From Bacillaceae bacterium (GTDB lineage: Bacteria > Bacillota > Bacilli > JACDOE01): a stretch of DNA of 64,000 nucleotides. Positions 1-64,000 of the stretch are shown one piece after another (the stretch's first letter is position 1; each line of letters starts with the position of its first letter). The DNA lies in NCBI GenBank assembly GCA_017656255.1, contig JACDOE010000001.1, positions 1 to 64,000 of the forward strand. The letters run 5' to 3'. The notes below the pieces were generated by a model, which was given only the letters and a program-made list of their open reading frames with translations, was not told the DNA's origin and did not search any database. The position numbers were made by a program, and so were the translations under genes.

Positions 1-7
1 AAATTTT

Positions 8-41
8 AAAATAGGGCTAAACCGACGTTTAGCCCTATTTT
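8..41. terminator. Bidirectional hairpin terminator at left edge
   Basis: A perfect 15-bp inverted repeat (8-22 pairing with 27-41) encloses a 4-base loop (cgac). The arms begin and end with A and T runs, so it can terminate transcription from either side. The gene it serves lies left of the window. Confidence 0.75.
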
Positions 42-58
42 AATCGACAGTCTCAATG

Positions 59-222
59 TTTCCGCTATAAAGAGGGTTAAATATTATGCGAAGTATACAG
101 CCGCGAATAACGGTATTTTTTTCCGCAAATACATAGCGATACCTGCCATTTTGTTGTATTGCGGAAAATAATGCCGTTATTTTTTCCGATCTCTAAAGAT
201 ATTTTGTGAAGTATTCAAGTGA
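59..222. repeat. Dispersed AT-rich intergenic repeat, copy A
   Basis: This stretch carries the two signatures of a repeat family seen six times in the window. One is a tattatgcgaagtat core (near 84-98, with a second partial copy, gaagtattcaa, near 209-219). The other is ttccgc/gcgga palindromic blocks (59-68, 119-126, 158-188). No coding potential was seen between the edge and the first gene at 401. The other copies start near 10050, 13688, 27796, 37467 and 44694. Confidence 0.6.
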
Positions 223-304
223 CCCGGGTTTGCATCACGCTTACATAAGGAAAACGGGCTCTTCCGGTTCAAACATGCCCATCATTGGTTCCAGATGGAG
301 CGAT

Positions 305-333
305 TTGATTTTATGACACAACTGTCATATAAT
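305..333 (+). promoter_or_regulatory. Promoter of the TetR-ABC operon
   Basis: A -35 box TTGATT (305-310), a 17-bp spacer and a perfect -10 box TATAAT (328-333) form a SigA-type promoter. A palindrome lies inside the spacer, so a bound repressor would exclude RNA polymerase. Confidence 0.75.
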
Positions 334-369
334 CGGAGGTAGATATGACAGTGACGTCATTGTCATATC
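312..369. promoter_or_regulatory. Twin palindromic operators of the TetR regulator
   Basis: Two inverted repeats share the half-site TATGACA/TGTCATA. The first (312-318 / 323-329, 4-bp gap) fills the -35/-10 spacer. The second (342-350 / 361-369, 9-bp arms, 10-bp gap containing tgacgtca) lies just downstream of the start point. The arrangement is typical of autoregulation by the TetR protein encoded next to it; the assignment to that protein is inference. Confidence 0.7.
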
Positions 370-400
370 AGAACCTTCAGAAAGGAGGACCAACCTCACC

Positions 401-1030
401 ATGCCAACCGATACATTCTTCAATCTGCCGGAAGCAAAAAGGGAAAAAATCATAGATGCTGCCATAGACGAATTTGCCGAACATCCGTTCAACCAGGCCA
501 GTGTTGCCAGAATCGTGGAACAGGCCGGGATCCCACGGGGCAGTTTTTATCAGTATTTTGACGATTTAAAAGATCTGTATCGATATATCTTTCACCTGAG
601 TGGGCAAAAGAAAGTCGCATATCTTCAACAACATATGACGGACCACGATCGGGACATATTTCAGCAAATTCGGGACCTGTATATCGCCGGACTCAAATTT
701 GCCGATGAACATCCCCGGCTGGCCCGGATCGGCAGCCGCTTCATGAAGGAAGACGACGATTTAAAGCAAGAAATCATGGGGGAACTTGAGCAAAAGTCGG
801 ATGACTTTTTTGGCGTTTTGTTGAGTCAGGCCCAGCAACGGGGAGAAATCGATGCCAGGGTGGAAGTAAAAACTGCTTCCTTTATGTTTTTTACGCTTAA
901 TTTTGCGATAACGGATCATCTTCTGGCGCAATCGGATCCGAACGGTGACACGCTTGTCGACAACGAGGCGTTTATGAAGATGGTCGATCAGATGCTGTAT
1001 ATCCTGAAAAACGGCATGGCGGCGAAATAA
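401..1030 (+). CDS. TetR/AcrR family transcriptional repressor
   Basis: The 209-residue protein has the size and N-terminal helix-turn-helix of TetR/AcrR repressors. Residues about 12-60 contain the recognition region (ASVARIVEQAGIPRGSFYQYF), and the remainder is a helical ligand-binding domain. The start at 401 follows AAAGGAGG by about 12 bases. It is the first gene of an operon with an ABC ATPase and two permeases and has two palindromes in its promoter. It therefore probably represses itself and the exporter until the exported compound binds. The ligand cannot be told from sequence. Confidence 0.85.
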   Translation: MPTDTFFNLPEAKREKIIDAAIDEFAEHPFNQASVARIVEQAGIPRGSFYQYFDDLKDLYRYIFHLSGQKKVAYLQQHMTDHDRDIFQQIRDLYIAGLKFADEHPRLARIGSRFMKEDDDLKQEIMGELEQKSDDFFGVLLSQAQQRGEIDARVEVKTASFMFFTLNFAITDHLLAQSDPNGDTLVDNEAFMKMVDQMLYILKNGMAAK

Positions 1031-1059
1031 ATAAAAGCCCTTAAAAGGAGGGGATGGGT

Positions 1060-1914
1060 TTGTTTCAAGTCAAAGATTTGACGTTCAGATATCCCAAAAG
1101 CAAGGAAGACACGATCAGAGGAATCTCTTTCGAAATTGAGGATGGAGAAATCTTCGGATTGTTGGGTCCGAGCGGGGTTGGAAAAAGTACGACGCAAAAA
1201 ATATTGATCAAGTTGCTGGATCATTACGGTGGAGAGGTATGGTATCGTGGAAAATCGCTTGACTCCTATGGAAAGGATTTCTATGAAGAAATCGGTGTGG
1301 GGTTTGAAATGCCGGTCCATTTTTCCAAATTGACGGCCGAAGAGAACCTCCATTTTTTTAAGAAACTTTACCAATCGACGGCGGATACGGACGAACTGCT
1401 GAAGCGGGTCGGGTTGTATGAGCATAAGGACAAAAAAGTAGGGGAGTTTTCTAAAGGAATGAAAGCACGGCTCAATTTCGTGCGGGCCCTGTTGAATAAC
1501 CCGAAAATGCTGGTGCTTGATGAACCGACCAACGGGCTCGATCCGAAAAATGCCCGCATTGTCAAAGATATGATCCGGGAGTTTCAGGATCAGGGCGGTA
1601 CCGTCCTGTTAACCACCCATTTGATGAATGATGTGGATGAGTTATGTGACCGCGTTGCGTTCATGGCCGGGGGCAAGATCGTCGAAATCGACTCGCCGAA
1701 AAACCTGAAGTTGAAACACGGGGAACGGAAGGTGGAAGTCGAGTTTGAAGATGACGACGGGGTGGCCCGGGAGTCGTTCGATCTCGATCAACTGGGGAAC
1801 AGTGAGCGGTTCCTGGAGATTGTGCGTACCAAAAAGATCGTCACCATGCACAGCAAGGAAACAACGCTTGATGATATTTTCATCAAGTTGACCGGGGTCG
1901 ATGTCTATGCCTAA
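1060..1914 (+). CDS. ABC transporter ATP-binding protein
   Basis: This is the nucleotide-binding subunit of a multidrug-type exporter. Numbered from an in-frame ATG two codons upstream, it has Walker A GPSGVGKST at 38-46, signature FSKGM at 132-136, Walker B MLVLDEPTNGLDP around 152-164 and an H-loop TTH. The Q-loop position carries Glu in GFEMP, as in some small-exporter ATPases. The ATG at 1054 abuts the AAGGAGGGG ribosome site with no gap, so the TTG at 1060, about seven bases away, is the likelier start (284 residues). It overlaps the next gene by 14 bases, suggesting translational coupling with both permeases. Confidence 0.85.
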   Translation: MFQVKDLTFRYPKSKEDTIRGISFEIEDGEIFGLLGPSGVGKSTTQKILIKLLDHYGGEVWYRGKSLDSYGKDFYEEIGVGFEMPVHFSKLTAEENLHFFKKLYQSTADTDELLKRVGLYEHKDKKVGEFSKGMKARLNFVRALLNNPKMLVLDEPTNGLDPKNARIVKDMIREFQDQGGTVLLTTHLMNDVDELCDRVAFMAGGKIVEIDSPKNLKLKHGERKVEVEFEDDDGVARESFDLDQLGNSERFLEIVRTKKIVTMHSKETTLDDIFIKLTGVDVYA

Positions 1915-2632
1915 TTTCATGGTGTTGTTGACGGGTGAACTGGAGCGCATGAAAAAATACAACATTGTCGCGGCCAGCTTTGTGATTATCCTGATCTGGA
2001 TCGGAGTGCTGCATTTCACAGACATTCAGGATGTGAGCCGTCTGTTGCCGTTGCTGGTTTTTCTGGATGCGACATCTATGGCCATTTTAATGATCGGGGT
2101 GACCCTTTTTTATGAAAAACAGGAAGGTACGCTGAAAACCCTCCTGGTGGCGCCGATTCGAAAAATGGAATATGTCCTGGCAAAAACGGCTGCCGGTGTG
2201 ATGTCCAATCTGGTGACGCTATTGGTTTTGTACCTGTATGCGCGTCTTTTTAAAGAGGTTCATGTGCATGTGTTTGGTCTGGTTGCCGCCGTAATCCTGG
2301 TATCCTTGTTCCACTCACTGGTCGGGTTTTTGCTGACCTATTATGCGAAGGATTTTACCGATCTGTTGATGGCGATGATGAAGTATGTTTTTGTGTTTAT
2401 GTTGCCCCTTTTATTGGAGCAGGTGGGGATCATCACCAGTACATGGTTGCAGAACGTGTTCTACATTTTGCCGACGAAGGCTTCCTATATACTGCTTCAG
2501 GCGACGGCAGGCGGGATGGAGACATGGGAGATCGTGTTTTCCGCCGGTTATCTGCTGGTTTTCTCACTGGTGCTGGCCTGGATGGCGGTCAGGAAATTTC
2601 TTCAATTTGCGCTGAAGGAAAGTGGTGTTTAA
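1901..2632 (+). CDS. ABC-2 type exporter permease, first subunit
   Basis: This 243-residue protein has about six hydrophobic segments and the layout of ABC-2 export permeases: a first membrane helix after an N-terminal LTGELERMKKY segment, then a cytoplasmic stretch with the ExxGT-like sequence YEKQEGTLKTLLVAP typical of the family. It starts inside the end of the ATPase gene and runs into the second permease gene. A heterodimeric permease with one ATPase is therefore likely. The substrate is unknown; TetR-linked exporters of this type usually expel drugs or amphiphiles. Confidence 0.75.
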   Translation: MSMPNFMVLLTGELERMKKYNIVAASFVIILIWIGVLHFTDIQDVSRLLPLLVFLDATSMAILMIGVTLFYEKQEGTLKTLLVAPIRKMEYVLAKTAAGVMSNLVTLLVLYLYARLFKEVHVHVFGLVAAVILVSLFHSLVGFLLTYYAKDFTDLLMAMMKYVFVFMLPLLLEQVGIITSTWLQNVFYILPTKASYILLQATAGGMETWEIVFSAGYLLVFSLVLAWMAVRKFLQFALKESGV

Positions 2633-2633
2633 T

Positions 2634-3356
2634 ATGTATGCCCGGTATATGTACAGTGAATTGAAAAAATGGCGACGGGATTCGTTGATGGGGTTCATGT
2701 TAATCTACCCGATTCTGTTCGGGGTGATCGGACGCTATGTCGTGCCCTGGGTGGAGGAAATGAGCGGGTTTCCCATGGATACGATTGCCGATTACATCCT
2801 GGTTGTGCTGGTGTTGCTGACACCGCAGGTTTATGGGGCGCTGATCGGATTTTCCATCCTGAATGACCGTGATGATCACGTGCTTACTTCGGTGAGGGTT
2901 ACGCCGCTCAGTATCCATCAATTTTTGCTGTTTAAACTGGTGCTTGTATTTGTGCTTTCTTTTGTGGCCTGCCTCTATGTGATGTGGTTTTCCGATATCG
3001 GGGGTTTCAGGGCGGGAGAGATGGCAGCGATTTCCTTTCTTGCTTCGCTTGCGGCGCCGATGACGGGGCTTATGATCAATGCACTGGCCCAGAATAAAAT
3101 CGAAGGGTTTGCCGTGATGAAAGGGATCGGGATCCTGATTATTTTTCCATTTATCGCGCTGTTTTTTGTGGATGCAAAGGAGTTGTTGTTTGCATTCGCT
3201 CCCGGGTTCTGGCCGGCCAAAGCGATCAGCAGTATCATTCGCGGAGAGGATTTGCTGCTGTTGAGTTATGGTCAGTATGTGTGGATCGGGCTGGTGTATG
3301 TTGCGCTTCTTAATGTGTTGACTTACCGGTTTTTTGTGGAACGAATCAAGGTGTAA
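2634..3356 (+). CDS. ABC-2 type exporter permease, second subunit
   Basis: A roughly 240-residue membrane protein with about six transmembrane segments, paired with the preceding permease. It begins MYARYMYSELKKWRRDS, a basic cytoplasmic N-terminus, followed by helices and a loop with the sequence ILNDRDDHVLTSVRVTP, which resembles the coupling region of ABC-2 permeases. Two in-frame GTG codons at 2622 and 2625 overlap the upstream stop. The ATG at 2634 is preferred as the conventional start, but the AAGGA site (2615-2619) is closer to GTG 2625, so the start is uncertain by three codons. Confidence 0.72.
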   Translation: MYARYMYSELKKWRRDSLMGFMLIYPILFGVIGRYVVPWVEEMSGFPMDTIADYILVVLVLLTPQVYGALIGFSILNDRDDHVLTSVRVTPLSIHQFLLFKLVLVFVLSFVACLYVMWFSDIGGFRAGEMAAISFLASLAAPMTGLMINALAQNKIEGFAVMKGIGILIIFPFIALFFVDAKELLFAFAPGFWPAKAISSIIRGEDLLLLSYGQYVWIGLVYVALLNVLTYRFFVERIKV

Positions 3357-3363
3357 GAAAAGG

Positions 3364-3395
3364 GGGAGGGGGCGGGTTTACCCTCTCCTTGATTC
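3364..3395 (+). terminator. Probable terminator after the ABC operon
   Basis: An 8-bp GC-rich stem (3365-3372 with 3381-3388, one G-T wobble) encloses an 8-base loop and is followed by a weak T-rich stretch. It lies directly after the second permease gene. Confidence 0.45.
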
Positions 3396-3499
3396 ATTCA
3401 ACAGATTGTCTGAATCCTTTAAATCATGTGGTAGTTGCATCGTAACGGGTATGTTACAATAAGGAACAAATCTTCCCGGGGGAAAGGAACAGATAACCT

Positions 3500-4339
3500 G
3501 TGACATCCTTAAAACCTATCAAGCGAAGTCCATTTCGGCTATATGCAGGCAAAAAATACTATCGGTTAAAACGTTATCTTCACTGGTATCTGGGCGGGGA
3601 AACGTATGCCATTAAAAAAGCGAATTCCCTGTTGCCCCATGTCGTCTTTACCCATAAAACGCCCCTTCTTCGCAAGCTGAGAGATGTAGACATGTGGTTA
3701 CAGCATAACAAGGTTAAGAATCTGAAAATAGCCACTGGCAGATTAAATCGCGTCCTGATCAAACCGGGTGAAACCTTTTCTTACTGGCGTTTGATCGGGA
3801 ATCCGACGAAACGAAAAGGGTATGTGGACGGCATGATTTTGTTTCATGGCCGGGTCACCACGGGTGTGGGGGGCGGACTGTGTCAATTATCCAATCTTAT
3901 CTACTGGCTGACATTACATTCCCCGTTAACCGTTACCGAGCGTTATCGGCACAGTTACGATGTTTTTCCCGACTCCAATCGGCGGCAGCCTTTCGGAAGC
4001 GGTGCCACCTGTTACTATAACTATCTTGATCTACAGATTAAAAATGAAACCCCTCATCAATACCAGCTGGTCGTTTACCTGACCGATACGCATCTGGTCG
4101 GGGAATGGCGCTCAGATGTCCCGTCGACCAGAACCTATGAAGTCTATGAAAAAGAACACTGGATCACCTGCGAGTACTGGGGTGGTTACGTCAGGCACAA
4201 CAAGATTCACAGGAGAGTGTATAATCTGGAAAATGAACAGATCGATGATGAGTTCATCACAGAAAATCACGCCATCATGATGTATGAGCCGATGCTCGAT
4301 GATGGCGAATCATCCGGGACGGAGGGAAATGTCAGGTAA
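3500..4339 (+). CDS. VanW family protein
   Basis: The 279-residue protein matches the VanW family, named for the accessory protein of VanB-type glycopeptide-resistance clusters; its biochemical role is unknown. The diagnostic core is KPGETFSYW (about 91-99), followed by GGGLCQLSN and the RHSYDVFPDSNRR stretch. No signal peptide or membrane helix is apparent, unlike longer VanW proteins with a G5 domain. The GTG at 3500 follows a GGGGGAAAGGA ribosome site by about ten bases. There are no vanR/S, vanH, D-Ala-D-Lac ligase or vanX genes nearby, so a resistance role cannot be inferred. Confidence 0.8.
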   Translation: MTSLKPIKRSPFRLYAGKKYYRLKRYLHWYLGGETYAIKKANSLLPHVVFTHKTPLLRKLRDVDMWLQHNKVKNLKIATGRLNRVLIKPGETFSYWRLIGNPTKRKGYVDGMILFHGRVTTGVGGGLCQLSNLIYWLTLHSPLTVTERYRHSYDVFPDSNRRQPFGSGATCYYNYLDLQIKNETPHQYQLVVYLTDTHLVGEWRSDVPSTRTYEVYEKEHWITCEYWGGYVRHNKIHRRVYNLENEQIDDEFITENHAIMMYEPMLDDGESSGTEGNVR

Positions 4340-4531
4340 CCCATTTCTTGATTGAGTGTAGAATCGTCAATCGTATTATAGAGCGATCGCCCTTATTTTC
4401 TTTGCCATCGAATTGATAAAAGCGCTATAAATCATTAAAAAAAAGAGTAGAGATATATTGATGGATAAAAAACACAACAATTTCTAGAAAAGCAATAAAT
4501 GAGAGAATCCGTTGAGATCGGGAGGATCCGA

Positions 4532-4996
4532 TTATTGCAATCTTATCTCATCTTTTTGATCGCCGTATTCAATGATTACCGTTACATCTTCATCCCAGAA
4601 TCTGTCGTTATCATCCTGGTGAGACAATTCCTGATCAACATTGAAAACCCCGTCCGCTGTCCGTTTCGCCTTGAAAACAGTATGCCATTCTCCTTCGGGC
4701 TGTTTTGCTGTATAACCCAGGACTTCGTCGTTGATCTTAATCGAAACATTAATTTCGGGATTTGATATCTCGATTTTTGGCGTGATCACCAGTGAATGCA
4801 TGGACTGATACAATTTTTCAAGATTGTAATAGGTTCCCGAAATGTGATCGATCACGTCCCAGTTTTCATGAGAACCTTTCTGGGTTAAGGAAAATTGAAC
4901 AAGCTTTTGGCCTTCAAGATTTTGACCTTCTTCCGTACAACCAGTTGCCAGAGTTAACAGAATGAAAACGAGTATCAGGGATGATAATTTCTTCAT
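4532..4996 (-). CDS. Small secreted lipoprotein, unknown function
   Basis: The 154-residue product starts with a lipoprotein signal peptide: MKK, a hydrophobic core, and a lipobox ending ATGC at residues 17-20. The mature part is hydrophilic and carries predicted beta-strand patterns (ITPKIEISNPEINVSIKIND), suggesting a small beta-rich surface domain. I do not recognise the family. It is monocistronic, lying between the VanW gene and divergent recQ. The opposite-strand frame at 4499-4765 is a shadow of it. The role is unknown. Confidence 0.65.
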   Translation of the reverse strand: MKKLSSLILVFILLTLATGCTEEGQNLEGQKLVQFSLTQKGSHENWDVIDHISGTYYNLEKLYQSMHSLVITPKIEISNPEINVSIKINDEVLGYTAKQPEGEWHTVFKAKRTADGVFNVDQELSHQDDNDRFWDEDVTVIIEYGDQKDEIRLQ

Positions 4997-5178
4997 AATC
5001 TGGCTCTCTTTCCACTTTGTGTTTATATTATTATTTTAAAGGAAATATCATCATCTGTCAGCAGCATGGAACAGTCAAATATTTGATGGGATGAATTCTC
5101 CCTGTTCCATATCTTCGCAATAAAAAATCAGTTACAATATGATTAAGACTTATACGAGAATATTGTCAGGAGTTTGCG

Positions 5179-6951
5179 ATGATTGACCAGGCCCAAAACT
5201 ATCTGAAACGAATCTACGGCTATGACACCTTTCGACCGGGGCAGGAACGGGTGATTTCCGATCTGCTGACGGGTCGCGACACCGTGGGTATCATGCCCAC
5301 CGGCGGCGGAAAATCGATCTGCTATCAGATTCCGTCCCTGATTTTTCCGGGAACCACCATCGTGATTTCCCCTCTAATTTCACTGATGCAGGACCAGGTG
5401 GATGCGCTTAAGGCGCTGGGCATACCTGCTGCCTTTCTTAACAGTACCCTGAAGAAACGTGAATGGAGCCGGATTTTGAACGAGGCGGCGCAGGGTGAAT
5501 ACCGGCTGTTATATGTAGCACCGGAACGGCTGGAAGCGGACAGTTTTCAGGCGCTGGTTCGTGAAATGCCGATTTCCTTTGTGGCCATTGATGAGGCACA
5601 CTGTGTCTCCCAATGGGGCCATGATTTTCGCCCCGGTTATTTACGAATTTCCACTTTTATCGATAATCTGCCTTCCCGGCCGGTGGTCGCTGCCTTTACT
5701 GCGACGGCCACGGAGGAAGTGCGTCGGGATATTATCCGTTTGCTGGGACTCAAAGATCCCGCCCTGCATATGACCGGATTTGATCGCCCCAATCTTAATT
5801 TTAGCGTACTCCGTGGCGTTAATCGGGAGTCTTATGTCAGCCGGTACATACGTAAACACGCCGATCAGGCCGGGATTATCTATACGGCTACCCGGCGTGA
5901 AACAGAATCGCTTTTTGAGAAGCTGACCAAAGAGGGATTTTCAGCTGGCAAATATCACGCCGGAATGAGTGATCGGGAACGGGAACGCATGCAGCAGGCG
6001 TTCCTACAGGATGATATCCGTGTCATGGTGGCGACTAATGCCTTCGGCATGGGGATTGACAAATCCAATGTCCGCTACGTGGTCCACTGGAATCTCCCGA
6101 AGAATATGGAATCGTACTATCAGGAGGCGGGGCGGGCCGGCCGTGACGGGGAGCCCGGTGTGTGCATCCTGTTTTTTCAGCCGCAGGATATCATCACCCA
6201 GAAATATTTGATTGAAAACAGTGTCTCTTCGCCGGACCGGCAGGCGATTGAGCTGAAGAAATTGCGCAAAATGGTGGATTATTGCCACACACGCCATTGT
6301 CTGAGGCAATTTATTTTACGTTATTTTGGACAGGCTGATGCTGCTGATTCCTGTGACAATTGTGGAAACTGTAACAATGACGGGGAACTGGAAGATATCA
6401 CGGTAGAGGCGCAGAAGATCGGCTCCTGTGTGAAACGAATGAATGAACGGTTCGGCATGACACTGGTGGCCCGCGTTCTGAAGGGTTCAAGCAATAAACG
6501 CCTTAAGGAACTGGGCCTGGATCGGCTCCCGACCTATGGCATTATGAAGGATTATACGGAAAAAGAGATTCTGGATCTGATGCAGCTTCTGGTGGCTGAC
6601 GGCTATCTGGCTTTGAGCGAAGGGCGTTATCCGGTGGTCCGGCTGATGCCACCTGCCGTGGATGTATTAAAAGGGGAGACCCGGGTCTATCGTCGTACGC
6701 ATCAGGTTAAACGAGATACCCGGGAAGGAGACGAAGTTTTCGAGAAACTGCGTGATCTCCGCAAGCTTCTGGCTGACCGTGAAGGGGTTCCGCCGTTTGT
6801 GGTATTTTCCGACAGTACACTGCGTGAGATGGCGATTCGGCTGCCGGTTACCCCGGAAGAGCTCCTGCAGGTTAAAGGGGTGGGGGAAGCCAAGCTGGAC
6901 AAGTACGGTGACGTATTTTTGGATTTGTTAAAAGAGGAAGTTGAGGGATAG
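5179..6951 (+). CDS. recQ: ATP-dependent DNA helicase RecQ
   Basis: A 3'-5' superfamily 2 helicase used in recombinational repair and fork processing. Visible elements are the Q-motif region FRPGQE (18-23), Walker A MPTGGGKS (39-46), DEAH at 138-141 with the aromatic-rich loop after it, and motif VI QEAGRAGRDG. A four-Cys zinc site (CHTRHC ... CDNCGNC, about 369-398), a winged-helix RQC region and a C-terminal HRDC domain (about 510-585) follow. At 590 residues it has the full RecQ architecture. The start follows AGGAG by about seven bases. It is transcribed alone and its 3' end is 54 bases from the coiled-coil gene. Confidence 0.93.
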   Translation: MIDQAQNYLKRIYGYDTFRPGQERVISDLLTGRDTVGIMPTGGGKSICYQIPSLIFPGTTIVISPLISLMQDQVDALKALGIPAAFLNSTLKKREWSRILNEAAQGEYRLLYVAPERLEADSFQALVREMPISFVAIDEAHCVSQWGHDFRPGYLRISTFIDNLPSRPVVAAFTATATEEVRRDIIRLLGLKDPALHMTGFDRPNLNFSVLRGVNRESYVSRYIRKHADQAGIIYTATRRETESLFEKLTKEGFSAGKYHAGMSDRERERMQQAFLQDDIRVMVATNAFGMGIDKSNVRYVVHWNLPKNMESYYQEAGRAGRDGEPGVCILFFQPQDIITQKYLIENSVSSPDRQAIELKKLRKMVDYCHTRHCLRQFILRYFGQADAADSCDNCGNCNNDGELEDITVEAQKIGSCVKRMNERFGMTLVARVLKGSSNKRLKELGLDRLPTYGIMKDYTEKEILDLMQLLVADGYLALSEGRYPVVRLMPPAVDVLKGETRVYRRTHQVKRDTREGDEVFEKLRDLRKLLADREGVPPFVVFSDSTLREMAIRLPVTPEELLQVKGVGEAKLDKYGDVFLDLLKEEVEG

Positions 6952-7005
6952 ATAAGGTAACTCAATAAACGCGGAAAACGATGTGAAAGGAGGGTTAAGT
7001 CAGTC

Positions 7006-7605
7006 ATGAATGAAGCACTTCTCCGAGAAATTTTAGGTAAAGTCAATGATATTACCGCAGACATGGAAACATTAAAAGGCGAAGTTAAACGGAACAGCGA
7101 TCTGGTTCATCAACTTATCACAAACGTTGGTGCTTTAGGTAAAAGGATTGATGATCTGGACAACAAGTTTAATGAACTAGATGGCAAGTTTACCAATCTG
7201 GATAACAAGTTTAATGAACTAGATGGCAAGTTTACCAATCTGGATAACAAGTTTAATGAACTAGATGGCAAGTTTACCAATCTGGATAACAAGTTTAATG
7301 AACTGGATGGCAAGTTTATCAATCTGGACAACAAGTTTAATGAACTAGATGGCAAGTTTACCAATCTGGATAACAAGTTTAATGAACTGGATGGCAAGTT
7401 TAACGATCTGGACAACAAGTTTAATGAACTAGACAACAAATTTAACGGTCTGGACAACAAATTTAACGATCTGGATAACAAGGTAGATCACCATTATGAA
7501 ACGTTAGTCAGAGCAGACTTCCACCTGAAAAGAGATATTGAGTTTGTTTACCAGGAAACGGCCCAAAACAAATTGGAAATTAATCGATTAAAAAAAGATG
7601 CTTAA
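7006..7605 (+). CDS. Coiled-coil protein built on 14-residue repeats
   Basis: The 199-residue protein is predicted to be almost entirely alpha-helical coiled coil. Residues 51-162 consist of eight tandem 14-residue units, each two heptads of the form LDNKFNE LDGKFTN. The last units drift (LDNKFNG, LDNKVDH). The flanks are ordinary heptad sequence (N-terminus MNEALLREILGKVNDITADM; C-terminus ETAQNKLEINRLKKDA). No signal peptide or membrane segment is seen. The start follows AAAGGAGGG. The function is unknown; such rods usually act as spacers or oligomerisation domains. Repeat number is expected to vary between strains. Confidence 0.75.
   Translation: MNEALLREILGKVNDITADMETLKGEVKRNSDLVHQLITNVGALGKRIDDLDNKFNELDGKFTNLDNKFNELDGKFTNLDNKFNELDGKFTNLDNKFNELDGKFINLDNKFNELDGKFTNLDNKFNELDGKFNDLDNKFNELDNKFNGLDNKFNDLDNKVDHHYETLVRADFHLKRDIEFVYQETAQNKLEINRLKKDA
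7156..7491 (+). repeat. Eight-copy 42-bp coding tandem repeat
   Basis: Eight contiguous 42-bp units lie entirely within the coiled-coil gene. The first four or five are nearly identical at the DNA level, differing at an occasional base (ctagat/ctggat, accaat/atcaat), while the last three are more diverged. The near-identity indicates recent expansion by slippage or unequal recombination. The unit is a multiple of three, so copy-number changes preserve the frame. Confidence 0.9.
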
Positions 7606-7632
7606 TCAAACACCTTTATAATCCCGAAACGA

Positions 7633-7668
7633 AACACGCATCGGGCTCATGTTGTTCCGATGCGTGTT
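7633..7668. terminator. Hairpin between convergent genes
   Basis: A perfect 12-bp stem (7633-7644 with 7657-7668) with a 12-base loop lies between the coiled-coil gene and cvfB, which converge here. The T-tracts are weak on both sides, so termination efficiency is uncertain. Confidence 0.6.
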
Positions 7669-7688
7669 ATTCCCGGTTTCTGACACTA

Positions 7689-8552
7689 TTACTTTCTTTC
7701 CCGCAAGAACGTCCAGCCATCTTCCTGATAGACTTTGTTTTCTTTCATCAGTTTTCCCAGTGCCCGTTTAAAGGCGGCCTTGCTGATTCCGAAAATCGAC
7801 TTGATATCGTCGGGATGGGTTTTGTCCGAATAGGGCATCGCGCCGCCACGACCTTTCATATAGGCATAAATCATTTCCGCGTCCTCTTCTAGAGCATCCT
7901 CCTTTTTTAAAAGAAGGGACAGATTGACACTGCCGTCCTCATTGATTTTCGTTACACGACCGTTCACCTTTTCTCCCAGTCGGGGTTCACGTTTTCGCTG
8001 ACTCTCATGGATAAAACCGCGATACCCTTCCTTCGAGATCACAAAGGTCCCGATTTTCAGGTTCCGATAGACGTGACCTTCCAGATTTTGATGCAATAAG
8101 TCCCGTTTGGCCGGCTTCATGATCTGTTGAATGATCTCTTCTGTAGCAGGAACGGCCAACAGCCGCCCCTGGCTGTCACGTTCCAGCGTGACGAGGAGCC
8201 GGTCCCCTTTTTCCGGCCAGATTGGCTGATGACGGGGAAGCACATCCCGGGATACCAGGATATCCTTTTGTATACCGATATCCACAAACACGCCTAGTGG
8301 CCTTTGGACTTCGACGACTTCCGCCCAGCCGTAAGTCCCCACTTGAATTTTCGGAATCGTCATGGTGGCGGCGAGCCGGTTTTCCTTATCCCGGTATAAA
8401 AAGACTTGAATATCGTCACCCAATTCTAAGGGGTCGGTGATTTCATTCTTATGTAACAGCACATCTTCATCCCCGCTGGTCAAGAAAAACCCGTAGGGTG
8501 CTTCTCTTTCCACGGTTAATGTTGCAACAGTTCCAGCTTCTAATGCGGTCAT
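7689..8552 (-). CDS. cvfB: CvfB-like S1 RNA-binding protein (YitL family)
   Basis: The 287-residue protein matches the CvfB/YitL family: tandem S1-like OB-fold domains followed by a C-terminal winged helix (DDIKSIFGISKAAFKRALGKLMKE). OB-fold signatures include GFFLTSGDEDVLLHKNEI near the N-terminus, GVFVDIGIQKDILVSRDVLP in the middle and GYRGFIHESQ later. In Staphylococcus aureus the family affects virulence gene expression and binds RNA (from memory). It is expected to be cytoplasmic. It is monocistronic and converges with the coiled-coil gene. Confidence 0.85.
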   Translation of the reverse strand: MTALEAGTVATLTVEREAPYGFFLTSGDEDVLLHKNEITDPLELGDDIQVFLYRDKENRLAATMTIPKIQVGTYGWAEVVEVQRPLGVFVDIGIQKDILVSRDVLPRHQPIWPEKGDRLLVTLERDSQGRLLAVPATEEIIQQIMKPAKRDLLHQNLEGHVYRNLKIGTFVISKEGYRGFIHESQRKREPRLGEKVNGRVTKINEDGSVNLSLLLKKEDALEEDAEMIYAYMKGRGGAMPYSDKTHPDDIKSIFGISKAAFKRALGKLMKENKVYQEDGWTFLRERK

Positions 8553-8735
8553 TCCTGGTTTCCTCCCGGTCCTGAAAAAATTGTCTTCATGGTATCATAC
8601 CATATATTTTTTACTTTCTGAGACATGTATATTTTTTGCTGGAGATGACTGGATATTCACAATGAATATGAGGCGTTTTGCAAAACGAACCGCAAACCCT
8701 GTGCAAGGATTTGCGGCGGCAAATTCTAAAACCAA

Positions 8736-9206
8736 TTATCCGTTTTTGGTCAATCTCAACATGCCGTTGATCAACCCCTGGTGCATGCCTTCGTGATAGA
8801 GGGTGAAGGCAATTAATTCCCCGACCGTCTTAAACTCATATTTGTCCCGGAATCGGAACGGTTTGGGCACCTCTTCATCCAGACGATTGGCAAACGTTGA
8901 CTTGATTCGTTCCGTCTGTTTCTTAAGTTCGGACTTCAATTCATCGAGAGACGGAGGTTCGGCTGACCAGTCCGCCGGGCTGGTATCTTTGGCAAAATAG
9001 GATACATAGTGTTCAGGAATTTGAAGCGATTCTCCCGACATATAAAATACCAGCTGTTCCTGAATCGTCAGGATGTGTCCCAGATTCCAGCGGATGTTGT
9101 TGCGATAACCTTCCGGAATCACGTTCGCCTGTTCTTCCGTGGTGTTTTCGAGCATATTCAGGGTATTGCCCCGAACGATTTCGAGCTGTTGAAACAAGGG
9201 GTTCAT
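8736..9206 (-). CDS. DinB family protein
   Basis: Starting at 9206, the 156-residue product has the four-helix-bundle pattern of the DinB/YfiT-like superfamily, whose members bind a metal through three histidines. Candidate ligands are His in NLGHILTIQEQ and the two in YHEGMHQG. Many bacilli carry several such proteins; some are thiol-dependent (bacillithiol) transferases, but the substrate cannot be inferred. A longer open frame reaches 9356. The GGAGGG site about eight bases before the ATG at 9206 fixes the shorter start. Confidence 0.75.
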   Translation of the reverse strand: MNPLFQQLEIVRGNTLNMLENTTEEQANVIPEGYRNNIRWNLGHILTIQEQLVFYMSGESLQIPEHYVSYFAKDTSPADWSAEPPSLDELKSELKKQTERIKSTFANRLDEEVPKPFRFRDKYEFKTVGELIAFTLYHEGMHQGLINGMLRLTKNG

Positions 9207-9492
9207 TCCATATCCCTCCATTTTCCTTTTATAATTCAGTGTATCATGAAATAAGGAGGGGTGGGCAGGTCTGGGTATGTTGTCATCAAAAATTTGACAA
9301 TGTGACCGGTTATTTTTTAGTTCCAGCACACCAAAACTTGACCGGCTTTCCTGCAATATGGAATAATATTTGCGACTTGAAGCTTAATGAATTATTGTGA
9401 TAGCACTTTTTCTGAAAAGCAGTTGTCTTATTCATGTACGAGTTTGAATATATATACCAGGGAATAGATATTCTCGGAGGGAGAGGAAGTTG

Positions 9493-9939
9493 ATGTACAG
9501 TCTCTTATACTTTTTCCATATATCCGGGCTGGTCATCTGGCTGGGATCCTTGATCGCGCTGGGATTCCTTCTGATGATACTTAAAGGCAGGCTGGTAGCA
9601 GGCGACAATCCTTTCGTCGCAAGTACATTAAATTTGATCAAATGGCTGTCCAATCCCGGGGCGCTTGTTGTACTGATTACCGGTGTTATGATGCTGGTTC
9701 AAATGGGGATGGCCGGCGGCGATAAACCGTTCTGGCTCAGTTTTATGGAGCAGGCGGGTGGCATGGTGATCCTGCTTTCGATCATACTGCTCACCCTGTT
9801 GAGCCGCAGGATCATGAAACGCCTTACCGGTGGAAAATCGTCATCATTACCATCGTTAACCGGATATCTGACGGTCATCGGATTGACGGTATTGATGAGT
9901 CTGTCAGTGGTTCTGGTGGTCAGCTTTAAATGGGCCTGA
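9493..9939 (+). CDS. Four-helix membrane protein, unassigned
   Basis: The roughly 148-residue product consists almost entirely of four hydrophobic segments (about 2-24, 45-70, 80-104 and 120-146) joined by short loops. The first helix has the sequence FFHISGLVIWLGSL, reminiscent of CopD/DUF2269-type membrane proteins in which a helix His lies near a W-x-G motif. That likeness is weak evidence only. Translation could begin at TTG 9490 or ATG 9493 after a GGAGG site; ATG is chosen. It is a single-gene unit ended by a strong terminator. Confidence 0.6.
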   Translation: MYSLLYFFHISGLVIWLGSLIALGFLLMILKGRLVAGDNPFVASTLNLIKWLSNPGALVVLITGVMMLVQMGMAGGDKPFWLSFMEQAGGMVILLSIILLTLLSRRIMKRLTGGKSSSLPSLTGYLTVIGLTVLMSLSVVLVVSFKWA

Positions 9940-9963
9940 TAGACAGGTGGTCATGTGATGGAA

Positions 9964-10007
9964 GAGAAGGACATTCCTGAAACGAGTGGGAATGTCCTTC
10001 TCTTTTT
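9964..10007 (+). terminator. Strong intrinsic terminator
   Basis: A perfect 14-bp stem (9964-9977 with 9989-10002), an 11-base loop and a following run of T residues directly follow the four-helix membrane protein gene. Confidence 0.85.
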
Positions 10008-10049
10008 ATCTTTTAAATAGATAAGGGATCGGTTGTCAGGCCTTGAAAA

Positions 10050-10228
10050 AATAGAGGAAAATCTTTCCGCTACCAGACGATAAAGCCGAATTTTAAAATT
10101 ATAGCGGAAAAATCTGCCGCTATTATTCACTGAATACTTCGCATAATAATTTATCGGCCAAATAACGGAAAAGTTTTCCGTTAATTTGTAAAAAATACGC
10201 AAAATAAGCAAATAGCGGAAAAAATTTC
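10050..10228. repeat. Dispersed AT-rich intergenic repeat, copy B
   Basis: This copy contains the core tgaatacttcgcataata (10131-10148), shared base for base with copy D, flanked by several blocks of agcggaaaaa / ttttccgct (for example 10102-10111, 10164-10180, 10213-10222). It occupies a convergent intergenic region between the membrane protein gene and azlD. No coding potential is seen. Confidence 0.65.
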
Positions 10229-10277
10229 ACTTATCATTTTGGAACCTATGATTCCCCTCAGCAAACCCAAATCAATT

Positions 10278-10598
10278 TTACGAAAAAAACAGATAATCCG
10301 TTACAAACACCCCGATTATACCACCTAATACAATCAAAATCAGATTGAATCGGAAAAGAGCCAGCACAACAGAGAGGATGCCCCCGACAACCGCAGATGG
10401 CATGTTTTCCACCGACGTCAATATTCCCGGAAAAACCAGACTGGCTAAAACCGTATAGGGCACGAATTCAAGAAAACGTCTCATGGATGGCGGCAGTTTT
10501 AAATTTTTCAGAAAAACCATTGGTAACATACGGGGTATATACGTCACAAGTCCCATTCCCACAACCAATAAAAAGAGATTATTCATCTTGATCACCAT
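10278..10598 (-). CDS. azlD: AzlD family branched-chain amino acid exporter subunit
   Basis: The 106-residue protein has three to four transmembrane helices and matches AzlD (YIPRMLPMVFL near residue 20-30 and the FLEFVPYTVLASLVFPGIL segment are typical). AzlD and the larger AzlC form an exporter of branched-chain amino acids and analogues. The gene overlaps the 3' end of azlC by 20 bases, indicating co-translation. A divergent cupin regulator upstream of azlC probably controls both genes. Confidence 0.85.
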   Translation of the reverse strand: MVIKMNNLFLLVVGMGLVTYIPRMLPMVFLKNLKLPPSMRRFLEFVPYTVLASLVFPGILTSVENMPSAVVGGILSVVLALFRFNLILIVLGGIIGVFVTDYLFFS

Positions 10599-11343
10599 TT
10601 TTCGGATATAGAATCACACCGATCATCGAAGACAGCACGGTGGTGATAATAATGTTCCAGCCCGGAGACAGATCGATAAAATAAGGCAAAATCCAGTGCA
10701 TGATGGAACTGATCACAACCGCAATCAAAACAATGACCTGAACCGGTCTGGCATTTTTCAGAGAAGGGACCAGCAGCCCGATGAACATGGCATACAGGGC
10801 GATTCCCATGCTGTTCTGAATCGACTGAGGAAGTCCCACAGCAAAGAAGACTCCGATCCATGTTCCCACGTTCCATGCGGCAAACGCCAAAAAGTTTAAC
10901 CCGAGAATAAAGGCCGGATGTAAAACCTTTTCTTTTTGTGTGGAGGCGACCGTAAACGTTTCATCCGTCACGCCGAAGGATAAAAGAGCCAGCCACCTTT
11001 TCGGAGTCTGGTCAGGAACACGCTGGGACAGGGATGCTGTCATTAACAGATGACGCAGGTTCAGGATAAATGTGGTCATCACAATCTCCAGATAGGTGAC
11101 ACCGGCCATAATCAGGTTGACACCAATAAACTGACTCGCACCGGCAAAAATAAGTAACGACATGAACAAAATCACAGCGTCGGGTATTTGAAACGATTTA
11201 GCGAGCAAACCGAAGGCAATCGCGATGGGGATATAACCGATGGCAACCGGAATGCCCGCTTTCAATCCTTTTAAAAAATTCCGGGGCTTTATCCATTGAG
11301 CTTGAGAATTCGCATCAGCATTATCAACATTTGCATTGTACAT
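10579..11343 (-). CDS. azlC: AzlC family branched-chain amino acid exporter subunit
   Basis: The 254-residue polytopic membrane protein matches AzlC. It contains the family-typical GIPVAIGYIPIAIAFGLLA near the N-terminus, the ASQFIGVNL motif and the LRHLLMTASLSQ segment. It works with AzlD, which follows with a 20-base overlap. The N-terminal 25 residues are polar and unusually rich in Asn and Asp (MYNANVDNADANSQAQW), so the functional start could be slightly internal. It is transcribed divergently from the XRE-cupin regulator across a 117-bp region containing inverted repeats. Confidence 0.87.
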   Translation of the reverse strand: MYNANVDNADANSQAQWIKPRNFLKGLKAGIPVAIGYIPIAIAFGLLAKSFQIPDAVILFMSLLIFAGASQFIGVNLIMAGVTYLEIVMTTFILNLRHLLMTASLSQRVPDQTPKRWLALLSFGVTDETFTVASTQKEKVLHPAFILGLNFLAFAAWNVGTWIGVFFAVGLPQSIQNSMGIALYAMFIGLLVPSLKNARPVQVIVLIAVVISSIMHWILPYFIDLSPGWNIIITTVLSSMIGVILYPKNGDQDE

Positions 11344-11391
11344 AACATCACCCCTCGGGTATAATGATGTTTAACATAAAATACGAACGGA

Positions 11392-11428
11392 TGTTATATC
11401 GTATATTATACATTTGTATGCTATAACA
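11392..11428. promoter_or_regulatory. Symmetric operator region between azlC and its regulator
   Basis: Within the 117-bp divergent intergenic region, TGTTATA (11392-11398) is mirrored by TATAACA (11422-11428). Between them sits the palindrome gtatattatac (11401-11411). The symmetry suits a dimeric XRE-cupin regulator. Binding is inferred, not shown. Confidence 0.5.
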
Positions 11429-11460
11429 TACAATATGAGATTTTGAGGTGAGGGGTCAAC

Positions 11461-12015
11461 ATGGATGGCATCCATCAAAAAATAGGAAGCCGATTGAAGC
11501 AGATTCGTCAAATGAGAGGTCTTAGTCTGGACAAAGTGTCAGACTTGACCGGTGTCAGCAAGGCGATGCTGGGGCAAATTGAGCGGGGTGTATCCAATCC
11601 AACGGTTTCGATTTTGTGGAAAATTGCCAATGGGCTCAAGGTTTCCTTTTCCTATTTTGTTGAAGAAGATGAACCGGCTGTCACGATGGTGTCCCTATCC
11701 GGGGTGTCACCGATTATGGAATCGGACGGCCATTACAAAGTGTATCCGTTGTTTCCTTTCAAGCCGGATCGGCAATTTGAAGTCTATACGGTGCAGCTTG
11801 ATGCGAACAGTCAGCAGGCGTCTGAAGCCCATCCACCGGGGGTCGAAGAATATATCATCGTGACCGAAGGTGAACTGGTTCTGAAAGTGGATCATGAAAC
11901 CTACACCATCCGTGAAGGGGACGCCGTCCGTTTTTTTGCTGACAGGCCCCATGCCTATATCAATACCGGTACCAAACCGGTACGGTTTCACAATCTGATC
12001 TATTATCCGGCCTGA
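11461..12015 (+). CDS. XRE-family regulator with C-terminal cupin domain
   Basis: The 184-residue protein joins an N-terminal helix-turn-helix of the XRE type (about 8-62, including LSLDKVSDLTGVSKAMLGQIE) to a C-terminal cupin sensor domain (about 110-182, with HPPGVEEYIIVTEGELVLKV and a second motif RFFADRPHAYIN). Such regulators sense small molecules through the cupin. Its divergent placement with azlCD suggests control of amino acid export, replacing the Lrp-type AzlB known in B. subtilis. The start lies seven bases after a GAGGTGAGGGG site. A perfect 21-bp inverted repeat lies just downstream. Confidence 0.85.
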   Translation: MDGIHQKIGSRLKQIRQMRGLSLDKVSDLTGVSKAMLGQIERGVSNPTVSILWKIANGLKVSFSYFVEEDEPAVTMVSLSGVSPIMESDGHYKVYPLFPFKPDRQFEVYTVQLDANSQQASEAHPPGVEEYIIVTEGELVLKVDHETYTIREGDAVRFFADRPHAYINTGTKPVRFHNLIYYPA

Positions 12016-12059
12016 TTGGGGGAGTTGGGGATTTTCGCCAGGAGGTATTTACATGATCT

Positions 12060-12142
12060 CTGTTTGCTTTTGGGCAGTTTTTTTGCGAAAATGAAGCCGA
12101 ACCAGGATTGAAATGTTATTTAAACTGCCCAAAAGCAAACAG
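12060..12142. repeat. Perfect 21-bp inverted repeat with 41-bp spacer
   Basis: Positions 12060-12080 are the exact reverse complement of 12122-12142. The element lies 20 bases from the 3' end of the AT-rich AtoE gene and 44 bases after the regulator gene. Neither side has a T-run, so it is not a classic terminator. A ribosome site (ggaggt, 12041-12046) and a 13-codon frame (12053-12094) run into the left arm; no downstream gene makes sense of it as a leader peptide. A miniature mobile element or insertion scar is possible. Confidence 0.7.
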
Positions 12143-12162
12143 CTGAATCTTTTAGAAAATGG

Positions 12163-13503
12163 CTAATATAAAAAGAATATTAGAATACTGGTTATAGTTC
12201 CAACCCATAGACTGAGTAAGATACAATATCCCATGATGTCACGAATATGAAGTCCAACGACACTTAAAATGGGCAGCGCCCAGAATGGTTGGATAAGGTT
12301 AGTCCATGCATCTCCCCATCCAACAGCCATTGCCGTCAAGCCAGGATCTACCCCCAGATTTAGAGCTGCTGGAATCTGCAGAGGTCCCTGTAGGGCCCAT
12401 TGCCCTCCTCCAGACGGTGCCAGAATGTTTACAAGACCTGCTGACCAATATGTAAATACATGAAAGGTTTCAGTGGAGGCAATCGAACTCATCCAGTTAA
12501 TAATCGATGCTCCGAGACCGGAGCTTCCCAGAACAGCAATGATCCCCGCATAAAATGGAAATTGGAGGATGATTGGTGAAATGGATCTGGCGGCATTTTT
12601 AAATGCATCTGCAAACCTTCCTAAAGATTGATGGAGTAAAAGGCCTAACGAAAAAAACAGCAAGTTAATAATGTTAAGATCTAATCCATGTCCATTCATA
12701 AATTCATAAATGACATAAATTAAACCCACCGCTCCAATTACTGAACCAAGCAAAGGTGTAAATTCAAGCTTCTGAGCGGGCGTCAATGGCTCCTCTAATG
12801 TGGCGGAATGTTCAGAAATCCCATCGTTCTCTGTCTCTGTCTTTGTCATATTTAGAGGCCTGTAGCTTTTTATATCTTTTTTGGGTGCCATTAAAACAAT
12901 AAAAATTGGGATTGTAACGACTAATGCGAGGAAGATTGTGATAGTACCAGGATGAAAAATTGTCGCTGAAGTCGGAATGGCCCCCATTTGCTCAACTAAA
13001 AAATGATCACGGGTTGCAATTGTAAGCCCAATTGAGCTTGAAAGCCCAGCAGTATAAAGAACAGTTGGTGTATAAGCAGCTGCGACAAGGAGTGGGAAGT
13101 GTGCATCTTCGTTTCTTTTTCCTACCTCTCTTGCAACAATCGCTCCCACAATAACAGCTAATCCCCAGTTAATGTAATAAGCTAATGATGAAATAAGAAA
13201 TGTCAATACATACGCTTGATTTGGACTCTTTGCCAATCCCGCTAAAGATTGAAGACCTCTATTGATGAAAGGCACCGAAGCCAACACCATACCTGTCATC
13301 AATAGCAAGACCATTTGCATGGTAAATCCAATATAAACCCAGAACCCATCTCCCCACGACTTAATCATCCCCATTGTATGAGAAGGGTTCATTAAAATGG
13401 CTACAACTAATACAAAAATTGTCATAAGTACCGCAATCACAAATGAATCAGGCAAATAGCGACGAACACCGTTAGAGAAAGTATCTGCTATTTTTGTAAA
13501 CAT
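12163..13503 (-). CDS. atoE: Short-chain fatty acid transporter, AtoE family
   Basis: The 446-residue protein has about 11-12 membrane helices and matches the AtoE short-chain fatty acid permease family; DSFVIAVLMTIF, the SWGDGFW motif, SSLAYYINWGLAVIVGA and APSGGGQWALQGP are characteristic. It would import short-chain carboxylates such as acetoacetate or butyrate. Codon choice is visibly more AT-rich than in neighbouring genes, suggesting acquisition from elsewhere. It lies 283 bp downstream of the DUF4387/AtuA pair on the same strand, with a dispersed repeat between, so a shared pathway is plausible though co-transcription is uncertain. Confidence 0.85.
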   Translation of the reverse strand: MFTKIADTFSNGVRRYLPDSFVIAVLMTIFVLVVAILMNPSHTMGMIKSWGDGFWVYIGFTMQMVLLLMTGMVLASVPFINRGLQSLAGLAKSPNQAYVLTFLISSLAYYINWGLAVIVGAIVAREVGKRNEDAHFPLLVAAAYTPTVLYTAGLSSSIGLTIATRDHFLVEQMGAIPTSATIFHPGTITIFLALVVTIPIFIVLMAPKKDIKSYRPLNMTKTETENDGISEHSATLEEPLTPAQKLEFTPLLGSVIGAVGLIYVIYEFMNGHGLDLNIINLLFFSLGLLLHQSLGRFADAFKNAARSISPIILQFPFYAGIIAVLGSSGLGASIINWMSSIASTETFHVFTYWSAGLVNILAPSGGGQWALQGPLQIPAALNLGVDPGLTAMAVGWGDAWTNLIQPFWALPILSVVGLHIRDIMGYCILLSLWVGTITSILIFFLY

Positions 13504-13687
13504 CTAATTCCCCCTTTAAATGGAATAAAAATGAAGTTTATTAAATAGTGATAATATTCTATCATTTGCCTTGAAATCATAACTATTGTCCACAATTCAA
13601 CAATTTTACTTTTATTTTTATGACAACATGTACAAAAATGATGAGTCCCAATTGTCATGGCGATGGTTCATGTTGATGGCGAAATAG

Positions 13688-13766
13688 TATAGCGGAAAAA
13701 ATTTGCTATTCTCAAAAAAACGCCCACAAAATGAAAAATAGCGGAAGCAAATTTCCGCTATTTTTC
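13688..13766. repeat. Dispersed AT-rich intergenic repeat, copy C
   Basis: A short copy dominated by a perfect 13-bp inverted repeat, aaaaatagcggaa (13734-13746) with ttccgctattttt (13753-13765) and a 6-base loop, preceded by agcggaaaaaatttgctatt. The gaagtat core is absent. It lies between the start of the AtoE gene and the end of the DUF4387 gene. Confidence 0.6.
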
Positions 13767-13786
13767 CCTCGTCACCAGAGACTAAT

Positions 13787-14101
13787 TTATTCAACCTCCA
13801 GCGACAGTAAAGGCGCATGTTGCTGGGCCCCATACGTATCCCGTTCCCCTTCATTTCCCGACGAAACCGGGCGGGTCAGGGTAAACTTTACTGCCAGCGC
13901 CGGATCATACCAGACAAAAGCCACGATCTCCGATACCGCTACACCGTACAGGGCCGCTACCGTTTCCCGGGTCAGCCGTCCACTTTTCTTAACACAGCGA
14001 TATTCATCCTCCGAAGCAAACATAATATCAAACGTGATCTCAAAGGGACCGGCATTTTTACTACGGATCACCCGGGCCACATCTTTCAATGTTGTTGCCA
14101 T
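13787..14101 (-). CDS. DUF4387 protein paired with AtuA-like protein
   Basis: The 104-residue protein (from ATG 14101) matches DUF4387: MATTLKDVARVIRSKNAGPF then EITFDIMF, with VSEIVAFVWYDPALAVKFTL further on. Members almost always follow a DUF1446/AtuA gene and are thought to act with it, but no reaction has been established that I know of. A GTG at 14113 would overlap the upstream stop in a GTGA arrangement. The ATG is preferred because it matches the usual start of family members. The protein is soluble, without a signal peptide. Confidence 0.75.
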   Translation of the reverse strand: MATTLKDVARVIRSKNAGPFEITFDIMFASEDEYRCVKKSGRLTRETVAALYGVAVSEIVAFVWYDPALAVKFTLTRPVSSGNEGERDTYGAQQHAPLLSLEVE

Positions 14102-14109
14102 TGTCGATC

Positions 14110-15477
14110 TCACTCTCCTCGTCCGATCTCGACCATTTTTACGGGAAAAAGCGAAAGCGGATCATCCACCTTCACCGCATGATAAATAGAAAAGGTAAAC
14201 ACCGGCCCGGCGGAAAATTCCGGGGGCGCAAACGGCAGTGCCAGATTTCCCGCTGTGGACACCCGTCCGTCATAATCCTTATGCATCAACGCCGAACGGG
14301 TAAAGGCGCAGATGCTGTCTGCCAGCTCCTGCGTTTCCGCCACCACTTCGAGCACCAGCCCGATTTCATGGGGGAGGGACGTTTCCGTCTCCCGCTCTCC
14401 CATGACCGCATCAACCCCGTATGTTTTAAAATGAAGGCGTGCCTGTCCGGTTCGAACCTCTTCAAAATAGGACGCTGCCTCGTCCTCGACCTGCTTCAGC
14501 AGATCCCGGTGCTGTCGGATGAACCCGGGATCCCGAACCCCGGCGACGAGGACGGAACGATAACCGGCCTGACGGACACCCTCCAGTTTCACCGTTTTCT
14601 CTTTTTCAGGAATAAAACGGCTTCCCGTTACGCGTACCGTACGCTCATCCACCTGTTCAAACCGGCAATCCGTCAAATCCAGTATGCCTCCCGGTCCCGG
14701 AAGGAGGGCAGGATGCGATTTTTCATATAGCGTATGGGCAGCGACGGACTGTGTGGTGCAGATTCGCTTTCCATTCAGGGGGCGAACCAGAAAATGATTG
14801 TCCCGCAAAATACCGATCATCCCGTCACCGGCCGTTGCCGGTCGGGCAGCCAGAGCGCCGCACTCGAGAATTTTACCCATGTGATAGGCGGGACCGGGAT
14901 CCATTCCGTTTTGCAGGGCGAGAGCCGCCGTCATCACCGGGTCGTACGTTCTGCCGCCGATGATAATATCCGGTTCCTGTTTCAACGCTTCCAGATAGGG
15001 TTCGGCACCCATCTGGGCCACGATGACCGATGTCTGATTAATTAACTCTTCCGTCAGAGGCGGGGCTGATCCGATTGAAGACAGATTTCCTCTGCGAAAT
15101 TCTGCCTTCACCCATTCCGGATCCATATCCGAATAGATCAGTGCCACACGTAGAGAGAGGTTTTCTTCTCCGGCGATTTCACGTACGATATCGAGCGTCC
15201 AGTCAACACGCACACCGGCGCCGGACCCGCCGGCGGAGCCGATGATCAAGGGAATCCTTCGCTCGCGTGCTGCGATGATCAGGGGTTTTAAATCCTTTTT
15301 GGTCGCCATGCGGCTGACACCGCCGACACCCAGGCCGAGCCGGTGTGGCCCGCCGTCTGTTGAACCGGCATCTACTGCAATTGCGTGGGGATGACTGGCC
15401 AGCCCGTTTTTTAGAGATTCCATGGGATAACCGTAACCGAGCATGCCCTGGGGTGATAAAATACGAATCTCTTTCAT
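14110..15477 (-). CDS. AtuA-like acyclic terpene utilisation protein (DUF1446)
   Basis: The 455-residue protein matches the DUF1446/AtuA family, first tied to acyclic terpene (citronellol/geraniol) breakdown in Pseudomonas but widespread in other catabolic settings. Features include the N-terminal SPQGMLGYGYP, the AVDAGSTDGGPHRLG segment, IIGSAGGSGAG and IIGGRTYDPVMTAALAL. The catalytic role is not settled. With DUF4387 and a short-chain carboxylate transporter downstream it probably processes an organic acid or its CoA ester; terpene use is not supported here because no geranyl-CoA carboxylase genes are present. ATG 15477 follows AGGAGG by nine bases. Confidence 0.78.
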   Translation of the reverse strand: MKEIRILSPQGMLGYGYPMESLKNGLASHPHAIAVDAGSTDGGPHRLGLGVGGVSRMATKKDLKPLIIAARERRIPLIIGSAGGSGAGVRVDWTLDIVREIAGEENLSLRVALIYSDMDPEWVKAEFRRGNLSSIGSAPPLTEELINQTSVIVAQMGAEPYLEALKQEPDIIIGGRTYDPVMTAALALQNGMDPGPAYHMGKILECGALAARPATAGDGMIGILRDNHFLVRPLNGKRICTTQSVAAHTLYEKSHPALLPGPGGILDLTDCRFEQVDERTVRVTGSRFIPEKEKTVKLEGVRQAGYRSVLVAGVRDPGFIRQHRDLLKQVEDEAASYFEEVRTGQARLHFKTYGVDAVMGERETETSLPHEIGLVLEVVAETQELADSICAFTRSALMHKDYDGRVSTAGNLALPFAPPEFSAGPVFTFSIYHAVKVDDPLSLFPVKMVEIGRGE

Positions 15478-15611
15478 ATCGGACAACCTCCTGTTGCACT
15501 TAACACCTTTGTCTCTTCTTCTTATTCTGGCATAAGGGTATAATAAGGGGAAGAGGTAGAAATTGAATTTTCGGGTTCTCTGGAATTGGTCGTAAAAGGA
15601 GGTTGAAACAG

Positions 15612-15956
15612 ATGAATATCATCGTCACGGAATCCGCCCTTGAAAAGCTGCGTGAGATGGAGATCCCGGAAGGACGGGGTCTGCGGGTTGACGGGGCCCT
15701 CACCGGCGGTTGAGGTACGTTGATTGATTTTCACCTGGCTCTGGATGAGACCAGGCCGACGGACACCGTGATTGAAGTTGAGGGAATTCCCTTTTTTATA
15801 GACCGGTTTACACGGCGTTATCTGGATGATGAACTGACGCTGGATCACCAGCCGGCTCAGGGATTCATTCTTTCCAGTCGGTATGAGATTCTGTCATACG
15901 GATTAACGGTTTACCAGAGTGGCGAGGACGTGCCGCCTCCCGGGTCGTCCTGCTAG
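15612..15956 (+). CDS. Candidate HesB/IscA-like selenoprotein with in-frame UGA
   Basis: A strong ribosome site (AAAAGGAGG) lies nine bases before ATG 15612. The frame runs 33 codons, meets TGA at 15711-15713, then continues without interruption to TAG at 15954-15956, giving 114 residues with Sec at position 34. The sequence around it, LRVDGALTGG-U-GTLIDFHLALD, matches HesB/IscA-like proteins, in which this site is the conserved Cys of a GGC motif. The later IEVEGIPFFIDRF and YLDDELTLDH also fit the fold. A SECIS-like hairpin follows the UGA. HesB-like proteins are, from memory, among known bacterial selenoprotein families. The alternative is a pseudogene. It is divergent from the AtuA gene. 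Confidence 0.75.
15734..15755 (+). promoter_or_regulatory. SECIS-like hairpin downstream of the in-frame UGA
   Basis: CCTGG (15734-15738) pairs with CCAGG (15751-15755). Above a single bulged C (15739), TCT (15740-15742) pairs with AGA (15748-15750), leaving the loop GGATG (15743-15747). The loop starts 29 bases after the UGA, inside the window used by bacterial SECIS elements. It opens with GG, and the bulged pyrimidine resembles the SelB-binding fdhF element. Confidence 0.65.
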
Positions 15957-16010
15957 TATCATGTTGACAATTAGACAGGTTTGATTCCCCGAGTCCATTC
16001 CAACAGAAGG

Positions 16011-16050
16011 TCCCCCGATCAGCTGACCGACCGGGGGATTCTTTCTTTTC
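16011..16050 (+). terminator. Terminator after the HesB-like gene
   Basis: A 7-bp GC-rich stem (16011-16017 with 16032-16038) with a 14-base loop is followed by a T-rich tract (ttctttctttt). It lies 55 bases after the TAG of the HesB-like frame, supporting that frame as a single transcription unit. Confidence 0.6.
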
Positions 16051-16708
16051 AAAACTCTCTTTTCCCGTAAAAATAGGCAGACAGCAGGAACGAAACAAGC
16101 AGTATGCTCATTACGATGAGTAAAGTCATAAGAACCTGCAACCCATCCGGCCAGGAAAGAAAACGCCTCGCCAGGTGATTGATCGATTCCACTGTCTGCG
16201 GATTCGTACTCAGGTAATTGCCGAGGCCGGTGCCAAGCGAAAAGATCGTGAAGAACACCACAAATTGCAGAATCCGGGATTTAATATAGCCGAATCGGAA
16301 ATAAACCGGCAAGTAGATTCCGTTCAATAGCGACAGGTTGAGCAGGGCGATGAGTATATGCAGCCAGGTGACCGGTTCCATCTGCCACAGGCCCAGCTGA
16401 TTGATCACCCATCCCAGCAGGGCAAAAACGATGATGTGGAAGATCGAGGCGATTAGAAAGGACAGGTATTTGGCCAGAACAATCTGATTTCTTCGAACCG
16501 GCAGGCTATTCAGCAGAATATCGGATTTGCTTTTGTCATCATAGGCGGCGGATGTCGCTGTAAATATAAAGGTAATCATCACCACCATCAATATAAAAGC
16601 GGTGTTACCGAGCTGTGACGCCAGATACATAAAAATGACATAATAAAACAGGCTAAACCAGAGTTGCCGTTTTTGCACCAGGAAATCTTTGGCGATCAGA
16701 CTACCCAT
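16049..16708 (-). CDS. ABC-2 transporter permease of a YtrA-type operon
   Basis: The roughly 219-residue protein has about six transmembrane helices and matches ABC-2 permeases partnered with YtrB/PmtA-like ATPases (MGSLIAKDFLVQKRQLWFS at the start, then YDDKSKSDILLNSLPVRRNQIVLAKYLSF). It is the last gene of a three-gene operon and overlaps the ATPase gene by eight bases. The ATG at 16708 has an AAGGAGG site; a longer frame to 16762 lacks one. Relatives in staphylococci export amphiphilic peptides and others respond to cell-wall antibiotics, so envelope defence is the best guess. Confidence 0.75.
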   Translation of the reverse strand: MGSLIAKDFLVQKRQLWFSLFYYVIFMYLASQLGNTAFILMVVMITFIFTATSAAYDDKSKSDILLNSLPVRRNQIVLAKYLSFLIASIFHIIVFALLGWVINQLGLWQMEPVTWLHILIALLNLSLLNGIYLPVYFRFGYIKSRILQFVVFFTIFSLGTGLGNYLSTNPQTVESINHLARRFLSWPDGLQVLMTLLIVMSILLVSFLLSAYFYGKREF

Positions 16709-17567
16709 TCTGATTCCTCCTTGCGTAAAAGACCATGATATCTTCCAGTGAAGGTTTCTCAATCACCACATGCTGTCCCATTAACTGTTCCGCTTCCCTG
16801 CGATCTTCCACCAGGCCCTCAAACCCGTAACGACTCTGCTTCAGACCGACAAACATCGTTTTTACGTCGTCATCGAGAAGTTCCAGTCCCCCTTTGACCA
16901 CACCGTAATGATCGAGTATATCATCCTTGGTGGCATGGAGAACCAAATTTCCGCGATTGATAAACGTAATGTAGTCGGCGATTTTATCCAAATCGGTCGT
17001 GATGTGCGTCGAAAACAAGATAGCCCGGTTTTCATCCTGGATAAATGCGCTGAACAGATCGAGCAGCTCGCTACGAACCACCGGATCCAGTCCCGAAGTG
17101 GGTTCATCCATGATCAGTAATTCAGCGTGATGAGAGAGGGCGATGGCCAGCGAGAATTTCATTCTCATGCCCCGGGACAGGTCTTTTATTTTTCGGTTTG
17201 AGGGGAGTTCAAACATCTCCATATATCGGCGGAATTCACGTTCATCCCAGTTGCGGTATAGCGGTGCGATCACTTTTTTCATCTCTTCCGTGGTTAATTC
17301 CTCATAAAAATGGTTGGCTTCATAAACAAATCCGATCCGCTGCTTAATTTCCTGTTCAGCGGCGATATGATCCTTTCCGAAGATACGAATTTCCCCGCCG
17401 TCTTTTTTTATCAGGTTCATAATCAATTTAATGGTGGTGCTTTTTCCGGCGCCGTTGGAACCGATAAACCCCATGATATAGCCCGGATTCAGTGAGAAAC
17501 TGATATTTTTCAGGCGAAAATCTTGAAATGATTTGCTGACCTCTTTTAATTCAAGAATTTTATTCAT
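16701..17567 (-). CDS. ABC transporter ATP-binding protein of a YtrA-type operon
   Basis: This 288-residue ATPase has Walker A GSNGAGKST (about 36-44), signature LSRGM (about 129-133), Walker B ELLIMDEPTSGLDP (about 151-164) and an H-loop STH. The sequence GFVYEANHFYEELT marks the Q-loop region of YhcG/YtrB/PmtA-like ATPases. Its start codon overlaps the regulator stop codon by one base (TAATG), and it overlaps the permease gene by eight bases. The three proteins are therefore made in a coupled manner. The substrate is unknown. Confidence 0.85.
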   Translation of the reverse strand: MNKILELKEVSKSFQDFRLKNISFSLNPGYIMGFIGSNGAGKSTTIKLIMNLIKKDGGEIRIFGKDHIAAEQEIKQRIGFVYEANHFYEELTTEEMKKVIAPLYRNWDEREFRRYMEMFELPSNRKIKDLSRGMRMKFSLAIALSHHAELLIMDEPTSGLDPVVRSELLDLFSAFIQDENRAILFSTHITTDLDKIADYITFINRGNLVLHATKDDILDHYGVVKGGLELLDDDVKTMFVGLKQSRYGFEGLVEDRREAEQLMGQHVVIEKPSLEDIMVFYARRNQNG

Positions 17568-17944
17568 TATGGTTCCTCCTCATATAAGACTTGAAGCAAT
17601 TCCTGAAGGTCATCGAGGCCGAGCCCGGCGGTGCGCGCAGCACGGATCGCTTCACTCAGTTTTTCTTCGACCAGCCGAAGTCTTGTTTCTTTAAGAAATT
17701 CCGGGTTTTTTGCTGAGACATAGGAGCCTTTTCCCGGCACCGTAACCAGGTAACCTTCTTTCTCCAGTTCGTCATAGGCCCGTTTAGTGGTAATGACGCT
17801 GATTTGCAGGTCCCGGGCCAGGCTGCGGATGGAGGGGAGCGGCTGGGATTCTTCGAGATCACCGTTCATGATCATCGTTTTAATCTGGTTGACAATCTGT
17901 TTGTAAATCGGTTCCTGTGATGTATTAGAAATGATGATATTCAT
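17567..17944 (-). CDS. GntR family regulator, YtrA subfamily
   Basis: The 125-residue protein has an N-terminal winged helix (about 10-75: EPIYKQIVNQIKTMIMNGDL, then LPSIRSLARDLQISVITTKRAYDELEKEGYL) and a short C-terminal helical region of about 45 residues. That short tail defines YtrA-type GntR regulators, which are usually encoded with ABC transporters. The start at 17944 matches the family N-terminus; the longer open frame up to 18274 is non-coding. A perfect inverted repeat 24 bp upstream of the start is the likely operator, giving autorepression of the operon. Confidence 0.85.
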   Translation of the reverse strand: MNIIISNTSQEPIYKQIVNQIKTMIMNGDLEESQPLPSIRSLARDLQISVITTKRAYDELEKEGYLVTVPGKGSYVSAKNPEFLKETRLRLVEEKLSEAIRAARTAGLGLDDLQELLQVLYEEEP

Positions 17945-17967
17945 CTCATCATCCTTCCACCGTTTAT

Positions 17968-17992
17968 ACTGTATATATACAATATATACAGT
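17968..17992. promoter_or_regulatory. Operator of the YtrA-type regulator
   Basis: Perfect 10-bp arms actgtatata (17968-17977) and tatatacagt (17983-17992) flank a 5-bp centre. The repeat sits just upstream of the gntR gene and within its expected promoter. The high AT content and central tgtatatataca resemble GntR/YtrA sites. Confidence 0.65.
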
Positions 17993-18113
17993 TAATAACC
18001 GATTCGTCAAGGACCTTTGCAACAGGATACGTCGTTTGCGTCTTGTGAATTCATCTTCTAAATAGCGGAGCGGATTTGATATGATAGAAGAAAAACGGGA
18101 GGGATGTGAGCGT

Positions 18114-18839
18114 ATGAACAACGTGTCGATCGAGGAACTGGCCGGGCGTGTGAAAGAGGGGAATGTGGTGATCTTTACTGGAGCGGGCATGAGTACGGAA
18201 AGTGGTCTCCCAGATTTTCGCAGCAACGGAGGACTCTGGGACGGACGGGACCCGATGGAGATTGCGTCCGCCAACTCCCTGTATCAAAACTTTGATGAGT
18301 TTACGTCTTTTTACCGTTATCGGATTGAAGAAAAGAATAAATACGCACCGCACGAAGGACATCGTATCCTGGCCGAATGGGAGAAAAAAGGGCTGGTGGA
18401 TGCGGTAATTACCCAGAATGTCGATGGTTACCACCGGCAGGCCGGGTCTGAGACCGTCTATGAATTGCACGGTTCTCTGACCGATATCTACTGTGAGACC
18501 TGCGGACGAACCTATACAGAGGAACATTATCTTCAAAAGAGTAACTGTCAATGCAACGGTAAACTGCGCCCGGGAATCGTGTTGTTTGGAGAAGCGCTTC
18601 CGGTAGAGGCCTTTGAAAAATCGGCGGAGGCGGCGCGGAACTGTAAAACGATGCTGGTGATTGGCACGTCGCTGCAGGTTTCACCGGCGAACATGCTTCC
18701 GTCTGAGACCCGGAGCGGAGGCGGTAACGTAATTCTCATCAACCGTGAACCGGTTGAGTTGTTTTATCTAGTGGATGGATGGATTGAAGGGAGTGCCCGT
18801 GACGTTCTCAAAGCCTGTCACGAGCAACTGGGGCTTTAA
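18114..18839 (+). CDS. Sir2-family NAD-dependent protein deacylase
   Basis: A sirtuin that removes acetyl or other acyl groups from lysines using NAD. Numbered from the ATG at 18114 (241 residues), it has GAGMSTESGLPDFRS at 23-37, the catalytic-core QNVDGYHRQAG at 101-111, the general base His119 in ELHGS, and a zinc site at Cys127, Cys130, Cys145 and Cys147. A GGGAGGG site lies nine bases before this ATG; the upstream ATG at 18081 has none. Its 3' end overlaps convergent sspH by four bases. Confidence 0.9.
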   Translation: MNNVSIEELAGRVKEGNVVIFTGAGMSTESGLPDFRSNGGLWDGRDPMEIASANSLYQNFDEFTSFYRYRIEEKNKYAPHEGHRILAEWEKKGLVDAVITQNVDGYHRQAGSETVYELHGSLTDIYCETCGRTYTEEHYLQKSNCQCNGKLRPGIVLFGEALPVEAFEKSAEAARNCKTMLVIGTSLQVSPANMLPSETRSGGGNVILINREPVELFYLVDGWIEGSARDVLKACHEQLGL

Positions 18840-19024
18840 TGGTTGATCCCTTCTTCAAGTTCCTGGACCGGAACCGTTTTTTGTTCGGCAGGATTTGTTT
18901 CATCGTGGACTCTGGCCGTACGGTCAGCCTGGTTTACTTCATCAATCCAGACAGGGGTATTCTGATGGTAGACATCGATTTTTTCCCGGGATTGTAGAAT
19001 TTCCTGTGCACGTGATACATCCAT
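18836..19024 (-). CDS. sspH: H-type small acid-soluble spore protein
   Basis: The 62-residue protein matches the SspH family of minor spore-core proteins: MDVSRAQEILQSREKIDVYH, then PVWIDEVNQADRTARVHD and a C-terminal VPVQELEEG. It is made in the forespore and is direct evidence that the organism forms endospores. Two ATG codons in tandem follow GGAGGG; the second (19024) has the better spacing. A sigma-G promoter is expected upstream but I could not confirm one. Confidence 0.88.
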   Translation of the reverse strand: MDVSRAQEILQSREKIDVYHQNTPVWIDEVNQADRTARVHDETNPAEQKTVPVQELEEGINH

Positions 19025-19113
19025 CATAAGACCCTCCTTCTAAAGATGTCATGAATAGTATGATCTTTCCAGCCGGTCTTATGCACGGGTTTGCTGCTGT
19101 ACCCGGGTACTGC

Positions 19114-19890
19114 TCAATCGACGGTGCTTTCCATCCAGCGAAGCATCCGTCGAATCGCCTGATCAAAGAACGGAGGAGGAAAATGGTGACCCAGCCCTTC
19201 GTAAATCAGGCGTTCGTAAGGCTTCTCTACCTTCTGGAGGGCGTCGGCGAGCCGGTCGGCATGCCGAATGCTGACCTGTTGATCCTTTGTGCCGTGAATG
19301 ATACAGACCGGACACGGCAGGTTCTGAACGTGAAAAATGGGAGACCGTTCCCGGTAGGCTTCCGGCAATTTCCACGGCGGGCCGCCGATCACTCTTTTCA
19401 GCATCCGGCGCAGGTCGACGCGTTCTTCATAGGTCATGGCCAGGTCGGAAACGCCTCCCCAGACCGCCACAGAACGGGGAATGGGACTCTCCATGGCCGC
19501 GAATAGGGCGTTTAATGCCCCACGGGAAAAGCCAAACAAGTGGATCCGTCCGGCATCGGCCAGTGGATGTTCGGCCAGTAGGGGAAGCGCATCGATCACG
19601 TCGTAGCGGTCCTCGCCCGCAAAGTCTTCGCGTCCTTCTCCGCCCCGATTTCCACGGTAAAAAGGGGCGAATACCATCACCCCTTTTTCAACAATGCGGC
19701 TGACCCAGGCCAGTTTGGTCATGCCGACGTTGCCAATCCCACCCCGGCAGTATACGAGTACCGGAAACGGGCCATCTCCGCGGGGAACGGCCAGGTAGCC
19801 GGTGACCTTCAGATTCTGTGCGGGATAGGTCACATGATAGAGTCGGGCATTCGGATGAAATTCGGGTATCTCGAACTGTTGTAGTAGCAT
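19114..19890 (-). CDS. Alpha/beta hydrolase, prolyl-oligopeptidase-like
   Basis: The 258-residue protein has an alpha/beta-hydrolase fold with nucleophile Ser in GFSRG (about 130-134), an acidic residue in IHGTKDQQV and a catalytic His in GLGHHFP near the C-terminus. An N-terminal beta-strand segment (LKVTGYLAVPRGDGPFPVLV) is as found in dipeptidyl/acyl-peptidase-like S9 hydrolases. No signal peptide is seen, so it is cytoplasmic. The substrate is not predictable. It is transcribed alone. Confidence 0.78.
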   Translation of the reverse strand: MLLQQFEIPEFHPNARLYHVTYPAQNLKVTGYLAVPRGDGPFPVLVYCRGGIGNVGMTKLAWVSRIVEKGVMVFAPFYRGNRGGEGREDFAGEDRYDVIDALPLLAEHPLADAGRIHLFGFSRGALNALFAAMESPIPRSVAVWGGVSDLAMTYEERVDLRRMLKRVIGGPPWKLPEAYRERSPIFHVQNLPCPVCIIHGTKDQQVSIRHADRLADALQKVEKPYERLIYEGLGHHFPPPFFDQAIRRMLRWMESTVD

Positions 19891-19994
19891 GGGTGAACCA
19901 TCCCTGCCTGTTTGTCATTTGTTTCTATATTCGATATTATCATAGTTATAGTGATTCGGGAGGATCATGAAGCTCTGAGAGGAGAGAAAGGGAC

Positions 19995-20171
19995 ATGGAA
20001 ATCATTGCGTTTATCGGACCGGTTGTTGTTTTGTTACTATTATTTTTTATCTATGATAATTTAAGATTGATGGTCCGTCAGAACAAAACGTTGATTGACC
20101 AGAACCAGAAAATCCTGGAGATTTTGTCTGGAGAAGAGAAAGATAAAAATACCGACAGTTCTGCTGACTAA
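19995..20171 (+). CDS. Small single-helix membrane protein, 58 residues
   Basis: A short gene running from ATG 19995 to TAA 20171. It has a clear ribosome site (GAGGAGAGAAAGGG), one N-terminal transmembrane helix (MEIIAFIGPVVVLLLLFFIY) and a charged, partly coiled-coil tail (LIDQNQKILEILSGEEKDK). I do not recognise the family; the layout resembles small membrane proteins found in many bacilli. The strong start signal and coding-like composition support it as real. Confidence 0.65.
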   Translation: MEIIAFIGPVVVLLLLFFIYDNLRLMVRQNKTLIDQNQKILEILSGEEKDKNTDSSAD

Positions 20172-20275
20172 ACCATGCCTTCTCATTTGACTTTTCCCTG
20201 AAATCATTTTAAAGTGATAATGAATTTCTGTTTTATGATTGTCAGAAACATGACGAAGTGGGAGAGGTTGAAAAG

Positions 20276-20596
20276 ATGGAGATGGAGAAAATTACAGCAG
20301 AAGAACAATTTGAACAGGTGATCAATCAAGATAAATGCATCATCAAATTCTTCGCGGACTGGTGTCCGGATTGTCGTCGTATGGATATGTTCATCGGAGA
20401 TATCATGAGGGATCACGCATACATGCCCTGGTATGAAATCAATACGGACGAATTTCCGGAGCTTCGGGAAAAATATGATGTGATGGGAGTTCCCAGTCTG
20501 CTGGTCTTTGAAAAGGGACAAAAGACGGCACATCTGCACAGCGCCAATGCCAAAACTCCGGACCAGGTGCGTGCGTTTCTGGATGATTTGAAGTAA
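20276..20596 (+). CDS. Thioredoxin-like protein (YtpP type)
   Basis: The 106-residue single-domain protein has a thioredoxin fold with the redox motif WCPDC at about residues 29-33, the cis-Pro segment MGVPSLLVF and an N-terminal helix. YtpP-like proteins in bacilli are associated with bacillithiol/thiol homeostasis; that role is inferred. The ATG at 20276 is nine bases after GGGAGAGG, while the GTG at 20258 has no site. It is followed within 31 bases by the yggT gene and may be co-transcribed with it. Confidence 0.82.
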   Translation: MEMEKITAEEQFEQVINQDKCIIKFFADWCPDCRRMDMFIGDIMRDHAYMPWYEINTDEFPELREKYDVMGVPSLLVFEKGQKTAHLHSANAKTPDQVRAFLDDLK

Positions 20597-20626
20597 AAAT
20601 TGTAATCGGTAAATGAGGTGGAACAT

Positions 20627-20905
20627 TTGGAAGAATCAATTCTTGGGTTTGTCGCTCTTCTTTTACGGCTCTATTTCTACGCCATGATCGTCTACATTCT
20701 GTCTTCCTGGGTGCCGGGACTGAGAGACGGCCGTTTCGGCGAAGTGCTCGGTTCGATCGTGGATCCGTATCTGTCGGTATTCCGCCGGTTTATCCCGCCA
20801 ATCGGGATGATCGATATTTCGCCTATTTTTGCGATTCTGGTCTATCAATATGTGATCTTTAAATATGCCTTAATCGGGGTGAGTACGATTCTCGGATGGT
20901 TTTAA
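20627..20905 (+). CDS. YggT family membrane protein
   Basis: The roughly 92-residue protein matches one YggT repeat: two membrane helices around SSWVPGLRDG, then the signature VDPYLSVFRRFIPPIGMIDISP, and a third hydrophobic segment. YggT proteins are linked to osmotic tolerance and cell division clusters in other bacteria, with no firm molecular role. TTG 20627 has a GAGGTGG site at the right distance; GTG 20618 overlaps that site. A strong terminator follows. Confidence 0.82.
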   Translation: MEESILGFVALLLRLYFYAMIVYILSSWVPGLRDGRFGEVLGSIVDPYLSVFRRFIPPIGMIDISPIFAILVYQYVIFKYALIGVSTILGWF

Positions 20906-20932
20906 CCCGTCAGAGACAACAGACCCGGATAC

Positions 20933-20967
20933 TGACTCTCTTCTGTGGAGCAGTGTCCGGGTTTTTT
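20933..20967 (+). terminator. Terminator after yggT
   Basis: A 12-bp stem with one mismatch (20933-20944 with 20951-20962) encloses a 6-base loop and is followed by a run of T residues. Confidence 0.8.
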
Positions 20968-21001
20968 TGAGTGGAAGTAGAAGGGAATGGACCTTCTCAA
21001 C

Positions 21002-21030
21002 TTGAAATGTGGTGAAGAAAACGATACAAT
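21002..21030 (+). promoter_or_regulatory. Promoter of the RND efflux operon
   Basis: TTGAAA (21002-21007), a 17-bp spacer and TACAAT (21025-21030) form a good SigA promoter. The first regulator palindrome lies about 14 bp downstream of the -10 box, at the start of the transcript. Confidence 0.7.
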
Positions 21031-21043
21031 TTTACATGTTAAA

Positions 21044-21137
21044 TAAGTAATTACTTACTCACCGTCCGGGTGAGGTGTTCAGAGGCGGTGATGCAAGAAG
21101 ATTATTTTTTTGATTTGTTAATAAGTAAGTACTTACT
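21044..21137. promoter_or_regulatory. Paired palindromic operators of the RND operon
   Basis: Two perfect 14-bp palindromes, taagtaattactta (21044-21057) and agtaagtacttact (21124-21137), share the half-site (T)AAGTA. They flank the leader between promoter and ribosome site. The likely ligand is the TetR protein encoded just after the operon (25594-26205); a related sequence (ttaagtac, near 26232) occurs in front of that gene. Confidence 0.65.
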
Positions 21138-21163
21138 ACTATATGTAAAGAGGTGAATCATCG

Positions 21164-22402
21164 TTGATAAAGTATCGAATATCTGGCATCGTCATCCTTC
21201 TATTTTTCACATTGGTCCTGTCCGGTTGTCAGGAGGCGAAACAGGTGGGCGGTTTTGAGGGTGTCCCGGTGAGTGTTTATAAGGTACAAGCAGGGGAGAT
21301 CAGCGAACATGTCCAGTTGTTCGGTAAAATTGAAAGCCGGCAATCGGTCACGATTACGTCCACGGTGCCGGGAACCGTGGAAAAAATAAATTTTGGCAAT
21401 GGCGATCAGGTACAGAAAGGAGACATTCTGTTCCGACTTGATAACCCGGATATCCGGTCCAGTCTTGATCAGGCCCGTTCTTCCCTGGCCGTGGCAAAGG
21501 CGAATGATCGGCAGGTAAAAAGCGGAACCGGCGAACAGGAAATCAAGGCAATGGAACAAAATGTAAATTCGGCCCGGGTGGCTTACGAGACAGCAAAGAC
21601 CAATTTTGAACGGCTGGAGGTTTTATATCAAAGTGATGCGATAAGCCTGAAACAGTATGAACAGGCAAAAGCAGAAATGGAGATGGCTCAGTCTAAATAC
21701 GAATCATTAAAACATCAACTCGTTCGAATGCAAAACGGTCCTGATCAGGAAACGCTTGATGTAAGCAGGGCCAGAGTTAATCAGGCTTATACCGCTTTCA
21801 TGGCAGCCAAAAGAAAAGCGGAGGAATTAACTATAACCAGTCCCATTCAGGGTTATATTTCGCACATTTCCGTCAATGAAGGAGAGTCAGTCAATCCGGG
21901 GCTGCCGCTGGCAACGGTGGATGATCTGGGCCGTGTCAAAGTTGACATTGACATTCCGGAATCGATGTATCCTTATTTTAAAGTCGGGCTAAAGACACAG
22001 GTCACTGTCCCAACCCTGAACAAAACTTATGAGGGAACAGTGGCAGAGATAGATACCCATGCGAATCCACATAGTGGATTATTTCACGTGCAAGTCAGGC
22101 TGGATAATCCGAATCATGACATTTTTCCCGGGATGACAGCAGAAGTCCGGGTACAGACCGAAGAAAAATCAGACGTGCTGGTTATTCCGGTAGATGCGAT
22201 CTGGCATGATCGGGGAGAAAACTATGTGTTTGTTGTAGAAGACGGGCTTACGATCCGGAAACGCATCCAGACAGGTATCCGCAGTGAAAAGTGGGTGGAG
22301 GTTCGGTCCGGACTCAGTCAAGGAGAAATGGTTGTCGTAGATGGAATACATCTGGTGCGAGAAGGGGACAGGGTGCAGATCATTTCTGATATAAACAAGT
22401 AA
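21164..22402 (+). CDS. RND efflux membrane-fusion lipoprotein
   Basis: The 412-residue protein is the adaptor subunit of an RND pump. It has a lipoprotein signal with lipobox LSGC (residues about 19-22), so it is anchored to the outer face of the membrane. It then has a barrel-sandwich/lipoyl half-motif (VEKINFGNGDQVQKGDILFRL), a long coiled-coil hairpin (about 95-200), the second lipoyl half (SPIQGYISHISVNEGESV) and a beta-barrel domain. The TTG start follows GAGGTGA. It is the first gene of an operon with the pump and probably controlled by the downstream TetR protein. Confidence 0.87.
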   Translation: MIKYRISGIVILLFFTLVLSGCQEAKQVGGFEGVPVSVYKVQAGEISEHVQLFGKIESRQSVTITSTVPGTVEKINFGNGDQVQKGDILFRLDNPDIRSSLDQARSSLAVAKANDRQVKSGTGEQEIKAMEQNVNSARVAYETAKTNFERLEVLYQSDAISLKQYEQAKAEMEMAQSKYESLKHQLVRMQNGPDQETLDVSRARVNQAYTAFMAAKRKAEELTITSPIQGYISHISVNEGESVNPGLPLATVDDLGRVKVDIDIPESMYPYFKVGLKTQVTVPTLNKTYEGTVAEIDTHANPHSGLFHVQVRLDNPNHDIFPGMTAEVRVQTEEKSDVLVIPVDAIWHDRGENYVFVVEDGLTIRKRIQTGIRSEKWVEVRSGLSQGEMVVVDGIHLVREGDRVQIISDINK

Positions 22403-22422
22403 AGATAATGGAGTGAAACCGA

Positions 22423-25400
22423 ATGGGGATTTTAAAAACGGCCATCAAGCGGCCGATTACCGTTTTTATGATAGTTTTTATTGTCATGTTGCTCGGGCTC
22501 TATCTGTTTCTTCGTATTCCGGTCGATCTCTTTCCCGATCTGGATATGCCGGTGGTGACCGTCACAACCAAGTATCCGGGAGCATCCCCGGTTGAGGTGG
22601 AACAACAGGTTACATCCTTAATCGAAGAAGAGATGAGTGACCTGGAGAATTTAGATACCATCAGTTCGACCAGTTCCCAGAATGTTTCCAGTATCATGAT
22701 CCAGTTTGACTGGGGAACGGACATCAATGTAGCAGAAACCCGGGTCAGATCCAAACTGGAAACGATTATGGGAGAATTGCCGTCTGCCATTGAAGATCCT
22801 GTTGTGCAAAACGTTAACCCGTCCGATTCCCCTGTGGTGGAAATGGTACTGGCTGGAGATCGGGATTTAAAGGAGCTGACGATCATTGCAGACGAACAGG
22901 TCAAAGAGGAACTGCAAAAGGTGACGGGTGTCTCTTCCATTCAAATTTTTGGCGGCAGAGAAAATGAAGTGGTCATTGCACTCGATCAGCAAAAAATGAA
23001 GCACCTGGGGATCAGTCTCGGGACAATCCAGGAGACCCTGATGAAGGATAATCTGTCATTATCTATCGGAACGGTGGAGGAAGGAAACAAAATTCTTTCC
23101 GTTAAAACCAGTGCTGACATAGCCCAATTGGAGCAGTTAGAAAAACTTCCTATACCCGGCCGACAGGGAACCACCGTTCAGCTGCAGGATCTTGGCCACA
23201 TATTCATCCGGGAAAAAGAGACAGATCAGTCCTCTTTGTACAACGGGAAGAACACGGTTTCGATTTTTGTCTTCAAACAAAACGGAACCAATACGATTGA
23301 AGTGGCGGATCGGATAAAAAAGAAAGTGGAAGAGCTGAAACCTGAACTTCAGGGGGTGGACCTTGTAATCACCTCCGATTCATCCGATTTTATCAGCCAT
23401 TCCATTAAAAACCTGACCAAAGAAGGGGTGATCGGGGCCACGCTGGCAACCGTCATTCTGTATTTTTTCCTTGGTGAACTGGCTGCTACCCTCGTGATTG
23501 CCCTGGCCATTCCAATCTCGATCGTAACCACGTTTTTATTCATGTATTTTCAGGGGCTAACGATCAATTTGGTGACACTCGGGGCTCTGACGTTAAGTAT
23601 CGGGTTGATGGTGGACGATGCCATCGTGGTTTTACAGAACATTTATCGGCATTACAGGGAGGAAGGAAAAAAGGTGTTTCAGGCGGCCGTGGACGGTGTG
23701 CGAGAAGTGGCCTCAGCCGTTTTTTCCGCAACCATGACCAAGATGATTGTATTTTTACCGATGCTCTTTGTAGGCGGCATGGCAGGTCAGATATTTAAGC
23801 CACTTGCCTACACCGTCATCTACGGGTTACTGGCCTCTTTGATCGTCTCTTTTACCGTGACTCCCACTTTGACGGCACTTTTACTGGCGGCAGCCAAAAA
23901 AGTCCCCTTTTTACGAGGAAAATCCCGTCTATCTGAAAAACTGGTTGGTATTCGCCGTTCCATCGAAGACGGGTATAGAAAGTTACTGGTCCGGGTGCTG
24001 AATCATCGAAAAAAAGTGTTTGTCATGGCCCTTGTGTCTTTCATAGCGGGAGCCGGCATGTTAACGATGGTGGGAAAAGAATTTATGCCCCGGATGGATG
24101 CCGGTGAATTTACCATTCATGTTGAGATGCCTCCCGATACCCGGATCGAAGAGACTGAAAAGGTCGTCGCTTCCATTCTGGACAAAATTGAGCAAATAGA
24201 AGAAAAAGAATCTGTTTTTGTGGGACTGGGTTCTACAAAGAACAATCGGGACTATGAACAGTCGGACAAAGCCTATCTTACGGTCACACTGAAGGACCGG
24301 TCGGAACGCGACCGGAGCACGGGAGAAATCATTGAATCACTGCGGAACCGGCTGGTCTATCCCGGCGTAGATCTCAAATTTGAAGAAGCCAGTTTTATCG
24401 TGTCGTCGCTCTTCTCATCAGATCCGGTCTTTATCAGCATTAAAGGTGAGAATTTGCAGGTGCTGGACCGGATATCGGCTGATATTACCCGAATCGTTCG
24501 CGATGTTCCGGGTGTTCGAGATCCGGATAACAGTTTCAGTGGGCGTAAAAGGGAATATGTCATTCGTTTTGACCGTGATAAATTAAAATTTTACGGCCTG
24601 GATGTGTTGTCGGTCAGTCAATTTTTAAAAACCTCGACAAACGGTGATGTAATCGGTGAATTAGCCACGGATACGGGGGATATCGATATCAGGGTGATGT
24701 ATGAACCTCAGGATGTGAGGACCATTCAGGATGTGTCGCAACTGTTGATCCCGACACCCCGGGGATGGGTCCCTTTGGAAACATTTATGATTCTGGATCA
24801 GGCCCAGAGCCCCTCCGACATTTACCGGGAAAATCAGTTGAGGATGTCATTTGTCACCGCCGGGCTTTATCAATCGGACCTGGGCACTGTTGTCAGTGAG
24901 ATTGAAAAAGAATTAAAAGACTACCCGCTTCCACCGGGATATACGATTGAATTTGGGGGAGAAACCAAAGACATGCGGGAATCATTCGGGGATCTGGGTA
25001 CCGCCCTGATTCTGGCGATTGTCTTGATCTATGCCGTGATGGTAGCGGAGTTTGAAAGTTTCAAACATCCTTTTATCATCATGTTTACCATTCCTCTGAC
25101 GTTATTCGGTATTTCGGCAAGTCTACTTCTGTTTGGGAGAAATCTCAGTGTATCCAGCATACTGGGAATCATTATGCTTTCAGGTATCATTGTCAGTAAC
25201 GGGATTGTGATGATTGAATTTATGAAACAACTTCGAGAACAGGGAATGGATGCCTACCAGACTGTATTAAAGGCGGGACCGATCCGGTTGACACCGGTAT
25301 TGATGACGACCGGGACCGCGGTTCTAGGCGTATTACCGATTGCGCTGGGATTGGGGGAGGGTTCCGAGATGAACGCTCCCATGGCCACCGTGGTGCTGGG

Positions 25401-25542
25401 AGGATTAACGGTGGGGACGTTGCTGACGCTGTTTGTCATCCCGGCCTTATATTATGCGATGGAGAAAAACAGGCCCACAGGACAGTCATGGATCGATTAC
25501 GATGTGAGTGCTGATTCGTTGTCTCACGATGTGCCCAGTTAA
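22423..25542 (+). CDS. RND family efflux pump, AcrB/SwrC type
   Basis: The 1039-residue protein has the standard RND layout: a first helix near residue 12-30, a large extracytoplasmic loop, helices 2-6, a second large loop and helices 8-12. Helix 4 carries the proton-relay pair in LSIGLMVDDAIVVLQNIYRH. As a Gram-positive RND pump it most resembles B. subtilis SwrC (YerP), which exports surfactin and other amphiphiles. The substrate here is unknown. It is 20 bases downstream of the adaptor gene and ends in a terminator. Confidence 0.9.
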   Translation: MGILKTAIKRPITVFMIVFIVMLLGLYLFLRIPVDLFPDLDMPVVTVTTKYPGASPVEVEQQVTSLIEEEMSDLENLDTISSTSSQNVSSIMIQFDWGTDINVAETRVRSKLETIMGELPSAIEDPVVQNVNPSDSPVVEMVLAGDRDLKELTIIADEQVKEELQKVTGVSSIQIFGGRENEVVIALDQQKMKHLGISLGTIQETLMKDNLSLSIGTVEEGNKILSVKTSADIAQLEQLEKLPIPGRQGTTVQLQDLGHIFIREKETDQSSLYNGKNTVSIFVFKQNGTNTIEVADRIKKKVEELKPELQGVDLVITSDSSDFISHSIKNLTKEGVIGATLATVILYFFLGELAATLVIALAIPISIVTTFLFMYFQGLTINLVTLGALTLSIGLMVDDAIVVLQNIYRHYREEGKKVFQAAVDGVREVASAVFSATMTKMIVFLPMLFVGGMAGQIFKPLAYTVIYGLLASLIVSFTVTPTLTALLLAAAKKVPFLRGKSRLSEKLVGIRRSIEDGYRKLLVRVLNHRKKVFVMALVSFIAGAGMLTMVGKEFMPRMDAGEFTIHVEMPPDTRIEETEKVVASILDKIEQIEEKESVFVGLGSTKNNRDYEQSDKAYLTVTLKDRSERDRSTGEIIESLRNRLVYPGVDLKFEEASFIVSSLFSSDPVFISIKGENLQVLDRISADITRIVRDVPGVRDPDNSFSGRKREYVIRFDRDKLKFYGLDVLSVSQFLKTSTNGDVIGELATDTGDIDIRVMYEPQDVRTIQDVSQLLIPTPRGWVPLETFMILDQAQSPSDIYRENQLRMSFVTAGLYQSDLGTVVSEIEKELKDYPLPPGYTIEFGGETKDMRESFGDLGTALILAIVLIYAVMVAEFESFKHPFIIMFTIPLTLFGISASLLLFGRNLSVSSILGIIMLSGIIVSNGIVMIEFMKQLREQGMDAYQTVLKAGPIRLTPVLMTTGTAVLGVLPIALGLGEGSEMNAPMATVVLGGLTVGTLLTLFVIPALYYAMEKNRPTGQSWIDYDVSADSLSHDVPS

Positions 25543-25569
25543 AAAAGGATTAACAACATAAAGTTAAAC

Positions 25570-25602
25570 AAACCTTCTCGGGAAAGAGAAGGTTTATTTT
25601 TT
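25570..25602 (+). terminator. Terminator of the RND operon
   Basis: A perfect 10-bp stem (25570-25579 with 25586-25595) with a 6-base loop and a following T-rich tract. It overlaps the 3' end of the convergent tetR gene. Confidence 0.8.
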
Positions 25603-26205
25603 CATTCCGTACAAAAAAATACGGATGATGTCATCCAGGATGTCATTTTCCTGTTTGGGATTGGTATCCTGTGACGGAAATGCATATTTAAAAAGTTGAA
25701 AACCGATTAACATGCCAATCAGGGTTTGTGTCGCTGTTTTGGAGTCGATGTCCTTAAACTGGCCGTCCCTCTTTTGTTGTTCAAAATAGGATTCAAGCAA
25801 CCGGGTTTTTTTCTGAACAATTTCTTTAAAAATAATCTCTTTGATTTCCGGATGGAACAGCGCTTCGTACAGGATAATCTTTAAAAGGTCCTGATTATCT
25901 TTAATGGCCTCAGCATTACGTTTTAAAAAATTTTTCAGTACATTTTCTTCCGATTCACCGTCCATATCAACAAATAGATCGGTAATGGATTTGACCATTG
26001 AGGGTGAAATCAGAGCGAGCAGCAGATCCTTTTTGGTTTCAAAATAGCGAAAGATGGTCGCTTCCGACACACCGGCCTCTCTGGCAATTTCTCTGGTAGT
26101 CGAGCCGGAAAATCCTTTTTGTGAAAAAATTTTAACCGCAGATTGAAGGATTTTTTGTTGAGTCGGATGGGTAATATGACCAAAATGAATCTGGAAGTTG
26201 TCCAT
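25594..26205 (-). CDS. TetR family regulator, likely of the RND operon
   Basis: The 203-residue protein has an N-terminal helix-turn-helix (about 15-60, with TTREIAREAGVSEATIFRYFETKKDLL) and a long helical effector domain of the type found in efflux regulators. It is convergent with the RND operon, sharing its terminator. Palindromes at 21044-21137 and an AGTAC-like half-site before this gene suggest it controls both. ATG 26205 lies nine bases after AAGAAGG; a TTG three codons upstream is possible. Confidence 0.83.
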   Translation of the reverse strand: MDNFQIHFGHITHPTQQKILQSAVKIFSQKGFSGSTTREIAREAGVSEATIFRYFETKKDLLLALISPSMVKSITDLFVDMDGESEENVLKNFLKRNAEAIKDNQDLLKIILYEALFHPEIKEIIFKEIVQKKTRLLESYFEQQKRDGQFKDIDSKTATQTLIGMLIGFQLFKYAFPSQDTNPKQENDILDDIIRIFLYGMKK

Positions 26206-26335
26206 CTTTAACAACCTTCTTTTTAGTAGGAATTAAGTACATCCTTATCTTATTGACGAACAGAGAAAAAGTCAAACAGAGGGCCATTGTTGTACTCATG
26301 AAGGAGTTGTCGAAAAAAAATTCCCATAACAAACC

Positions 26336-26384
26336 TTGATAACCCCATAAAAACATGTTATATTAAAAATACCCATACAGGTAT
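26336..26384 (+). promoter_or_regulatory. Promoter with CsoR/CstR-like operator
   Basis: TTGATA (26336-26341), a 17-bp spacer and TATATT (26359-26364) form the promoter. Immediately after the -10 box lies ATACC-cataca-GGTAT (26369-26384), matching the G/C-run-centred sites of the CsoR/CstR family. CstR proteins sense persulfide and typically control rhodanese/persulfide-dioxygenase genes, exactly the gene found here. No csoR/cstR gene is present in the window. Confidence 0.65.
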
Positions 26385-26462
26385 ATGTATTTTGTCACAC
26401 TTTTCATCATTTGAGCGATGAGTTCACAAAATCTCAAAAAATCTTTAAGGAGGAATCGTATT

Positions 26463-27620
26463 ATGGCAAATGCGACGACTGCACCTCGTATCACTTCTGA
26501 AGAACTTCACACCAAAATGAAAAACGGAGAGAATGTTTTCATTCTGGATGTCCGCAATGAAGACGAGTACAAGGACTGGAAGATTGAAGGAAAAACCGTA
26601 GAATCCATGAATGTTCCCTATGTGGAGTTGCTTGATGATGAGCAGATGGATGATCTGGCGAAGAAGCTTCCGAAGGAGAAAGAAATCGTGGTAGTCTGCG
26701 CAAAAGGTGGAGCTTCCGACTACATCACGGAGAACCTGCAGGACAGAGGATTTAAAGCGTACTCCCTGCAAGGCGGAATGCTTGACTGGAGCCAGTATTA
26801 CGATTCTGTCACCGTGGCTGTGGATCAGGATGTCAAGATTATTCAGGTCAACCGTCTGTCCAAAGGATGTCTGTCCTATGTGATTGTATCTGAAGGAAAG
26901 GCGGCGGTGATTGATCCGGGTCGCCACATTGATGAATATAAAAAAGTTGCAGATCGGGAAAACGCCGACATTCAACACGTACTGGATACGCACGTTCACG
27001 CCGACCACATTTCCGGTGGTGAAAAACTGGCGGAAGAAACCGGCGCAACCTATTATGTATCTTCGAGCGACCTCCAGGGAGCTCAATTGAACTACGAGCC
27101 GCTGGAAAATCATGATGTGATCGAATTTGGTTCAGCCGAGGTCAAAGTGCTGGCGCTGCCGACTCCCGGACATACCCCGGGTAGTGTATCTTTCCTCGTC
27201 AACGATAAATATTTCCTCTCCGGTGATACCGTATTCGTCGGAGGACTGGGTCGTCCGGACCTGGGTGGAAAAGTGAAAGAATGGGCTCAGGACCTGTACG
27301 AAACGGTATTTACCAAGATTAAAGATATGGCTGACGATGTGATTGTCCTGCCGGCTCACTTCGCTGAAGTCAGTGAGATCAACGACAGCGGCTATGTGGG
27401 TGCCACTCTGGGTGAAATCCGCAAAAACAATGAAATTCTGAGAACGGAAGACCGTAAAGAGTTTACCGACTTTGTGGAAAGTTCTGCATCTACCGTGAAG
27501 CCTCCGAACTTTGAAGATATCATTGCGATCAACCGCAAGGAAAAAACGGTCAGCGACGAAGAAGCCACCGAGCTTGAAATTGGTCCGAACCGTTGTGCGG
27601 TACACCACGGAGTGGAATAA
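26463..27620 (+). CDS. Rhodanese-metallo-beta-lactamase fusion, persulfide dioxygenase-like
   Basis: The 385-residue protein carries an N-terminal rhodanese domain (about 10-115) with active-site loop CAKGGAS. After it comes an MBL-fold domain of the ETHE1/persulfide-dioxygenase type (about 125-350) with THVHADHISGG, a downstream GHTPGS and SGDTVF. A C-terminal extension of about 60 residues follows. The likely role is sulfide/persulfide detoxification by oxidation and sulfur transfer. The domain order is the reverse of PDO-rhodanese fusions and differs from CstB. ATG 26463 follows AAGGAGG by nine bases; the upstream frame to 26418 is not needed. An operator resembling CstR sites precedes it. 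Confidence 0.82.
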   Translation: MANATTAPRITSEELHTKMKNGENVFILDVRNEDEYKDWKIEGKTVESMNVPYVELLDDEQMDDLAKKLPKEKEIVVVCAKGGASDYITENLQDRGFKAYSLQGGMLDWSQYYDSVTVAVDQDVKIIQVNRLSKGCLSYVIVSEGKAAVIDPGRHIDEYKKVADRENADIQHVLDTHVHADHISGGEKLAEETGATYYVSSSDLQGAQLNYEPLENHDVIEFGSAEVKVLALPTPGHTPGSVSFLVNDKYFLSGDTVFVGGLGRPDLGGKVKEWAQDLYETVFTKIKDMADDVIVLPAHFAEVSEINDSGYVGATLGEIRKNNEILRTEDRKEFTDFVESSASTVKPPNFEDIIAINRKEKTVSDEEATELEIGPNRCAVHHGVE

Positions 27621-27668
27621 CCCATAAGCATCCCCGGGTACACCCCGGGGTATAGATTCCTTCCCAGC

Positions 27669-27719
27669 GGATGGTTTCGAGTTTTGCTTGCCTGGCAAAG
27701 ACTCGAATCCATCTTTTTT
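27669..27719 (+). terminator. Terminator after the rhodanese-MBL gene
   Basis: A long stem (gatggtttcgagt, 27670-27682, pairing with 27701-27713 with one mismatch, plus an inner tttgc/gcaaa) is followed by six or more T residues. Confidence 0.8.
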
Positions 27720-27795
27720 GTATGAGTAAAGGTGTTTTTCGTGATGTGTTGGGGGGATATATCAGGGCCCAGGTGTTGAGTCGTAGGATTGCGCT

Positions 27796-27987
27796 GAAAT
27801 AAATAAGGTCCTTTATTTCCGCTAATGGTTCAAAAATGGAAATTTCGAAAATTCAGAGGAAAAAATTTCCTTTATTTTGCTTGAATACTTCGCATAATAT
27901 GAAATTCAGTTATTTAAAGAAAAAATTTTCCGCTATTTTTGAGAAAATCGAGGAAACCACGGAATAACGGAAAAGTTTTCCTCTATG
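27796..27987. repeat. Dispersed AT-rich intergenic repeat, copy D
   Basis: Contains tgaatacttcgcataata (27882-27899), identical to copy B, with flanking ggaaaaaatttcc, ttttccgctattttt and aacggaaaagttttcc blocks. It fills most of the 416-bp convergent region between the persulfide enzyme and the P450 gene. No coding potential was seen in the region. Confidence 0.65.
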
Positions 27988-28036
27988 CGTGGTATGGGAT
28001 GGCAGCCCAAAAACTCAACCTGGCAGACGTTATCTC

Positions 28037-29380
28037 TTACCGCTTGAGCACCTTCATATATAACCCGTTTTTGGGGCGAAGCGTGATCAGCGGTTCAGGT
28101 TCCACCGGGTGATGGTTGTCGATGAGACGCAACTTAAATTTCTGCCCGATTACGGCCAGCAACAAGGTGGACTCCAGAAGGGCAAAATGGTTCCCGATAC
28201 AGACCCTTGGGCCTCCCCCGAACGGGAAATAGGCAAAGGGCGGGTTTTTCTCAAGCAGATCCCCTGCAAAACGCTCCGGCATGAAGCGATCGGGTTGCTC
28301 GTAATATTTGGGATTGCGGTGCATGACGTATTGACTCATTAACAGGGTATCCCCTTTATCAAATGAATGACCGCCGATCTCCACTTCTCTGAGGGCTTCT
28401 CTTCCGATAATCCAGGCTGCCGGGTAAAGGCGCATGCTTTCCTGAATGACTTGCCGCGTATAGGTTAGCCGGGATACATCATCCGCGGTCGGAAGCCGAT
28501 TGCCAAGGACCCGGTCCAGCTCAACATGGAATTTTTGTTCCACTTCCGGATGTTGAGAGAGAAGGTACCAGGTCCAGGACAGGGTATTGGCCGTGGTTTC
28601 ATGGCCCGCCAGAAAAATGGTCATGACCTGATCGCGTATCAGTTCGTCGGTCAGGCCGGTACCGCTTTTTTCATCCCGTGCATTCATCAGCATTGATAGC
28701 AGGTCACCATTATCCTGCGGTCCGTTTTGCCGGCGTTCCTCCAGAATGGTGTAAATGGCTTGATTCAATGTTTGTCCGGCTCGTTTGAATTGGCGGTTTC
28801 GCCGGGTGGGGATCCGATCCGGGATATCAATCAGGGTACGGGTTTTATCAATGATGTATTTCAGACCTACTTCCAGTGCTTTCCCGATATCATGGGGGTC
28901 CTGTTTCATGTCGATACTGAACATGGTTCTGACAATAATCCGAAGCGTCACATCCATCATATCCCGGGTGATGTTTCGCTGTTCTCCGTCCTGCCAGCTG
29001 TCCGCCAGTTTTTCCCCGTATTCTGCCATGGTATCTGCATATTGACTGATCCGGTCCGGTTTAAAGGCCGGCTGCATCAGGCGCCGCTGACGCATATGTT
29101 CTTTTCCTTCACTGGTGAGAAGGCCTTCCCCCAGAAATTTTTTGGCAATCTGTAGCCCCAGTGATTTCCGGAAAGCGTCCTTTTTGTCCACCAGAACTTC
29201 TTTGATATAGTCCGGATGGTTAATGAGATACACGTGGCGGGTGGGGCCAAGACGGATGCGGACCATATCACCGTATTTATGTGCTGATTCAGTCAGAAAC
29301 GCCAGCGGTTCATTTCTGAATCTGAACAGATTCCCTGTTATCGGAAACCCCTTCGGGCCAGGTATCTTGACAGTCTGCAT
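28037..29380 (-). CDS. Cytochrome P450
   Basis: The 447-residue haem monooxygenase shows all P450 landmarks: a proline-rich start (IPGPKGFPITGN), I-helix AGHETTANTLSW, K-helix ExxR in QESMRLYP, the PERF motif and the haem loop FPFGGGPRVCIG with ligand Cys394. The length and lack of a membrane anchor or fused reductase indicate a soluble stand-alone enzyme needing separate redox partners, none of which is adjacent. It resembles fatty-acid or terpenoid hydroxylases of the CYP4/CYP102-like clan, but the substrate is not predictable. It is divergent from the SnoaL-like gene, with a strong inverted repeat between. Confidence 0.88.
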   Translation of the reverse strand: MQTVKIPGPKGFPITGNLFRFRNEPLAFLTESAHKYGDMVRIRLGPTRHVYLINHPDYIKEVLVDKKDAFRKSLGLQIAKKFLGEGLLTSEGKEHMRQRRLMQPAFKPDRISQYADTMAEYGEKLADSWQDGEQRNITRDMMDVTLRIIVRTMFSIDMKQDPHDIGKALEVGLKYIIDKTRTLIDIPDRIPTRRNRQFKRAGQTLNQAIYTILEERRQNGPQDNGDLLSMLMNARDEKSGTGLTDELIRDQVMTIFLAGHETTANTLSWTWYLLSQHPEVEQKFHVELDRVLGNRLPTADDVSRLTYTRQVIQESMRLYPAAWIIGREALREVEIGGHSFDKGDTLLMSQYVMHRNPKYYEQPDRFMPERFAGDLLEKNPPFAYFPFGGGPRVCIGNHFALLESTLLLAVIGQKFKLRLIDNHHPVEPEPLITLRPKNGLYMKVLKR

Positions 29381-29483
29381 GTCAGATCACCCCTTTAAAA
29401 TTTCCTGCAAAACATGAAAATTTATCCGTCTTTTCTATTCTCTTATTTTACCATGTTACAATAGAGGTGAGGAAATCAGCGTT

Positions 29484-29515
29484 GTTACATCCATACTCAC
29501 GGGTATGGGTGTAAC
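29484..29515. promoter_or_regulatory. Inverted repeat between P450 and SnoaL-like genes
   Basis: Thirteen-base arms (gttacatccatac, 29484-29496; gtatgggtgtaac, 29503-29515) differ by one wobble and flank a 6-base centre. It lies in the 197-bp divergent intergenic region, 62 bases before the ATG of the + strand gene. It could be an operator for both genes or an RNA hairpin in the leader of the SnoaL-like gene. Confidence 0.5.
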
Positions 29516-29577
29516 ATAGGTATTGGAAAATGGCCGATACCTACCGCCGGTGAAAAAGCGAAAAAGGAGAGTGAAAC

Positions 29578-30015
29578 ATGAACACGCCTCAGAAAGAAGT
29601 GGTACGCCGCTGGTTTCATGAAGTGTTTACGAATGGCAATATCGAGGTGCTGAAGGAGATAACAAAAGAAGATTTTGTCGTCCATGCACCGGGTGAAGCG
29701 GAAGGCAATCAGGGCCGGGAACAATTTGTTGAATGGCTGAACTGGTATCGCAGTGCTTTTGCGGATGATCAGTGGACCATTGAAGATATGATTGAAGAGG
29801 GAAACAAAGTGGCAGCCCGTTATACCGGCCACACCACTTACCGGGGTGGGCTATTCAACATTCCGTCACGCAATCAGCGGATCAGGGAGACCGGTATCAT
29901 CATTTTTCACTTTGAAGACGGAATGATCAAGGAAATGTGGCCGGAAATGAGTGATTTGCAGGTGATGCAACAACTGGGAGCTTTTCCGGATGGGGATGGG
30001 AAGCAGCCATCTTAA
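29578..30015 (+). CDS. SnoaL-like ester cyclase / NTF2-fold protein
   Basis: The 145-residue protein belongs to the SnoaL/NTF2-like alpha+beta barrel superfamily: VVRRWFHEVFTNGNIEVLKE at the start, then DFVVHAPG, WTIEDMIEEGNKVAARYTGHTTY and IIIFHFEDGMIKEMWPEMS. Members include polyketide cyclases and many uncharacterised hydratase-like proteins, so the name does not fix a reaction. It follows a good AAAGGAGAG site and is 78 bases upstream of the short-chain dehydrogenase gene, with which it probably shares a transcript. Confidence 0.75.
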   Translation: MNTPQKEVVRRWFHEVFTNGNIEVLKEITKEDFVVHAPGEAEGNQGREQFVEWLNWYRSAFADDQWTIEDMIEEGNKVAARYTGHTTYRGGLFNIPSRNQRIRETGIIIFHFEDGMIKEMWPEMSDLQVMQQLGAFPDGDGKQPS

Positions 30016-30093
30016 ATCTCACAGCTGACATCGGTTTCCTGTGAACATTAAATCTTGATGTTGTTTCAGACCAAAATCGGGAGGTTGGATAAA

Positions 30094-30837
30094 ATGAGGC
30101 GGTTACAGGAGCGTGTTGCCATCATCACCGGAGGGGCCAATGGTATTGGGAGAGAAACGGCTTATACATTTTCAAAAGAAGGCGCCCAAGTCGTGGTGGC
30201 GGATTTCGATGAGGAAGCCGGAAAAGAGCTGGTGGCTTACCTGAAAGAGATGAACGGTGAAGCAATGTTTGTTCAGGTGGATGTGTCGGATGCTGATAGT
30301 GTGAACCGGATGGTCGATACGGTGATTCAGGCGTACGGCCGAATCGATGTGTTGATCAATAACGCCGGGATTACCCGGGACGCAATGCTGACCTGTCTGT
30401 CGGAGGAAGACTGGAAAAAGGTACTGGATGTAAACCTGACCGGGGTATTTAACTGTACAAAGGCCGTTGCCCCTCATATGATTGAGCAGGGAAAAGGCAA
30501 GATTATCAATACATCTTCCATTTCAGGTGTATACGGTAATATCGGACAGACTAACTATGCCGCTTCCAAGGCGGGTGTGGTCGGACTGACCCGGACCTGG
30601 GCCAAGGAACTGGGACAGAAGGGAATCAACGTAAACGCGGTGGCACCCGGTTTCATTCAGACCGATATGGTGGCCGATGTTCCGGAAAAGGTGATTGAGA
30701 GAATGCTTGAGCAGATTCCGATTCAACGGCTGGGACGTCCTGTTGATGTGGCAAAGGCTTATCTCTATCTGGCATCGGATGATGCCGATTATGTGAACGG
30801 AACGGTGCTGCATGTGGACGGGGGAATCATGATGTAG
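30094..30837 (+). CDS. Short-chain dehydrogenase/reductase, FabG-like
   Basis: The 247-residue Rossmann-fold oxidoreductase has the cofactor motif TGGANGIG (12-19), NNAG (89-92), and the catalytic Ser in SSISG (141-145), Tyr155 and Lys159 (YAASK). A classic FabG-like C-terminus follows. It resembles 3-oxoacyl-ACP reductases, but its isolation from fatty-acid genes and its SnoaL-like and P450 neighbours suggest an accessory alcohol/ketone or acyl-CoA reductase. Asp38 after the second beta-strand (VVVADFD) would usually favour NAD(H). ATG 30094 is nine bases after GGGAGG. Confidence 0.85.
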   Translation: MRRLQERVAIITGGANGIGRETAYTFSKEGAQVVVADFDEEAGKELVAYLKEMNGEAMFVQVDVSDADSVNRMVDTVIQAYGRIDVLINNAGITRDAMLTCLSEEDWKKVLDVNLTGVFNCTKAVAPHMIEQGKGKIINTSSISGVYGNIGQTNYAASKAGVVGLTRTWAKELGQKGINVNAVAPGFIQTDMVADVPEKVIERMLEQIPIQRLGRPVDVAKAYLYLASDDADYVNGTVLHVDGGIMM

Positions 30838-30978
30838 AACTGGTTTGCAGGTAATCATGCGGGGCGGGATAACCTGTATGCTTTTTGAGAAACCTGTTGA
30901 TAAAAATTCACCGAGAATAACAGGGAGGACATGGGGTCAAAATTTACAGGGTTGATAGATGGAGAGGGTGTGTCAATC

Positions 30979-31557
30979 ATGTCAAAACGGGCACGTGTGG
31001 CAGTCATGGTGGGATTCGCAGCTGCCTTATGGATGATCTTCTTTCTCTGGCAGGAAAACAGGGACATGACAGAACGTTATCAGATCCATCTCAAAACGGA
31101 GTTGCATGAAGCGCTGATCCAACTTAATCGTGCACTGGATGCTGTCGGACAAACCGTCAGCACCTATCCGGACATTGATACTCGAAACAACATTGAACAG
31201 CTCCTGTTTGAAAGATTGTTACAGGAAAACCTGAAGGATCTGGAAAAAAGCGGCTACAATGCTTTTACAACCCTGTCAAAACTGGATCCTCAGCATCAAT
31301 ATCCGTTAAATATCAATGTGGAAACGCTGGCTTACCGGACGAGCGACAACATCCAGCAAATATTTTCAGCTGGTCAAGTGAGTGACGGGACGGCAGGCCA
31401 GCTGGCCCAAACCATTGAAAATTATGCAGACGAACTGAGCGATCTGGTGTGGCAAGACGGCACGGAAAGCGTACTGGCTGCGCAAAACCAGCAGCAAATT
31501 GTGAACACACTAAACCAACTGGATCAGGAATTGACGGAACTGCTCAATAGCCGGTAA
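30979..31557 (+). CDS. Membrane-anchored protein of unknown function
   Basis: The 192-residue protein has a basic N-terminus (MSKRAR), one transmembrane helix (about 7-25) and a hydrophilic helical extracytoplasmic domain. That domain contains regular hydrophobic spacing (YADELSDLVW, IVNTLNQLDQELTELL), suggesting helical bundles. I do not recognise a family, although the architecture resembles germination/spore-associated YpeB-like N-termini; that is a loose resemblance only. The ATG at 30979 follows GGAGAGGG. A hairpin shared with convergent sspI follows the stop. Confidence 0.55.
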   Translation: MSKRARVAVMVGFAAALWMIFFLWQENRDMTERYQIHLKTELHEALIQLNRALDAVGQTVSTYPDIDTRNNIEQLLFERLLQENLKDLEKSGYNAFTTLSKLDPQHQYPLNINVETLAYRTSDNIQQIFSAGQVSDGTAGQLAQTIENYADELSDLVWQDGTESVLAAQNQQQIVNTLNQLDQELTELLNSR

Positions 31558-31584
31558 TCTTCCCACCCTTCGACCTATAAAACA

Positions 31585-31615
31585 AGACTTCCGCCGGACC
31601 AGCTGGCGGAAGTCT
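31585..31615. terminator. Hairpin terminator between convergent genes (sspI side)
   Basis: A perfect 11-bp stem (31585-31595 with 31605-31615) with a 9-base loop. The T-rich flank is on the minus strand, so it mainly terminates sspI, 22 bases away. Confidence 0.65.
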
Positions 31616-31636
31616 ATCACAGGGGTTATGGGTTGG

Positions 31637-31855
31637 TTAAAGCTTTAAATTGGCTTCAAGGGTTTCGATGATATTATTTTTTTCATTTTCACTGATATTA
31701 TTCCACATCACTTCAAACAACACGCCGAGTCCGGGAAGTGTCTTTTCTTCTCCCTTTTCAATGGCATCGACGATGGTCATCCGAATCTCTTCCTGGGACG
31801 AATTTTCCATGTTTTTGATCACAGCCTCTCGCAAATCTATGTCTTCCGGATTCAT
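31637..31855 (-). CDS. sspI: Small acid-soluble spore protein SspI
   Basis: The 72-residue protein matches SspI closely: LREAVIKNMENSSQEEIRMT, then IVDAIEKGEEKTLPGLGVLF and EVMWNNISENEK. It is a minor spore-core protein made in the forespore under sigma-G. Its position just upstream of the trmH-type/pheST block is as in other Bacillales. It supports an endospore-forming host. Confidence 0.92.
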   Translation of the reverse strand: MNPEDIDLREAVIKNMENSSQEEIRMTIVDAIEKGEEKTLPGLGVLFEVMWNNISENEKNNIIETLEANLKL

Positions 31856-31964
31856 CTGTCTGCCTCCTCATTCTTTATTCCTTTTTATTTTGCACGGGTG
31901 TCCACAAATTCATCCCTGTTTTGCGTGATTCTACCGGATTTCACCCCCCTTTACCATAATCATT

Positions 31965-31994
31965 TTGTAAAAAATCGACCGGTACTGTTATAAT
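31965..31994 (+). promoter_or_regulatory. Promoter of ktrA
   Basis: TTGTAA (31965-31970), an 18-bp spacer and a perfect TATAAT (31989-31994) preceded by TGT, an extended -10 motif. Transcription would start about 25 bases before the ktrA ATG. Confidence 0.65.
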
Positions 31995-32025
31995 GGGGTT
32001 TGGAACGAGAAGAGAGGTGTTGGTT

Positions 32026-32679
32026 ATGGCCAAACAATTCGCTGTAATCGGGCTGGGACGATTCGGTTCCAGTGTCGCGAGAACGCTTTATGAACAGGGA
32101 TATGATGTGATGGCAATCGACTCCAGCGAGGAGCGAATCGAAGATAATATTAATCACGTCACCCACGCTGTACAGGCGGATACCACCGATGAAGCCGCGT
32201 TAAAAGAACTGGGGATCCGCAACTTTGACGTCGTCGTTGTCGCGATTGGCCAGGATATTCAGGCCAGTATTCTGACAACGCTGGTTCTCAAAGAACTGGG
32301 GGTCAAAAATATAGTAGTGAAAGCACAGAACGAACGGCACGGACAGGTACTCTACCGGGTCGGAGCCAACCGCGTGGTTTTTCCGGAACGGGATATGGGC
32401 GTGCGGGTGGCGCATAATCTGATCTCCCCCAATGTGCTGGACTTCATTGAACTGGCGGAAGACTACAGTGTGGCGGAAGTGATGGCCACCGAAAAAATGA
32501 TCGGCAAAAGCTTGATGGATCTTAATATCAGGGCCAGATACGGAGCCAACGTCGTGGCGATCAAAAGTGGCGAGAAAATCAATATTGCACCCAAAGCGGA
32601 AGATATCATCAAGAAGGGAGACCTGCTGGTTTTAATCGGCCATAACGACGACCTGGCCAAATTGGAGGCTGAAGGATAA
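32026..32679 (+). CDS. ktrA: Potassium uptake regulatory subunit KtrA
   Basis: The 217-residue protein has an RCK N-domain with the dinucleotide-binding motif GLGRFGSSVA (about 9-18) and acidic end Asp in VMAIDSSEERI, and an RCK C-domain (about 135-217; SVAEVMATEKMIGKSLMDLN). KtrA rings gate the KtrB potassium channel in response to ATP/ADP, and the C-domain binds c-di-AMP in relatives. No ktrB is adjacent, so the partner is encoded elsewhere. ATG 32026 follows AGAGAGG; the earlier frame to 31993 overlaps the promoter. Confidence 0.88.
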   Translation: MAKQFAVIGLGRFGSSVARTLYEQGYDVMAIDSSEERIEDNINHVTHAVQADTTDEAALKELGIRNFDVVVVAIGQDIQASILTTLVLKELGVKNIVVKAQNERHGQVLYRVGANRVVFPERDMGVRVAHNLISPNVLDFIELAEDYSVAEVMATEKMIGKSLMDLNIRARYGANVVAIKSGEKINIAPKAEDIIKKGDLLVLIGHNDDLAKLEAEG

Positions 32680-32682
32680 ACG

Positions 32683-33483
32683 GTGAAAGTACTGGAATCT
32701 CTGCATCATCCACTGGTGAAAACATGGAGTAAATTGCTCCGCAAAAAAGGAAGGGAACAGCAGCAGGCTTATTTGATCGAGGGAGAACACCTGATTGAAG
32801 AAGCGCTGGAATCGGGCGTCCGTCTTGAGGCAATCCTGTTTCAACAGGATCGGGAGATTCCCCCTGCTATTCAGAAACGTCTGCATGATCAAAGGGTGCT
32901 TTATGCTGCGTCAGAACGGGTAATTGAACGCCTGTCGGACACCCGAACCCCGCAGGGCATTGTGGCGGTTGTGCACCGGCCGGACCCGGACAGGCTGTCC
33001 ATCCAGATGGAGGAGGTCCTGTCCCGGGATAGATTTTTTCTGTTGCTACTGGATCGAATCCAGGACCCGGGCAATCTGGGAACGATGATTCGAACGGCGG
33101 ATGCAGCCGGGTTGGATGGCGTTGTGCTGGGAAACGGAACAGTAGATCTGTACAATCCCAAGACGGTACGTGCCTCGATGGGTTCCCTTTTTCATATCCC
33201 GGTTGTATCCGGTAATCTGTCAGAATGGATCGGCCGAATCCGGGAAAAAGGGGGAACCGTGCTCGGTACCAGTCTCGATGAGGCGGTTCCGTATTCGGAT
33301 CCTGTTTTTACAGAGCAATCAGCGATCATCATCGGCAATGAAGGGCAGGGGGTTGATCCCGAAATACTGCAACAGGCTGATGTAAGGGTTAAAATCCCGA
33401 TCTATGGACGGGCAGAATCCCTGAATGCGGCCGCCGCCACTGCAGTGCTGTTGTATGAAGGGGTGCGGCAGATTCGTTCCTAG
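32683..33483 (+). CDS. TrmH/SpoU family RNA methyltransferase (YsgA-like)
   Basis: The 266-residue protein has an N-terminal SpoU substrate-binding domain (about 1-90) and a SPOUT methyltransferase domain with the knot motifs LLDRIQDPGNLGTMIRTADA, IIIGNEGQGV and IPIYGRAESLNAAAATAVLLYE. It methylates a ribose 2'-hydroxyl in rRNA or tRNA; in B. subtilis the equivalent gene ysgA also precedes pheS. Translation starts at a GTG three bases after the ktrA stop, so the two genes are probably coupled. The T-box leader of pheS follows. Confidence 0.88.
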   Translation: MKVLESLHHPLVKTWSKLLRKKGREQQQAYLIEGEHLIEEALESGVRLEAILFQQDREIPPAIQKRLHDQRVLYAASERVIERLSDTRTPQGIVAVVHRPDPDRLSIQMEEVLSRDRFFLLLLDRIQDPGNLGTMIRTADAAGLDGVVLGNGTVDLYNPKTVRASMGSLFHIPVVSGNLSEWIGRIREKGGTVLGTSLDEAVPYSDPVFTEQSAIIIGNEGQGVDPEILQQADVRVKIPIYGRAESLNAAAATAVLLYEGVRQIRS

Positions 33484-33544
33484 GCAGGGTTGCAACCTTT
33501 TCCTGTTTTCAGTATAATTATTGGCAATCTGAGGAACGTGTCAT

Positions 33545-33838
33545 GTCAAAAATTTGCATAAAGCCAAAGGCTGAGACGGAGACGAGTAAACAGCAACCGG
33601 CTTTGCAGGGAGAAGGAGCCAGGGACTGAAAGCTCCTTCAAGTACGGACTGTTGAAATTCACTCCTGAGCCGTCCTTTGAACGCAGCCCCCGTGGCCGTC
33701 CAGTAGAAGGAACCGGATCGATTCCGTTATCGAATGAAGGGAGACGTCCTTTCCTTTTTTAATAAAAGGAGGGAGGTCTAAAAAGGGTGGTACCGCGAGC
33801 TTTTCGTCCCTTTATGGGAGACGGGAAGCTCTTTTTTA
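33545..33838 (+). ncRNA. Phenylalanine T-box riboswitch
   Basis: A T-box leader senses uncharged tRNA-Phe. The stem I region spans about 33570-33680 and contains the specifier codon TTC (33658-33660) after the conserved GAA of the specifier loop. The T-box sequence gggtggtaccgcg is at 33785-33797, and the competing terminator hairpin (33797-33831) is followed by six T residues. Uncharged tRNA would favour readthrough into pheS. Confidence 0.92.
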
Positions 33839-33881
33839 TTCGGATGAAAAACAGATGACTAAAACAGACTGGAGGATGGAT

Positions 33882-34919
33882 ATGATGCGTGAGCAATTGG
33901 AAGATTTACGGACCCGGGTCCTGGCGGAACTTGAGCAGGTGGACTCCCTGTCTGCTCTAGAGGACCTCAGGGTCAAATACATCGGGAAAAAAGGTGAATT
34001 GACGGAAATTCTGAAAGGGATGGGAAAGTTATCTCCGGAAGAACGTCCGGTGATCGGACAACTCGCCAATGAAATTCGGCAGAAGCTGGAACAGGAACTG
34101 GAGCAGAAAAAAGACGCGCTGGAGAAAGCCCAACTCGAAGCGCGTCTCCAGGAAGAAACCATCGATGTGACACTGCCCGGACGCCCGGTGGCCACGGCGT
34201 CACGCCATCCGCTGACCCAGGTGATTGAAGAAGTGGAAGACATTTTTATCGGCCTGGGATTTGAAGTGGCGGAAGGTCCGGAAGTGGAAACGGATTACTA
34301 TAACTTCGAGGCACTGAACTTGCCGAAAAATCACCCGGCGCGGGACATGCAGGATTCCTTTTATATTACCGAGGAAATCCTGATGCGCACTCATACGTCA
34401 CCGGTTCAGGCCAGAACCATGGAACGAAAAGAAGGGAAGGTCCCCGTTAAGATTATCTGCCCCGGAAAGGTGTACCGGCGGGATGATGACGATGCCACTC
34501 ATTCCCATCAGTTTACCCAGATTGAAGGATTGATGATCGATGAGGGTATTCGCATGAGTGACTTGAAAGGAATTCTGCTCACCTTTGCGAAGGAGATGTT
34601 CGGGCCGGATCAAAAGATTCGCCTGCGTCCCAGCTTCTTCCCATTCACCGAACCCAGTGTTGAGGTGGATATTTCCTGTGTGATGTGCGGCGGTGAAGGC
34701 TGCCGGACCTGTAAACAGACGGGCTGGATCGAGATTCTGGGAGCCGGCATGGTTCACCCGCGGGTGCTGGAGATGTCCGGTTACGATCCGAAACGTTACA
34801 CCGGGTTTGCTTTCGGTATGGGGCCGGACCGGATTGCCATGCTGAAATTCGGTATTGATGATATTCGTCATTTTTACACCAATGATCTGCGTTTCCTCGA
34901 GCAATTCAACCGGTTATAA
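33882..34919 (+). CDS. pheS: Phenylalanine--tRNA ligase alpha subunit
   Basis: The catalytic alpha subunit of the heterotetrameric phenylalanyl-tRNA synthetase; about 345 residues from ATG 33882. It has an N-terminal coiled coil (LEQLRTRV-like heptads, then [13 protein letters not shown]) and class II motifs: motif 1 [14 protein letters not shown], motif 2 [22 protein letters not shown] and motif 3 [27 protein letters not shown] lies six bases before 33882 and nine before the adjacent ATG 33885; the reading frame open from 33855 has no better site. It is controlled by the upstream T-box and followed by pheT. Confidence 0.96.
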
Positions 34920-34958
34920 GCATGGATCTGAAATTATGGTATCAGGAGGCTGGAAACA

Positions 34959-37409
34959 ATGCGCGTATCTTATAAATGGTTGTCTGAATATATCGATTTG
35001 AGCGGGGTAACCCCCGAAGAACTGGCTGAAAAAATTACGCGAAGCGGTATTGAAGTGGATGTGGTAGAGCCGAGAAACCGGGGTGTGACTAACACCGTGG
35101 TCGGTTATGTGGAAAGCAAGGAAAAACATCCCGATGCCGACAAACTGAACGTCTGTACGGTAGATGTGGGCGAAACGGAGAAGCTACAGATCGTCTGTGG
35201 TGCGCCCAACGTGGATGCCGGGCAAAAGGTGCCGGTGGCGCTGGTGGGGGCGAAACTCCCCGGAGGCTTGAAAATCAAAAAAGCCAAATTACGCGGGGTT
35301 GAGTCCCGCGGCATGATCTGCTCCGCCAAAGAACTGGGCATCAACGATAAGTTGTTGCCGAAGGAGCAACAAGACGGCATCATGGTTCTGCCTGACTCAT
35401 GGCAGATCGGAGAAGATGTGATTCCGCTTCTCGGACTGGATGATGTGGTACTGGAGCTTGATCTGACACCCAACCGGTCCGACTGCCTGAGTATGATGGG
35501 AGTCGCATATGAAGTGGCCGCGATTCTGGGACGGGAGGTACGGGAGCCGGATCTCACCGTCACGGAACAGGGGGATGAGATTGACCCGAAGGTGAGTGTC
35601 CGGATCGATGCACCCGATCATTGTTACCGTTATTCGGCACGACTGATTGAAAACGTGACGCTGGGACCGTCGCCGATGTGGATGCAGAACCGGCTGATTG
35701 CTGCCGGCATCCGTCCCATTAACAATGTCGTTGACATTACCAACTATGTGATGCTGGAACAGGGACAACCGCTGCACGCCTTTGACTATGAAGCGGTATT
35801 CGGCGGAAATATTGTGGTCCGTCTGGCGCAGGAAGGCGAAACAATTGTCACGCTGGATGATGTGGAACGCACGCTGGATCCGGAAATGCTTCTGATTACG
35901 GACGGCGACAAACCAATCGGGATCGCCGGGGTGATGGGGGGCGCCAACTCGGAAGTGACGGAAAACACACGGACGATTTTGCTGGAATCCGCTCATTTTG
36001 CCGGGGCTTCCATCCGCAAAACATCGCGTAAACTGGGGCTTCGTTCCGAAGCCAGCCTGCGGTTCGAAAAGGATGTGGATCCAGAAGGTGTGATGCGTGC
36101 CCTGGAACGTGCTACTCAATTAATGGTTGAACTGGCCGGAGGAAAAGTAGCGAAAGGGATTTCCGAATCGGTACTGCGCGGTCAGGAACCGGCTGTGGTT
36201 GAACTGAATCTGAACAGACTCAACAAATTTCTGGGAATGACGCTGTCCAGAGACACCGTGGCCGATATTCTGCGACGATTAAATTTCGACTTTGAGGAAA
36301 CCGGCGATCAGGAAGGGACCGTTTTTCAGGTGAAGGTTCCGACCCGTCGCCAGGACATTCGTCTTGAGGAAGATCTGTTTGAAGAGGTGGCCCGCCTTTA
36401 TGGATATGATGAGATTCCCACAACGCTTCCCGTGACCGTCACTACACCGGGGTCCCTGACCCGTGAGCAGTATCTGCGCCGGCAGGTCAGACGAATCCTG
36501 AACAGCATGGGCATGAAAGAAGCCATGACCTATACGTTTACCAGTCCGTCCATGGCGGATGATGTGGAAAGTGTCTTCGGTAACCTGGAGAATTCGGACT
36601 ACCAGCCGATTCCGCTTGCCATGCCGATGAGTGAGGAGCGGAGTGTCCTGCGGGTGAATCTGCTGCCGCACCTGATGGAGACGGCTGCTTACAATCGTAA
36701 TCGCCGACTGGAAGATGTGGCCGTGTTTGAAGTGGGAAACATCTTTTTGTCCGAAGAAAAACAACTGACCTCACTTCCGGAAGAACGGCTGGTACTCGGT
36801 GGATTGTTAACCGGCCACTGGGTGGGAGATCACTGGTTGCAAAACCGGCAACCGGTTGATTTCTATCTGACTCGGGGCATATTAGACGCTTTGTTTGAGC
36901 GGCTCAATGTGGATGAGATTTCCTATCGGCCGGTTTCCGGATTGAAAGGCATGCATCCCGGCCGTACGGCTGATATTTATGTGGCCCAGGAGCGGATCGG
37001 ATATGTCGGGCAACTTCATCCGGAAGTGCAGAAGAAGTATGATCTGGGTGAAACCTATGTCTTCCAGCTGGAGCTGGAAAAGTTGTTCGCACGGGTGAAA
37101 GATTATGAGATGTATCGTCCGCTGCCCCGGTTCCCGGCTATCAACCGTGACCTGGCGGTTGTGGTGGACGGGGACCTCGCTCATGCCGATCTGCAGGCTA
37201 AAATCAGGGAAGCAGGCGGAAAATGGCTGGAGTCGGTTCATCTGTTTGATGTCTACAGCGGGGAAGGGATTGAAGAAGGGAAGAAGAGCATGGCCTTCTC
37301 CCTCGTGTATCGGGATCCCGAGAAAACCCTTACGGATGAGGAAGTCAATGAGGTTCATGACGGCGTGGTTCGGGTCCTGGAAGAGGCTTTCGGTGCGCGG
37401 TTGCGTTAA
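34959..37409 (+). CDS. pheT: Phenylalanine--tRNA ligase beta subunit
   Basis: The 816-residue beta subunit carries the N-terminal tRNA-binding/EMAP domain (about 40-155; VVGYVESKEKHPDADKLNVC), B3/B4 editing domain, B5 DNA-binding-like domain, the inactive synthetase-like core and a C-terminal anticodon-binding FDX domain (RFPAINRDLAVVVDGDLAHADL). The full length matches bacterial PheT. It lies 39 bases downstream of pheS with an AGGAGG site. The ORFs read antisense to it are shadows. Confidence 0.96.
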   Translation: MRVSYKWLSEYIDLSGVTPEELAEKITRSGIEVDVVEPRNRGVTNTVVGYVESKEKHPDADKLNVCTVDVGETEKLQIVCGAPNVDAGQKVPVALVGAKLPGGLKIKKAKLRGVESRGMICSAKELGINDKLLPKEQQDGIMVLPDSWQIGEDVIPLLGLDDVVLELDLTPNRSDCLSMMGVAYEVAAILGREVREPDLTVTEQGDEIDPKVSVRIDAPDHCYRYSARLIENVTLGPSPMWMQNRLIAAGIRPINNVVDITNYVMLEQGQPLHAFDYEAVFGGNIVVRLAQEGETIVTLDDVERTLDPEMLLITDGDKPIGIAGVMGGANSEVTENTRTILLESAHFAGASIRKTSRKLGLRSEASLRFEKDVDPEGVMRALERATQLMVELAGGKVAKGISESVLRGQEPAVVELNLNRLNKFLGMTLSRDTVADILRRLNFDFEETGDQEGTVFQVKVPTRRQDIRLEEDLFEEVARLYGYDEIPTTLPVTVTTPGSLTREQYLRRQVRRILNSMGMKEAMTYTFTSPSMADDVESVFGNLENSDYQPIPLAMPMSEERSVLRVNLLPHLMETAAYNRNRRLEDVAVFEVGNIFLSEEKQLTSLPEERLVLGGLLTGHWVGDHWLQNRQPVDFYLTRGILDALFERLNVDEISYRPVSGLKGMHPGRTADIYVAQERIGYVGQLHPEVQKKYDLGETYVFQLELEKLFARVKDYEMYRPLPRFPAINRDLAVVVDGDLAHADLQAKIREAGGKWLESVHLFDVYSGEGIEEGKKSMAFSLVYRDPEKTLTDEEVNEVHDGVVRVLEEAFGARLR

Positions 37410-37466
37410 AACCTGGTATATAAACGAGCAAGAACGGTTGGGATCAGAGGTCTATGCGGGAATTCG

Positions 37467-37555
37467 GATAATATGATAGCGGAAGTTTCTTCTGCTATCA
37501 TCCGATTTTCCGCGATTTTTAAATATTAAGTGAAAAATTTTCCGTATTTTTTGTT
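37467..37555. repeat. Dispersed AT-rich intergenic repeat, copy E
   Basis: A degenerate copy with atagcggaag, ttttccgcgattttt and gaaaaattttccgtatttttt blocks, located in the convergent region between pheT and the following lipoprotein gene. The gaagtat core is not recognisable. Confidence 0.5.
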
Positions 37556-37611
37556 ATCCCGTCATCTCTGAACCTATTTCATCAATTCGCAACGATCGTT
37601 TCCTATCCAAT

Positions 37612-37655
37612 AAAAAAGGTCTCTCCGATATCGATCGGGGAGACCCTTTCATTTT
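37612..37655. terminator. Bidirectional terminator after pheT
   Basis: A 12-bp stem with one wobble (37618-37629 with 37634-37645) and a 4-base loop is bordered by AAAAAA on the left and a T-rich tract on the right, so it serves both pheT and the convergent lipoprotein gene. Confidence 0.78.
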
Positions 37656-37676
37656 TAGCTAATATGAATCATTCTC

Positions 37677-38930
37677 TCATTGAACCCGAACCTTCGTTTT
37701 CTCGGCCAAATCCAGAAGATAAATCTCCTGTTCAATCGGATAAGGATTGACATAACTGGCTGCGGTGATCAGGATCGCCCATTTCCCGTCCTCAGACAGG
37801 ATAAAACGGCGCGGATTATGAACGTCCATCAGAAATGTGTCATGGTCAGTATCCATATTAAAGGCATGCAACTTGTATCGATTCTGATCCGTCAATAAAT
37901 AGTGAGAAGTGGAATCGACCCTGGTATAAAAAAGGGTTCGGGTTTCCGGATCATAATCGAACGGAGGAATCCACTTCCATTCGGATTCTGTATAGAGTCC
38001 CGGAATCCTCATGCTGGATTCATCCCATTCCCGGCTGTCCAGGTTATACCATTTCAGATCTACACGGGGACGGTCACCGTCATAATGAGCCGTGGCGGTA
38101 ATCAACATCCGATCGGGATAGGTCCGAAAAAAGTCAACCGCAGATTGCTCAATCAACATCTCGGATTGCCAGGTCTCCAAATCCAGATAGAGAATATCCT
38201 GTGCCGCCCCTTTTTGTTCCGGGTCCAGGGGCTGTTCATAAATGATTCCCCTGTTTCGGTCCCACTGAACATAGGAAACGGTCACAGGAATCGGGGTGGT
38301 TTCTCCCGAAGACAGATTAACCCGGGTTAACCGGTGAGTTCCGTCAAAATTCAGGATATGTAAAAGGGCAGTATCTTCGGAAACCGGAGACCATTCCACG
38401 TTCACCCACTCATTGCGGCCGACATTCTCAGGTTGAAAGACGAGATGGCCATCTGCGTCAATAATAAAAAACGGGTGACGTTCAGTTTCATCACCGGGAA
38501 AAGTCTGATTCAGGTTCACATAAACAGCGGTGTAGGCTCCTTCATGACCGGCATCAATGAATTGGATCGGTCGATTCGTCTGGAACACCAGTGTTTCGTC
38601 TATTGGATTCTCCCGGTTCTTTCGAACGATGTAGAAGTTATCACCCTGCTGATAGGCCACCAGAATCTGATGGTTTCCGGCCCAGTCGGCATCGATGAAT
38701 TTTCGACTGGGATCCGCATCTTTTCCGGCTGGATCGTCCGGATCGGCCGTTGCATCACCCATGGCAGGCGTGGCAGGGGAATAATCCCCGTTTTCTGTTG
38801 ATGGTGCGGCCGGTGTCTCGGTCAGATCCGAACCCTCGTGTTTTCCGGATTCGGACGTGCAACCGGCGTAAAACAACAAAAATATCAAGAGTCCTGACAC
38901 CATTATTTTTTTTCGGAATAACATTTGCAT
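37677..38930 (-). CDS. Large lipoprotein with TolB-like repeats
   Basis: The roughly 417-residue lipoprotein has a signal peptide with lipobox YAGC (about residue 22-25). A low-complexity acidic linker follows (about 26-75), and then a domain of repeated beta-strand segments: HQILVAYQQGDNFYIVRKN, DRMLITATAHYDGDRPRV, RTLFYTRVDSTSHYLLTDQN and KWAILITAASY. Together they look like a TolB/WD-type beta-propeller. It would sit on the outer face of the membrane. I do not know a specific function. Alternative starts at 38924 and 38933 are possible. Confidence 0.65.
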   Translation of the reverse strand: MQMLFRKKIMVSGLLIFLLFYAGCTSESGKHEGSDLTETPAAPSTENGDYSPATPAMGDATADPDDPAGKDADPSRKFIDADWAGNHQILVAYQQGDNFYIVRKNRENPIDETLVFQTNRPIQFIDAGHEGAYTAVYVNLNQTFPGDETERHPFFIIDADGHLVFQPENVGRNEWVNVEWSPVSEDTALLHILNFDGTHRLTRVNLSSGETTPIPVTVSYVQWDRNRGIIYEQPLDPEQKGAAQDILYLDLETWQSEMLIEQSAVDFFRTYPDRMLITATAHYDGDRPRVDLKWYNLDSREWDESSMRIPGLYTESEWKWIPPFDYDPETRTLFYTRVDSTSHYLLTDQNRYKLHAFNMDTDHDTFLMDVHNPRRFILSEDGKWAILITAASYVNPYPIEQEIYLLDLAEKTKVRVQ

Positions 38931-39091
38931 CACGCTCTCATGTTATACTGAAATCATATTTTAATACGATACGGAAACGGAAAAAGTTGCAGATTTTTAC
39001 CAGTTTAACAGGATAAACTTAACATTTAACATATAACAGAAAAAATATACAATCAAGTAAAAAATAAAACTTCGTGAAAGAAGGGGATTCC

Positions 39092-40294
39092 ATGCCATCA
39101 TATCGCTGGGTTCAACGTGAATCGGAGTACTGGGTGGAGAAGGGGATCATTACCAACGAACAGCGAGAAAAAATAACCGGTCTCTATCAAAACCGTTTTC
39201 ATCCGGTTACGATCCTGGCTGTACTGGCTGCGGTTCTGGTGGGATTCGGTTTTCTCAGTTTTGTGGCTGCCAACTGGAAAGACATTTCCAATACGGTTAA
39301 ACTGGGTATTATTTTTTCGTCCCTGGCTGGTATTTACAGCCTGGCTTTCTACTTTATGAAACATGGACGGAAAGGATGGGGATATGCCCTTTCATTTCTA
39401 GGCGTGCTGGTGTTCGGGGTCGCCCAGATTCTGATCGGCCAGATTTATCAGATTGTGGCCTATCATGCCGGGTTTATCTTTTTGTGGGCCCTGGCCGCCT
39501 TTTTAATGGCCTATATCTTTCGTCTAGATTTGTTTTTTGTTCTGGGGCTAGTCCTGCTGTCGGTGGCGGAAATCTATAATCTCGCTGCATTCAACTTTTT
39601 CAACTATCTTTATTTTCCGATGTTTGTCGTACTGGTACTGCCGTTCATTCTGCGATATCCGTCTCACCTCAATCAGTGGCTGACGGTCACCTCATTTTCA
39701 TTCAGTCTGCTTCTCTTTTTGATCGATCAGAACCTCATACTGTTGTGGCTGCTGGTGTATGGCGGTATTTTGATCATCCTGGCAGACCTGCTGGGGGAAA
39801 AATGGCCGGGAACCGCTGCGCTTGAGGGACTCGGTTATGGCATCGGGATCATCACCACCCTGGCATTTGTGGTGGAAGACTTTTCAGAAATGGAGAATTA
39901 CCCCCTGATGGGGATCATGATCATCGTAGTGGCGATTCATCTCATGCTCCTTTTCAAAAAGAGAAAAGTGGCGTCCGGCTGGTGGAACTGGTTTCTGTTT
40001 ATGCCGGCCCTGCTGCATCCCGTCCGGGATATTGAACTGATCTATCTGATCTTTCTGTTTGTGTTCAGTATTTTTTTCATTCTGGACGGCGTGAACCAGC
40101 ATTCCGCTGCCCGGTTGAATGCCGGAATCGTCGTGTTTATCATCAGTTGTCTGACTGGATACTGGCAACTGGCGATGTCTCTGATGCCCAAATCGCTGTT
40201 CTTTATGGTCGGAGGCCTGATCCTGTTTGCCCTTAGTTACTGGATGCAGCGTCAGAAGAAGGTATGGCTGAACCGGGAGGAGAATGTATCATGA
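39092..40294 (+). CDS. DUF2157 polytopic membrane protein
   Basis: The 400-residue protein opens with a soluble segment (YWVEKGIITNEQREKITGLY) and then about ten to twelve transmembrane helices, the layout of DUF2157 proteins (LAAVLVGFGFLSFVAANWKD is typical). The function is unknown. It is nearly always followed by a GDYXXLXY-domain protein, as here, with a 4-base ATGA overlap. ATG 39092 follows AAAGAAGGGG. In this chromosome the pair replaces the rnhC gene that sits between pheT and zapA in B. subtilis. Confidence 0.82.
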   Translation: MPSYRWVQRESEYWVEKGIITNEQREKITGLYQNRFHPVTILAVLAAVLVGFGFLSFVAANWKDISNTVKLGIIFSSLAGIYSLAFYFMKHGRKGWGYALSFLGVLVFGVAQILIGQIYQIVAYHAGFIFLWALAAFLMAYIFRLDLFFVLGLVLLSVAEIYNLAAFNFFNYLYFPMFVVLVLPFILRYPSHLNQWLTVTSFSFSLLLFLIDQNLILLWLLVYGGILIILADLLGEKWPGTAALEGLGYGIGIITTLAFVVEDFSEMENYPLMGIMIIVVAIHLMLLFKKRKVASGWWNWFLFMPALLHPVRDIELIYLIFLFVFSIFFILDGVNQHSAARLNAGIVVFIISCLTGYWQLAMSLMPKSLFFMVGGLILFALSYWMQRQKKVWLNREENVS

Positions 40295-40875
40295 ATACCG
40301 TCACATCGTTGTTGGCCCGCCTGGAAAAGGCACCGTTTCGGATTAAATTCTGGTCAGTGGTGGCCATTCAGTTTTTGATTCTGCTGGCCCTTCTTTTTTC
40401 ACAATGGATGATCGGCTGGACCGGAAAAGACGTGCTTTTGAAAACGGAACCGGTCGATCCCCGTGATTTTTTCTACGGAGATTATGTGGTGCTAAATTAT
40501 GATATCAATACCCTTGATACGAATCTCCTGGCAGATGCACCAGAAAATGAAAAAGGGGACGAATTATCTATTGAACGACATACCCCGGTCTATGTGATAC
40601 TGGAGAAAACAGGAAAGTATCATGAAGCGGCCGCTGTCTTTTTGGACAGGCCGGATGTGGCGGATGAACAGGTGATGATCAGGGGAAGTGTCCTGTACGT
40701 ATTTGATGATGAAATTCGGATTCGCTACGGCATTGAACGGTATTATGTCCAGGAATCGAAAGGTGCAGAACTGGAGGATGACCTGGAACAGATAGATGTC
40801 ATGGTGAAGGTCACGAATTCGGGCCGGTCCCGGGTGGAAGGCCTGGTGCTGGGCGGAAACCGGCTGGATTATTGA
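40291..40875 (+). CDS. GDYXXLXY domain membrane-anchored protein
   Basis: The 194-residue protein has one N-terminal transmembrane helix (about 20-42) and an extracytoplasmic domain containing the family signature GDYVVLNY after DPRDFFY (about 55-70). A second conserved region, RYGIERYYVQESKGAELE, lies near 145-165. The paired DUF2157 protein is encoded immediately upstream with overlapping stop/start codons. The biochemical role is unknown; co-occurrence suggests they form a membrane complex. Confidence 0.82.
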   Translation: MNTVTSLLARLEKAPFRIKFWSVVAIQFLILLALLFSQWMIGWTGKDVLLKTEPVDPRDFFYGDYVVLNYDINTLDTNLLADAPENEKGDELSIERHTPVYVILEKTGKYHEAAAVFLDRPDVADEQVMIRGSVLYVFDDEIRIRYGIERYYVQESKGAELEDDLEQIDVMVKVTNSGRSRVEGLVLGGNRLDY

Positions 40876-40957
40876 GAAAGATTCTTGACGAAAGGACAAC
40901 TTTTATATACGGTTAAAGGGAAGAAACTGGAATGCTGGTTGCAAGGAGGCGCTATAC

Positions 40958-41239
40958 GTGGCTGAGGACGATAAAAAGCGACTAACTGTTGAAATTTACG
41001 GTCAGAGTTACCGTATTAAGGGATATACCAGTGTTAATCACATCCGCACTGTAGCGGGTTTTGTAGATGATAAAATGAGAGAAATCGCTGAGACCAATCC
41101 CAAGCTGGATACGACCCGAATAGCGGTTTTATCTGCCATCAATATCGCCGACGAGTATTTCAGGCTGAAGGAAGAATATGAAAAACTGCTTCGTGAAAAG
41201 GAAGCTGCACAACCGGGTAAGGAACGTAAATCAATATGA
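40958..41239 (+). CDS. zapA: Cell division protein ZapA
   Basis: The 93-residue protein matches ZapA: KRLTVEIYGQSYRIKGYTS at the N-terminus, VDDKMREIAETNPKLDTTRI, and a C-terminal coiled coil. ZapA binds and bundles FtsZ at the division site. It starts at GTG after AAGGAGG and overlaps cvpA by four bases (ATGA). Gene order zapA-cvpA-polX-mutS2 is conserved in Bacillales. Confidence 0.92.
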   Translation: MAEDDKKRLTVEIYGQSYRIKGYTSVNHIRTVAGFVDDKMREIAETNPKLDTTRIAVLSAINIADEYFRLKEEYEKLLREKEAAQPGKERKSI

Positions 41240-41823
41240 ATACACTGGATTTGATCTTATTGTTTTTTCTTGCCGGCAGCTTGATACTCGGATTCAGGCG
41301 CGGGTTTGTCTGGCAGGTTATTCATCTGCTCGGGTTTGTGGCCGCCTATCTGATCGCATTTTTCTATTATCGGGATCTGGTACCGGTTGTATCGGAATGG
41401 ATCCCTTTTCCTGATTTCAGCGAAAATGTGTATATGTCTTTTCTGGATGTGTCGTCAAGTCTGGAAACTATCTTTTACAGTGCGATTTCTTTCGGGCTAT
41501 TATTTTTTGCCACACGCCTGCTTTTAAATGCAGCGGGGCATGTGTTTCACGGTGTGGTCAGCCTGCCGGTACTGTCTTTCTTCAACCGCTGGCTGGGGGC
41601 CATGCTGTCACTGGTGGAGGTGGCACTGGTCTTGACGTTGTTGATCAACATTGCGGCTTCTCTTCCTTTTACCATGGTCCAGCAGGAACTGGCCCATTCA
41701 CGGATTTCGCAATATGTACTGGAAAAATCACCGGTTTTGACCGAGCATTTACAGGACCTGTGGCAGATCTATCAAGAAGATGAGCTGCAGAAACCTTCAG
41801 AGAACGAAGCGAATCCCATATAA
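41236..41823 (+). CDS. CvpA family membrane protein
   Basis: The 195-residue protein has four transmembrane helices and matches CvpA/YshB (MNTLDLILLFFLAGSLILGF then RRGFVWQVIHLLGFVAAYLIA). CvpA proteins are linked to colicin V production, envelope integrity and host colonisation in Gram-negative bacteria; the role in bacilli is unclear. It is translationally coupled to zapA and ended by a terminator. Confidence 0.87.
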   Translation: MNTLDLILLFFLAGSLILGFRRGFVWQVIHLLGFVAAYLIAFFYYRDLVPVVSEWIPFPDFSENVYMSFLDVSSSLETIFYSAISFGLLFFATRLLLNAAGHVFHGVVSLPVLSFFNRWLGAMLSLVEVALVLTLLINIAASLPFTMVQQELAHSRISQYVLEKSPVLTEHLQDLWQIYQEDELQKPSENEANPI

Positions 41824-41837
41824 AACAGGTTATCGTC

Positions 41838-41869
41838 GCCGAATAGCTTATGCACATTCGGCTTTTTTT
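41838..41869 (+). terminator. Terminator after cvpA
   Basis: A 7-bp stem (41838-41844 with 41856-41862) with an 11-base loop is followed by seven T residues. Confidence 0.8.
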
Positions 41870-41938
41870 GTCTTGAAAAACGGACATAATGAGAAATAAA
41901 GCATTAAATATCCACCGGGACAGAAAGGAGGGACTAGC

Positions 41939-43666
41939 ATGAAAAACCGGACCGTGGCCCGGATGCTTCTTGAAATTGCGCAGTATCTGGAAATCGAAGG
42001 GGCCAACGCCTTTAAAGTGAATGCCTTTCGGCGAGCCTCCCAAATTGTTGAGGAAATGGGTGAACCTGTGGAAGACAGATTGGCGGAACTGGAGTCCATT
42101 CCCGGGATTGGAAAAGGAACGGCCGCCGTCATTCGGGAAATTGTGGAAACGGGGGAATCCGTCGTCCTTAAGGAATTGAAGGAGAAAATTCCCGACAGCC
42201 TGCTGCCCCTCTTGAAAATTCCCGGACTGGGACCGAAGTCGATCGGCCGCCTGTACCGTGAACTGGACATTTCGTCTGTGAAAGAGCTGGAACAGGCGAT
42301 CAAACAGCAAAAAATCCGTTCTCTCCCCGGTTTTGGTGCGAAAACGGAACAAAAAATCCGGGAGGGGATCCGTCAACTCAACCATAAACCGGAGCGTTTT
42401 CCGATTGCGCTTATGCTTCCGGTGGCGGAAGAAATCGAGGATCAGTTGAGAAAATGTCGCCATATCAGGAGATTCAGCCGGGCCGGAAGCCTGAGGAGGT
42501 TTCGGGAAACGGCGAAGGATCTCGATTTTATCGTGGCTACCGATCATCCTGAACAGGTGGCGGATGACCTTGTCCATCTTCCGCAGGTTCGCAACGTGAT
42601 CAATAAAGGGGCGACCAAGGTATCGGTGGAAATGGACTATCAGTGGCCGGTAGCGGTTGACTTCCGGCTGGTCCGGGATGATGAGTTTGCCTCTGCCCTG
42701 CATCATTTTACCGGCTCGAAAGAACATAATGTACAGATGCGGCAACGTGCCAAACGGCGCGGTTATAAAATCAGTGAATACGGCGTGGAAAATGTGGAAA
42801 CGGGTGAGCTGACAACCTTTGAAACGGAATACGAATTCTTTCGTTTTTTTGACCTCCCGCTTATTCCACCGGAAATTAGGGAAGGTAAAGGTGAAATCGA
42901 ACGGGCCGAAACACCCGGGGGATTGCCACAGTTCATTGAGCTTTCCGATATACGGGGAGATCTTCACATGCATTCCACCTGGAGTGACGGGGGAAACACC
43001 ATTCGTGACATGGCGGAAGCCTGTCGCCATAGAGGCTATGAATACATGGCCATCACGGATCATTCCCGGTCGCTGCGTATCGCCGGGGGACTGAGTGAAG
43101 AACAGTTGTTGGCTCAAAAGGCGGAAATCGACGAACTGAATAAAGAATGGGACGATTTCAAGATTCTGGCCGGCGTCGAAATGGACATTCTTTCCGATGG
43201 CAGGCTGGATTTTGATGACGGGGTACTGAAGGAAATGGATGTGGTGATCGGTTCGGTTCATACTGCGTTTAAACAGAATGAGGATGTGTTGACCAAACGG
43301 GTGATCGGCGCGATTGAAAATAATCATGTTGACTTTATCGCCCATCCCACCGGCCGGTTAATCGGAAGGCGGGGCCCCTATGCCCTGAATGTGGACGCCA
43401 TGCTTCGAGCGGCAAAGGAGACGGATACAGCCATTGAACTGAATGCGAATCCCAATCGGCTGGATTTGCATGCGGAGCATCTGCGGAAGGCGAGAGAGGA
43501 ATACGGTGTTCGTATCACCGTCAATACAGATGCGCATTCGATCCCGGAACTGGATAACATGAAGGTGGGTATTGGAACAGCAAGGCGCGGGTGGCTGACG
43601 GCTGATGATGTGATTAATACAATGACGCTGGATGAGTTGATGAGATATTTAAAACGGCATGATTAA
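41939..43666 (+). CDS. polX: Family X DNA polymerase with PHP exonuclease domain
   Basis: The 575-residue repair enzyme joins a family X polymerase (about 1-310) to a PHP-type 3'-5' exonuclease/endonuclease domain (about 335-575). The polymerase part contains helix-hairpin-helix segments (IPGIGKGTAAVI, IPGLGPKS) and the palm sequence AGSLRRFRETAKDLDFIVATD with catalytic Asp residues. The PHP part starts DLHMHSTWSDG and has MAITDHS, NADPNR-like and TDAH metal ligands. It acts in gap filling and abasic-site repair. The long antisense frame (41669-43345) is a shadow. The gene ends overlapping the convergent DUF1232 gene by four bases. Confidence 0.93.
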   Translation: MKNRTVARMLLEIAQYLEIEGANAFKVNAFRRASQIVEEMGEPVEDRLAELESIPGIGKGTAAVIREIVETGESVVLKELKEKIPDSLLPLLKIPGLGPKSIGRLYRELDISSVKELEQAIKQQKIRSLPGFGAKTEQKIREGIRQLNHKPERFPIALMLPVAEEIEDQLRKCRHIRRFSRAGSLRRFRETAKDLDFIVATDHPEQVADDLVHLPQVRNVINKGATKVSVEMDYQWPVAVDFRLVRDDEFASALHHFTGSKEHNVQMRQRAKRRGYKISEYGVENVETGELTTFETEYEFFRFFDLPLIPPEIREGKGEIERAETPGGLPQFIELSDIRGDLHMHSTWSDGGNTIRDMAEACRHRGYEYMAITDHSRSLRIAGGLSEEQLLAQKAEIDELNKEWDDFKILAGVEMDILSDGRLDFDDGVLKEMDVVIGSVHTAFKQNEDVLTKRVIGAIENNHVDFIAHPTGRLIGRRGPYALNVDAMLRAAKETDTAIELNANPNRLDLHAEHLRKAREEYGVRITVNTDAHSIPELDNMKVGIGTARRGWLTADDVINTMTLDELMRYLKRHD

Positions 43667-44070
43667 AAGGTTAATGACAGGGTTCGGTACAACCAGGTGA
43701 AAATCAGGATGATCACCAGAAACCATGTGATCAGGATGATCACTAAAGCTACGATACGACCACTTTTCGGCAGGGCCGCTTTCGGCCCGTTTTTTTGTGT
43801 CAGGTCCTGTAAAATATCAAGGGGAATCATCCGGAAGGCCAGCAAGATGCCGATTGGAAGTAGTATCAGGTCATCGAGAATCCCCAGAACGGGAATGAAA
43901 TCCGGAATCAGATCCACAGGGCTTAACGCATAGGCCACAACCAGAAAAGCGAATAATTTGGCATACACAGGTGTTCGGGGATCCCGATAAGCCAGGTAAA
44001 GGATGTGTATCTTTGATTTCAATTGGTTGACACGCGTTTTCCAATTTTTTAACAGTTTGTTTTCAACCAT
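43663..44070 (-). CDS. DUF1232 (YkvA-like) membrane protein
   Basis: The 135-residue protein contains the DUF1232 signature, YRDPRTPVYAKLFAFLVVAYALSP then VDLIPDFIPVLGILDDLILLP, and a C-terminal transmembrane helix (about 108-130). The function is unknown. It is convergent with polX, overlapping it by four bases, and transcribed divergently from the small membrane protein at 44204. Confidence 0.83.
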   Translation of the reverse strand: MVENKLLKNWKTRVNQLKSKIHILYLAYRDPRTPVYAKLFAFLVVAYALSPVDLIPDFIPVLGILDDLILLPIGILLAFRMIPLDILQDLTQKNGPKAALPKSGRIVALVIILITWFLVIILIFTWLYRTLSLTF

Positions 44071-44203
44071 TATTGACTTCCTTTTTATTTCGTCTAACAG
44101 AGATTTTTACCATTTTCAACGAACTGAAAAATCATTCACGAAAGGAGAATAGATAATCTTGTAGAAAAAAGGTATATGACAATTTCGGAGTCGGGAGGTC
44201 TGA

Positions 44204-44539
44204 ATGATGATGTTTATGTTGATCGTCCTGCTGGTATTTGTAATCTATTTCATTATTTTCTATAAAAGACAGGGAACAGTTTCCCGACCGATCTTCATAT
44301 TACTTTTATTCTCAATCATCACAAGTATCAGTCTGGCGGAAAATTACATCAGCAGTTTAATCCCTCAAATCAACGATGGCATCGGCGTGTCCAATGATCT
44401 GGCCAAATGGATCATTACCGATGATGTACGCTGGACACACGAACTTTTTAAACAATACTACATTTCGTCGGTCAACATCTCACTTCTTTTGCTGGTGATC
44501 TATAGTGTGGTTGTTTTGTTTGAGAAAAACTGGAAATAA
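44204..44539 (+). CDS. Small membrane protein of unknown function
   Basis: The 111-residue protein starts with three Met codons after a GGGAGG site. It has three predicted membrane segments (about 3-18, 28-48 and 88-106) separated by a hydrophilic loop (QINDGIGVSNDLAKWIITDD). I do not recognise the family. It is transcribed alone, and copy F of the dispersed repeat follows downstream. Confidence 0.6.
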   Translation: MMMFMLIVLLVFVIYFIIFYKRQGTVSRPIFILLLFSIITSISLAENYISSLIPQINDGIGVSNDLAKWIITDDVRWTHELFKQYYISSVNISLLLLVIYSVVVLFEKNWK

Positions 44540-44693
44540 AAATTATCGCTTGACTTCAAAACCTTGTGCCCGTTGGATTTAGATTTATGAAATATATTCA
44601 TATACATCCTTAATCTCATTCTATCACAGATAATCCTGGCCTGAAGCCCTCAGTTCGTTTGCTAGAGGGAGAAGTCGAAGGTCAGTGGTCGGA

Positions 44694-44760
44694 TTTAGAA
44701 TACCGGGAATTTTTTCCGTTATATTTTAAGTTCGTGAAATGATACGAAGTATTCAATTAC
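44694..44760. repeat. Dispersed AT-rich intergenic repeat, copy F
   Basis: Contains ttttttccgttatatttt and acgaagtattcaa (44744-44756), the same core as copies A, B and D. It lies in the 384-bp convergent gap between 44539 and 44924. The rest of that gap holds AT-rich sequence without coding potential and the terminator at 44850-44886. Confidence 0.55.
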
Positions 44761-44849
44761 GTGCCCCTATTTTTTCATCCAGTCACCGTTATTCCTTTCG
44801 CCTCTTCTGTAGACTCGGACACCACGATCCCTGTGATTCTGGTAAATCA

Positions 44850-44886
44850 AAAAAGCTTATCCCACTACAGGGGATAAGCTTTTTTG
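44850..44886. terminator. Strong bidirectional terminator
   Basis: Left arm aaaaaagcttatccc (44850-44864) pairs with gggataagctttttt (44872-44886) around a short loop. A and T runs on both sides let it act in both directions, chiefly for the minus-strand YvlD-like gene. Confidence 0.85.
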
Positions 44887-44923
44887 GCATGATGTATTTG
44901 AAAAACAGGATCTTAAAGAGTGT

Positions 44924-45286
44924 TTATGAATCTCCTGCCGTTTCACGGCGGGAACGGGGAGTCGGAACTGGTACAAACAGGTCGATGATCCCAATCACCA
45001 GTGATGCCAGCAGGGCACCCAGAAGTGTCACATAAACACCGGGTACCACAAACTGAGTCATATAAATAATGACCGCACTGGTTAAGAAGCCGATTATTCC
45101 TCTACTGTAAGGTGAAATGCGGTCTCCAAAAAAAGACTCCACGATCCAGCCGATCGCTGCGATCACCAGCGCTGCGACGAAGGCGTTCCAGAATCCCTGA
45201 ATTTCAAATCCGGGGACGAGAAAACCGACAAACAGCAGCACCAGAGCAGATACAGCGAACCGGATGCCATGCCGAATCCAGGCCAT
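44924..45286 (-). CDS. YvlD-like four-helix membrane protein (phage holin family IV)
   Basis: The 120-residue protein has four membrane helices and matches the YvlD/phage-holin family IV domain (RFAVSALVLLFVGFLVPGFE, FWNAFVAALVIAAIGWIVES and VPGVYVTLLGALLASLVIGIIDLF). YvlD in B. subtilis belongs to a membrane-stress operon under sigma-W; no partner genes are adjacent here. The last 15 residues are basic and cytoplasmic. It is convergent with the 44204 gene. Confidence 0.78.
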   Translation of the reverse strand: MAWIRHGIRFAVSALVLLFVGFLVPGFEIQGFWNAFVAALVIAAIGWIVESFFGDRISPYSRGIIGFLTSAVIIYMTQFVVPGVYVTLLGALLASLVIGIIDLFVPVPTPRSRRETAGDS

Positions 45287-45408
45287 TTTGCTATCCCTCC
45301 TTTTTATTCATAGTTTGGGTCTACTCGCTATGACATATACAGGTCAACATAAATTCCCCTGTGAAATGACAAACTAATGCCCAAAACAGGCAGGAGGTGG
45401 GCGCTTAA

Positions 45409-46677
45409 GTGAAAATCAGCCTTCCTTATGGCGATCTTACATTGCAAGCGGATTTGAATCTGTCTGATACAGAGGAGGGACATGTCAAAACCATTCGTCC
45501 GATTGTCCCCCCGGTGGAACAGGAGACAGAGATAATGAAGCGTGCCCTGGAACAACCGATACAATCTTTGCCGCTCAGGGAACTGGCCCGCAACAAACAA
45601 AAAGCGGTCATACTGGTCAGTGATCTGACACGCCTTGCTCCCACGCATCGTTTTTTGCCGTTAATCGTGGATGAACTGAAGGCTGGCGGTTTGGATGAAG
45701 AGCAAATGACGGTGGTCGTGGCCCTGGGATTGCACCGTCACATGACAGAGGAGGAAATGACACGGCTGGTGGGGGAGGATATGAAAAAACGCGTGCGTTG
45801 TCTTAATCATTCGGCGTTACCTGAAGATTGTCAGTATGTGGGCACCACATCCCGGGGGACCCCCGTTGACATTTTCCGGCCGGTGGCGGAAGCGGATCTG
45901 CGTATTGCCACGGGAAACATCGAACCCCATAAAATGGCCGGTTTTTCAGGTGGTATCAAGGCCCTGGTTCCCGGTACAGCCAGTGAACGCACGATCAAAA
46001 AAAATCATGCGTTAAGTGTGGATAATCGGGCGAAGCCTGCTCACCTGTCGGATAATCCGGTAAGACTTGATCTTGAAGAAGCGGCCGAAATGGTGCCCGT
46101 CCAATTTCTTTTTAACGTGATTGTCGATCCGTCGCGCAGAATCCTGGATGCGGTAGCCGGACATCCGATTGCGTCTCACCGACGGGGAGCATCCCGTGCA
46201 TATGAGATCTTCATGCATAAACTGCCGGAACCCTGTGATCTTGTAGTGGCTTCAGCCGGTGGTGCTCCCAAAGATCTCAATCTGTATCAGGCGGTCAAGT
46301 CTTTGTATAATGCCCGGCAGGCTCTCAGGCCGGGAGGGATCATCGTTTTTTGCGCCCGATGTCAGGAAGGATATGGAAACGGCGAGTTTCAACGATGGAT
46401 GGAAAACATCACGGACCCGGATAAAATCAGAAAAAACTTTGCGGAACAGTTTGTACTGGGAGGGCACAAAGCCCATGACCTAACAGGGATCACGACGGAC
46501 GCACAGGTATTTATGATCACGGACATGCCGGACCCGATTGTGAAATTAATGGGAATGGTCCCTTTTTCAACGCTTCAGGAAGCGATGGATAACGCTTTGA
46601 AACAGTTGGCTCAACCGAACATTCTGGTTATGCCGTATGCCTCTCTTTCATTTGTCCAAACCGGCGTCAAAGTATGA
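45409..46677 (+). CDS. LarA family nickel-pincer racemase/epimerase homologue
   Basis: The 422-residue protein matches the lactate racemase LarA family (DUF2088). Visible active-site features are the His pair in LGLHRHM and the cofactor-binding segment GNIEPHKMAGFSGGIKALVPG, which carries the His and the Lys that holds the Ni-pincer nucleotide, and a later His in KKNHALS. No larB, larC or larE is nearby, so cofactor synthesis must come from elsewhere. LarA homologues racemise various 2-hydroxyacids, and lactate specificity should not be assumed. The GTG start follows AGGAGGTGG. Confidence 0.82.
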   Translation: MKISLPYGDLTLQADLNLSDTEEGHVKTIRPIVPPVEQETEIMKRALEQPIQSLPLRELARNKQKAVILVSDLTRLAPTHRFLPLIVDELKAGGLDEEQMTVVVALGLHRHMTEEEMTRLVGEDMKKRVRCLNHSALPEDCQYVGTTSRGTPVDIFRPVAEADLRIATGNIEPHKMAGFSGGIKALVPGTASERTIKKNHALSVDNRAKPAHLSDNPVRLDLEEAAEMVPVQFLFNVIVDPSRRILDAVAGHPIASHRRGASRAYEIFMHKLPEPCDLVVASAGGAPKDLNLYQAVKSLYNARQALRPGGIIVFCARCQEGYGNGEFQRWMENITDPDKIRKNFAEQFVLGGHKAHDLTGITTDAQVFMITDMPDPIVKLMGMVPFSTLQEAMDNALKQLAQPNILVMPYASLSFVQTGVKV

Positions 46678-46720
46678 TATGATGGGGTGTAAGTATGATG
46701 AGAAAGAGAAGGAGGCCCCT

Positions 46721-49084
46721 ATGGAAGACCGGGTATTAAAAATACTGGAATTTGACAAAATACTGAAGCAATTATCCGAACATGCCTCTTCAACAATGGG
46801 GAAAGAGCAAGTGATGCAGACTCGTCCTGCATCCGATATCGAACAGGCCAGAATCTGGCAGGAAGAAACACGGGAAGGGACAATCGTCCTCAGACTGAAA
46901 GGACAGGTTCCCCTGGGTGGCATCCGCGATATTCGCTCCGCGGTTAAACGGGCGGCCATCGGCAGCATGCTCGGCCCGGGTGAACTTCTCGATATTGGCA
47001 GCACGTTGCATGCCGGAGAACGTTTGAAAAAATTCATCGTGTCATTAGTCGAAGAAGAAGAATCACTTCCTCATCTGCAGCGGCTGTCGGAACAGATCGT
47101 GCCGCTCAAACAACTGCAACAGGCCATCAGCCGCTGCATTGATGAACATGGAGACATTCTGGATCATGCTAGTCCTGAACTTCAGGGAATAAGGCGGCAG
47201 ATCCGGGATCTCGAAAGCAGAGTCAGGGAGAAACTGGAGCAGTTTACCCGCTCTTCGTCCCATCAAAAAATGCTACAGGAAAATATTGTAACCATCCGCA
47301 ACGATCGCTATGTGATCCCGATCAAGCCGGAGTACCGGCATGTCTTCGGCGGGATTGTCCATGACCAGTCGGCGTCCGGGGCTACCCTTTTTGTTGAACC
47401 GGAAGCGGTGGTCCAGCTTAATAACCGGCTTCGTGAAGCCCGTGCCCGTGAAGAAAGGGAAATTGAACGGATTTTAACGGAACTGAGTGGTCATGTTGCG
47501 GAAAAGGTGGCGGACATCGAGCAAAACATCGAAGCTCTGGCTGCGATGGACGTCCTGTTTGCCAGGGCCTTCTACGCCCAAAAAATCAGGGCAACGGAAC
47601 CCCGATTGAACGAAAACGGCTATGTCCGTTTTAAAAAAGCACGACACCCGCTCATTGCCGGGCAGGACGTGGTTCCCATCGATGTTGAACTGGGTGATGA
47701 TTATCAGGCCATTGTGATTACCGGACCCAATACCGGCGGTAAAACGGTCAGTCTCAAAACGATCGGGTTGTTGTCGTTGATGGCCATGTCCGGTCTGCAT
47801 ATTCCGGTGGAGGAGGGCAGCGATGCGGCTGTCTTTTCTTCCGTGTTCGCCGATATCGGGGATGAGCAGAGTATTGAACAGAACCTGAGTACCTTTTCCA
47901 GCCACCTGACGCACATCATTCATATTCTGAAACATATGGACCAGCGGAGCCTGGTCCTGTTTGACGAACTGGGAGCCGGCACCGACCCGGCTGAAGGGGC
48001 GGCCCTGGCGATTGCCATTCTGGATCATGTGCTGGCTTCCGGCGCTCGTCTGGTGGCCACCACACACTACAGTGAATTAAAGGCGTATGCCTATAACCGC
48101 AAAGGCGTGATCAATGCCAGTGTGGAATTTGACGTGGAAACCCTTCGACCGACCTATCGGTTGCTGATCGGGGTTCCGGGACGGAGTAACGCTTTTGCCA
48201 TCGCACAGCGACTCGGACTGGAGCCGGCGATTATTGAAACGGCACGTGCCCAGATCAGCACCGATGAAAACAGGGTGGAGACCATGATTGCTTCGCTGGA
48301 ACAAAGCCGCAGGAAGGCAGAGGAAGAAGAAGAGAAGATGTCAACGCTGCGCCGGGAAGTGGAGGTACTCAGGCAGGAACTGGAACGGGAACGGGAGCAG
48401 TTGAATCGGCAGCGGGAAGATTATCTGAAAAAGGCGCGACAGGAAGCGGAACAGATGGTGGAGAAAGCCAGGTCGGAGGCAGAACGTATTATAGCCGATC
48501 TGCGACGGATGGCGCAGGAAGAACAGGCCGGTATCAAAGAGCACAAACTGATCGAAGCCAAAAAAGGACTGGAAGAAGCCCTGCCGGATTCGTCCCCGTC
48601 TTACCGGACTCAGGCGAAAGTTTCATCCGGTGCCCGGGAGAAAATTCAACCCGGTGATGAGGTTAAAGTCTTGAGCCTCGGTCAAAAAGGGCAGGTTCTG
48701 GCGGACCTGGGAAATGGCGAATACCAGGTACAGATCGGCATTATCAAGACCAATGTGGCAGGGGCGGATCTGCAGCGGCTCAAACAGCCGAAAGCGGAAC
48801 AGACTGCCGGGGTGACCCGGATCAAACAGAGACGGCAGCATGTTAAAATGGAACTGGATCTCAGAGGATACAAGGTGGAAGATGCGATCAATGAAATTGA
48901 CAAATACCTGGACGATGCCATTCTGGCCGGACTAAACCAGGTTTCCCTCATTCACGGAAAAGGAACCGGACAGCTTCGCAAAGGGGTTCATGATTATCTG
49001 CGCAATCACCGGCATGTCAAATCCTTCCGCCTGGGCGGCCAGGGAGAAGGAGGCCTCGGTGCCACCATTGTTGAATTAAAATAA
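46721..49084 (+). CDS. mutS2: MutS2 / RqcU endonuclease
   Basis: The 787-residue protein has a MutS-like core and clamp, an ATPase domain with Walker A GPNTGGKT (335-342) and Walker B VLFDELGAGTDP, a long coiled coil (about 520-620), a KOW-like region and a C-terminal Smr nuclease domain (about 705-787) with LDLRG and HGKGTGQLRKG. In B. subtilis it splits collided ribosomes for quality control and also affects recombination. ATG 46721 follows AAGGAGG; the frame open from 46637 runs into the LarA gene. It precedes the PspA-containing cluster by 67 bases. Confidence 0.94.
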   Translation: MEDRVLKILEFDKILKQLSEHASSTMGKEQVMQTRPASDIEQARIWQEETREGTIVLRLKGQVPLGGIRDIRSAVKRAAIGSMLGPGELLDIGSTLHAGERLKKFIVSLVEEEESLPHLQRLSEQIVPLKQLQQAISRCIDEHGDILDHASPELQGIRRQIRDLESRVREKLEQFTRSSSHQKMLQENIVTIRNDRYVIPIKPEYRHVFGGIVHDQSASGATLFVEPEAVVQLNNRLREARAREEREIERILTELSGHVAEKVADIEQNIEALAAMDVLFARAFYAQKIRATEPRLNENGYVRFKKARHPLIAGQDVVPIDVELGDDYQAIVITGPNTGGKTVSLKTIGLLSLMAMSGLHIPVEEGSDAAVFSSVFADIGDEQSIEQNLSTFSSHLTHIIHILKHMDQRSLVLFDELGAGTDPAEGAALAIAILDHVLASGARLVATTHYSELKAYAYNRKGVINASVEFDVETLRPTYRLLIGVPGRSNAFAIAQRLGLEPAIIETARAQISTDENRVETMIASLEQSRRKAEEEEEKMSTLRREVEVLRQELEREREQLNRQREDYLKKARQEAEQMVEKARSEAERIIADLRRMAQEEQAGIKEHKLIEAKKGLEEALPDSSPSYRTQAKVSSGAREKIQPGDEVKVLSLGQKGQVLADLGNGEYQVQIGIIKTNVAGADLQRLKQPKAEQTAGVTRIKQRRQHVKMELDLRGYKVEDAINEIDKYLDDAILAGLNQVSLIHGKGTGQLRKGVHDYLRNHRHVKSFRLGGQGEGGLGATIVELK

Positions 49085-49151
49085 AAAAATATGAAACCTT
49101 TCAATTTACGAAACGTAATAATGAAAAGAAGCTGATGGAAAGGAGATACCC

Positions 49152-49658
49152 ATGGGACTCTTTAATTTTTTTAAAAAACGAAACAGGAATGACTCCCCGC
49201 CCCCCGTTCAGCGGGGACCGCTCAATCTGCGGGTGAATGACATTGTCACTTATGATCTGGAGGATTATATTGTGGTCGGAAAAATCACCTACAATGACTC
49301 CGGATATGACTGGCATGCCTATCACTTAAAAGGGGACAGGGAGTCCATATGGCTGGCGGCAGAAATGGATGATGAACTGGAACTGGGCATTTACCGCCGA
49401 ATAACCACCAAAATCACTTCTGTTCCCGATACGCTGGAAATTAACGGGGTCACGTATTATCAGGAGGAACACGGCTTCGCCCGGATTACGGAAGCGGTCG
49501 GGCAGGCAGGGGCCCGCACCGGCCAGGAGGTTGAATACTGGGATTTTGAATCGGAGGATGAGCAATACCTCTCTGTGGAAAAATGGGGTGGAGACCTGGA
49601 AATCAGCCAGGGTATTCCGATTGAAGAGAGAGAACTGAAAATAATTGCCGGAAGTTAA
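49152..49658 (+). CDS. DUF4178 protein
   Basis: The 168-residue protein opens with a basic amphipathic stretch (MGLFNFFKKRNRN), then a DUF4178 beta-rich domain (LRVNDIVTYDLEDYIVVGKITYNDSGYDWHAYHL; EYWDFESEDEQYLSVEKWGG). DUF4178 is recurrently encoded beside PspA, DUF350 and polyamine-synthase-like genes, implying a cytoplasmic or membrane-surface role in an envelope-stress system. The AAAGGAGA site is well placed. PspA follows 33 bases later. Confidence 0.8.
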   Translation: MGLFNFFKKRNRNDSPPPVQRGPLNLRVNDIVTYDLEDYIVVGKITYNDSGYDWHAYHLKGDRESIWLAAEMDDELELGIYRRITTKITSVPDTLEINGVTYYQEEHGFARITEAVGQAGARTGQEVEYWDFESEDEQYLSVEKWGGDLEISQGIPIEERELKIIAGS

Positions 49659-49691
49659 AAAATATTTGTAATATACAGGAGGGGTTAAATA

Positions 49692-50366
49692 ATGGCTTTA
49701 TTTAAAAGACTGCGTGATTTGACCATGTCTACATTGAATGATCTGCTGGACAAAGCGGAAGACCCGGTCAAGATGCTGAACCAGTATTTGCGTGATATGG
49801 AGCAGGATATCGCAGATGCGGAAGTGTCGGTGGCCAAACAGATCGCCATTGAGAAGAAATTCAAGCAACAGTATGAAGATGCACAGGAGATGGTGGCTAA
49901 ACGAGAACAGCAGGCCATGCAGGCTCTTGAAGCAGGCAATGAGGATCTGGCCCGGCGTGCATTGCAGGACAAGAAGGAGCATGAGCAGAAAGTGGAGGAA
50001 TATAAACAGCAATACGAAAATGCCCGGTCCAATGCCGATACGCTTCGTGCTCAACTGCGTGAAATGAAAGATGAATTTGAAAAAATGAAGAACAAGAAGG
50101 AAACGCTCATCGCACGGGCTGAAGCAGCCAAAGCGCAGAAGAACATCAACCAGGCGATGTCGGGATTCGGGACCGATAATGCCGCCAAAGGGTTCGATCG
50201 GATGAGTGAAAAAGTTCTGCAAATGGAAGCGGAAGCCGAAGCAAGCAAGGAAATCAAAAGTTCCAGTCGCAGTCTGGATGATGAACTGGAATCTCTTGGA
50301 AACAGTGATGTTGATGATGAACTGGAAGCTTTGAAAGCAAAGCTGAACAAAAACAAAGAGGAGTAG
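49692..50366 (+). CDS. PspA/IM30 family membrane-protective protein
   Basis: The 224-residue protein is almost wholly helical and matches PspA/IM30/Vipp1: FKRLRDLTMSTLNDLLDKAEDPVKMLNQYLRDMEQDI at the N-terminus, then long charged heptads. ESCRT-III-like proteins of this family assemble on damaged membranes and preserve their integrity. The C-terminus (SLDDELESLGNSDVDDELEALKAKLN) carries short acidic repeats. It is the second gene of the DUF4178-PspA-DUF4247-DUF350 cluster and starts after AGGAGGGG. Confidence 0.9.
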   Translation: MALFKRLRDLTMSTLNDLLDKAEDPVKMLNQYLRDMEQDIADAEVSVAKQIAIEKKFKQQYEDAQEMVAKREQQAMQALEAGNEDLARRALQDKKEHEQKVEEYKQQYENARSNADTLRAQLREMKDEFEKMKNKKETLIARAEAAKAQKNINQAMSGFGTDNAAKGFDRMSEKVLQMEAEAEASKEIKSSSRSLDDELESLGNSDVDDELEALKAKLNKNKEE

Positions 50367-50439
50367 TTCGAATGGCATAACCGGAGCGAACGTCCTGGCG
50401 TCGCCCGGTTTAAATGATGGTAGGAAGAAGGGGAGGCCT

Positions 50440-50994
50440 ATGATTCGACTTTTAGCCGTTGTACTTTCCGTGGTTCTCCTCCTGACGGGTTGCGGGGCAG
50501 GGGTTTCTAACCTTGTTTCCGACCGGTATCCCCTGGAAGATGTGGTATACGGAGATAGAGGATATGAAGCGAGAGTCTATCGGGCTTCTGATACCAGTGT
50601 CCAGCAAGTGGTTGACATGCTGGCGCAGGAATATCCACCCGTAGAGATAAGTCGTGAGGATCCGGAGCGCATGTTTATGGTCTATCAGAATCGGCTTGTC
50701 CATGTCATGCAGGATGCTCAGGACCCGGATGACAGCTTGATAGAAGTGGCGGACAAAGAGTTTGTTCGTGATCACTATGACCTCTCATTACTTGAAGCTT
50801 ATATCATGCTGAATATCCTGGAGGACATCTTTGAGTGGAATCTCAAACGAAAACAATACCAGGGCACCGGATATGGAGGTTACGTTGGCCCCGGAGGCCG
50901 TTATGCACGAACCGGGGGAGGAACGGGTTCAGTCAAGTATGGTTCTATTCATGGTCCCAACCCGAGGGGTGGAGGACCGTCAGCCGGAAAGTAA
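50440..50994 (+). CDS. DUF4247 lipoprotein
   Basis: The 184-residue lipoprotein has a signal peptide with lipobox LTGC (about 16-19), a compact domain (DVVYGDRGYEARVYRASDTS, VVDMLAQEYPPVEIS, MFMVYQNRLVHVMQD) and a Gly/Arg-rich low-complexity tail (about 140-184). It matches DUF4247, a family found with PspA and DUF350. It would sit on the outer face of the membrane and could sense or relay envelope state in this cluster; that is inference. Confidence 0.78.
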   Translation: MIRLLAVVLSVVLLLTGCGAGVSNLVSDRYPLEDVVYGDRGYEARVYRASDTSVQQVVDMLAQEYPPVEISREDPERMFMVYQNRLVHVMQDAQDPDDSLIEVADKEFVRDHYDLSLLEAYIMLNILEDIFEWNLKRKQYQGTGYGGYVGPGGRYARTGGGTGSVKYGSIHGPNPRGGGPSAGK

Positions 50995-51048
50995 CAAACT
51001 GATATAATCCTGTATGATGATCTTACGGAGTTAGAGGAGTGATGTATC

Positions 51049-51447
51049 ATGTTATCCAATCCCTATATACTGACACTGGCCTATTTTGCCGTTGCAGTCC
51101 TGGCCATTGTTGTTTTCATGGCTGTTTTTGAACTGGTGACCCGGTACAAAAACTGGGAGGAAATCAAAAAAGGCAATATTTCTGTGGCGATGGCCACTGG
51201 AGGAAAAATCTTCGGGGTAGCCAATATCTTTCGCTTTTCCATTCAGCACAATGATACGATCCTGGAAGCTCTGATCTGGAGCATTTTCGGATTTGTCCTG
51301 TTACTTGTCGCCTATTTTATTTATGAGTTTTTAACGCCCTCATTTAAAATCGACGAAGAAATCGAAAAAGATAATCGGGCTGTCGGCCTGATTTCAATGT
51401 TTATCTCAATCGGACTATCCTATGTTGTCGGATCAAGTATCACATGA
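51049..51447 (+). CDS. DUF350 membrane protein (YshE/YjfL family)
   Basis: The 132-residue protein has four transmembrane helices and matches DUF350 (ELVTRYKNWEEIKKGNISVAMATGGKIFGVANI, then DNRAVGLISMFISIGLSYVVG). B. subtilis has a DUF350 gene, yshE, immediately after mutS2, consistent with this location. Related YjfL in Escherichia coli sits in a PspA-like operon with a glutathionylspermidine-synthase-like gene. The gene follows the DUF4247 gene by 54 bases and is the last intact member before the riboswitch. Confidence 0.85.
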   Translation: MLSNPYILTLAYFAVAVLAIVVFMAVFELVTRYKNWEEIKKGNISVAMATGGKIFGVANIFRFSIQHNDTILEALIWSIFGFVLLLVAYFIYEFLTPSFKIDEEIEKDNRAVGLISMFISIGLSYVVGSSIT

Positions 51448-51529
51448 TATAATGTTCCAAAATGGAACTGCCAATCATTACATACTTTGATATGATATAA
51501 AGTAGCGAGTACAACTGAAAAGTTATCTA

Positions 51530-51616
51530 CGTAACAAAGGCAATCCTGTCGAAAGGCAGGTGCGCAAAGCCAGGAACTAAGGGGATGCTACCCATCTCTA
51601 TGTTTGCCGGCTGCTG
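51530..51616 (+). ncRNA. Cyclic di-GMP-I (GEMM) riboswitch
   Basis: The aptamer core is recognisable: aaggcaa (51537-51543), a hairpin cctgtc-GAAA-ggcagg with a GNRA tetraloop (51545-51560), the invariant gcgcaaagcc (51562-51571), and a third stem with a tetraloop-receptor-like ctaagg (51577-51582). The closing guuugccggcug segment spans 51602-51613. A terminator with a competing antiterminator follows, so it acts on transcription. Ligand class is inferred from the consensus. Confidence 0.82.
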
Positions 51617-51685
51617 AAGTGGAGGTTTATAGAGTACGTGTGTACAAAAAAGGTACACCTGAACCCACTTCAGGTGTACCTTTTT
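51614..51685 (+). terminator. Riboswitch expression platform: terminator and antiterminator
   Basis: A perfect 17-bp terminator stem (51647-51663 with 51669-51685, loop cccac) ends in T residues. Its loop and right arm (ccacttcag, 51665-51673) can instead pair with ctgaagtgg (51614-51622) at the aptamer's 3' edge. That gives mutually exclusive structures. Whether c-di-GMP turns the gene on or off cannot be decided by eye. Confidence 0.8.
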
Positions 51686-51735
51686 CTTGTTTTAAATCGA
51701 AACCGGATGCGATCCGGCCGGGAGTGGAATGGCAC

Positions 51736-52101
51736 ATGTATACCTTTTTCTGTAACCTGTCGGAGAAAAAAATCATCCTCACATTAAAAGGGTTCCTCGA
51801 TAATGAAACCTTTGACTCTCTGTAAACAGAATTACAACGCTATGTGAGGGAAATGGGAAAAGGATTCAGCCTGATTATCGACCTGGAGCAGGCACAGGGC
51901 TTTTTCCCGGAAAAACATGAACGATTTCAAGACTTGATCCGGTTTTGCCGGGAGCATGGCATGAAAAAAGGTGCCTGTGTCATCCGGGATCCCAAATGGA
52001 AAAACCGCATGCAACAGAAGCTGGAGGAACAGGGGAACGATTGTAGAGAAGCCTATTTTGACAGCGCACACAAAGCAGAAGCATTTCTCCAGGAGGCATA
52101 G
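51736..52101 (+). pseudogene. STAS-like protein gene interrupted by an in-frame TAA
   Basis: From ATG 51736 the frame encodes MYTFFCNLSEKKIILTLKGF and on to FDSL, meets TAA at 51823-51825 (codon 30), then continues in the same frame for 91 codons (TELQRYVREMGKGFSLIIDL ... AEAFLQEA) to TAG 52099-52101. The joined 121-residue product has the strand-helix pattern of a SpoIIAA/STAS-like fold. It is the only gene behind the c-di-GMP riboswitch. The downstream GTG 51844 has no ribosome site. One base change from a sense codon (for example CAA or AAA) would explain the stop; sequencing error is also possible. Confidence 0.65.
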
Positions 52102-52144
52102 ACATAGATAGTATAAATTAGAAAAAAATACAAAAAATTAATGC

Positions 52145-52173
52145 TTGACTAATTTTTTCAAATCTATTAAAAT
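52145..52173 (+). promoter_or_regulatory. Promoter of an orphan transcription unit
   Basis: TTGACT (52145-52150), a 17-bp spacer and TAAAAT (52168-52173) form a good SigA promoter in a region without an open reading frame. The next terminator lies about 150 bases downstream. Confidence 0.6.
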
Positions 52174-52179
52174 AAAATT

Positions 52180-52332
52180 AGGAATATTTCGAATATACAT
52201 TCGAAACATTCCTGGCACATACGGCCGTAGGCTAAGCTCCCCCTATGAATTACGGCCGCTTTGCTCTTTATCATGACATGACCACTTTGTTGAACGGATT
52301 TTTTGCCCTGTACGTCAGGGCGCTTTTTTTTT
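52180..52332 (+). ncRNA. Candidate small structured RNA
   Basis: Between a promoter and an intrinsic terminator lies about 150 nt without an ORF. It contains a 13-bp hairpin with one mismatch (ggaatatttcgaa, 52181-52193, with ttcgaaacattcc, 52200-52212). A second hairpin has ggccg/cggcc arms (about 52224-52257). The final hairpin, gccctg-tacgt-cagggc (52305-52321), is followed by nine T residues. The alternative is a leader for the aminopropyltransferase gene at 52429, but that gene seems to have its own -10 box (TATAAT, 52385-52390). I recognise no known RNA family. Confidence 0.5.
52305..52332 (+). terminator. Intrinsic terminator of the orphan unit
   Basis: A 6-bp GC-rich stem (52305-52310 with 52316-52321), loop tacgt, and a run of nine T residues (52324-52332). 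Confidence 0.85.
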
Positions 52333-52428
52333 GCCCTGATATGAATGTATGAGGATCTCTCTAAAAATATGTGAGGGCTTCAGGTATAATGGAAAAGGAA
52401 ATTGAAAAAAAGTCTGGGGGAATACAGG

Positions 52429-54048
52429 TTGTCCACGCACGAATCCGAAACGGATGATCAAAGCAAAATCAAACAGGCGAATAAAATATACTGGGCGAGC
52501 GGGATTGTATCCATATGCGGTATTATTTTTGAAATTCTGCTGGGAGCGGCCGGCAGTTATGTGCTCGGTGACAGTGTCAAACAGTATGCGTTTATCATCG
52601 GCCTCTTTTTAACGGGAATGGGAATCGGGGCTGCGATCAGTGAGAAGGTATCGCGACAGCTGATCTCCTTTTTTATTTTGATCGAACTGGGTATCGGGCT
52701 GATCGGGGGATTTTCGATTCTGGCGCTGTTTGCCGTAATGGCTTATCTGGATCCGGGAATGGAAGCCTTTTATTTATATAGCATCACGCTGTTGATCGGC
52801 GGCCTGACCGGACTGGAACTGCCCCTTTTGATCCGCAAAGCCACGGAAATCGGGGTGCGTTTGAATCGCAGCGCTGCCCGCGTTCTCTTTTCCGATTATG
52901 CCGGTAGTTTGATCGGTTCCGTCCTGTTTGCCCTTTATTTGCGGCACAGTCTGGGACTGGTGAAAACCGCCTTCGTGGTGGCGCTCGTTAACGTCTTGAT
53001 AGCGTTGTGGATGCTCTATACGTTTCGTGATGAACTTCTCCGCAAAAAAAGTTTGCTGGCTGCGGGGATACTGGCTTTTGTCCTGCTTTTCGGGGGAATC
53101 TTTACGGGTGAACAGTTGGTGTACTCCTTTGAACAAAAATTGTATCGGGATCCGGTCCTCGACATTGTCAAAACACCGTATCAGAAAATCGTGATCACGC
53201 GCAATCAGGATGATATCCGCATGTTTTTGAATGGGAACCTGCAGTTTTCCAGTTCGGATGAATACCGTTATCACGAAACGCTGGTGCATCCTGCCATGTC
53301 ACTGGCTGAAAAAAGGGAACATATCCTGGTTCTCGGAGGAGGGGACGGGCTGGCTGCCCGCGAACTTTTAAAATACCCGGAGGTTGAAACCATCACGGTG
53401 GTTGATCTGGACCGGGAACTGGTGGAGTACGTCAAACATTCACAGCTTATCTCTCAATTAAACAAACATTCGCTTGAGCATGAGAAAGTTCATGTGGTTC
53501 ATGCGGATGCCTTTCAATTTCTGCGAAATCACAAGCAGTCCCTTTATGATGTGATTATTGCTGATCTGCCGGATCCCAACAATGAAGGGTTGAACAAATT
53601 ATACACCCGTGAATTTTACGGGTTGATTCAGGGAAGGTTGATGCCGGGCGGCGTATTTGTGACACAGGCCACCAGCCCCCTTTTTGCCCGTGAAGCCTAC
53701 TGGACGATCAGTCATACCATGGCTTCCGCCGGTTTCAGAGTGGCCCATTTCCACACGGACATTCCCTCCTTCGGGGACTGGGGCTTTGTGATGGGATTCC
53801 ATCCGAAGGACACACGGTATGACGGGATGGGAACTGATGCATTCCGGTCGACCGTCATCTCTGGCATTCAACTGGAGGTACCTACCCGTTATCTAAAAGA
53901 ATCGGTGATACCGGGGCTGTTTGCCTTCGGTAAAGATGCGGATCAGAATATCATCGACCAGGACGGGAAAAAGATAAGTCTACAGGTGAATACACTTCAT
54001 CATCCCGTTCTGCTGCGAATTTATGAACAAGCCTGGCGATATTATTAA
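52429..54048 (+). CDS. Membrane-anchored polyamine aminopropyltransferase (spermidine synthase-like)
   Basis: The roughly 539-residue protein fuses an N-terminal domain of about seven transmembrane helices (residues about 15-215) to a spermidine-synthase domain. The latter shows GGGDGLAAREL (dcSAM-binding), TVVDLDRELVEYV and the catalytic-loop DLPDPNNEGLNKLYTREFY. It would transfer an aminopropyl group to a diamine at the membrane. GGGGG lies nine bases before TTG 52429; TTG 52402 has no proper site and lies too close to the probable start point. Related genes occur in PspA/DUF350 clusters like the one immediately upstream. Confidence 0.85.
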   Translation: MSTHESETDDQSKIKQANKIYWASGIVSICGIIFEILLGAAGSYVLGDSVKQYAFIIGLFLTGMGIGAAISEKVSRQLISFFILIELGIGLIGGFSILALFAVMAYLDPGMEAFYLYSITLLIGGLTGLELPLLIRKATEIGVRLNRSAARVLFSDYAGSLIGSVLFALYLRHSLGLVKTAFVVALVNVLIALWMLYTFRDELLRKKSLLAAGILAFVLLFGGIFTGEQLVYSFEQKLYRDPVLDIVKTPYQKIVITRNQDDIRMFLNGNLQFSSSDEYRYHETLVHPAMSLAEKREHILVLGGGDGLAARELLKYPEVETITVVDLDRELVEYVKHSQLISQLNKHSLEHEKVHVVHADAFQFLRNHKQSLYDVIIADLPDPNNEGLNKLYTREFYGLIQGRLMPGGVFVTQATSPLFAREAYWTISHTMASAGFRVAHFHTDIPSFGDWGFVMGFHPKDTRYDGMGTDAFRSTVISGIQLEVPTRYLKESVIPGLFAFGKDADQNIIDQDGKKISLQVNTLHHPVLLRIYEQAWRYY

Positions 54049-54141
54049 ACGGTCGGTTTTCCCGGAGCCTTTGTTTTTGATTTGAATCAAACAGGTACGA
54101 TATAGTAAAAATAGAACCGAGTAAAGCGAGGTGAATCTCAA

Positions 54142-54489
54142 ATGGCAGATGAAGAAGTGATGAAGCAAATCGATACGGAAGGAAACATTGATGATGATTT
54201 GAAGAGACGAATGGTGGAGGCCCTTGAGGATGTCGTGGACCCTGAACTGGGGGTCGATATCGTCAACCTGGGGCTGGTTTATAAACTGGGCATGGACAAT
54301 GGGAAAGCGACCGTCACCATGACACTGACGGCCATGGGATGCCCCCTTGCCGGCCAGATTACAACCCTGGTCAAGCAGGCGATGCAACAGGTGGAAGAGG
54401 TTGATGATGCTGAAGTGGACATTGTCTGGAACCCGCCGTGGTCCAAAGAGAGAATGTCCCGCTATGCCCGGATTGCACTGGGCATGTAA
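54142..54489 (+). CDS. MIP18/DUF59 family Fe-S assembly factor (SufT-like)
   Basis: The 115-residue protein matches the DUF59/MIP18 family (YitW/PaaD/SufT type): MVEALEDVVDPELGVDIVNLGLVY, the TAMGCPLAGQI segment with the conserved Cys, and VDIVWNPPWSKERMS near the C-terminus. Such proteins assist iron-sulfur cluster maturation. The first 20 residues are an extra polar extension. It has its own ribosome site (AGCGAGGTG) and terminator, and neighbours feoAB. Confidence 0.87.
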   Translation: MADEEVMKQIDTEGNIDDDLKRRMVEALEDVVDPELGVDIVNLGLVYKLGMDNGKATVTMTLTAMGCPLAGQITTLVKQAMQQVEEVDDAEVDIVWNPPWSKERMSRYARIALGM

Positions 54490-54507
54490 GTAAAAAAATA
54501 TTGTCAC

Positions 54508-54538
54508 AACTCCGTTCCGTTGAGGGACGGAGTTTTTG
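54508..54538 (+). terminator. Terminator after the MIP18-family gene
   Basis: An 8-bp stem (54508-54515 with 54527-54534), extendable by partial pairing inside, is followed by TTTTT. Confidence 0.75.
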
Positions 54539-54594
54539 TATGCAGACCGTTCTCATTTTTTATATCGAAAAAATTCGAAGAATACCTTTACAAT

Positions 54595-54609
54595 TGAAAA
54601 TCATTCTCA
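54595..54609. promoter_or_regulatory. Fur box upstream of feoAB
   Basis: TGAAAATCATTCTCA matches the 7-1-7 Fur consensus (TGATAATNATTATCA) at 13 of 14 or so defined positions, differing at two bases. It lies 76 bases before feoA, over the spacer of a possible promoter (TTTACA 54587-54592, 17-bp spacer, TAAACT 54610-54615). Iron-replete Fur would block transcription. Confidence 0.7.
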
Positions 54610-54684
54610 TAAACTGAAAGTAGGCGTTTTTCGACAATTATCACGTCAAATCATCCGTTTCATATAGAAAAAAGGTGAAAAATT

Positions 54685-54915
54685 ATGCAGCTAGGTCATG
54701 TTAGAGTCGGAACAACCTGTACGATTAAAGATTATTCAAAAACCCACCATCTCGTTCGCCGGAGACTATTGGATCTGGGATTGAAAGAGGGATCCCGGGT
54801 TAGAATCTATCAAAAAATGCCTTTTGGCGGCCCTGTTGTGATTCAGGGAGCCGGACAATTCGTCGGAATTCGGTATGCCGATGCCGGAACGATCGAAGTT
54901 GAAGGATGTTCGTGA
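54685..54915 (+). CDS. feoA: Ferrous iron transport protein FeoA
   Basis: The 76-residue SH3-like protein matches FeoA: LGHVRVGTTCTIKDYSKTHH, RRRLLDLGLKEGSRVRIYQK and a final strand RYADAGTIEVEG. FeoA is a small cytoplasmic partner of the FeoB Fe(II) transporter. The start follows AAAGGTG. Its TGA stop is one base before the feoB ATG. A Fur box lies upstream. Confidence 0.9.
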   Translation: MQLGHVRVGTTCTIKDYSKTHHLVRRRLLDLGLKEGSRVRIYQKMPFGGPVVIQGAGQFVGIRYADAGTIEVEGCS

Positions 54916-54916
54916 T

Positions 54917-56923
54917 ATGACTCAGGATCAACAACCAATTGTGGTGTTAACCGGTAATCCGAATACCGGAAAAACGTCTCTGTTTAATGAACTGACGGAT
55001 CAGTATGAATATATCGGCAACTGGTCCGGGGTCACGGTAGAGAAAAAAACGGGGATGTTTCGCCGCAACCCCGGGACTCTGGTGGATTTACCGGGGGTCT
55101 ATTCCCTCAACCCCATCTCCAGAGACGAAAGTGTGGTCTCCCGTTTTTTACTGGAGGAACCCTACTCGACGATACTTAATATCGTGGACGGGTCGCAGCT
55201 GGCCCGGAATCTGTACCTGACGGTACAATTGCTGGAGCTTGATAAACCGTTGCTTCTGGCCATCAATATGATCGATGTCGCGGAAAAGCAGGGCATTCAG
55301 ATCGATTACCGCAAACTGGAGGAAAAACTGGGGGTTCCGCTGGTGCCGATCGTGGCGCGTGAGGGAAAAGGAACGGAGGAACTGGAACAGACCCTGTTTC
55401 AGTTTACTCATGAATCAGCCCCCGATGCCTCCTTTTCGCTTCGTTATCCGAAACTGGAGGCCTGTATTGAGGAGATCGTCCGGATGCTGCCGGATCTCAG
55501 GGTTTCAAAAAGATGGGCGGCGATTCAATATTTGGAAGGCAATACGGAAGTGGCGCAGTTTCTCCATCGTGTGGCAGATCCTCAACATCTTGAGACTGGT
55601 AAAAGGAAAGCACAAGAAGCCGTTTCCGGCAGTGTGGAGACATACATTCGGAATATCCGTGATGCCTATATTGATGACCTCCTTGCCGAAGTGGTGATCC
55701 GACGCTCACCCGGTCCATCTGTGACAGGGTCGCTGGATCGTTTTCTGCTACACCCTGTCTGGAATATTCCCGTGTTTCTCGGTGTCATGTATTTGATTTT
55801 TAAATTTACGTTTGACTGGATCGGAGGACCTTTATCCGATCTGCTGGATAGTCGGGTGTTCGTACCGCTGGCCGGATGGATGGAAGCGTTACTCACGCTG
55901 ATTGGGGCGGCTCCGTTCATTCGTGATTTGATTCTGGAAGGGATCATCCCCGGTGTGGGTGGTGTCCTGGTGTTTGTGCCGCAGATTTTTACGCTTTTCT
56001 TTTTTATCACCCTTCTTGAAGATTCCGGCTACATGACTCGAATTGCGGTGATTGTGGACAGGCTTCTGGAAAAAGTGGGGTTGAACGGAAAATCAATTAT
56101 ACCCATGATCATCGGTTTCGGGTGTAATGTCCCGGCTGTGATGGCGGCCAGGACCATAGAAAATCCGAAAGAGCGCATGATTACGATCCTGATTACGCCG
56201 TTGATGTCCTGTTCGGCACGGCTCCCTGTCTATACGCTGTTTGCCGGAGCCTTTTTTGCCGAACATCAGGCAACGGTTGTGTTTTCGCTCTATATTCTGG
56301 GGATCCTGGCGGCTCTGGTTCTGGCCAGACTCTTTTCCGCGACGCTGTTCAGGCAGGACGATTCGGTATTTGTAGCCGATATTCCACCGTACCGGGTGCC
56401 GCATTTTAAGACATTATGGCGCAGTACCTGGGAAAAGGGAAAGGGATTTGTGTATAAAGCGGGGACGTTTATTTTTGCCGGAGCGGTCGTGATCTGGCTG
56501 TTGACTTATGCCGGACCGGGCGGCATTGATGTGGACATTCAGGATAGTTTTCTGGCCTGGATTGGTCAATCCTTTGCGTTCTTGTTTATCCCGCTTGGTT
56601 TCGGAACCTGGGAATCGGCTGCTTCCCTGATGACCGGTTTTCTGGCAAAAGAGGTGGTGGTGTCCACCATGAACATTATTTATGCGACACCGGATCTTGG
56701 ATCACTGAAAGGGTTGATTGCAACCCGGTTTACTCCCCTTCAGGCTTACAGCTTCATGGTATTTGTCCTGTTTTATGTCCCGTGCGTGGCAACAGCGGCG
56801 GTCATGAAACACGAGACCGGTTCGAATAAATGGATGTGGTTTGCAATTGCTTATTCTTTCCTGCTGGCTTATCTTCTTTCTCTTCTGGTGTATCAGGGCG
56901 GAAGGTTCTTGTTTAACTTATAG
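54917..56923 (+). CDS. feoB: Ferrous iron transporter FeoB
   Basis: The 668-residue protein has an N-terminal G domain (G1 GNPNTGKTS 13-21; G3 DLPGVYSL about 53-60; G4 NMID) and a helical GDI domain. About eight or more transmembrane helices follow, with two Gate motifs (IIGFGCNVPAVMAART and the later FYVPCVATAAV, each with a conserved Cys). It imports Fe(II). The ATG at 54917 follows GAAGGA; the frame open from 54875 overlaps feoA. A Cys-rich accessory gene follows. Confidence 0.94.
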   Translation: MTQDQQPIVVLTGNPNTGKTSLFNELTDQYEYIGNWSGVTVEKKTGMFRRNPGTLVDLPGVYSLNPISRDESVVSRFLLEEPYSTILNIVDGSQLARNLYLTVQLLELDKPLLLAINMIDVAEKQGIQIDYRKLEEKLGVPLVPIVAREGKGTEELEQTLFQFTHESAPDASFSLRYPKLEACIEEIVRMLPDLRVSKRWAAIQYLEGNTEVAQFLHRVADPQHLETGKRKAQEAVSGSVETYIRNIRDAYIDDLLAEVVIRRSPGPSVTGSLDRFLLHPVWNIPVFLGVMYLIFKFTFDWIGGPLSDLLDSRVFVPLAGWMEALLTLIGAAPFIRDLILEGIIPGVGGVLVFVPQIFTLFFFITLLEDSGYMTRIAVIVDRLLEKVGLNGKSIIPMIIGFGCNVPAVMAARTIENPKERMITILITPLMSCSARLPVYTLFAGAFFAEHQATVVFSLYILGILAALVLARLFSATLFRQDDSVFVADIPPYRVPHFKTLWRSTWEKGKGFVYKAGTFIFAGAVVIWLLTYAGPGGIDVDIQDSFLAWIGQSFAFLFIPLGFGTWESAASLMTGFLAKEVVVSTMNIIYATPDLGSLKGLIATRFTPLQAYSFMVFVLFYVPCVATAAVMKHETGSNKWMWFAIAYSFLLAYLLSLLVYQGGRFLFNL

Positions 56924-56940
56924 ACATGGAGAGGGTCATA

Positions 56941-57135
56941 ATGAGTCTACTCGTTAATTTGCTGGTCGGAGCAGCCGTTTTCGCCTATGCTTTTTACCAT
57001 TTGTACCGCTTTGTTCAACAGGGAGCGAAAGCTAAATGCCGGCACTGCGGATTAAAGGAATCATGCAGCACAAAGACCTGTTCACTGGATGGGGAAGCCT
57101 CGCAGCGGGATGATTCTTCCGGTGGCAAGAAATAA
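56941..57135 (+). CDS. FeoB-associated Cys-rich membrane protein
   Basis: The 64-residue protein has one transmembrane helix (about 2-22) and a cytoplasmic tail with four Cys in CRHCGLKESCSTKTC. It matches the small accessory protein often encoded after feoB and thought to assist FeoB assembly or iron handling. It lies 17 bases after the feoB stop with a GGAGAGGG site and is surely co-transcribed. Confidence 0.85.
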   Translation: MSLLVNLLVGAAVFAYAFYHLYRFVQQGAKAKCRHCGLKESCSTKTCSLDGEASQRDDSSGGKK

Positions 57136-57205
57136 GTGTAATGTGTATAATGAAGTTGCTTGCCTTATCCTTTTTATCCGGTTTTAAAAACGGAGGTCTT
57201 GCAAA

Positions 57206-57295
57206 ATGGTTTACGAAAGGCTTGCCAGAATATTAACCGTCGTCTCACTTGTTTTTGTCGTCGGAGGCATTTTATACTGGATTTTTAATGCTTAA
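57206..57295 (+). CDS. 29-residue single-helix membrane peptide
   Basis: ATG 57206 to TAA 57295 encodes MVYERLARILTVVSLVFVVG followed by GILYWIFNA, a basic/aromatic start and one transmembrane helix. A GGAGG site (57192-57196) lies nine bases upstream. It fits between the feo operon and the nucleotide-sugar dehydrogenase gene, 20 bases before the latter's ATG. The good ribosome site and helix composition support a real small protein. The function is unknown. Confidence 0.55.
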   Translation: MVYERLARILTVVSLVFVVGGILYWIFNA

Positions 57296-57315
57296 GATAC
57301 TGGAGAGGAGAAACG

Positions 57316-58611
57316 ATGAATCAACAGTTAAACATCGCGGTCATTGGCCTGGGGTTTATCGGCCTGCCCCTTTCCCTCAGTTATGCGATGAAGGGGGCCC
57401 GCGTTACAGGTGTCGATGTCCTGGACGGACTGGTTGAAGATATCAATAATGGTAAAACGCATCTGATCGAAAATTATCAAGGGAAAACACTGCCCGAGTT
57501 ATTGAAAGAACAGCTGGATGCCGGGCGTTTCCGGGCTACCACGGATTATGAGGAAGCCGCATCCCGGGCAGATACTTACTTTATTACGGTGGGAATCCCG
57601 GTGCGTAACGGGGATCCCGATCACGGACATCTGGAATCGGCCTGCCAATCCCTGGCGAAAGTTTTAAAGAAGGGGGATACCGTGATCGTCCGGAGTACGG
57701 TTGTCCCGGGAACCACCCGAGAATTGGTGCAGCCCATTCTGGAAAAAAGCGGACTTCGCGCCGGCGAAGATTTTTATCTGGCTTATTCATCAGAACGAAT
57801 CGCCGAGGGACGTGCATTTGAAGAATCTATCTCCATGCCGCTGGCGGTAGGCGGTGTCAATCAGGCCAGTGCGGAGAAAGCGAAACAGATTCTGTCCTTT
57901 GTCACCGAGGCCGAGATACATATCACGGATATGCTGGTGGTGGAGACGGCCAAGGTGATTGAAAATATCCAGCGTGATGTCAACATTGCCATGGTACAGG
58001 AATTTGCCCGTTTTGCTGAAAAAGCGGGGATAGATACGTTTGAGCTGATCCGCATTGCCAATACCCATAAGCGGGTCAACTTGCTGGTTCCGGGTCCCGG
58101 GGTCGGTGGATACTGCCTGCCCAATGCGCTTTACTACCTGCAACCTAAAGCAAGGGAACTGGGTGTGAAGATCGATCTGCTGGAAACGGCCCGGGCGATT
58201 AATGACAGTGTTCCGAAAGTTCTGGCGCAGATGACGGCAGACGCACTGAACAGCAAAGGAAAACAGATGGAACAGGTGAAGGTGGCGGTCCTGGGGCTGG
58301 CCATGAAGGACTTTTCCAGTGATGACCGGGTGAGTCCGCCGCATCATCTGGTGGCAGAACTTGAAAAACGGGGAGCGCAGGTGAAAGCGTATGATCCGGA
58401 GGTTCCCCATGCCTATCCGTATAAAGTAAACAGCCTGCAGGAAGCCATCCAGGGGGCGGATGCCCTGCTTTATGTCACGGCCCAGGAAGAATTTCTGGAA
58501 CTGGACTGGGATCATGTCCTGGAACAGATGGCATCTGATCCACTGTTGCTGGATACCCGCAACCGGATTCCGTCCCGGTTGAAAGAGAAGGCGACGTTGA
58601 TTCGGATCTAG
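57316..58611 (+). CDS. Nucleotide-sugar dehydrogenase (WecC-like)
   Basis: The 431-residue protein matches the UDP-glucose/UDP-ManNAc dehydrogenase family: GLGFIGLPLSLSYAMKGARV then TGVDV (NAD fold), a central helix with ETAKVIENIQRDVNIAMVQEFA, and the catalytic Cys loop GPGVGGYCLPNALYYL. A C-terminal domain with LGLAMKDFSSDDRVSP follows. It oxidises a UDP-hexose to the uronic acid for surface polysaccharide synthesis. Tyr replaces the more common His before the catalytic Cys (GYC versus GHC). The CapK-like gene follows 24 bases later. Confidence 0.87.
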   Translation: MNQQLNIAVIGLGFIGLPLSLSYAMKGARVTGVDVLDGLVEDINNGKTHLIENYQGKTLPELLKEQLDAGRFRATTDYEEAASRADTYFITVGIPVRNGDPDHGHLESACQSLAKVLKKGDTVIVRSTVVPGTTRELVQPILEKSGLRAGEDFYLAYSSERIAEGRAFEESISMPLAVGGVNQASAEKAKQILSFVTEAEIHITDMLVVETAKVIENIQRDVNIAMVQEFARFAEKAGIDTFELIRIANTHKRVNLLVPGPGVGGYCLPNALYYLQPKARELGVKIDLLETARAINDSVPKVLAQMTADALNSKGKQMEQVKVAVLGLAMKDFSSDDRVSPPHHLVAELEKRGAQVKAYDPEVPHAYPYKVNSLQEAIQGADALLYVTAQEEFLELDWDHVLEQMASDPLLLDTRNRIPSRLKEKATLIRI

Positions 58612-58635
58612 AGGTTTTCGACAGGGGGAATTGTT

Positions 58636-59997
58636 TTGAATGCAACTTCTTTTTTCATTCGCCATGCCCTGTTTCCCGTGATGGAAAAAGTGAAAGGGAA
58701 TCGTATCCGTGCGTATCTCTCGGAACTGATGGCGTCCCAGTGGCATTCATCTGAACAGATCCAGGCGTACCGGATGGAAAAGTTAAAGAAACTGCTTCTC
58801 CATGCCGTGGAGCATGTCCCGGCTTATCATCCTTATCGGGAGCTTCGGCCGGCGATTGAGCAGAATCCGGCGGAGGCCCTGAAGCAGTTTCCGATCCTGA
58901 CCAAACAGGCTTTTCAGTCAAAGCATCAGGACTATATCAGTCAGGCTGTGAATCAGTCCGACCTTATTCAAAATCGGACCGGCGGATCAACCGGAGAGCC
59001 GGTTTCATTTTATATGGACCGCTATACGGTTGAACATTATGAGGCGGCTCGCTGGCGGGGACTTTCCTGGCATGGAATCCGGATCGGCGACCCCTCTGTG
59101 ATGATCTGGGGTTCGCCCATCGAATTAAGCCAACAGCAGCAAAAAAAATATGAGCTTAAAGAACGGTTTCTGAAAAACCGGATCATGATCCCTGCCTACG
59201 AACTAAGAAGTGAGAAACTTGACGAATATCTGGAACAGATGAATCGGTTTCGGCCGGATTATCTTTACGGGTATGCTTCGGCGCTTCATCTCCTGGCTAC
59301 CCTGGTCAAGAAATCGGGCAAACAGCTCTCTTTTCCATTAAAAGGGGTGGTTTCCACCGCCGAAACGCTGTTTGATCACCAGCGGGAAGAGATTCAGGAC
59401 GTGTTCGGATGTCCGGTCATCAATGAATACGGGGCGAGGGACGGCGGCATGATTGCCTATGAATGTCCGCAGGGTAGTATGCATATCCAGGCGGAAAACC
59501 TGTGGATCGAAGTGATCGATCTGCAAAGCAGACAGCCGGTAGACCCGGGGCAGGAGGGACTGATTCTGGTGACGGATCTCCATAATCTGGCGATGCCCCG
59601 GTTGCGTTATCAGATTGGCGATGTTGGAGCGTTAGGCAACCGGGCCTGTTCCTGCGGCAGGGGACTTCCCGTTCTCGAAAAAGTGGGAGGACGCGAAGAA
59701 GATATCTTCGTCGGGACAGACGGCCATTATATCCACGGGCACCTGTTCACCCACATTGCCCGAAATCTCAATGAAATTCAGCAATTTCAGGTGATTCAGC
59801 ACAAGCCGGATCAGATCACGTTGAAAATCGTGGTCTCGGATGGGGATCGTTCCCGGATGGACAGGGATGTCCGTACCTTCGTTGATCAGATCAAAGAAAA
59901 GGTGGGGAATCCGGAGGTTCACGTGGAGTATGTGTCTGAAATCCCGGTGTCTGCCTCGGGGAAAGTCAGGCCGGCCATTCGGGAATTTGCCCTTTAA
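58636..59997 (+). CDS. CapK/phenylacetate-CoA ligase-like adenylate-forming enzyme
   Basis: The 453-residue protein matches the phenylacetate-CoA ligase/CapK branch of adenylating enzymes: NRTGGSTGEPVSFYMD (P-loop), NEYGARDGGMIAYECPQG (core motif A5) and YQIGDVGALGNRACSCGRGLPVLEKVGGREEDI (A7/A8 region). CapK-type members occur in capsule loci, where they are thought to activate or transfer an acyl group to polysaccharide. The start is TTG after GGGGG. Its position after the dehydrogenase and opposite a polysaccharide polymerase supports a surface-glycan role. Confidence 0.83.
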   Translation: MNATSFFIRHALFPVMEKVKGNRIRAYLSELMASQWHSSEQIQAYRMEKLKKLLLHAVEHVPAYHPYRELRPAIEQNPAEALKQFPILTKQAFQSKHQDYISQAVNQSDLIQNRTGGSTGEPVSFYMDRYTVEHYEAARWRGLSWHGIRIGDPSVMIWGSPIELSQQQQKKYELKERFLKNRIMIPAYELRSEKLDEYLEQMNRFRPDYLYGYASALHLLATLVKKSGKQLSFPLKGVVSTAETLFDHQREEIQDVFGCPVINEYGARDGGMIAYECPQGSMHIQAENLWIEVIDLQSRQPVDPGQEGLILVTDLHNLAMPRLRYQIGDVGALGNRACSCGRGLPVLEKVGGREEDIFVGTDGHYIHGHLFTHIARNLNEIQQFQVIQHKPDQITLKIVVSDGDRSRMDRDVRTFVDQIKEKVGNPEVHVEYVSEIPVSASGKVRPAIREFAL

Positions 59998-60018
59998 ATG
60001 AGTGACGTGATATATGAA

Positions 60019-60055
60019 GAAGTTCCTGTCCGTTTTGAACAGGAACTTCTTTTTT
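60019..60055 (+). terminator. Strong terminator after the CapK-like gene
   Basis: A perfect 11-bp stem (60019-60029 with 60039-60049), a 9-base loop and six T residues. It lies five bases from the convergent lipoprotein gene end. Confidence 0.85.
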
Positions 60056-60059
60056 GATC

Positions 60060-61007
60060 TTATGCTTCATCGTCCAGATACGCTTCCATCTCCGCCGGCG
60101 ATTTCATCTTAATTCCCGGATCGTCAAATTTATAAAAACGGAAAAAGGTTTGTTGATCCATATAACCGGCGGATGGAACAGGCATGTTGATCCACGTTTC
60201 ATACTGATAAATGAGATGGTGTTTGTAAACCTGTTCCGCCTCGTTCCAGATCAGGCGGTTTCGTTCGATCCACTGGTCCAGTTCTTCCTGATTGTCAGTA
60301 TCCACATCATTTTTGGCGGCCCAGTCTTCCACCTGTTCTCTCGTATAAGACTCATCCCCGATCCAGAGGGTCATTTTAACGGTCGTATTCTGGAGGATGT
60401 GTTCCATGCCATCCGTCTCCTGCACCCGGGACCGGATTTCTTCAAAAAGTGGATTGGCACTTAGCTCGACCCATTCCTGCCCGTTTGCTTCAATTTGATA
60501 GACACGGCAGTTTTTACTGAGAATCGGCTCATCCGGGAGACGAACCGCCCGGTCGGCAAAAGGCTGCCACCACTCGAAACCGGCCAGGGGATCCATCGGA
60601 ACCTCCTCTTTCTCCAGTTTGACCCATCCACTTTTCTCAGTATAAAGATAATAATGGTCGTCCCATTTATAATAACGGTAAGGATTGGCGTTGACCCGTG
60701 CATTCACCAGATAGCCATGCGGCCGGACCACCACGCCATCAAACATACTGTTAACCTGCCTTTTCTGGATGTGACTGGCGACCCAACCGCTGTACCAGAA
60801 TTTTTGCGCGACATCAGCGTGCTCCATCGTTTCCACTGCGATGGAAAGCATTTGACTTGCATCCTCAGCCGGACGGGTGTCGGGTGATTCAGTAGGTTGA
60901 AAGACTTTCTCTCCGGATGGATACGTACATCCGGTGAGAACTAGCATAAACACAGCTATCATGACCGAAATGTTCCGGGAACGTCTGAATATATTACGAT
61001 GCGCCAT
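60060..61007 (-). CDS. Lipoprotein encoded with an O-antigen ligase operon
   Basis: The 315-residue product has a basic N-terminus, a hydrophobic segment and lipobox LTGC (about 24-27). The mature domain is about 290 residues, with alternating strands such as MFDGVVVRPHGYLVNARVN and YKWDDHYYLYTEKSGWVKLE. This resembles LppX/LolA-like or DUF-type lipoproteins that hold hydrophobic ligands; the likeness is weak. It overlaps the 3' end of the FG-GAP protein gene by 14 bases, so it belongs to that operon. The start at 61007 follows AAGGAGG. Confidence 0.7.
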   Translation of the reverse strand: MAHRNIFRRSRNISVMIAVFMLVLTGCTYPSGEKVFQPTESPDTRPAEDASQMLSIAVETMEHADVAQKFWYSGWVASHIQKRQVNSMFDGVVVRPHGYLVNARVNANPYRYYKWDDHYYLYTEKSGWVKLEKEEVPMDPLAGFEWWQPFADRAVRLPDEPILSKNCRVYQIEANGQEWVELSANPLFEEIRSRVQETDGMEHILQNTTVKMTLWIGDESYTREQVEDWAAKNDVDTDNQEELDQWIERNRLIWNEAEQVYKHHLIYQYETWINMPVPSAGYMDQQTFFRFYKFDDPGIKMKSPAEMEAYLDDEA

Positions 61008-62607
61008 AACGGATCCTCCTTGTAATGGCATAACCGGCGAGTATGATCGTCGTGATCAGCAGGGTGGCCTGCACCGGCAGGTGATGCCTTTCCAATACAT
61101 AGATGCGATGTGTCTTGTATATGGAAGCCACCAGTTCATTATCTCCGTCACCATCGATATCCCCGGCTCTGACGTTGATCAGCGAGATAAAGGAACGCCA
61201 GTTTCGCTTCAGGCCTTGTTCAGGATCGTACTCATAACCGGTTAGAAACCGCAGATGAAAGCGATCCGGATGAATGATGACTTCACTTTCACTCAGGGAA
61301 ATCAATTCTTCCCGATTCGTGTCACTGATGGACGCCACATCCTCAAAGCGGAAGTTGGTGTCGGTGGCCGTCCACAGGATGTCCCATTCCCCTCCCGTAA
61401 GCGGTTTGAAGATGCGGGAGTAAGAAGAAGAAACCAGGATTTCATCGGCTCCATCCCCATCCGCATCTGCCACAGAAAATTCCGATGCGGCCACATTTTT
61501 AAGCATTTGCCGCGTCAGGCGATGACTGATCACCGGGTTGCCTTCACTGTCGTGAGTGAGAATCTCCAGATCGTTTCCCAGAAGCAAGAGTCCTTCTTTC
61601 CCTTCGGGAAGGCGTATCCCGTCTACAATGGTTGTCGCTGTCGTGGGAAGTTCAAAATAGTGATCGTGAATATAACCGGATACGTTCCCGTTTTCAATCC
61701 GGATATCGTGGAAACCGTTCCCGTGTTCAAGCTGGTCGGCGGCATCCAGAACCCCGCCGGATTGTTTCAATTGTTCTGATATATTCTCAATATTGAGTGC
61801 CATGGCCCGAAAGGGGGCTGTGCCGAACTGGAGCATGCCCTCGGCCAGTTCCTGTCTGGATATGGTCGGTCTCAGTGCGTTATCCGACCATACATAGTAA
61901 GGAAAACCGGGATCATCTTTGGGAAGCCTATTCCCGATTTCGTTCGGATCATATGAATCCTCATCAAGGCGTTCCATGGCCTTCCCGTTCCATGCCAATA
62001 CATAAAGATAAATCGGTTCGGTGGGAAGGCGGTAATCCTTGTCTTCTTGTTCACCTTCCGCCAGCGGTTCGGTTTCATCAACATTTCCCAGTGTGATGAT
62101 TTCATCCTTGCCGTCACCGTTGACATCCTGTACGGCAAGCGGGAAATAATCAAACATCTTCCCGGTGTAGAGCGGTTCAGATGTCCATTTTTTCATAAAA
62201 TGACTTAACAGGGGCACTTCATTTCGCGGCATCAACGGAATGGTTAGAAGCGCTGCGACAATCAGGGCAACGAGTGCGGTCGCAGGCAATTTTCCGTACC
62301 ATTTTCCGATTCCCGCCACCAAAAGGATCACCGGAATCGCTCCCAAAACGAGTAGCCATACCGACCATTCCGCTTTATCCATGTTATAGAAGGACTTGTC
62401 CATCAGCAGGAACAAGATGCCAAATACGAGAACCTGTCTGCGGTACCGGCGTGGGATAGTCCCTATTAAAAGCAGCAAAGATCCTGACACCAGGATAATG
62501 CCCAGATAGGAAAGATCCAGGATTAGCGGTGTCACCAGCAGATGATAGGTAAAATAGAGATAAACGGCGAACAGTATCCATTTGCTGAAGGATAGAAGTT
62601 TACTCAT
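60994..62607 (-). CDS. Membrane protein with FG-GAP/VCBS-like repeats
   Basis: The 537-residue protein has four to five N-terminal membrane helices (residues about 8-130) and an extracytoplasmic domain with FG-GAP-like blades bearing Ca-binding loops: DVNGDGKDEIITLGN (about 165), DADGDGADEILVSSSY and DIDGDGDNELVASI. A last hydrophobic helix at the C-terminus would re-anchor it. The family is not known to me. It overlaps the upstream O-antigen-ligase-like gene by eight bases and the downstream lipoprotein gene by 14, so the three are co-translated. Confidence 0.75.
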   Translation of the reverse strand: MSKLLSFSKWILFAVYLYFTYHLLVTPLILDLSYLGIILVSGSLLLLIGTIPRRYRRQVLVFGILFLLMDKSFYNMDKAEWSVWLLVLGAIPVILLVAGIGKWYGKLPATALVALIVAALLTIPLMPRNEVPLLSHFMKKWTSEPLYTGKMFDYFPLAVQDVNGDGKDEIITLGNVDETEPLAEGEQEDKDYRLPTEPIYLYVLAWNGKAMERLDEDSYDPNEIGNRLPKDDPGFPYYVWSDNALRPTISRQELAEGMLQFGTAPFRAMALNIENISEQLKQSGGVLDAADQLEHGNGFHDIRIENGNVSGYIHDHYFELPTTATTIVDGIRLPEGKEGLLLLGNDLEILTHDSEGNPVISHRLTRQMLKNVAASEFSVADADGDGADEILVSSSYSRIFKPLTGGEWDILWTATDTNFRFEDVASISDTNREELISLSESEVIIHPDRFHLRFLTGYEYDPEQGLKRNWRSFISLINVRAGDIDGDGDNELVASIYKTHRIYVLERHHLPVQATLLITTIILAGYAITRRIRYGAS

Positions 62608-63850
62608 GGCTGTCTCCTTTCTTCAAAAAGGGAAAAGCTAATAACAATCCGCTGAAAAACCAGAAGTAACTGTTCATAAAGGGTACTTCAAAGATGTTTT
62701 CCACCCCGTTATGCAGGATGACGGCCAACAGTCCGGTTAATAGTCCTCCGACCAGCCAGTATTCCTTCGTTCCATAAAGGGTTTGCCAGGCCTTTAACAT
62801 AAACCGGGTGAGGGAGATCATCAACCAGATGAAAAGAGCGATACCGATCAATCCCAGTTCCGCCAGCGTTTTAAAATAATAACTGTCCACATACGTGGTC
62901 CCGAAGTATCGGGCCCCTACCGCTCCGCCGTAATGGCCGATTCCTTTCCCGAAAAAGGGGTCGTATCTCATATAATCATAGGCATTGAGCCAGCGAGCCA
63001 GACGGCCAGCCTGCAAACTCTTATCGAAGTAGGTCTCGGAAAACAGATTAAGAATGCGGATCCGCACCGGGGGCACAAACGCGACAGCGGCTGCCGCAGC
63101 CGCCACTCCGGCGATCAGTAATCGGCGGTCGATGATCACAAACAGGATAGACACCGATCCGAACAGGGCGAGCCATGCTCCACGTGATCCTGACAGAAGC
63201 AGAGCTCCCACCGTGAAAATCAACGCCAGCAGCCAGACCCCTTTCATTCCCTTTTTATGTTCGTACAGAACCAGACCCATGGTCAGCGGGACGATCAGGG
63301 CCATATAACTCCCCAGCACATTGGGGCTGATTACAAAGGAAAAAGCGCGGATTAGTCCCTGCTCGCTGGCGTCAGTCCAGCCGGCGGGGGTTTCGACGCC
63401 GATCACAACCTGGGCTACGCCCACCAGTCCGGCAATGGCCCCGATGACCGCAACAAAACGCATAAAGTTGACGGCATGTTCGATATGATTGATGAGAAAA
63501 AAACCGATCAGGAATGCCAGCATATACTGATAGACAGCGCGAAAACCTTCAATATTCGCAGCCAGATATGGCATATCGATCACCACATGGGCAAGCCCCA
63601 GCATAATGAAGGCGATCAAGGGGACTTTCATCGCGGGAACGCTGCGGTTGCTACCCACCATATGAAACAGGGTAAACATGAACAGCACAAATAAAACCCC
63701 TTCATCCCACAGAGAAGAGACCAGCGGGATAGGGATCCAGTGTTTCAGGATATAGTCAAGCAAGGGATAGGATAAAAACAGATAAAGCCATGTATTCGGC
63801 TGTAAAGGCCATTTCAATAGATTATCTCTTCGAAGTACCGGTTGATTCAT
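62600..63850 (-). CDS. O-antigen ligase/polymerase-like membrane protein
   Basis: The 416-residue protein has about 11-12 membrane helices and the Wzy/WaaL signature region: the LSGSRGAWLALFGSVSILFV segment and the large outer loop ending FFGKGIGHYGGAVGARY ... VDSYYFKTLAELGLIGI. Such proteins polymerise or ligate surface polysaccharides. The start at 63850 follows TGGAGGA. It is the first gene of a three-gene operon convergent with the nucleotide-sugar dehydrogenase/CapK pair. The 150 bp to the window end hold no recognisable gene. Confidence 0.83.
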   Translation of the reverse strand: MNQPVLRRDNLLKWPLQPNTWLYLFLSYPLLDYILKHWIPIPLVSSLWDEGVLFVLFMFTLFHMVGSNRSVPAMKVPLIAFIMLGLAHVVIDMPYLAANIEGFRAVYQYMLAFLIGFFLINHIEHAVNFMRFVAVIGAIAGLVGVAQVVIGVETPAGWTDASEQGLIRAFSFVISPNVLGSYMALIVPLTMGLVLYEHKKGMKGVWLLALIFTVGALLLSGSRGAWLALFGSVSILFVIIDRRLLIAGVAAAAAAVAFVPPVRIRILNLFSETYFDKSLQAGRLARWLNAYDYMRYDPFFGKGIGHYGGAVGARYFGTTYVDSYYFKTLAELGLIGIALFIWLMISLTRFMLKAWQTLYGTKEYWLVGGLLTGLLAVILHNGVENIFEVPFMNSYFWFFSGLLLAFPFLKKGDSHE

Positions 63851-64000
63851 GTTGTTCCTCCATTAAAAATAGGTCTGTAACACTCCTCATTATATATGAG
63901 ATATAAAAATGATGCACCTCTTATCAAATATTCGCCCCTGTGTTGGAAATGAGAGGGCCAAAAAAGGATCAACGACCCGGAATGGATGCGCATTGCACCA

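Follow-up and report, generated by a model that had tools for sequence, protein, structure and literature searches.

Evidence from gene anatomy and covariation for a divergent HesB-like selenoprotein in a Bacillaceae bacterium

HesB-like proteins belong to the published bacterial selenoprotein families, as an earlier note on the DNA studied here had stated: 11 were known in 2006 (PMC1794560), 90 in 86 organisms in 2016 (PMC5029168), and in 2026 they appear under TIGR01911 with the motif UxGP (PMC13188914). Conversion between selenocysteine (Sec) and Cys is known in the family (PMC1794560). The curated models TIGR01911 (HesB_rel_seleno) and NF038090 (IscA_HesB_Se) describe small PF01521 proteins in which Sec substitutes for the first conserved Cys, encoded with an in-frame UGA and a SECIS element, and all of these features recur in the gene that we analyzed. 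Two other described systems share its fold. In the A-type iron–sulphur carriers, such as IscA, SufA and ErpA, two C-terminal Cys residues are described as essential for cluster binding (PMC7144353), and PF01521 proteins of Firmicutes whose C-terminal domain is truncated are distinguished from the strict carriers (PMC2682760). PdhI/YneR of Bacillus subtilis is an inhibitor of PDH E1, that is, a HesB-type fold acting on an enzyme (PMC10090944).

The gene lies in the first 64,000 nt of contig JACDOE010000001.1 of a Bacillaceae bacterium (hereafter the window), at 15612..15956 of the + strand, and comprises 114 codons plus a TAG at 15954-15956. Both the strong ribosome site and the otherwise open frame that had been claimed for it are present: the site AAAGGAGGT (15595..15603, + strand) contains AGGAGG at 15597-15602, with 9 nt between this motif and the ATG at 15612, and the frame 15612-15953 is interrupted only by a TGA at 15711-15713 (+ strand). 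This TGA is codon 34; in the HesB/IscA fold, its position is that of the first conserved Cys. HesB-like sequence had been proposed on both flanks of the TGA, and indeed residues 1-98 of the read-through product, which span it, match PF01521 (Fe-S_biosyn) with 45.6 bits (E = 9e-12), well above the gathering cut-off of 26.3 bits. Under the standard code, all that remains is a 78-aa ORF with a TTG start 3′ of the TGA (15720-15956), in line with the predicted truncation by automatic annotation; since gene finders truncate them, such genes are probably under-annotated. Compared with the nearest relative (L024), the window gene differs at 14/5/23 sites by codon position before the TGA and at 17/7/25 after it. 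The codon-position bias is therefore intact on either side, which argues that the two halves are constrained as coding sequence in a single frame. Downstream of the gene, at 16011..16038 (+ strand), is a terminator-like hairpin with a stem of 12 pairs. The scan called it on the - strand; the T-rich stretch that follows on the + strand, TTCTTTCTTTT, falls below what the scan demands of a tail.

Despite the features in common, the window protein falls outside TIGR01911 (14 bits versus a cut-off of 66.35), and it scores 23 bits versus a cut-off of 85 with NF038090. No NCBIfam model reached its cut-off for the window protein or for any of ten homologues tested singly. The motifs differ as well, with GGU-GTL (read as UGTL) in the window protein and UxGP in the TIGR01911 family. 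In the tree, the group with some UxGP members is the PGUGG clade, which sits on a 100/100 branch that excludes the window gene. The window protein is probably a new HesB-like selenoprotein of the known family, in a divergent GGU-type subfamily that reaches the cut-off of no curated NCBI model.

Homologues were searched in a sample of 399 genomes of the class, judged to be Bacilli from homologues with Bacillaceae names. At the family and order levels the searches returned the window's own genome alone, and the nearest relatives therefore belong to different orders within this class. The same column holds a TGA in L024 (58% identity), L025-L027 (51-53%) and L036 and L048 (31-37%). Once the weaker TGA-flagged matches were fetched, 18 further TGA genes were added, from several subfamilies with the motifs PGUGG, GGUSAT and GGUGA, NGUGGG and HGUGGG, and YEUST. 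A comparison of Cys and UGA at this site, which the earlier note had suggested, thus gave UGA at the residue-34 column in 24 other genes, or 25 with the window gene, and Cys in the remaining aligned homologues. That the TGA is unlikely to have arisen here by chance, as had been argued, is supported both by this shared column and by the constraint on the two halves. We omitted L064 and L071 from the TGA set, as their TGA flags are at the 3′ end, past the domain, as well as L031. The latter, from genome G285, is HesB-like and of the Cys type, but a TAA interrupts its frame midway through the domain, and it is probably a pseudogene. A contig search with a tighter alignment found only four Cys homologues (Alteribacillus, Bacillus badius, Amphibacillus and Domibacillus).

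Shortly 3′ of the TGA, at 15734..15755 (+ strand), the transcript can form a bacterial SECIS hairpin with a 5′ arm at 15734-15741, a UGGAU loop at 15742-15746 and a 3′ arm at 15747-15755 in which A15750 is bulged. Bacterial SECIS elements are described as having a loop of 3-9 nt, a stem of 4-16 bp, a G within the first two bases of the loop, a distance of 16-37 nt from the UGA and a minimum free energy of at most -7.5 (PMC13188914). The window hairpin lies within every one of these limits (a 5-nt loop with G as its second base, a stem of 8 bp, a spacing of 28 nt and -12.4 kcal/mol). Folding of the UGA region as a single sequence was unexceptional relative to shuffled sequences (z = -1.31), and it is the comparative tests that decide. 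A YUC-UGGAY-GAR hairpin, with pairing arms and with CUGGAYGAR in the reading frame, was found 27-30 nt 3′ of the UGA in all 25 TGA genes, whereas none of the 19 Cys homologues had it (Fisher 7e-13, uncorrected for relatedness). This consensus, common to every Sec homologue found and missing from the Cys homologues, provides a practical handle on the family. Within the alignment, 91.3% of the paired cells were able to pair, versus 84.6% in shuffles (0/500 as high), and pairing was at most 51% in each of the slid registers. Similarly, the covariation score was 0.325, versus 0.186 in shuffles (0/500 as high). The most telling pair, columns 8-18, is C-G in 16 distinct rows and U-A in 7, with no mismatch. 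At the codon level, the synonymous third base of a Glu codon tracks the middle base of an Ala/Thr or Val codon: it is GAG where that codon is GCT or ACT, and GAA where it is GTT. Selection on the protein cannot account for this choice. Furthermore, among 27 codons that specify an identical residue in all five orthologues, namely the window gene and L024-L027 (start codon and UGA codon excluded), only codons 42, 43, 44 and 46 showed no synonymous change, and all four are within the hairpin (Fisher 9e-4).

A search of the genome (98.9% complete) for the Sec machinery, likewise called for in the earlier note, recovered every component named. The tRNA-Sec scored 68.8 bits, above the gathering score of 47, and was called as SeC with anticodon tca by ARAGORN. 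It is adjoined by a gene that we take to be selA from its sequence and its position there, and both selB (379 bits) and selD (411 bits) are present. Two other genes contain in-frame TGAs: selD itself (L023, 9367-10422; SKSGUGC) and fdhA, for the formate dehydrogenase alpha subunit (L089, G000:C9:22083-24101, - strand; CNRTUHAPS), in each case at the Sec site of the respective family. Very probably, then, at least two further genes of this genome are decoded with Sec at a UGA. The selD gene also has a hairpin with GGA in the loop shortly 3′ of its TGA. Divergent from selD lies a gene for a rhodanese-domain protein, presumably the selenouridine synthase MnmH/YbbB.

The machinery, the UGA and Cys homologues and the covarying SECIS hairpin agree with the original suggestion of a selenoprotein candidate, and the UGA at 15711-15713 is almost certainly read as Sec, judging from anatomy and covariation. 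In the mechanism that we propose, SelA and SelD would make Sec-tRNA-Sec, and SelB would bind the hairpin at 15734-15755 and deliver it to the UGA. The ribosome would then read through to the TAG at 15954. Taken as a whole, a HesB-like selenoprotein with Sec34, decoded in this way and perhaps acting in thiol or metal handling, is with high probability the best explanation of the locus.

Sec decoding had been expected to be uncommon in such a backbone, and a survey from 2006 listed just three Bacillales selenoproteins (PMC1794560). Our data do not bear out this expectation: selB was present in 84 of the 399 genomes (21%), distributed over 60 of 145 genera, in a sample drawn evenly from the class. 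Among the 22 genomes with UGA-type genes, 21 had selB (Fisher 1e-14 versus 84/399, uncorrected for relatedness). In the other one, G105, selB was not found in the assembly, its best match (190.9 bits) being a protein of 397 aa, the size of EF-Tu, which may reflect an assembly gap or a recent loss of Sec decoding. The SECIS-like hairpins of the UGA-type genes in G105 (L061 and L074) are intact.

In five genomes, the HesB-like gene (L080-L084) is located divergently upstream of one conserved operon, which was matched by similarity and gene order and which we take to be thiL-tsaE-tsaB-rimI-tsaD. At this locus, the gene has UGA in L080-L082, where selB is present, and Cys in L083-L084, where selB is absent; one UGA genome and the two with Cys fall in a single family (f20). 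This syntenic switch is a natural experiment that supports the link between Sec and selB, and the locus offers a second practical handle, as its Sec and Cys orthologues swap with the presence of selB. The best tree requires at least four interchanges of Sec and Cys (bootstrap 3-5), but its weak resolution makes this number uncertain, and there may have been a single origin.

With regard to function, a structure model built from five sequences (mean pLDDT 78; residues 102-114 below 50) gave Foldseek matches to 2qgo, IscA, SufA and YneR (1r94, 1s98, 2d2a, 2qgo and 9a4q_B). In the model, Sec34 lies in a loop that joins two long strands, 22-31 and 37-46, and its counterpart in IscA is the first Cys ligand, that of the SGC motif. 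The position claimed for the TGA, at the conserved Cys of the A-type carriers, was therefore correct, but carrier status did not hold up equally well, as the C-terminal Cys pair of these proteins is absent from the window protein. Its single Cys114 is the last residue, and a single terminal Cys was also seen in L024 and in members of the PGUGG clade. Given the missing pair and the precedent of the truncated Firmicutes domains, we favor a single-Sec protein for thiol or metal handling over a classical carrier. Specifically, and tentatively, we propose an accessory factor with an A-type fold in iron–sulphur or redox metabolism. Sec34 would be the reactive or metal-binding group, and Cys114 at the C-terminus might be its partner. 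Such a partnership would not be general, since several Sec homologues, such as L026, L036 and L048, have no Cys after Sec.

Rather unlikely in comparison, although it accounts for several of the observations, is that the protein works as a classical A-type carrier of the IscA/SufA/ErpA type in which Sec stands in for one of three cluster ligands, the first. The fold is the same, Sec occupies the first-ligand position, and no PF01521 protein other than the window protein was found in its genome. Indeed, a canonical IscA/SufA/ErpA-like protein (72-86 bits), present in most relatives, was not found in the window's own genome (G000), G007 and G048, where the TGA-flagged HesB-like genes are the only PF01521 genes. 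On the other hand, the two C-terminal Cys are absent, with Cys114 alone present, some Sec relatives have no other Cys, and even the best-scoring carrier models stay far under their cut-offs. We consider it improbable that the protein is a regulator of a metabolic enzyme like PdhI/YneR, and not an iron–sulphur protein. Such inhibitors exist within this fold and the YneR chain 9a4q_B is among the matches of the model, but the fold is all that is shared, and the conserved Sec/Cys residue points to chemistry rather than to plain steric inhibition. Beyond the accessory role that we favor, a more far-reaching and doubtful idea is that in the GGU-type subfamily, which supplies the sole PF01521 protein of this genome, Sec is the main or only chalcogen, and that the protein would either replace the canonical carrier or perform other Se-dependent metal chemistry. 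If true, this would be the first defined function for HesB-like selenoproteins.

That the HesB-like gene is instead decaying, with the TGA as a nonsense mutation, can be rejected as refuted for practical purposes: the modest PF01521 score and a location outside the thiL-tsaE context conserved in some relatives would fit decay, but the codon-position bias is kept on both sides of the TGA, no frameshift, extra stop or other second lesion was seen in the window gene, the Sec machinery is in the genome and, decisively, the UGA column is conserved and the hairpin both conserved and covarying.

Across homologues, the neighbors of the window gene gave no functional clue, as none recurred apart from an ABC-transporter similarity. 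In the window itself, genes for an AtuA-family protein, a DUF4387 protein and a short-chain fatty acid transporter follow each other at 12163-15486 on the - strand, an apparent catabolic operon beside the HesB-like gene and on the opposite strand.
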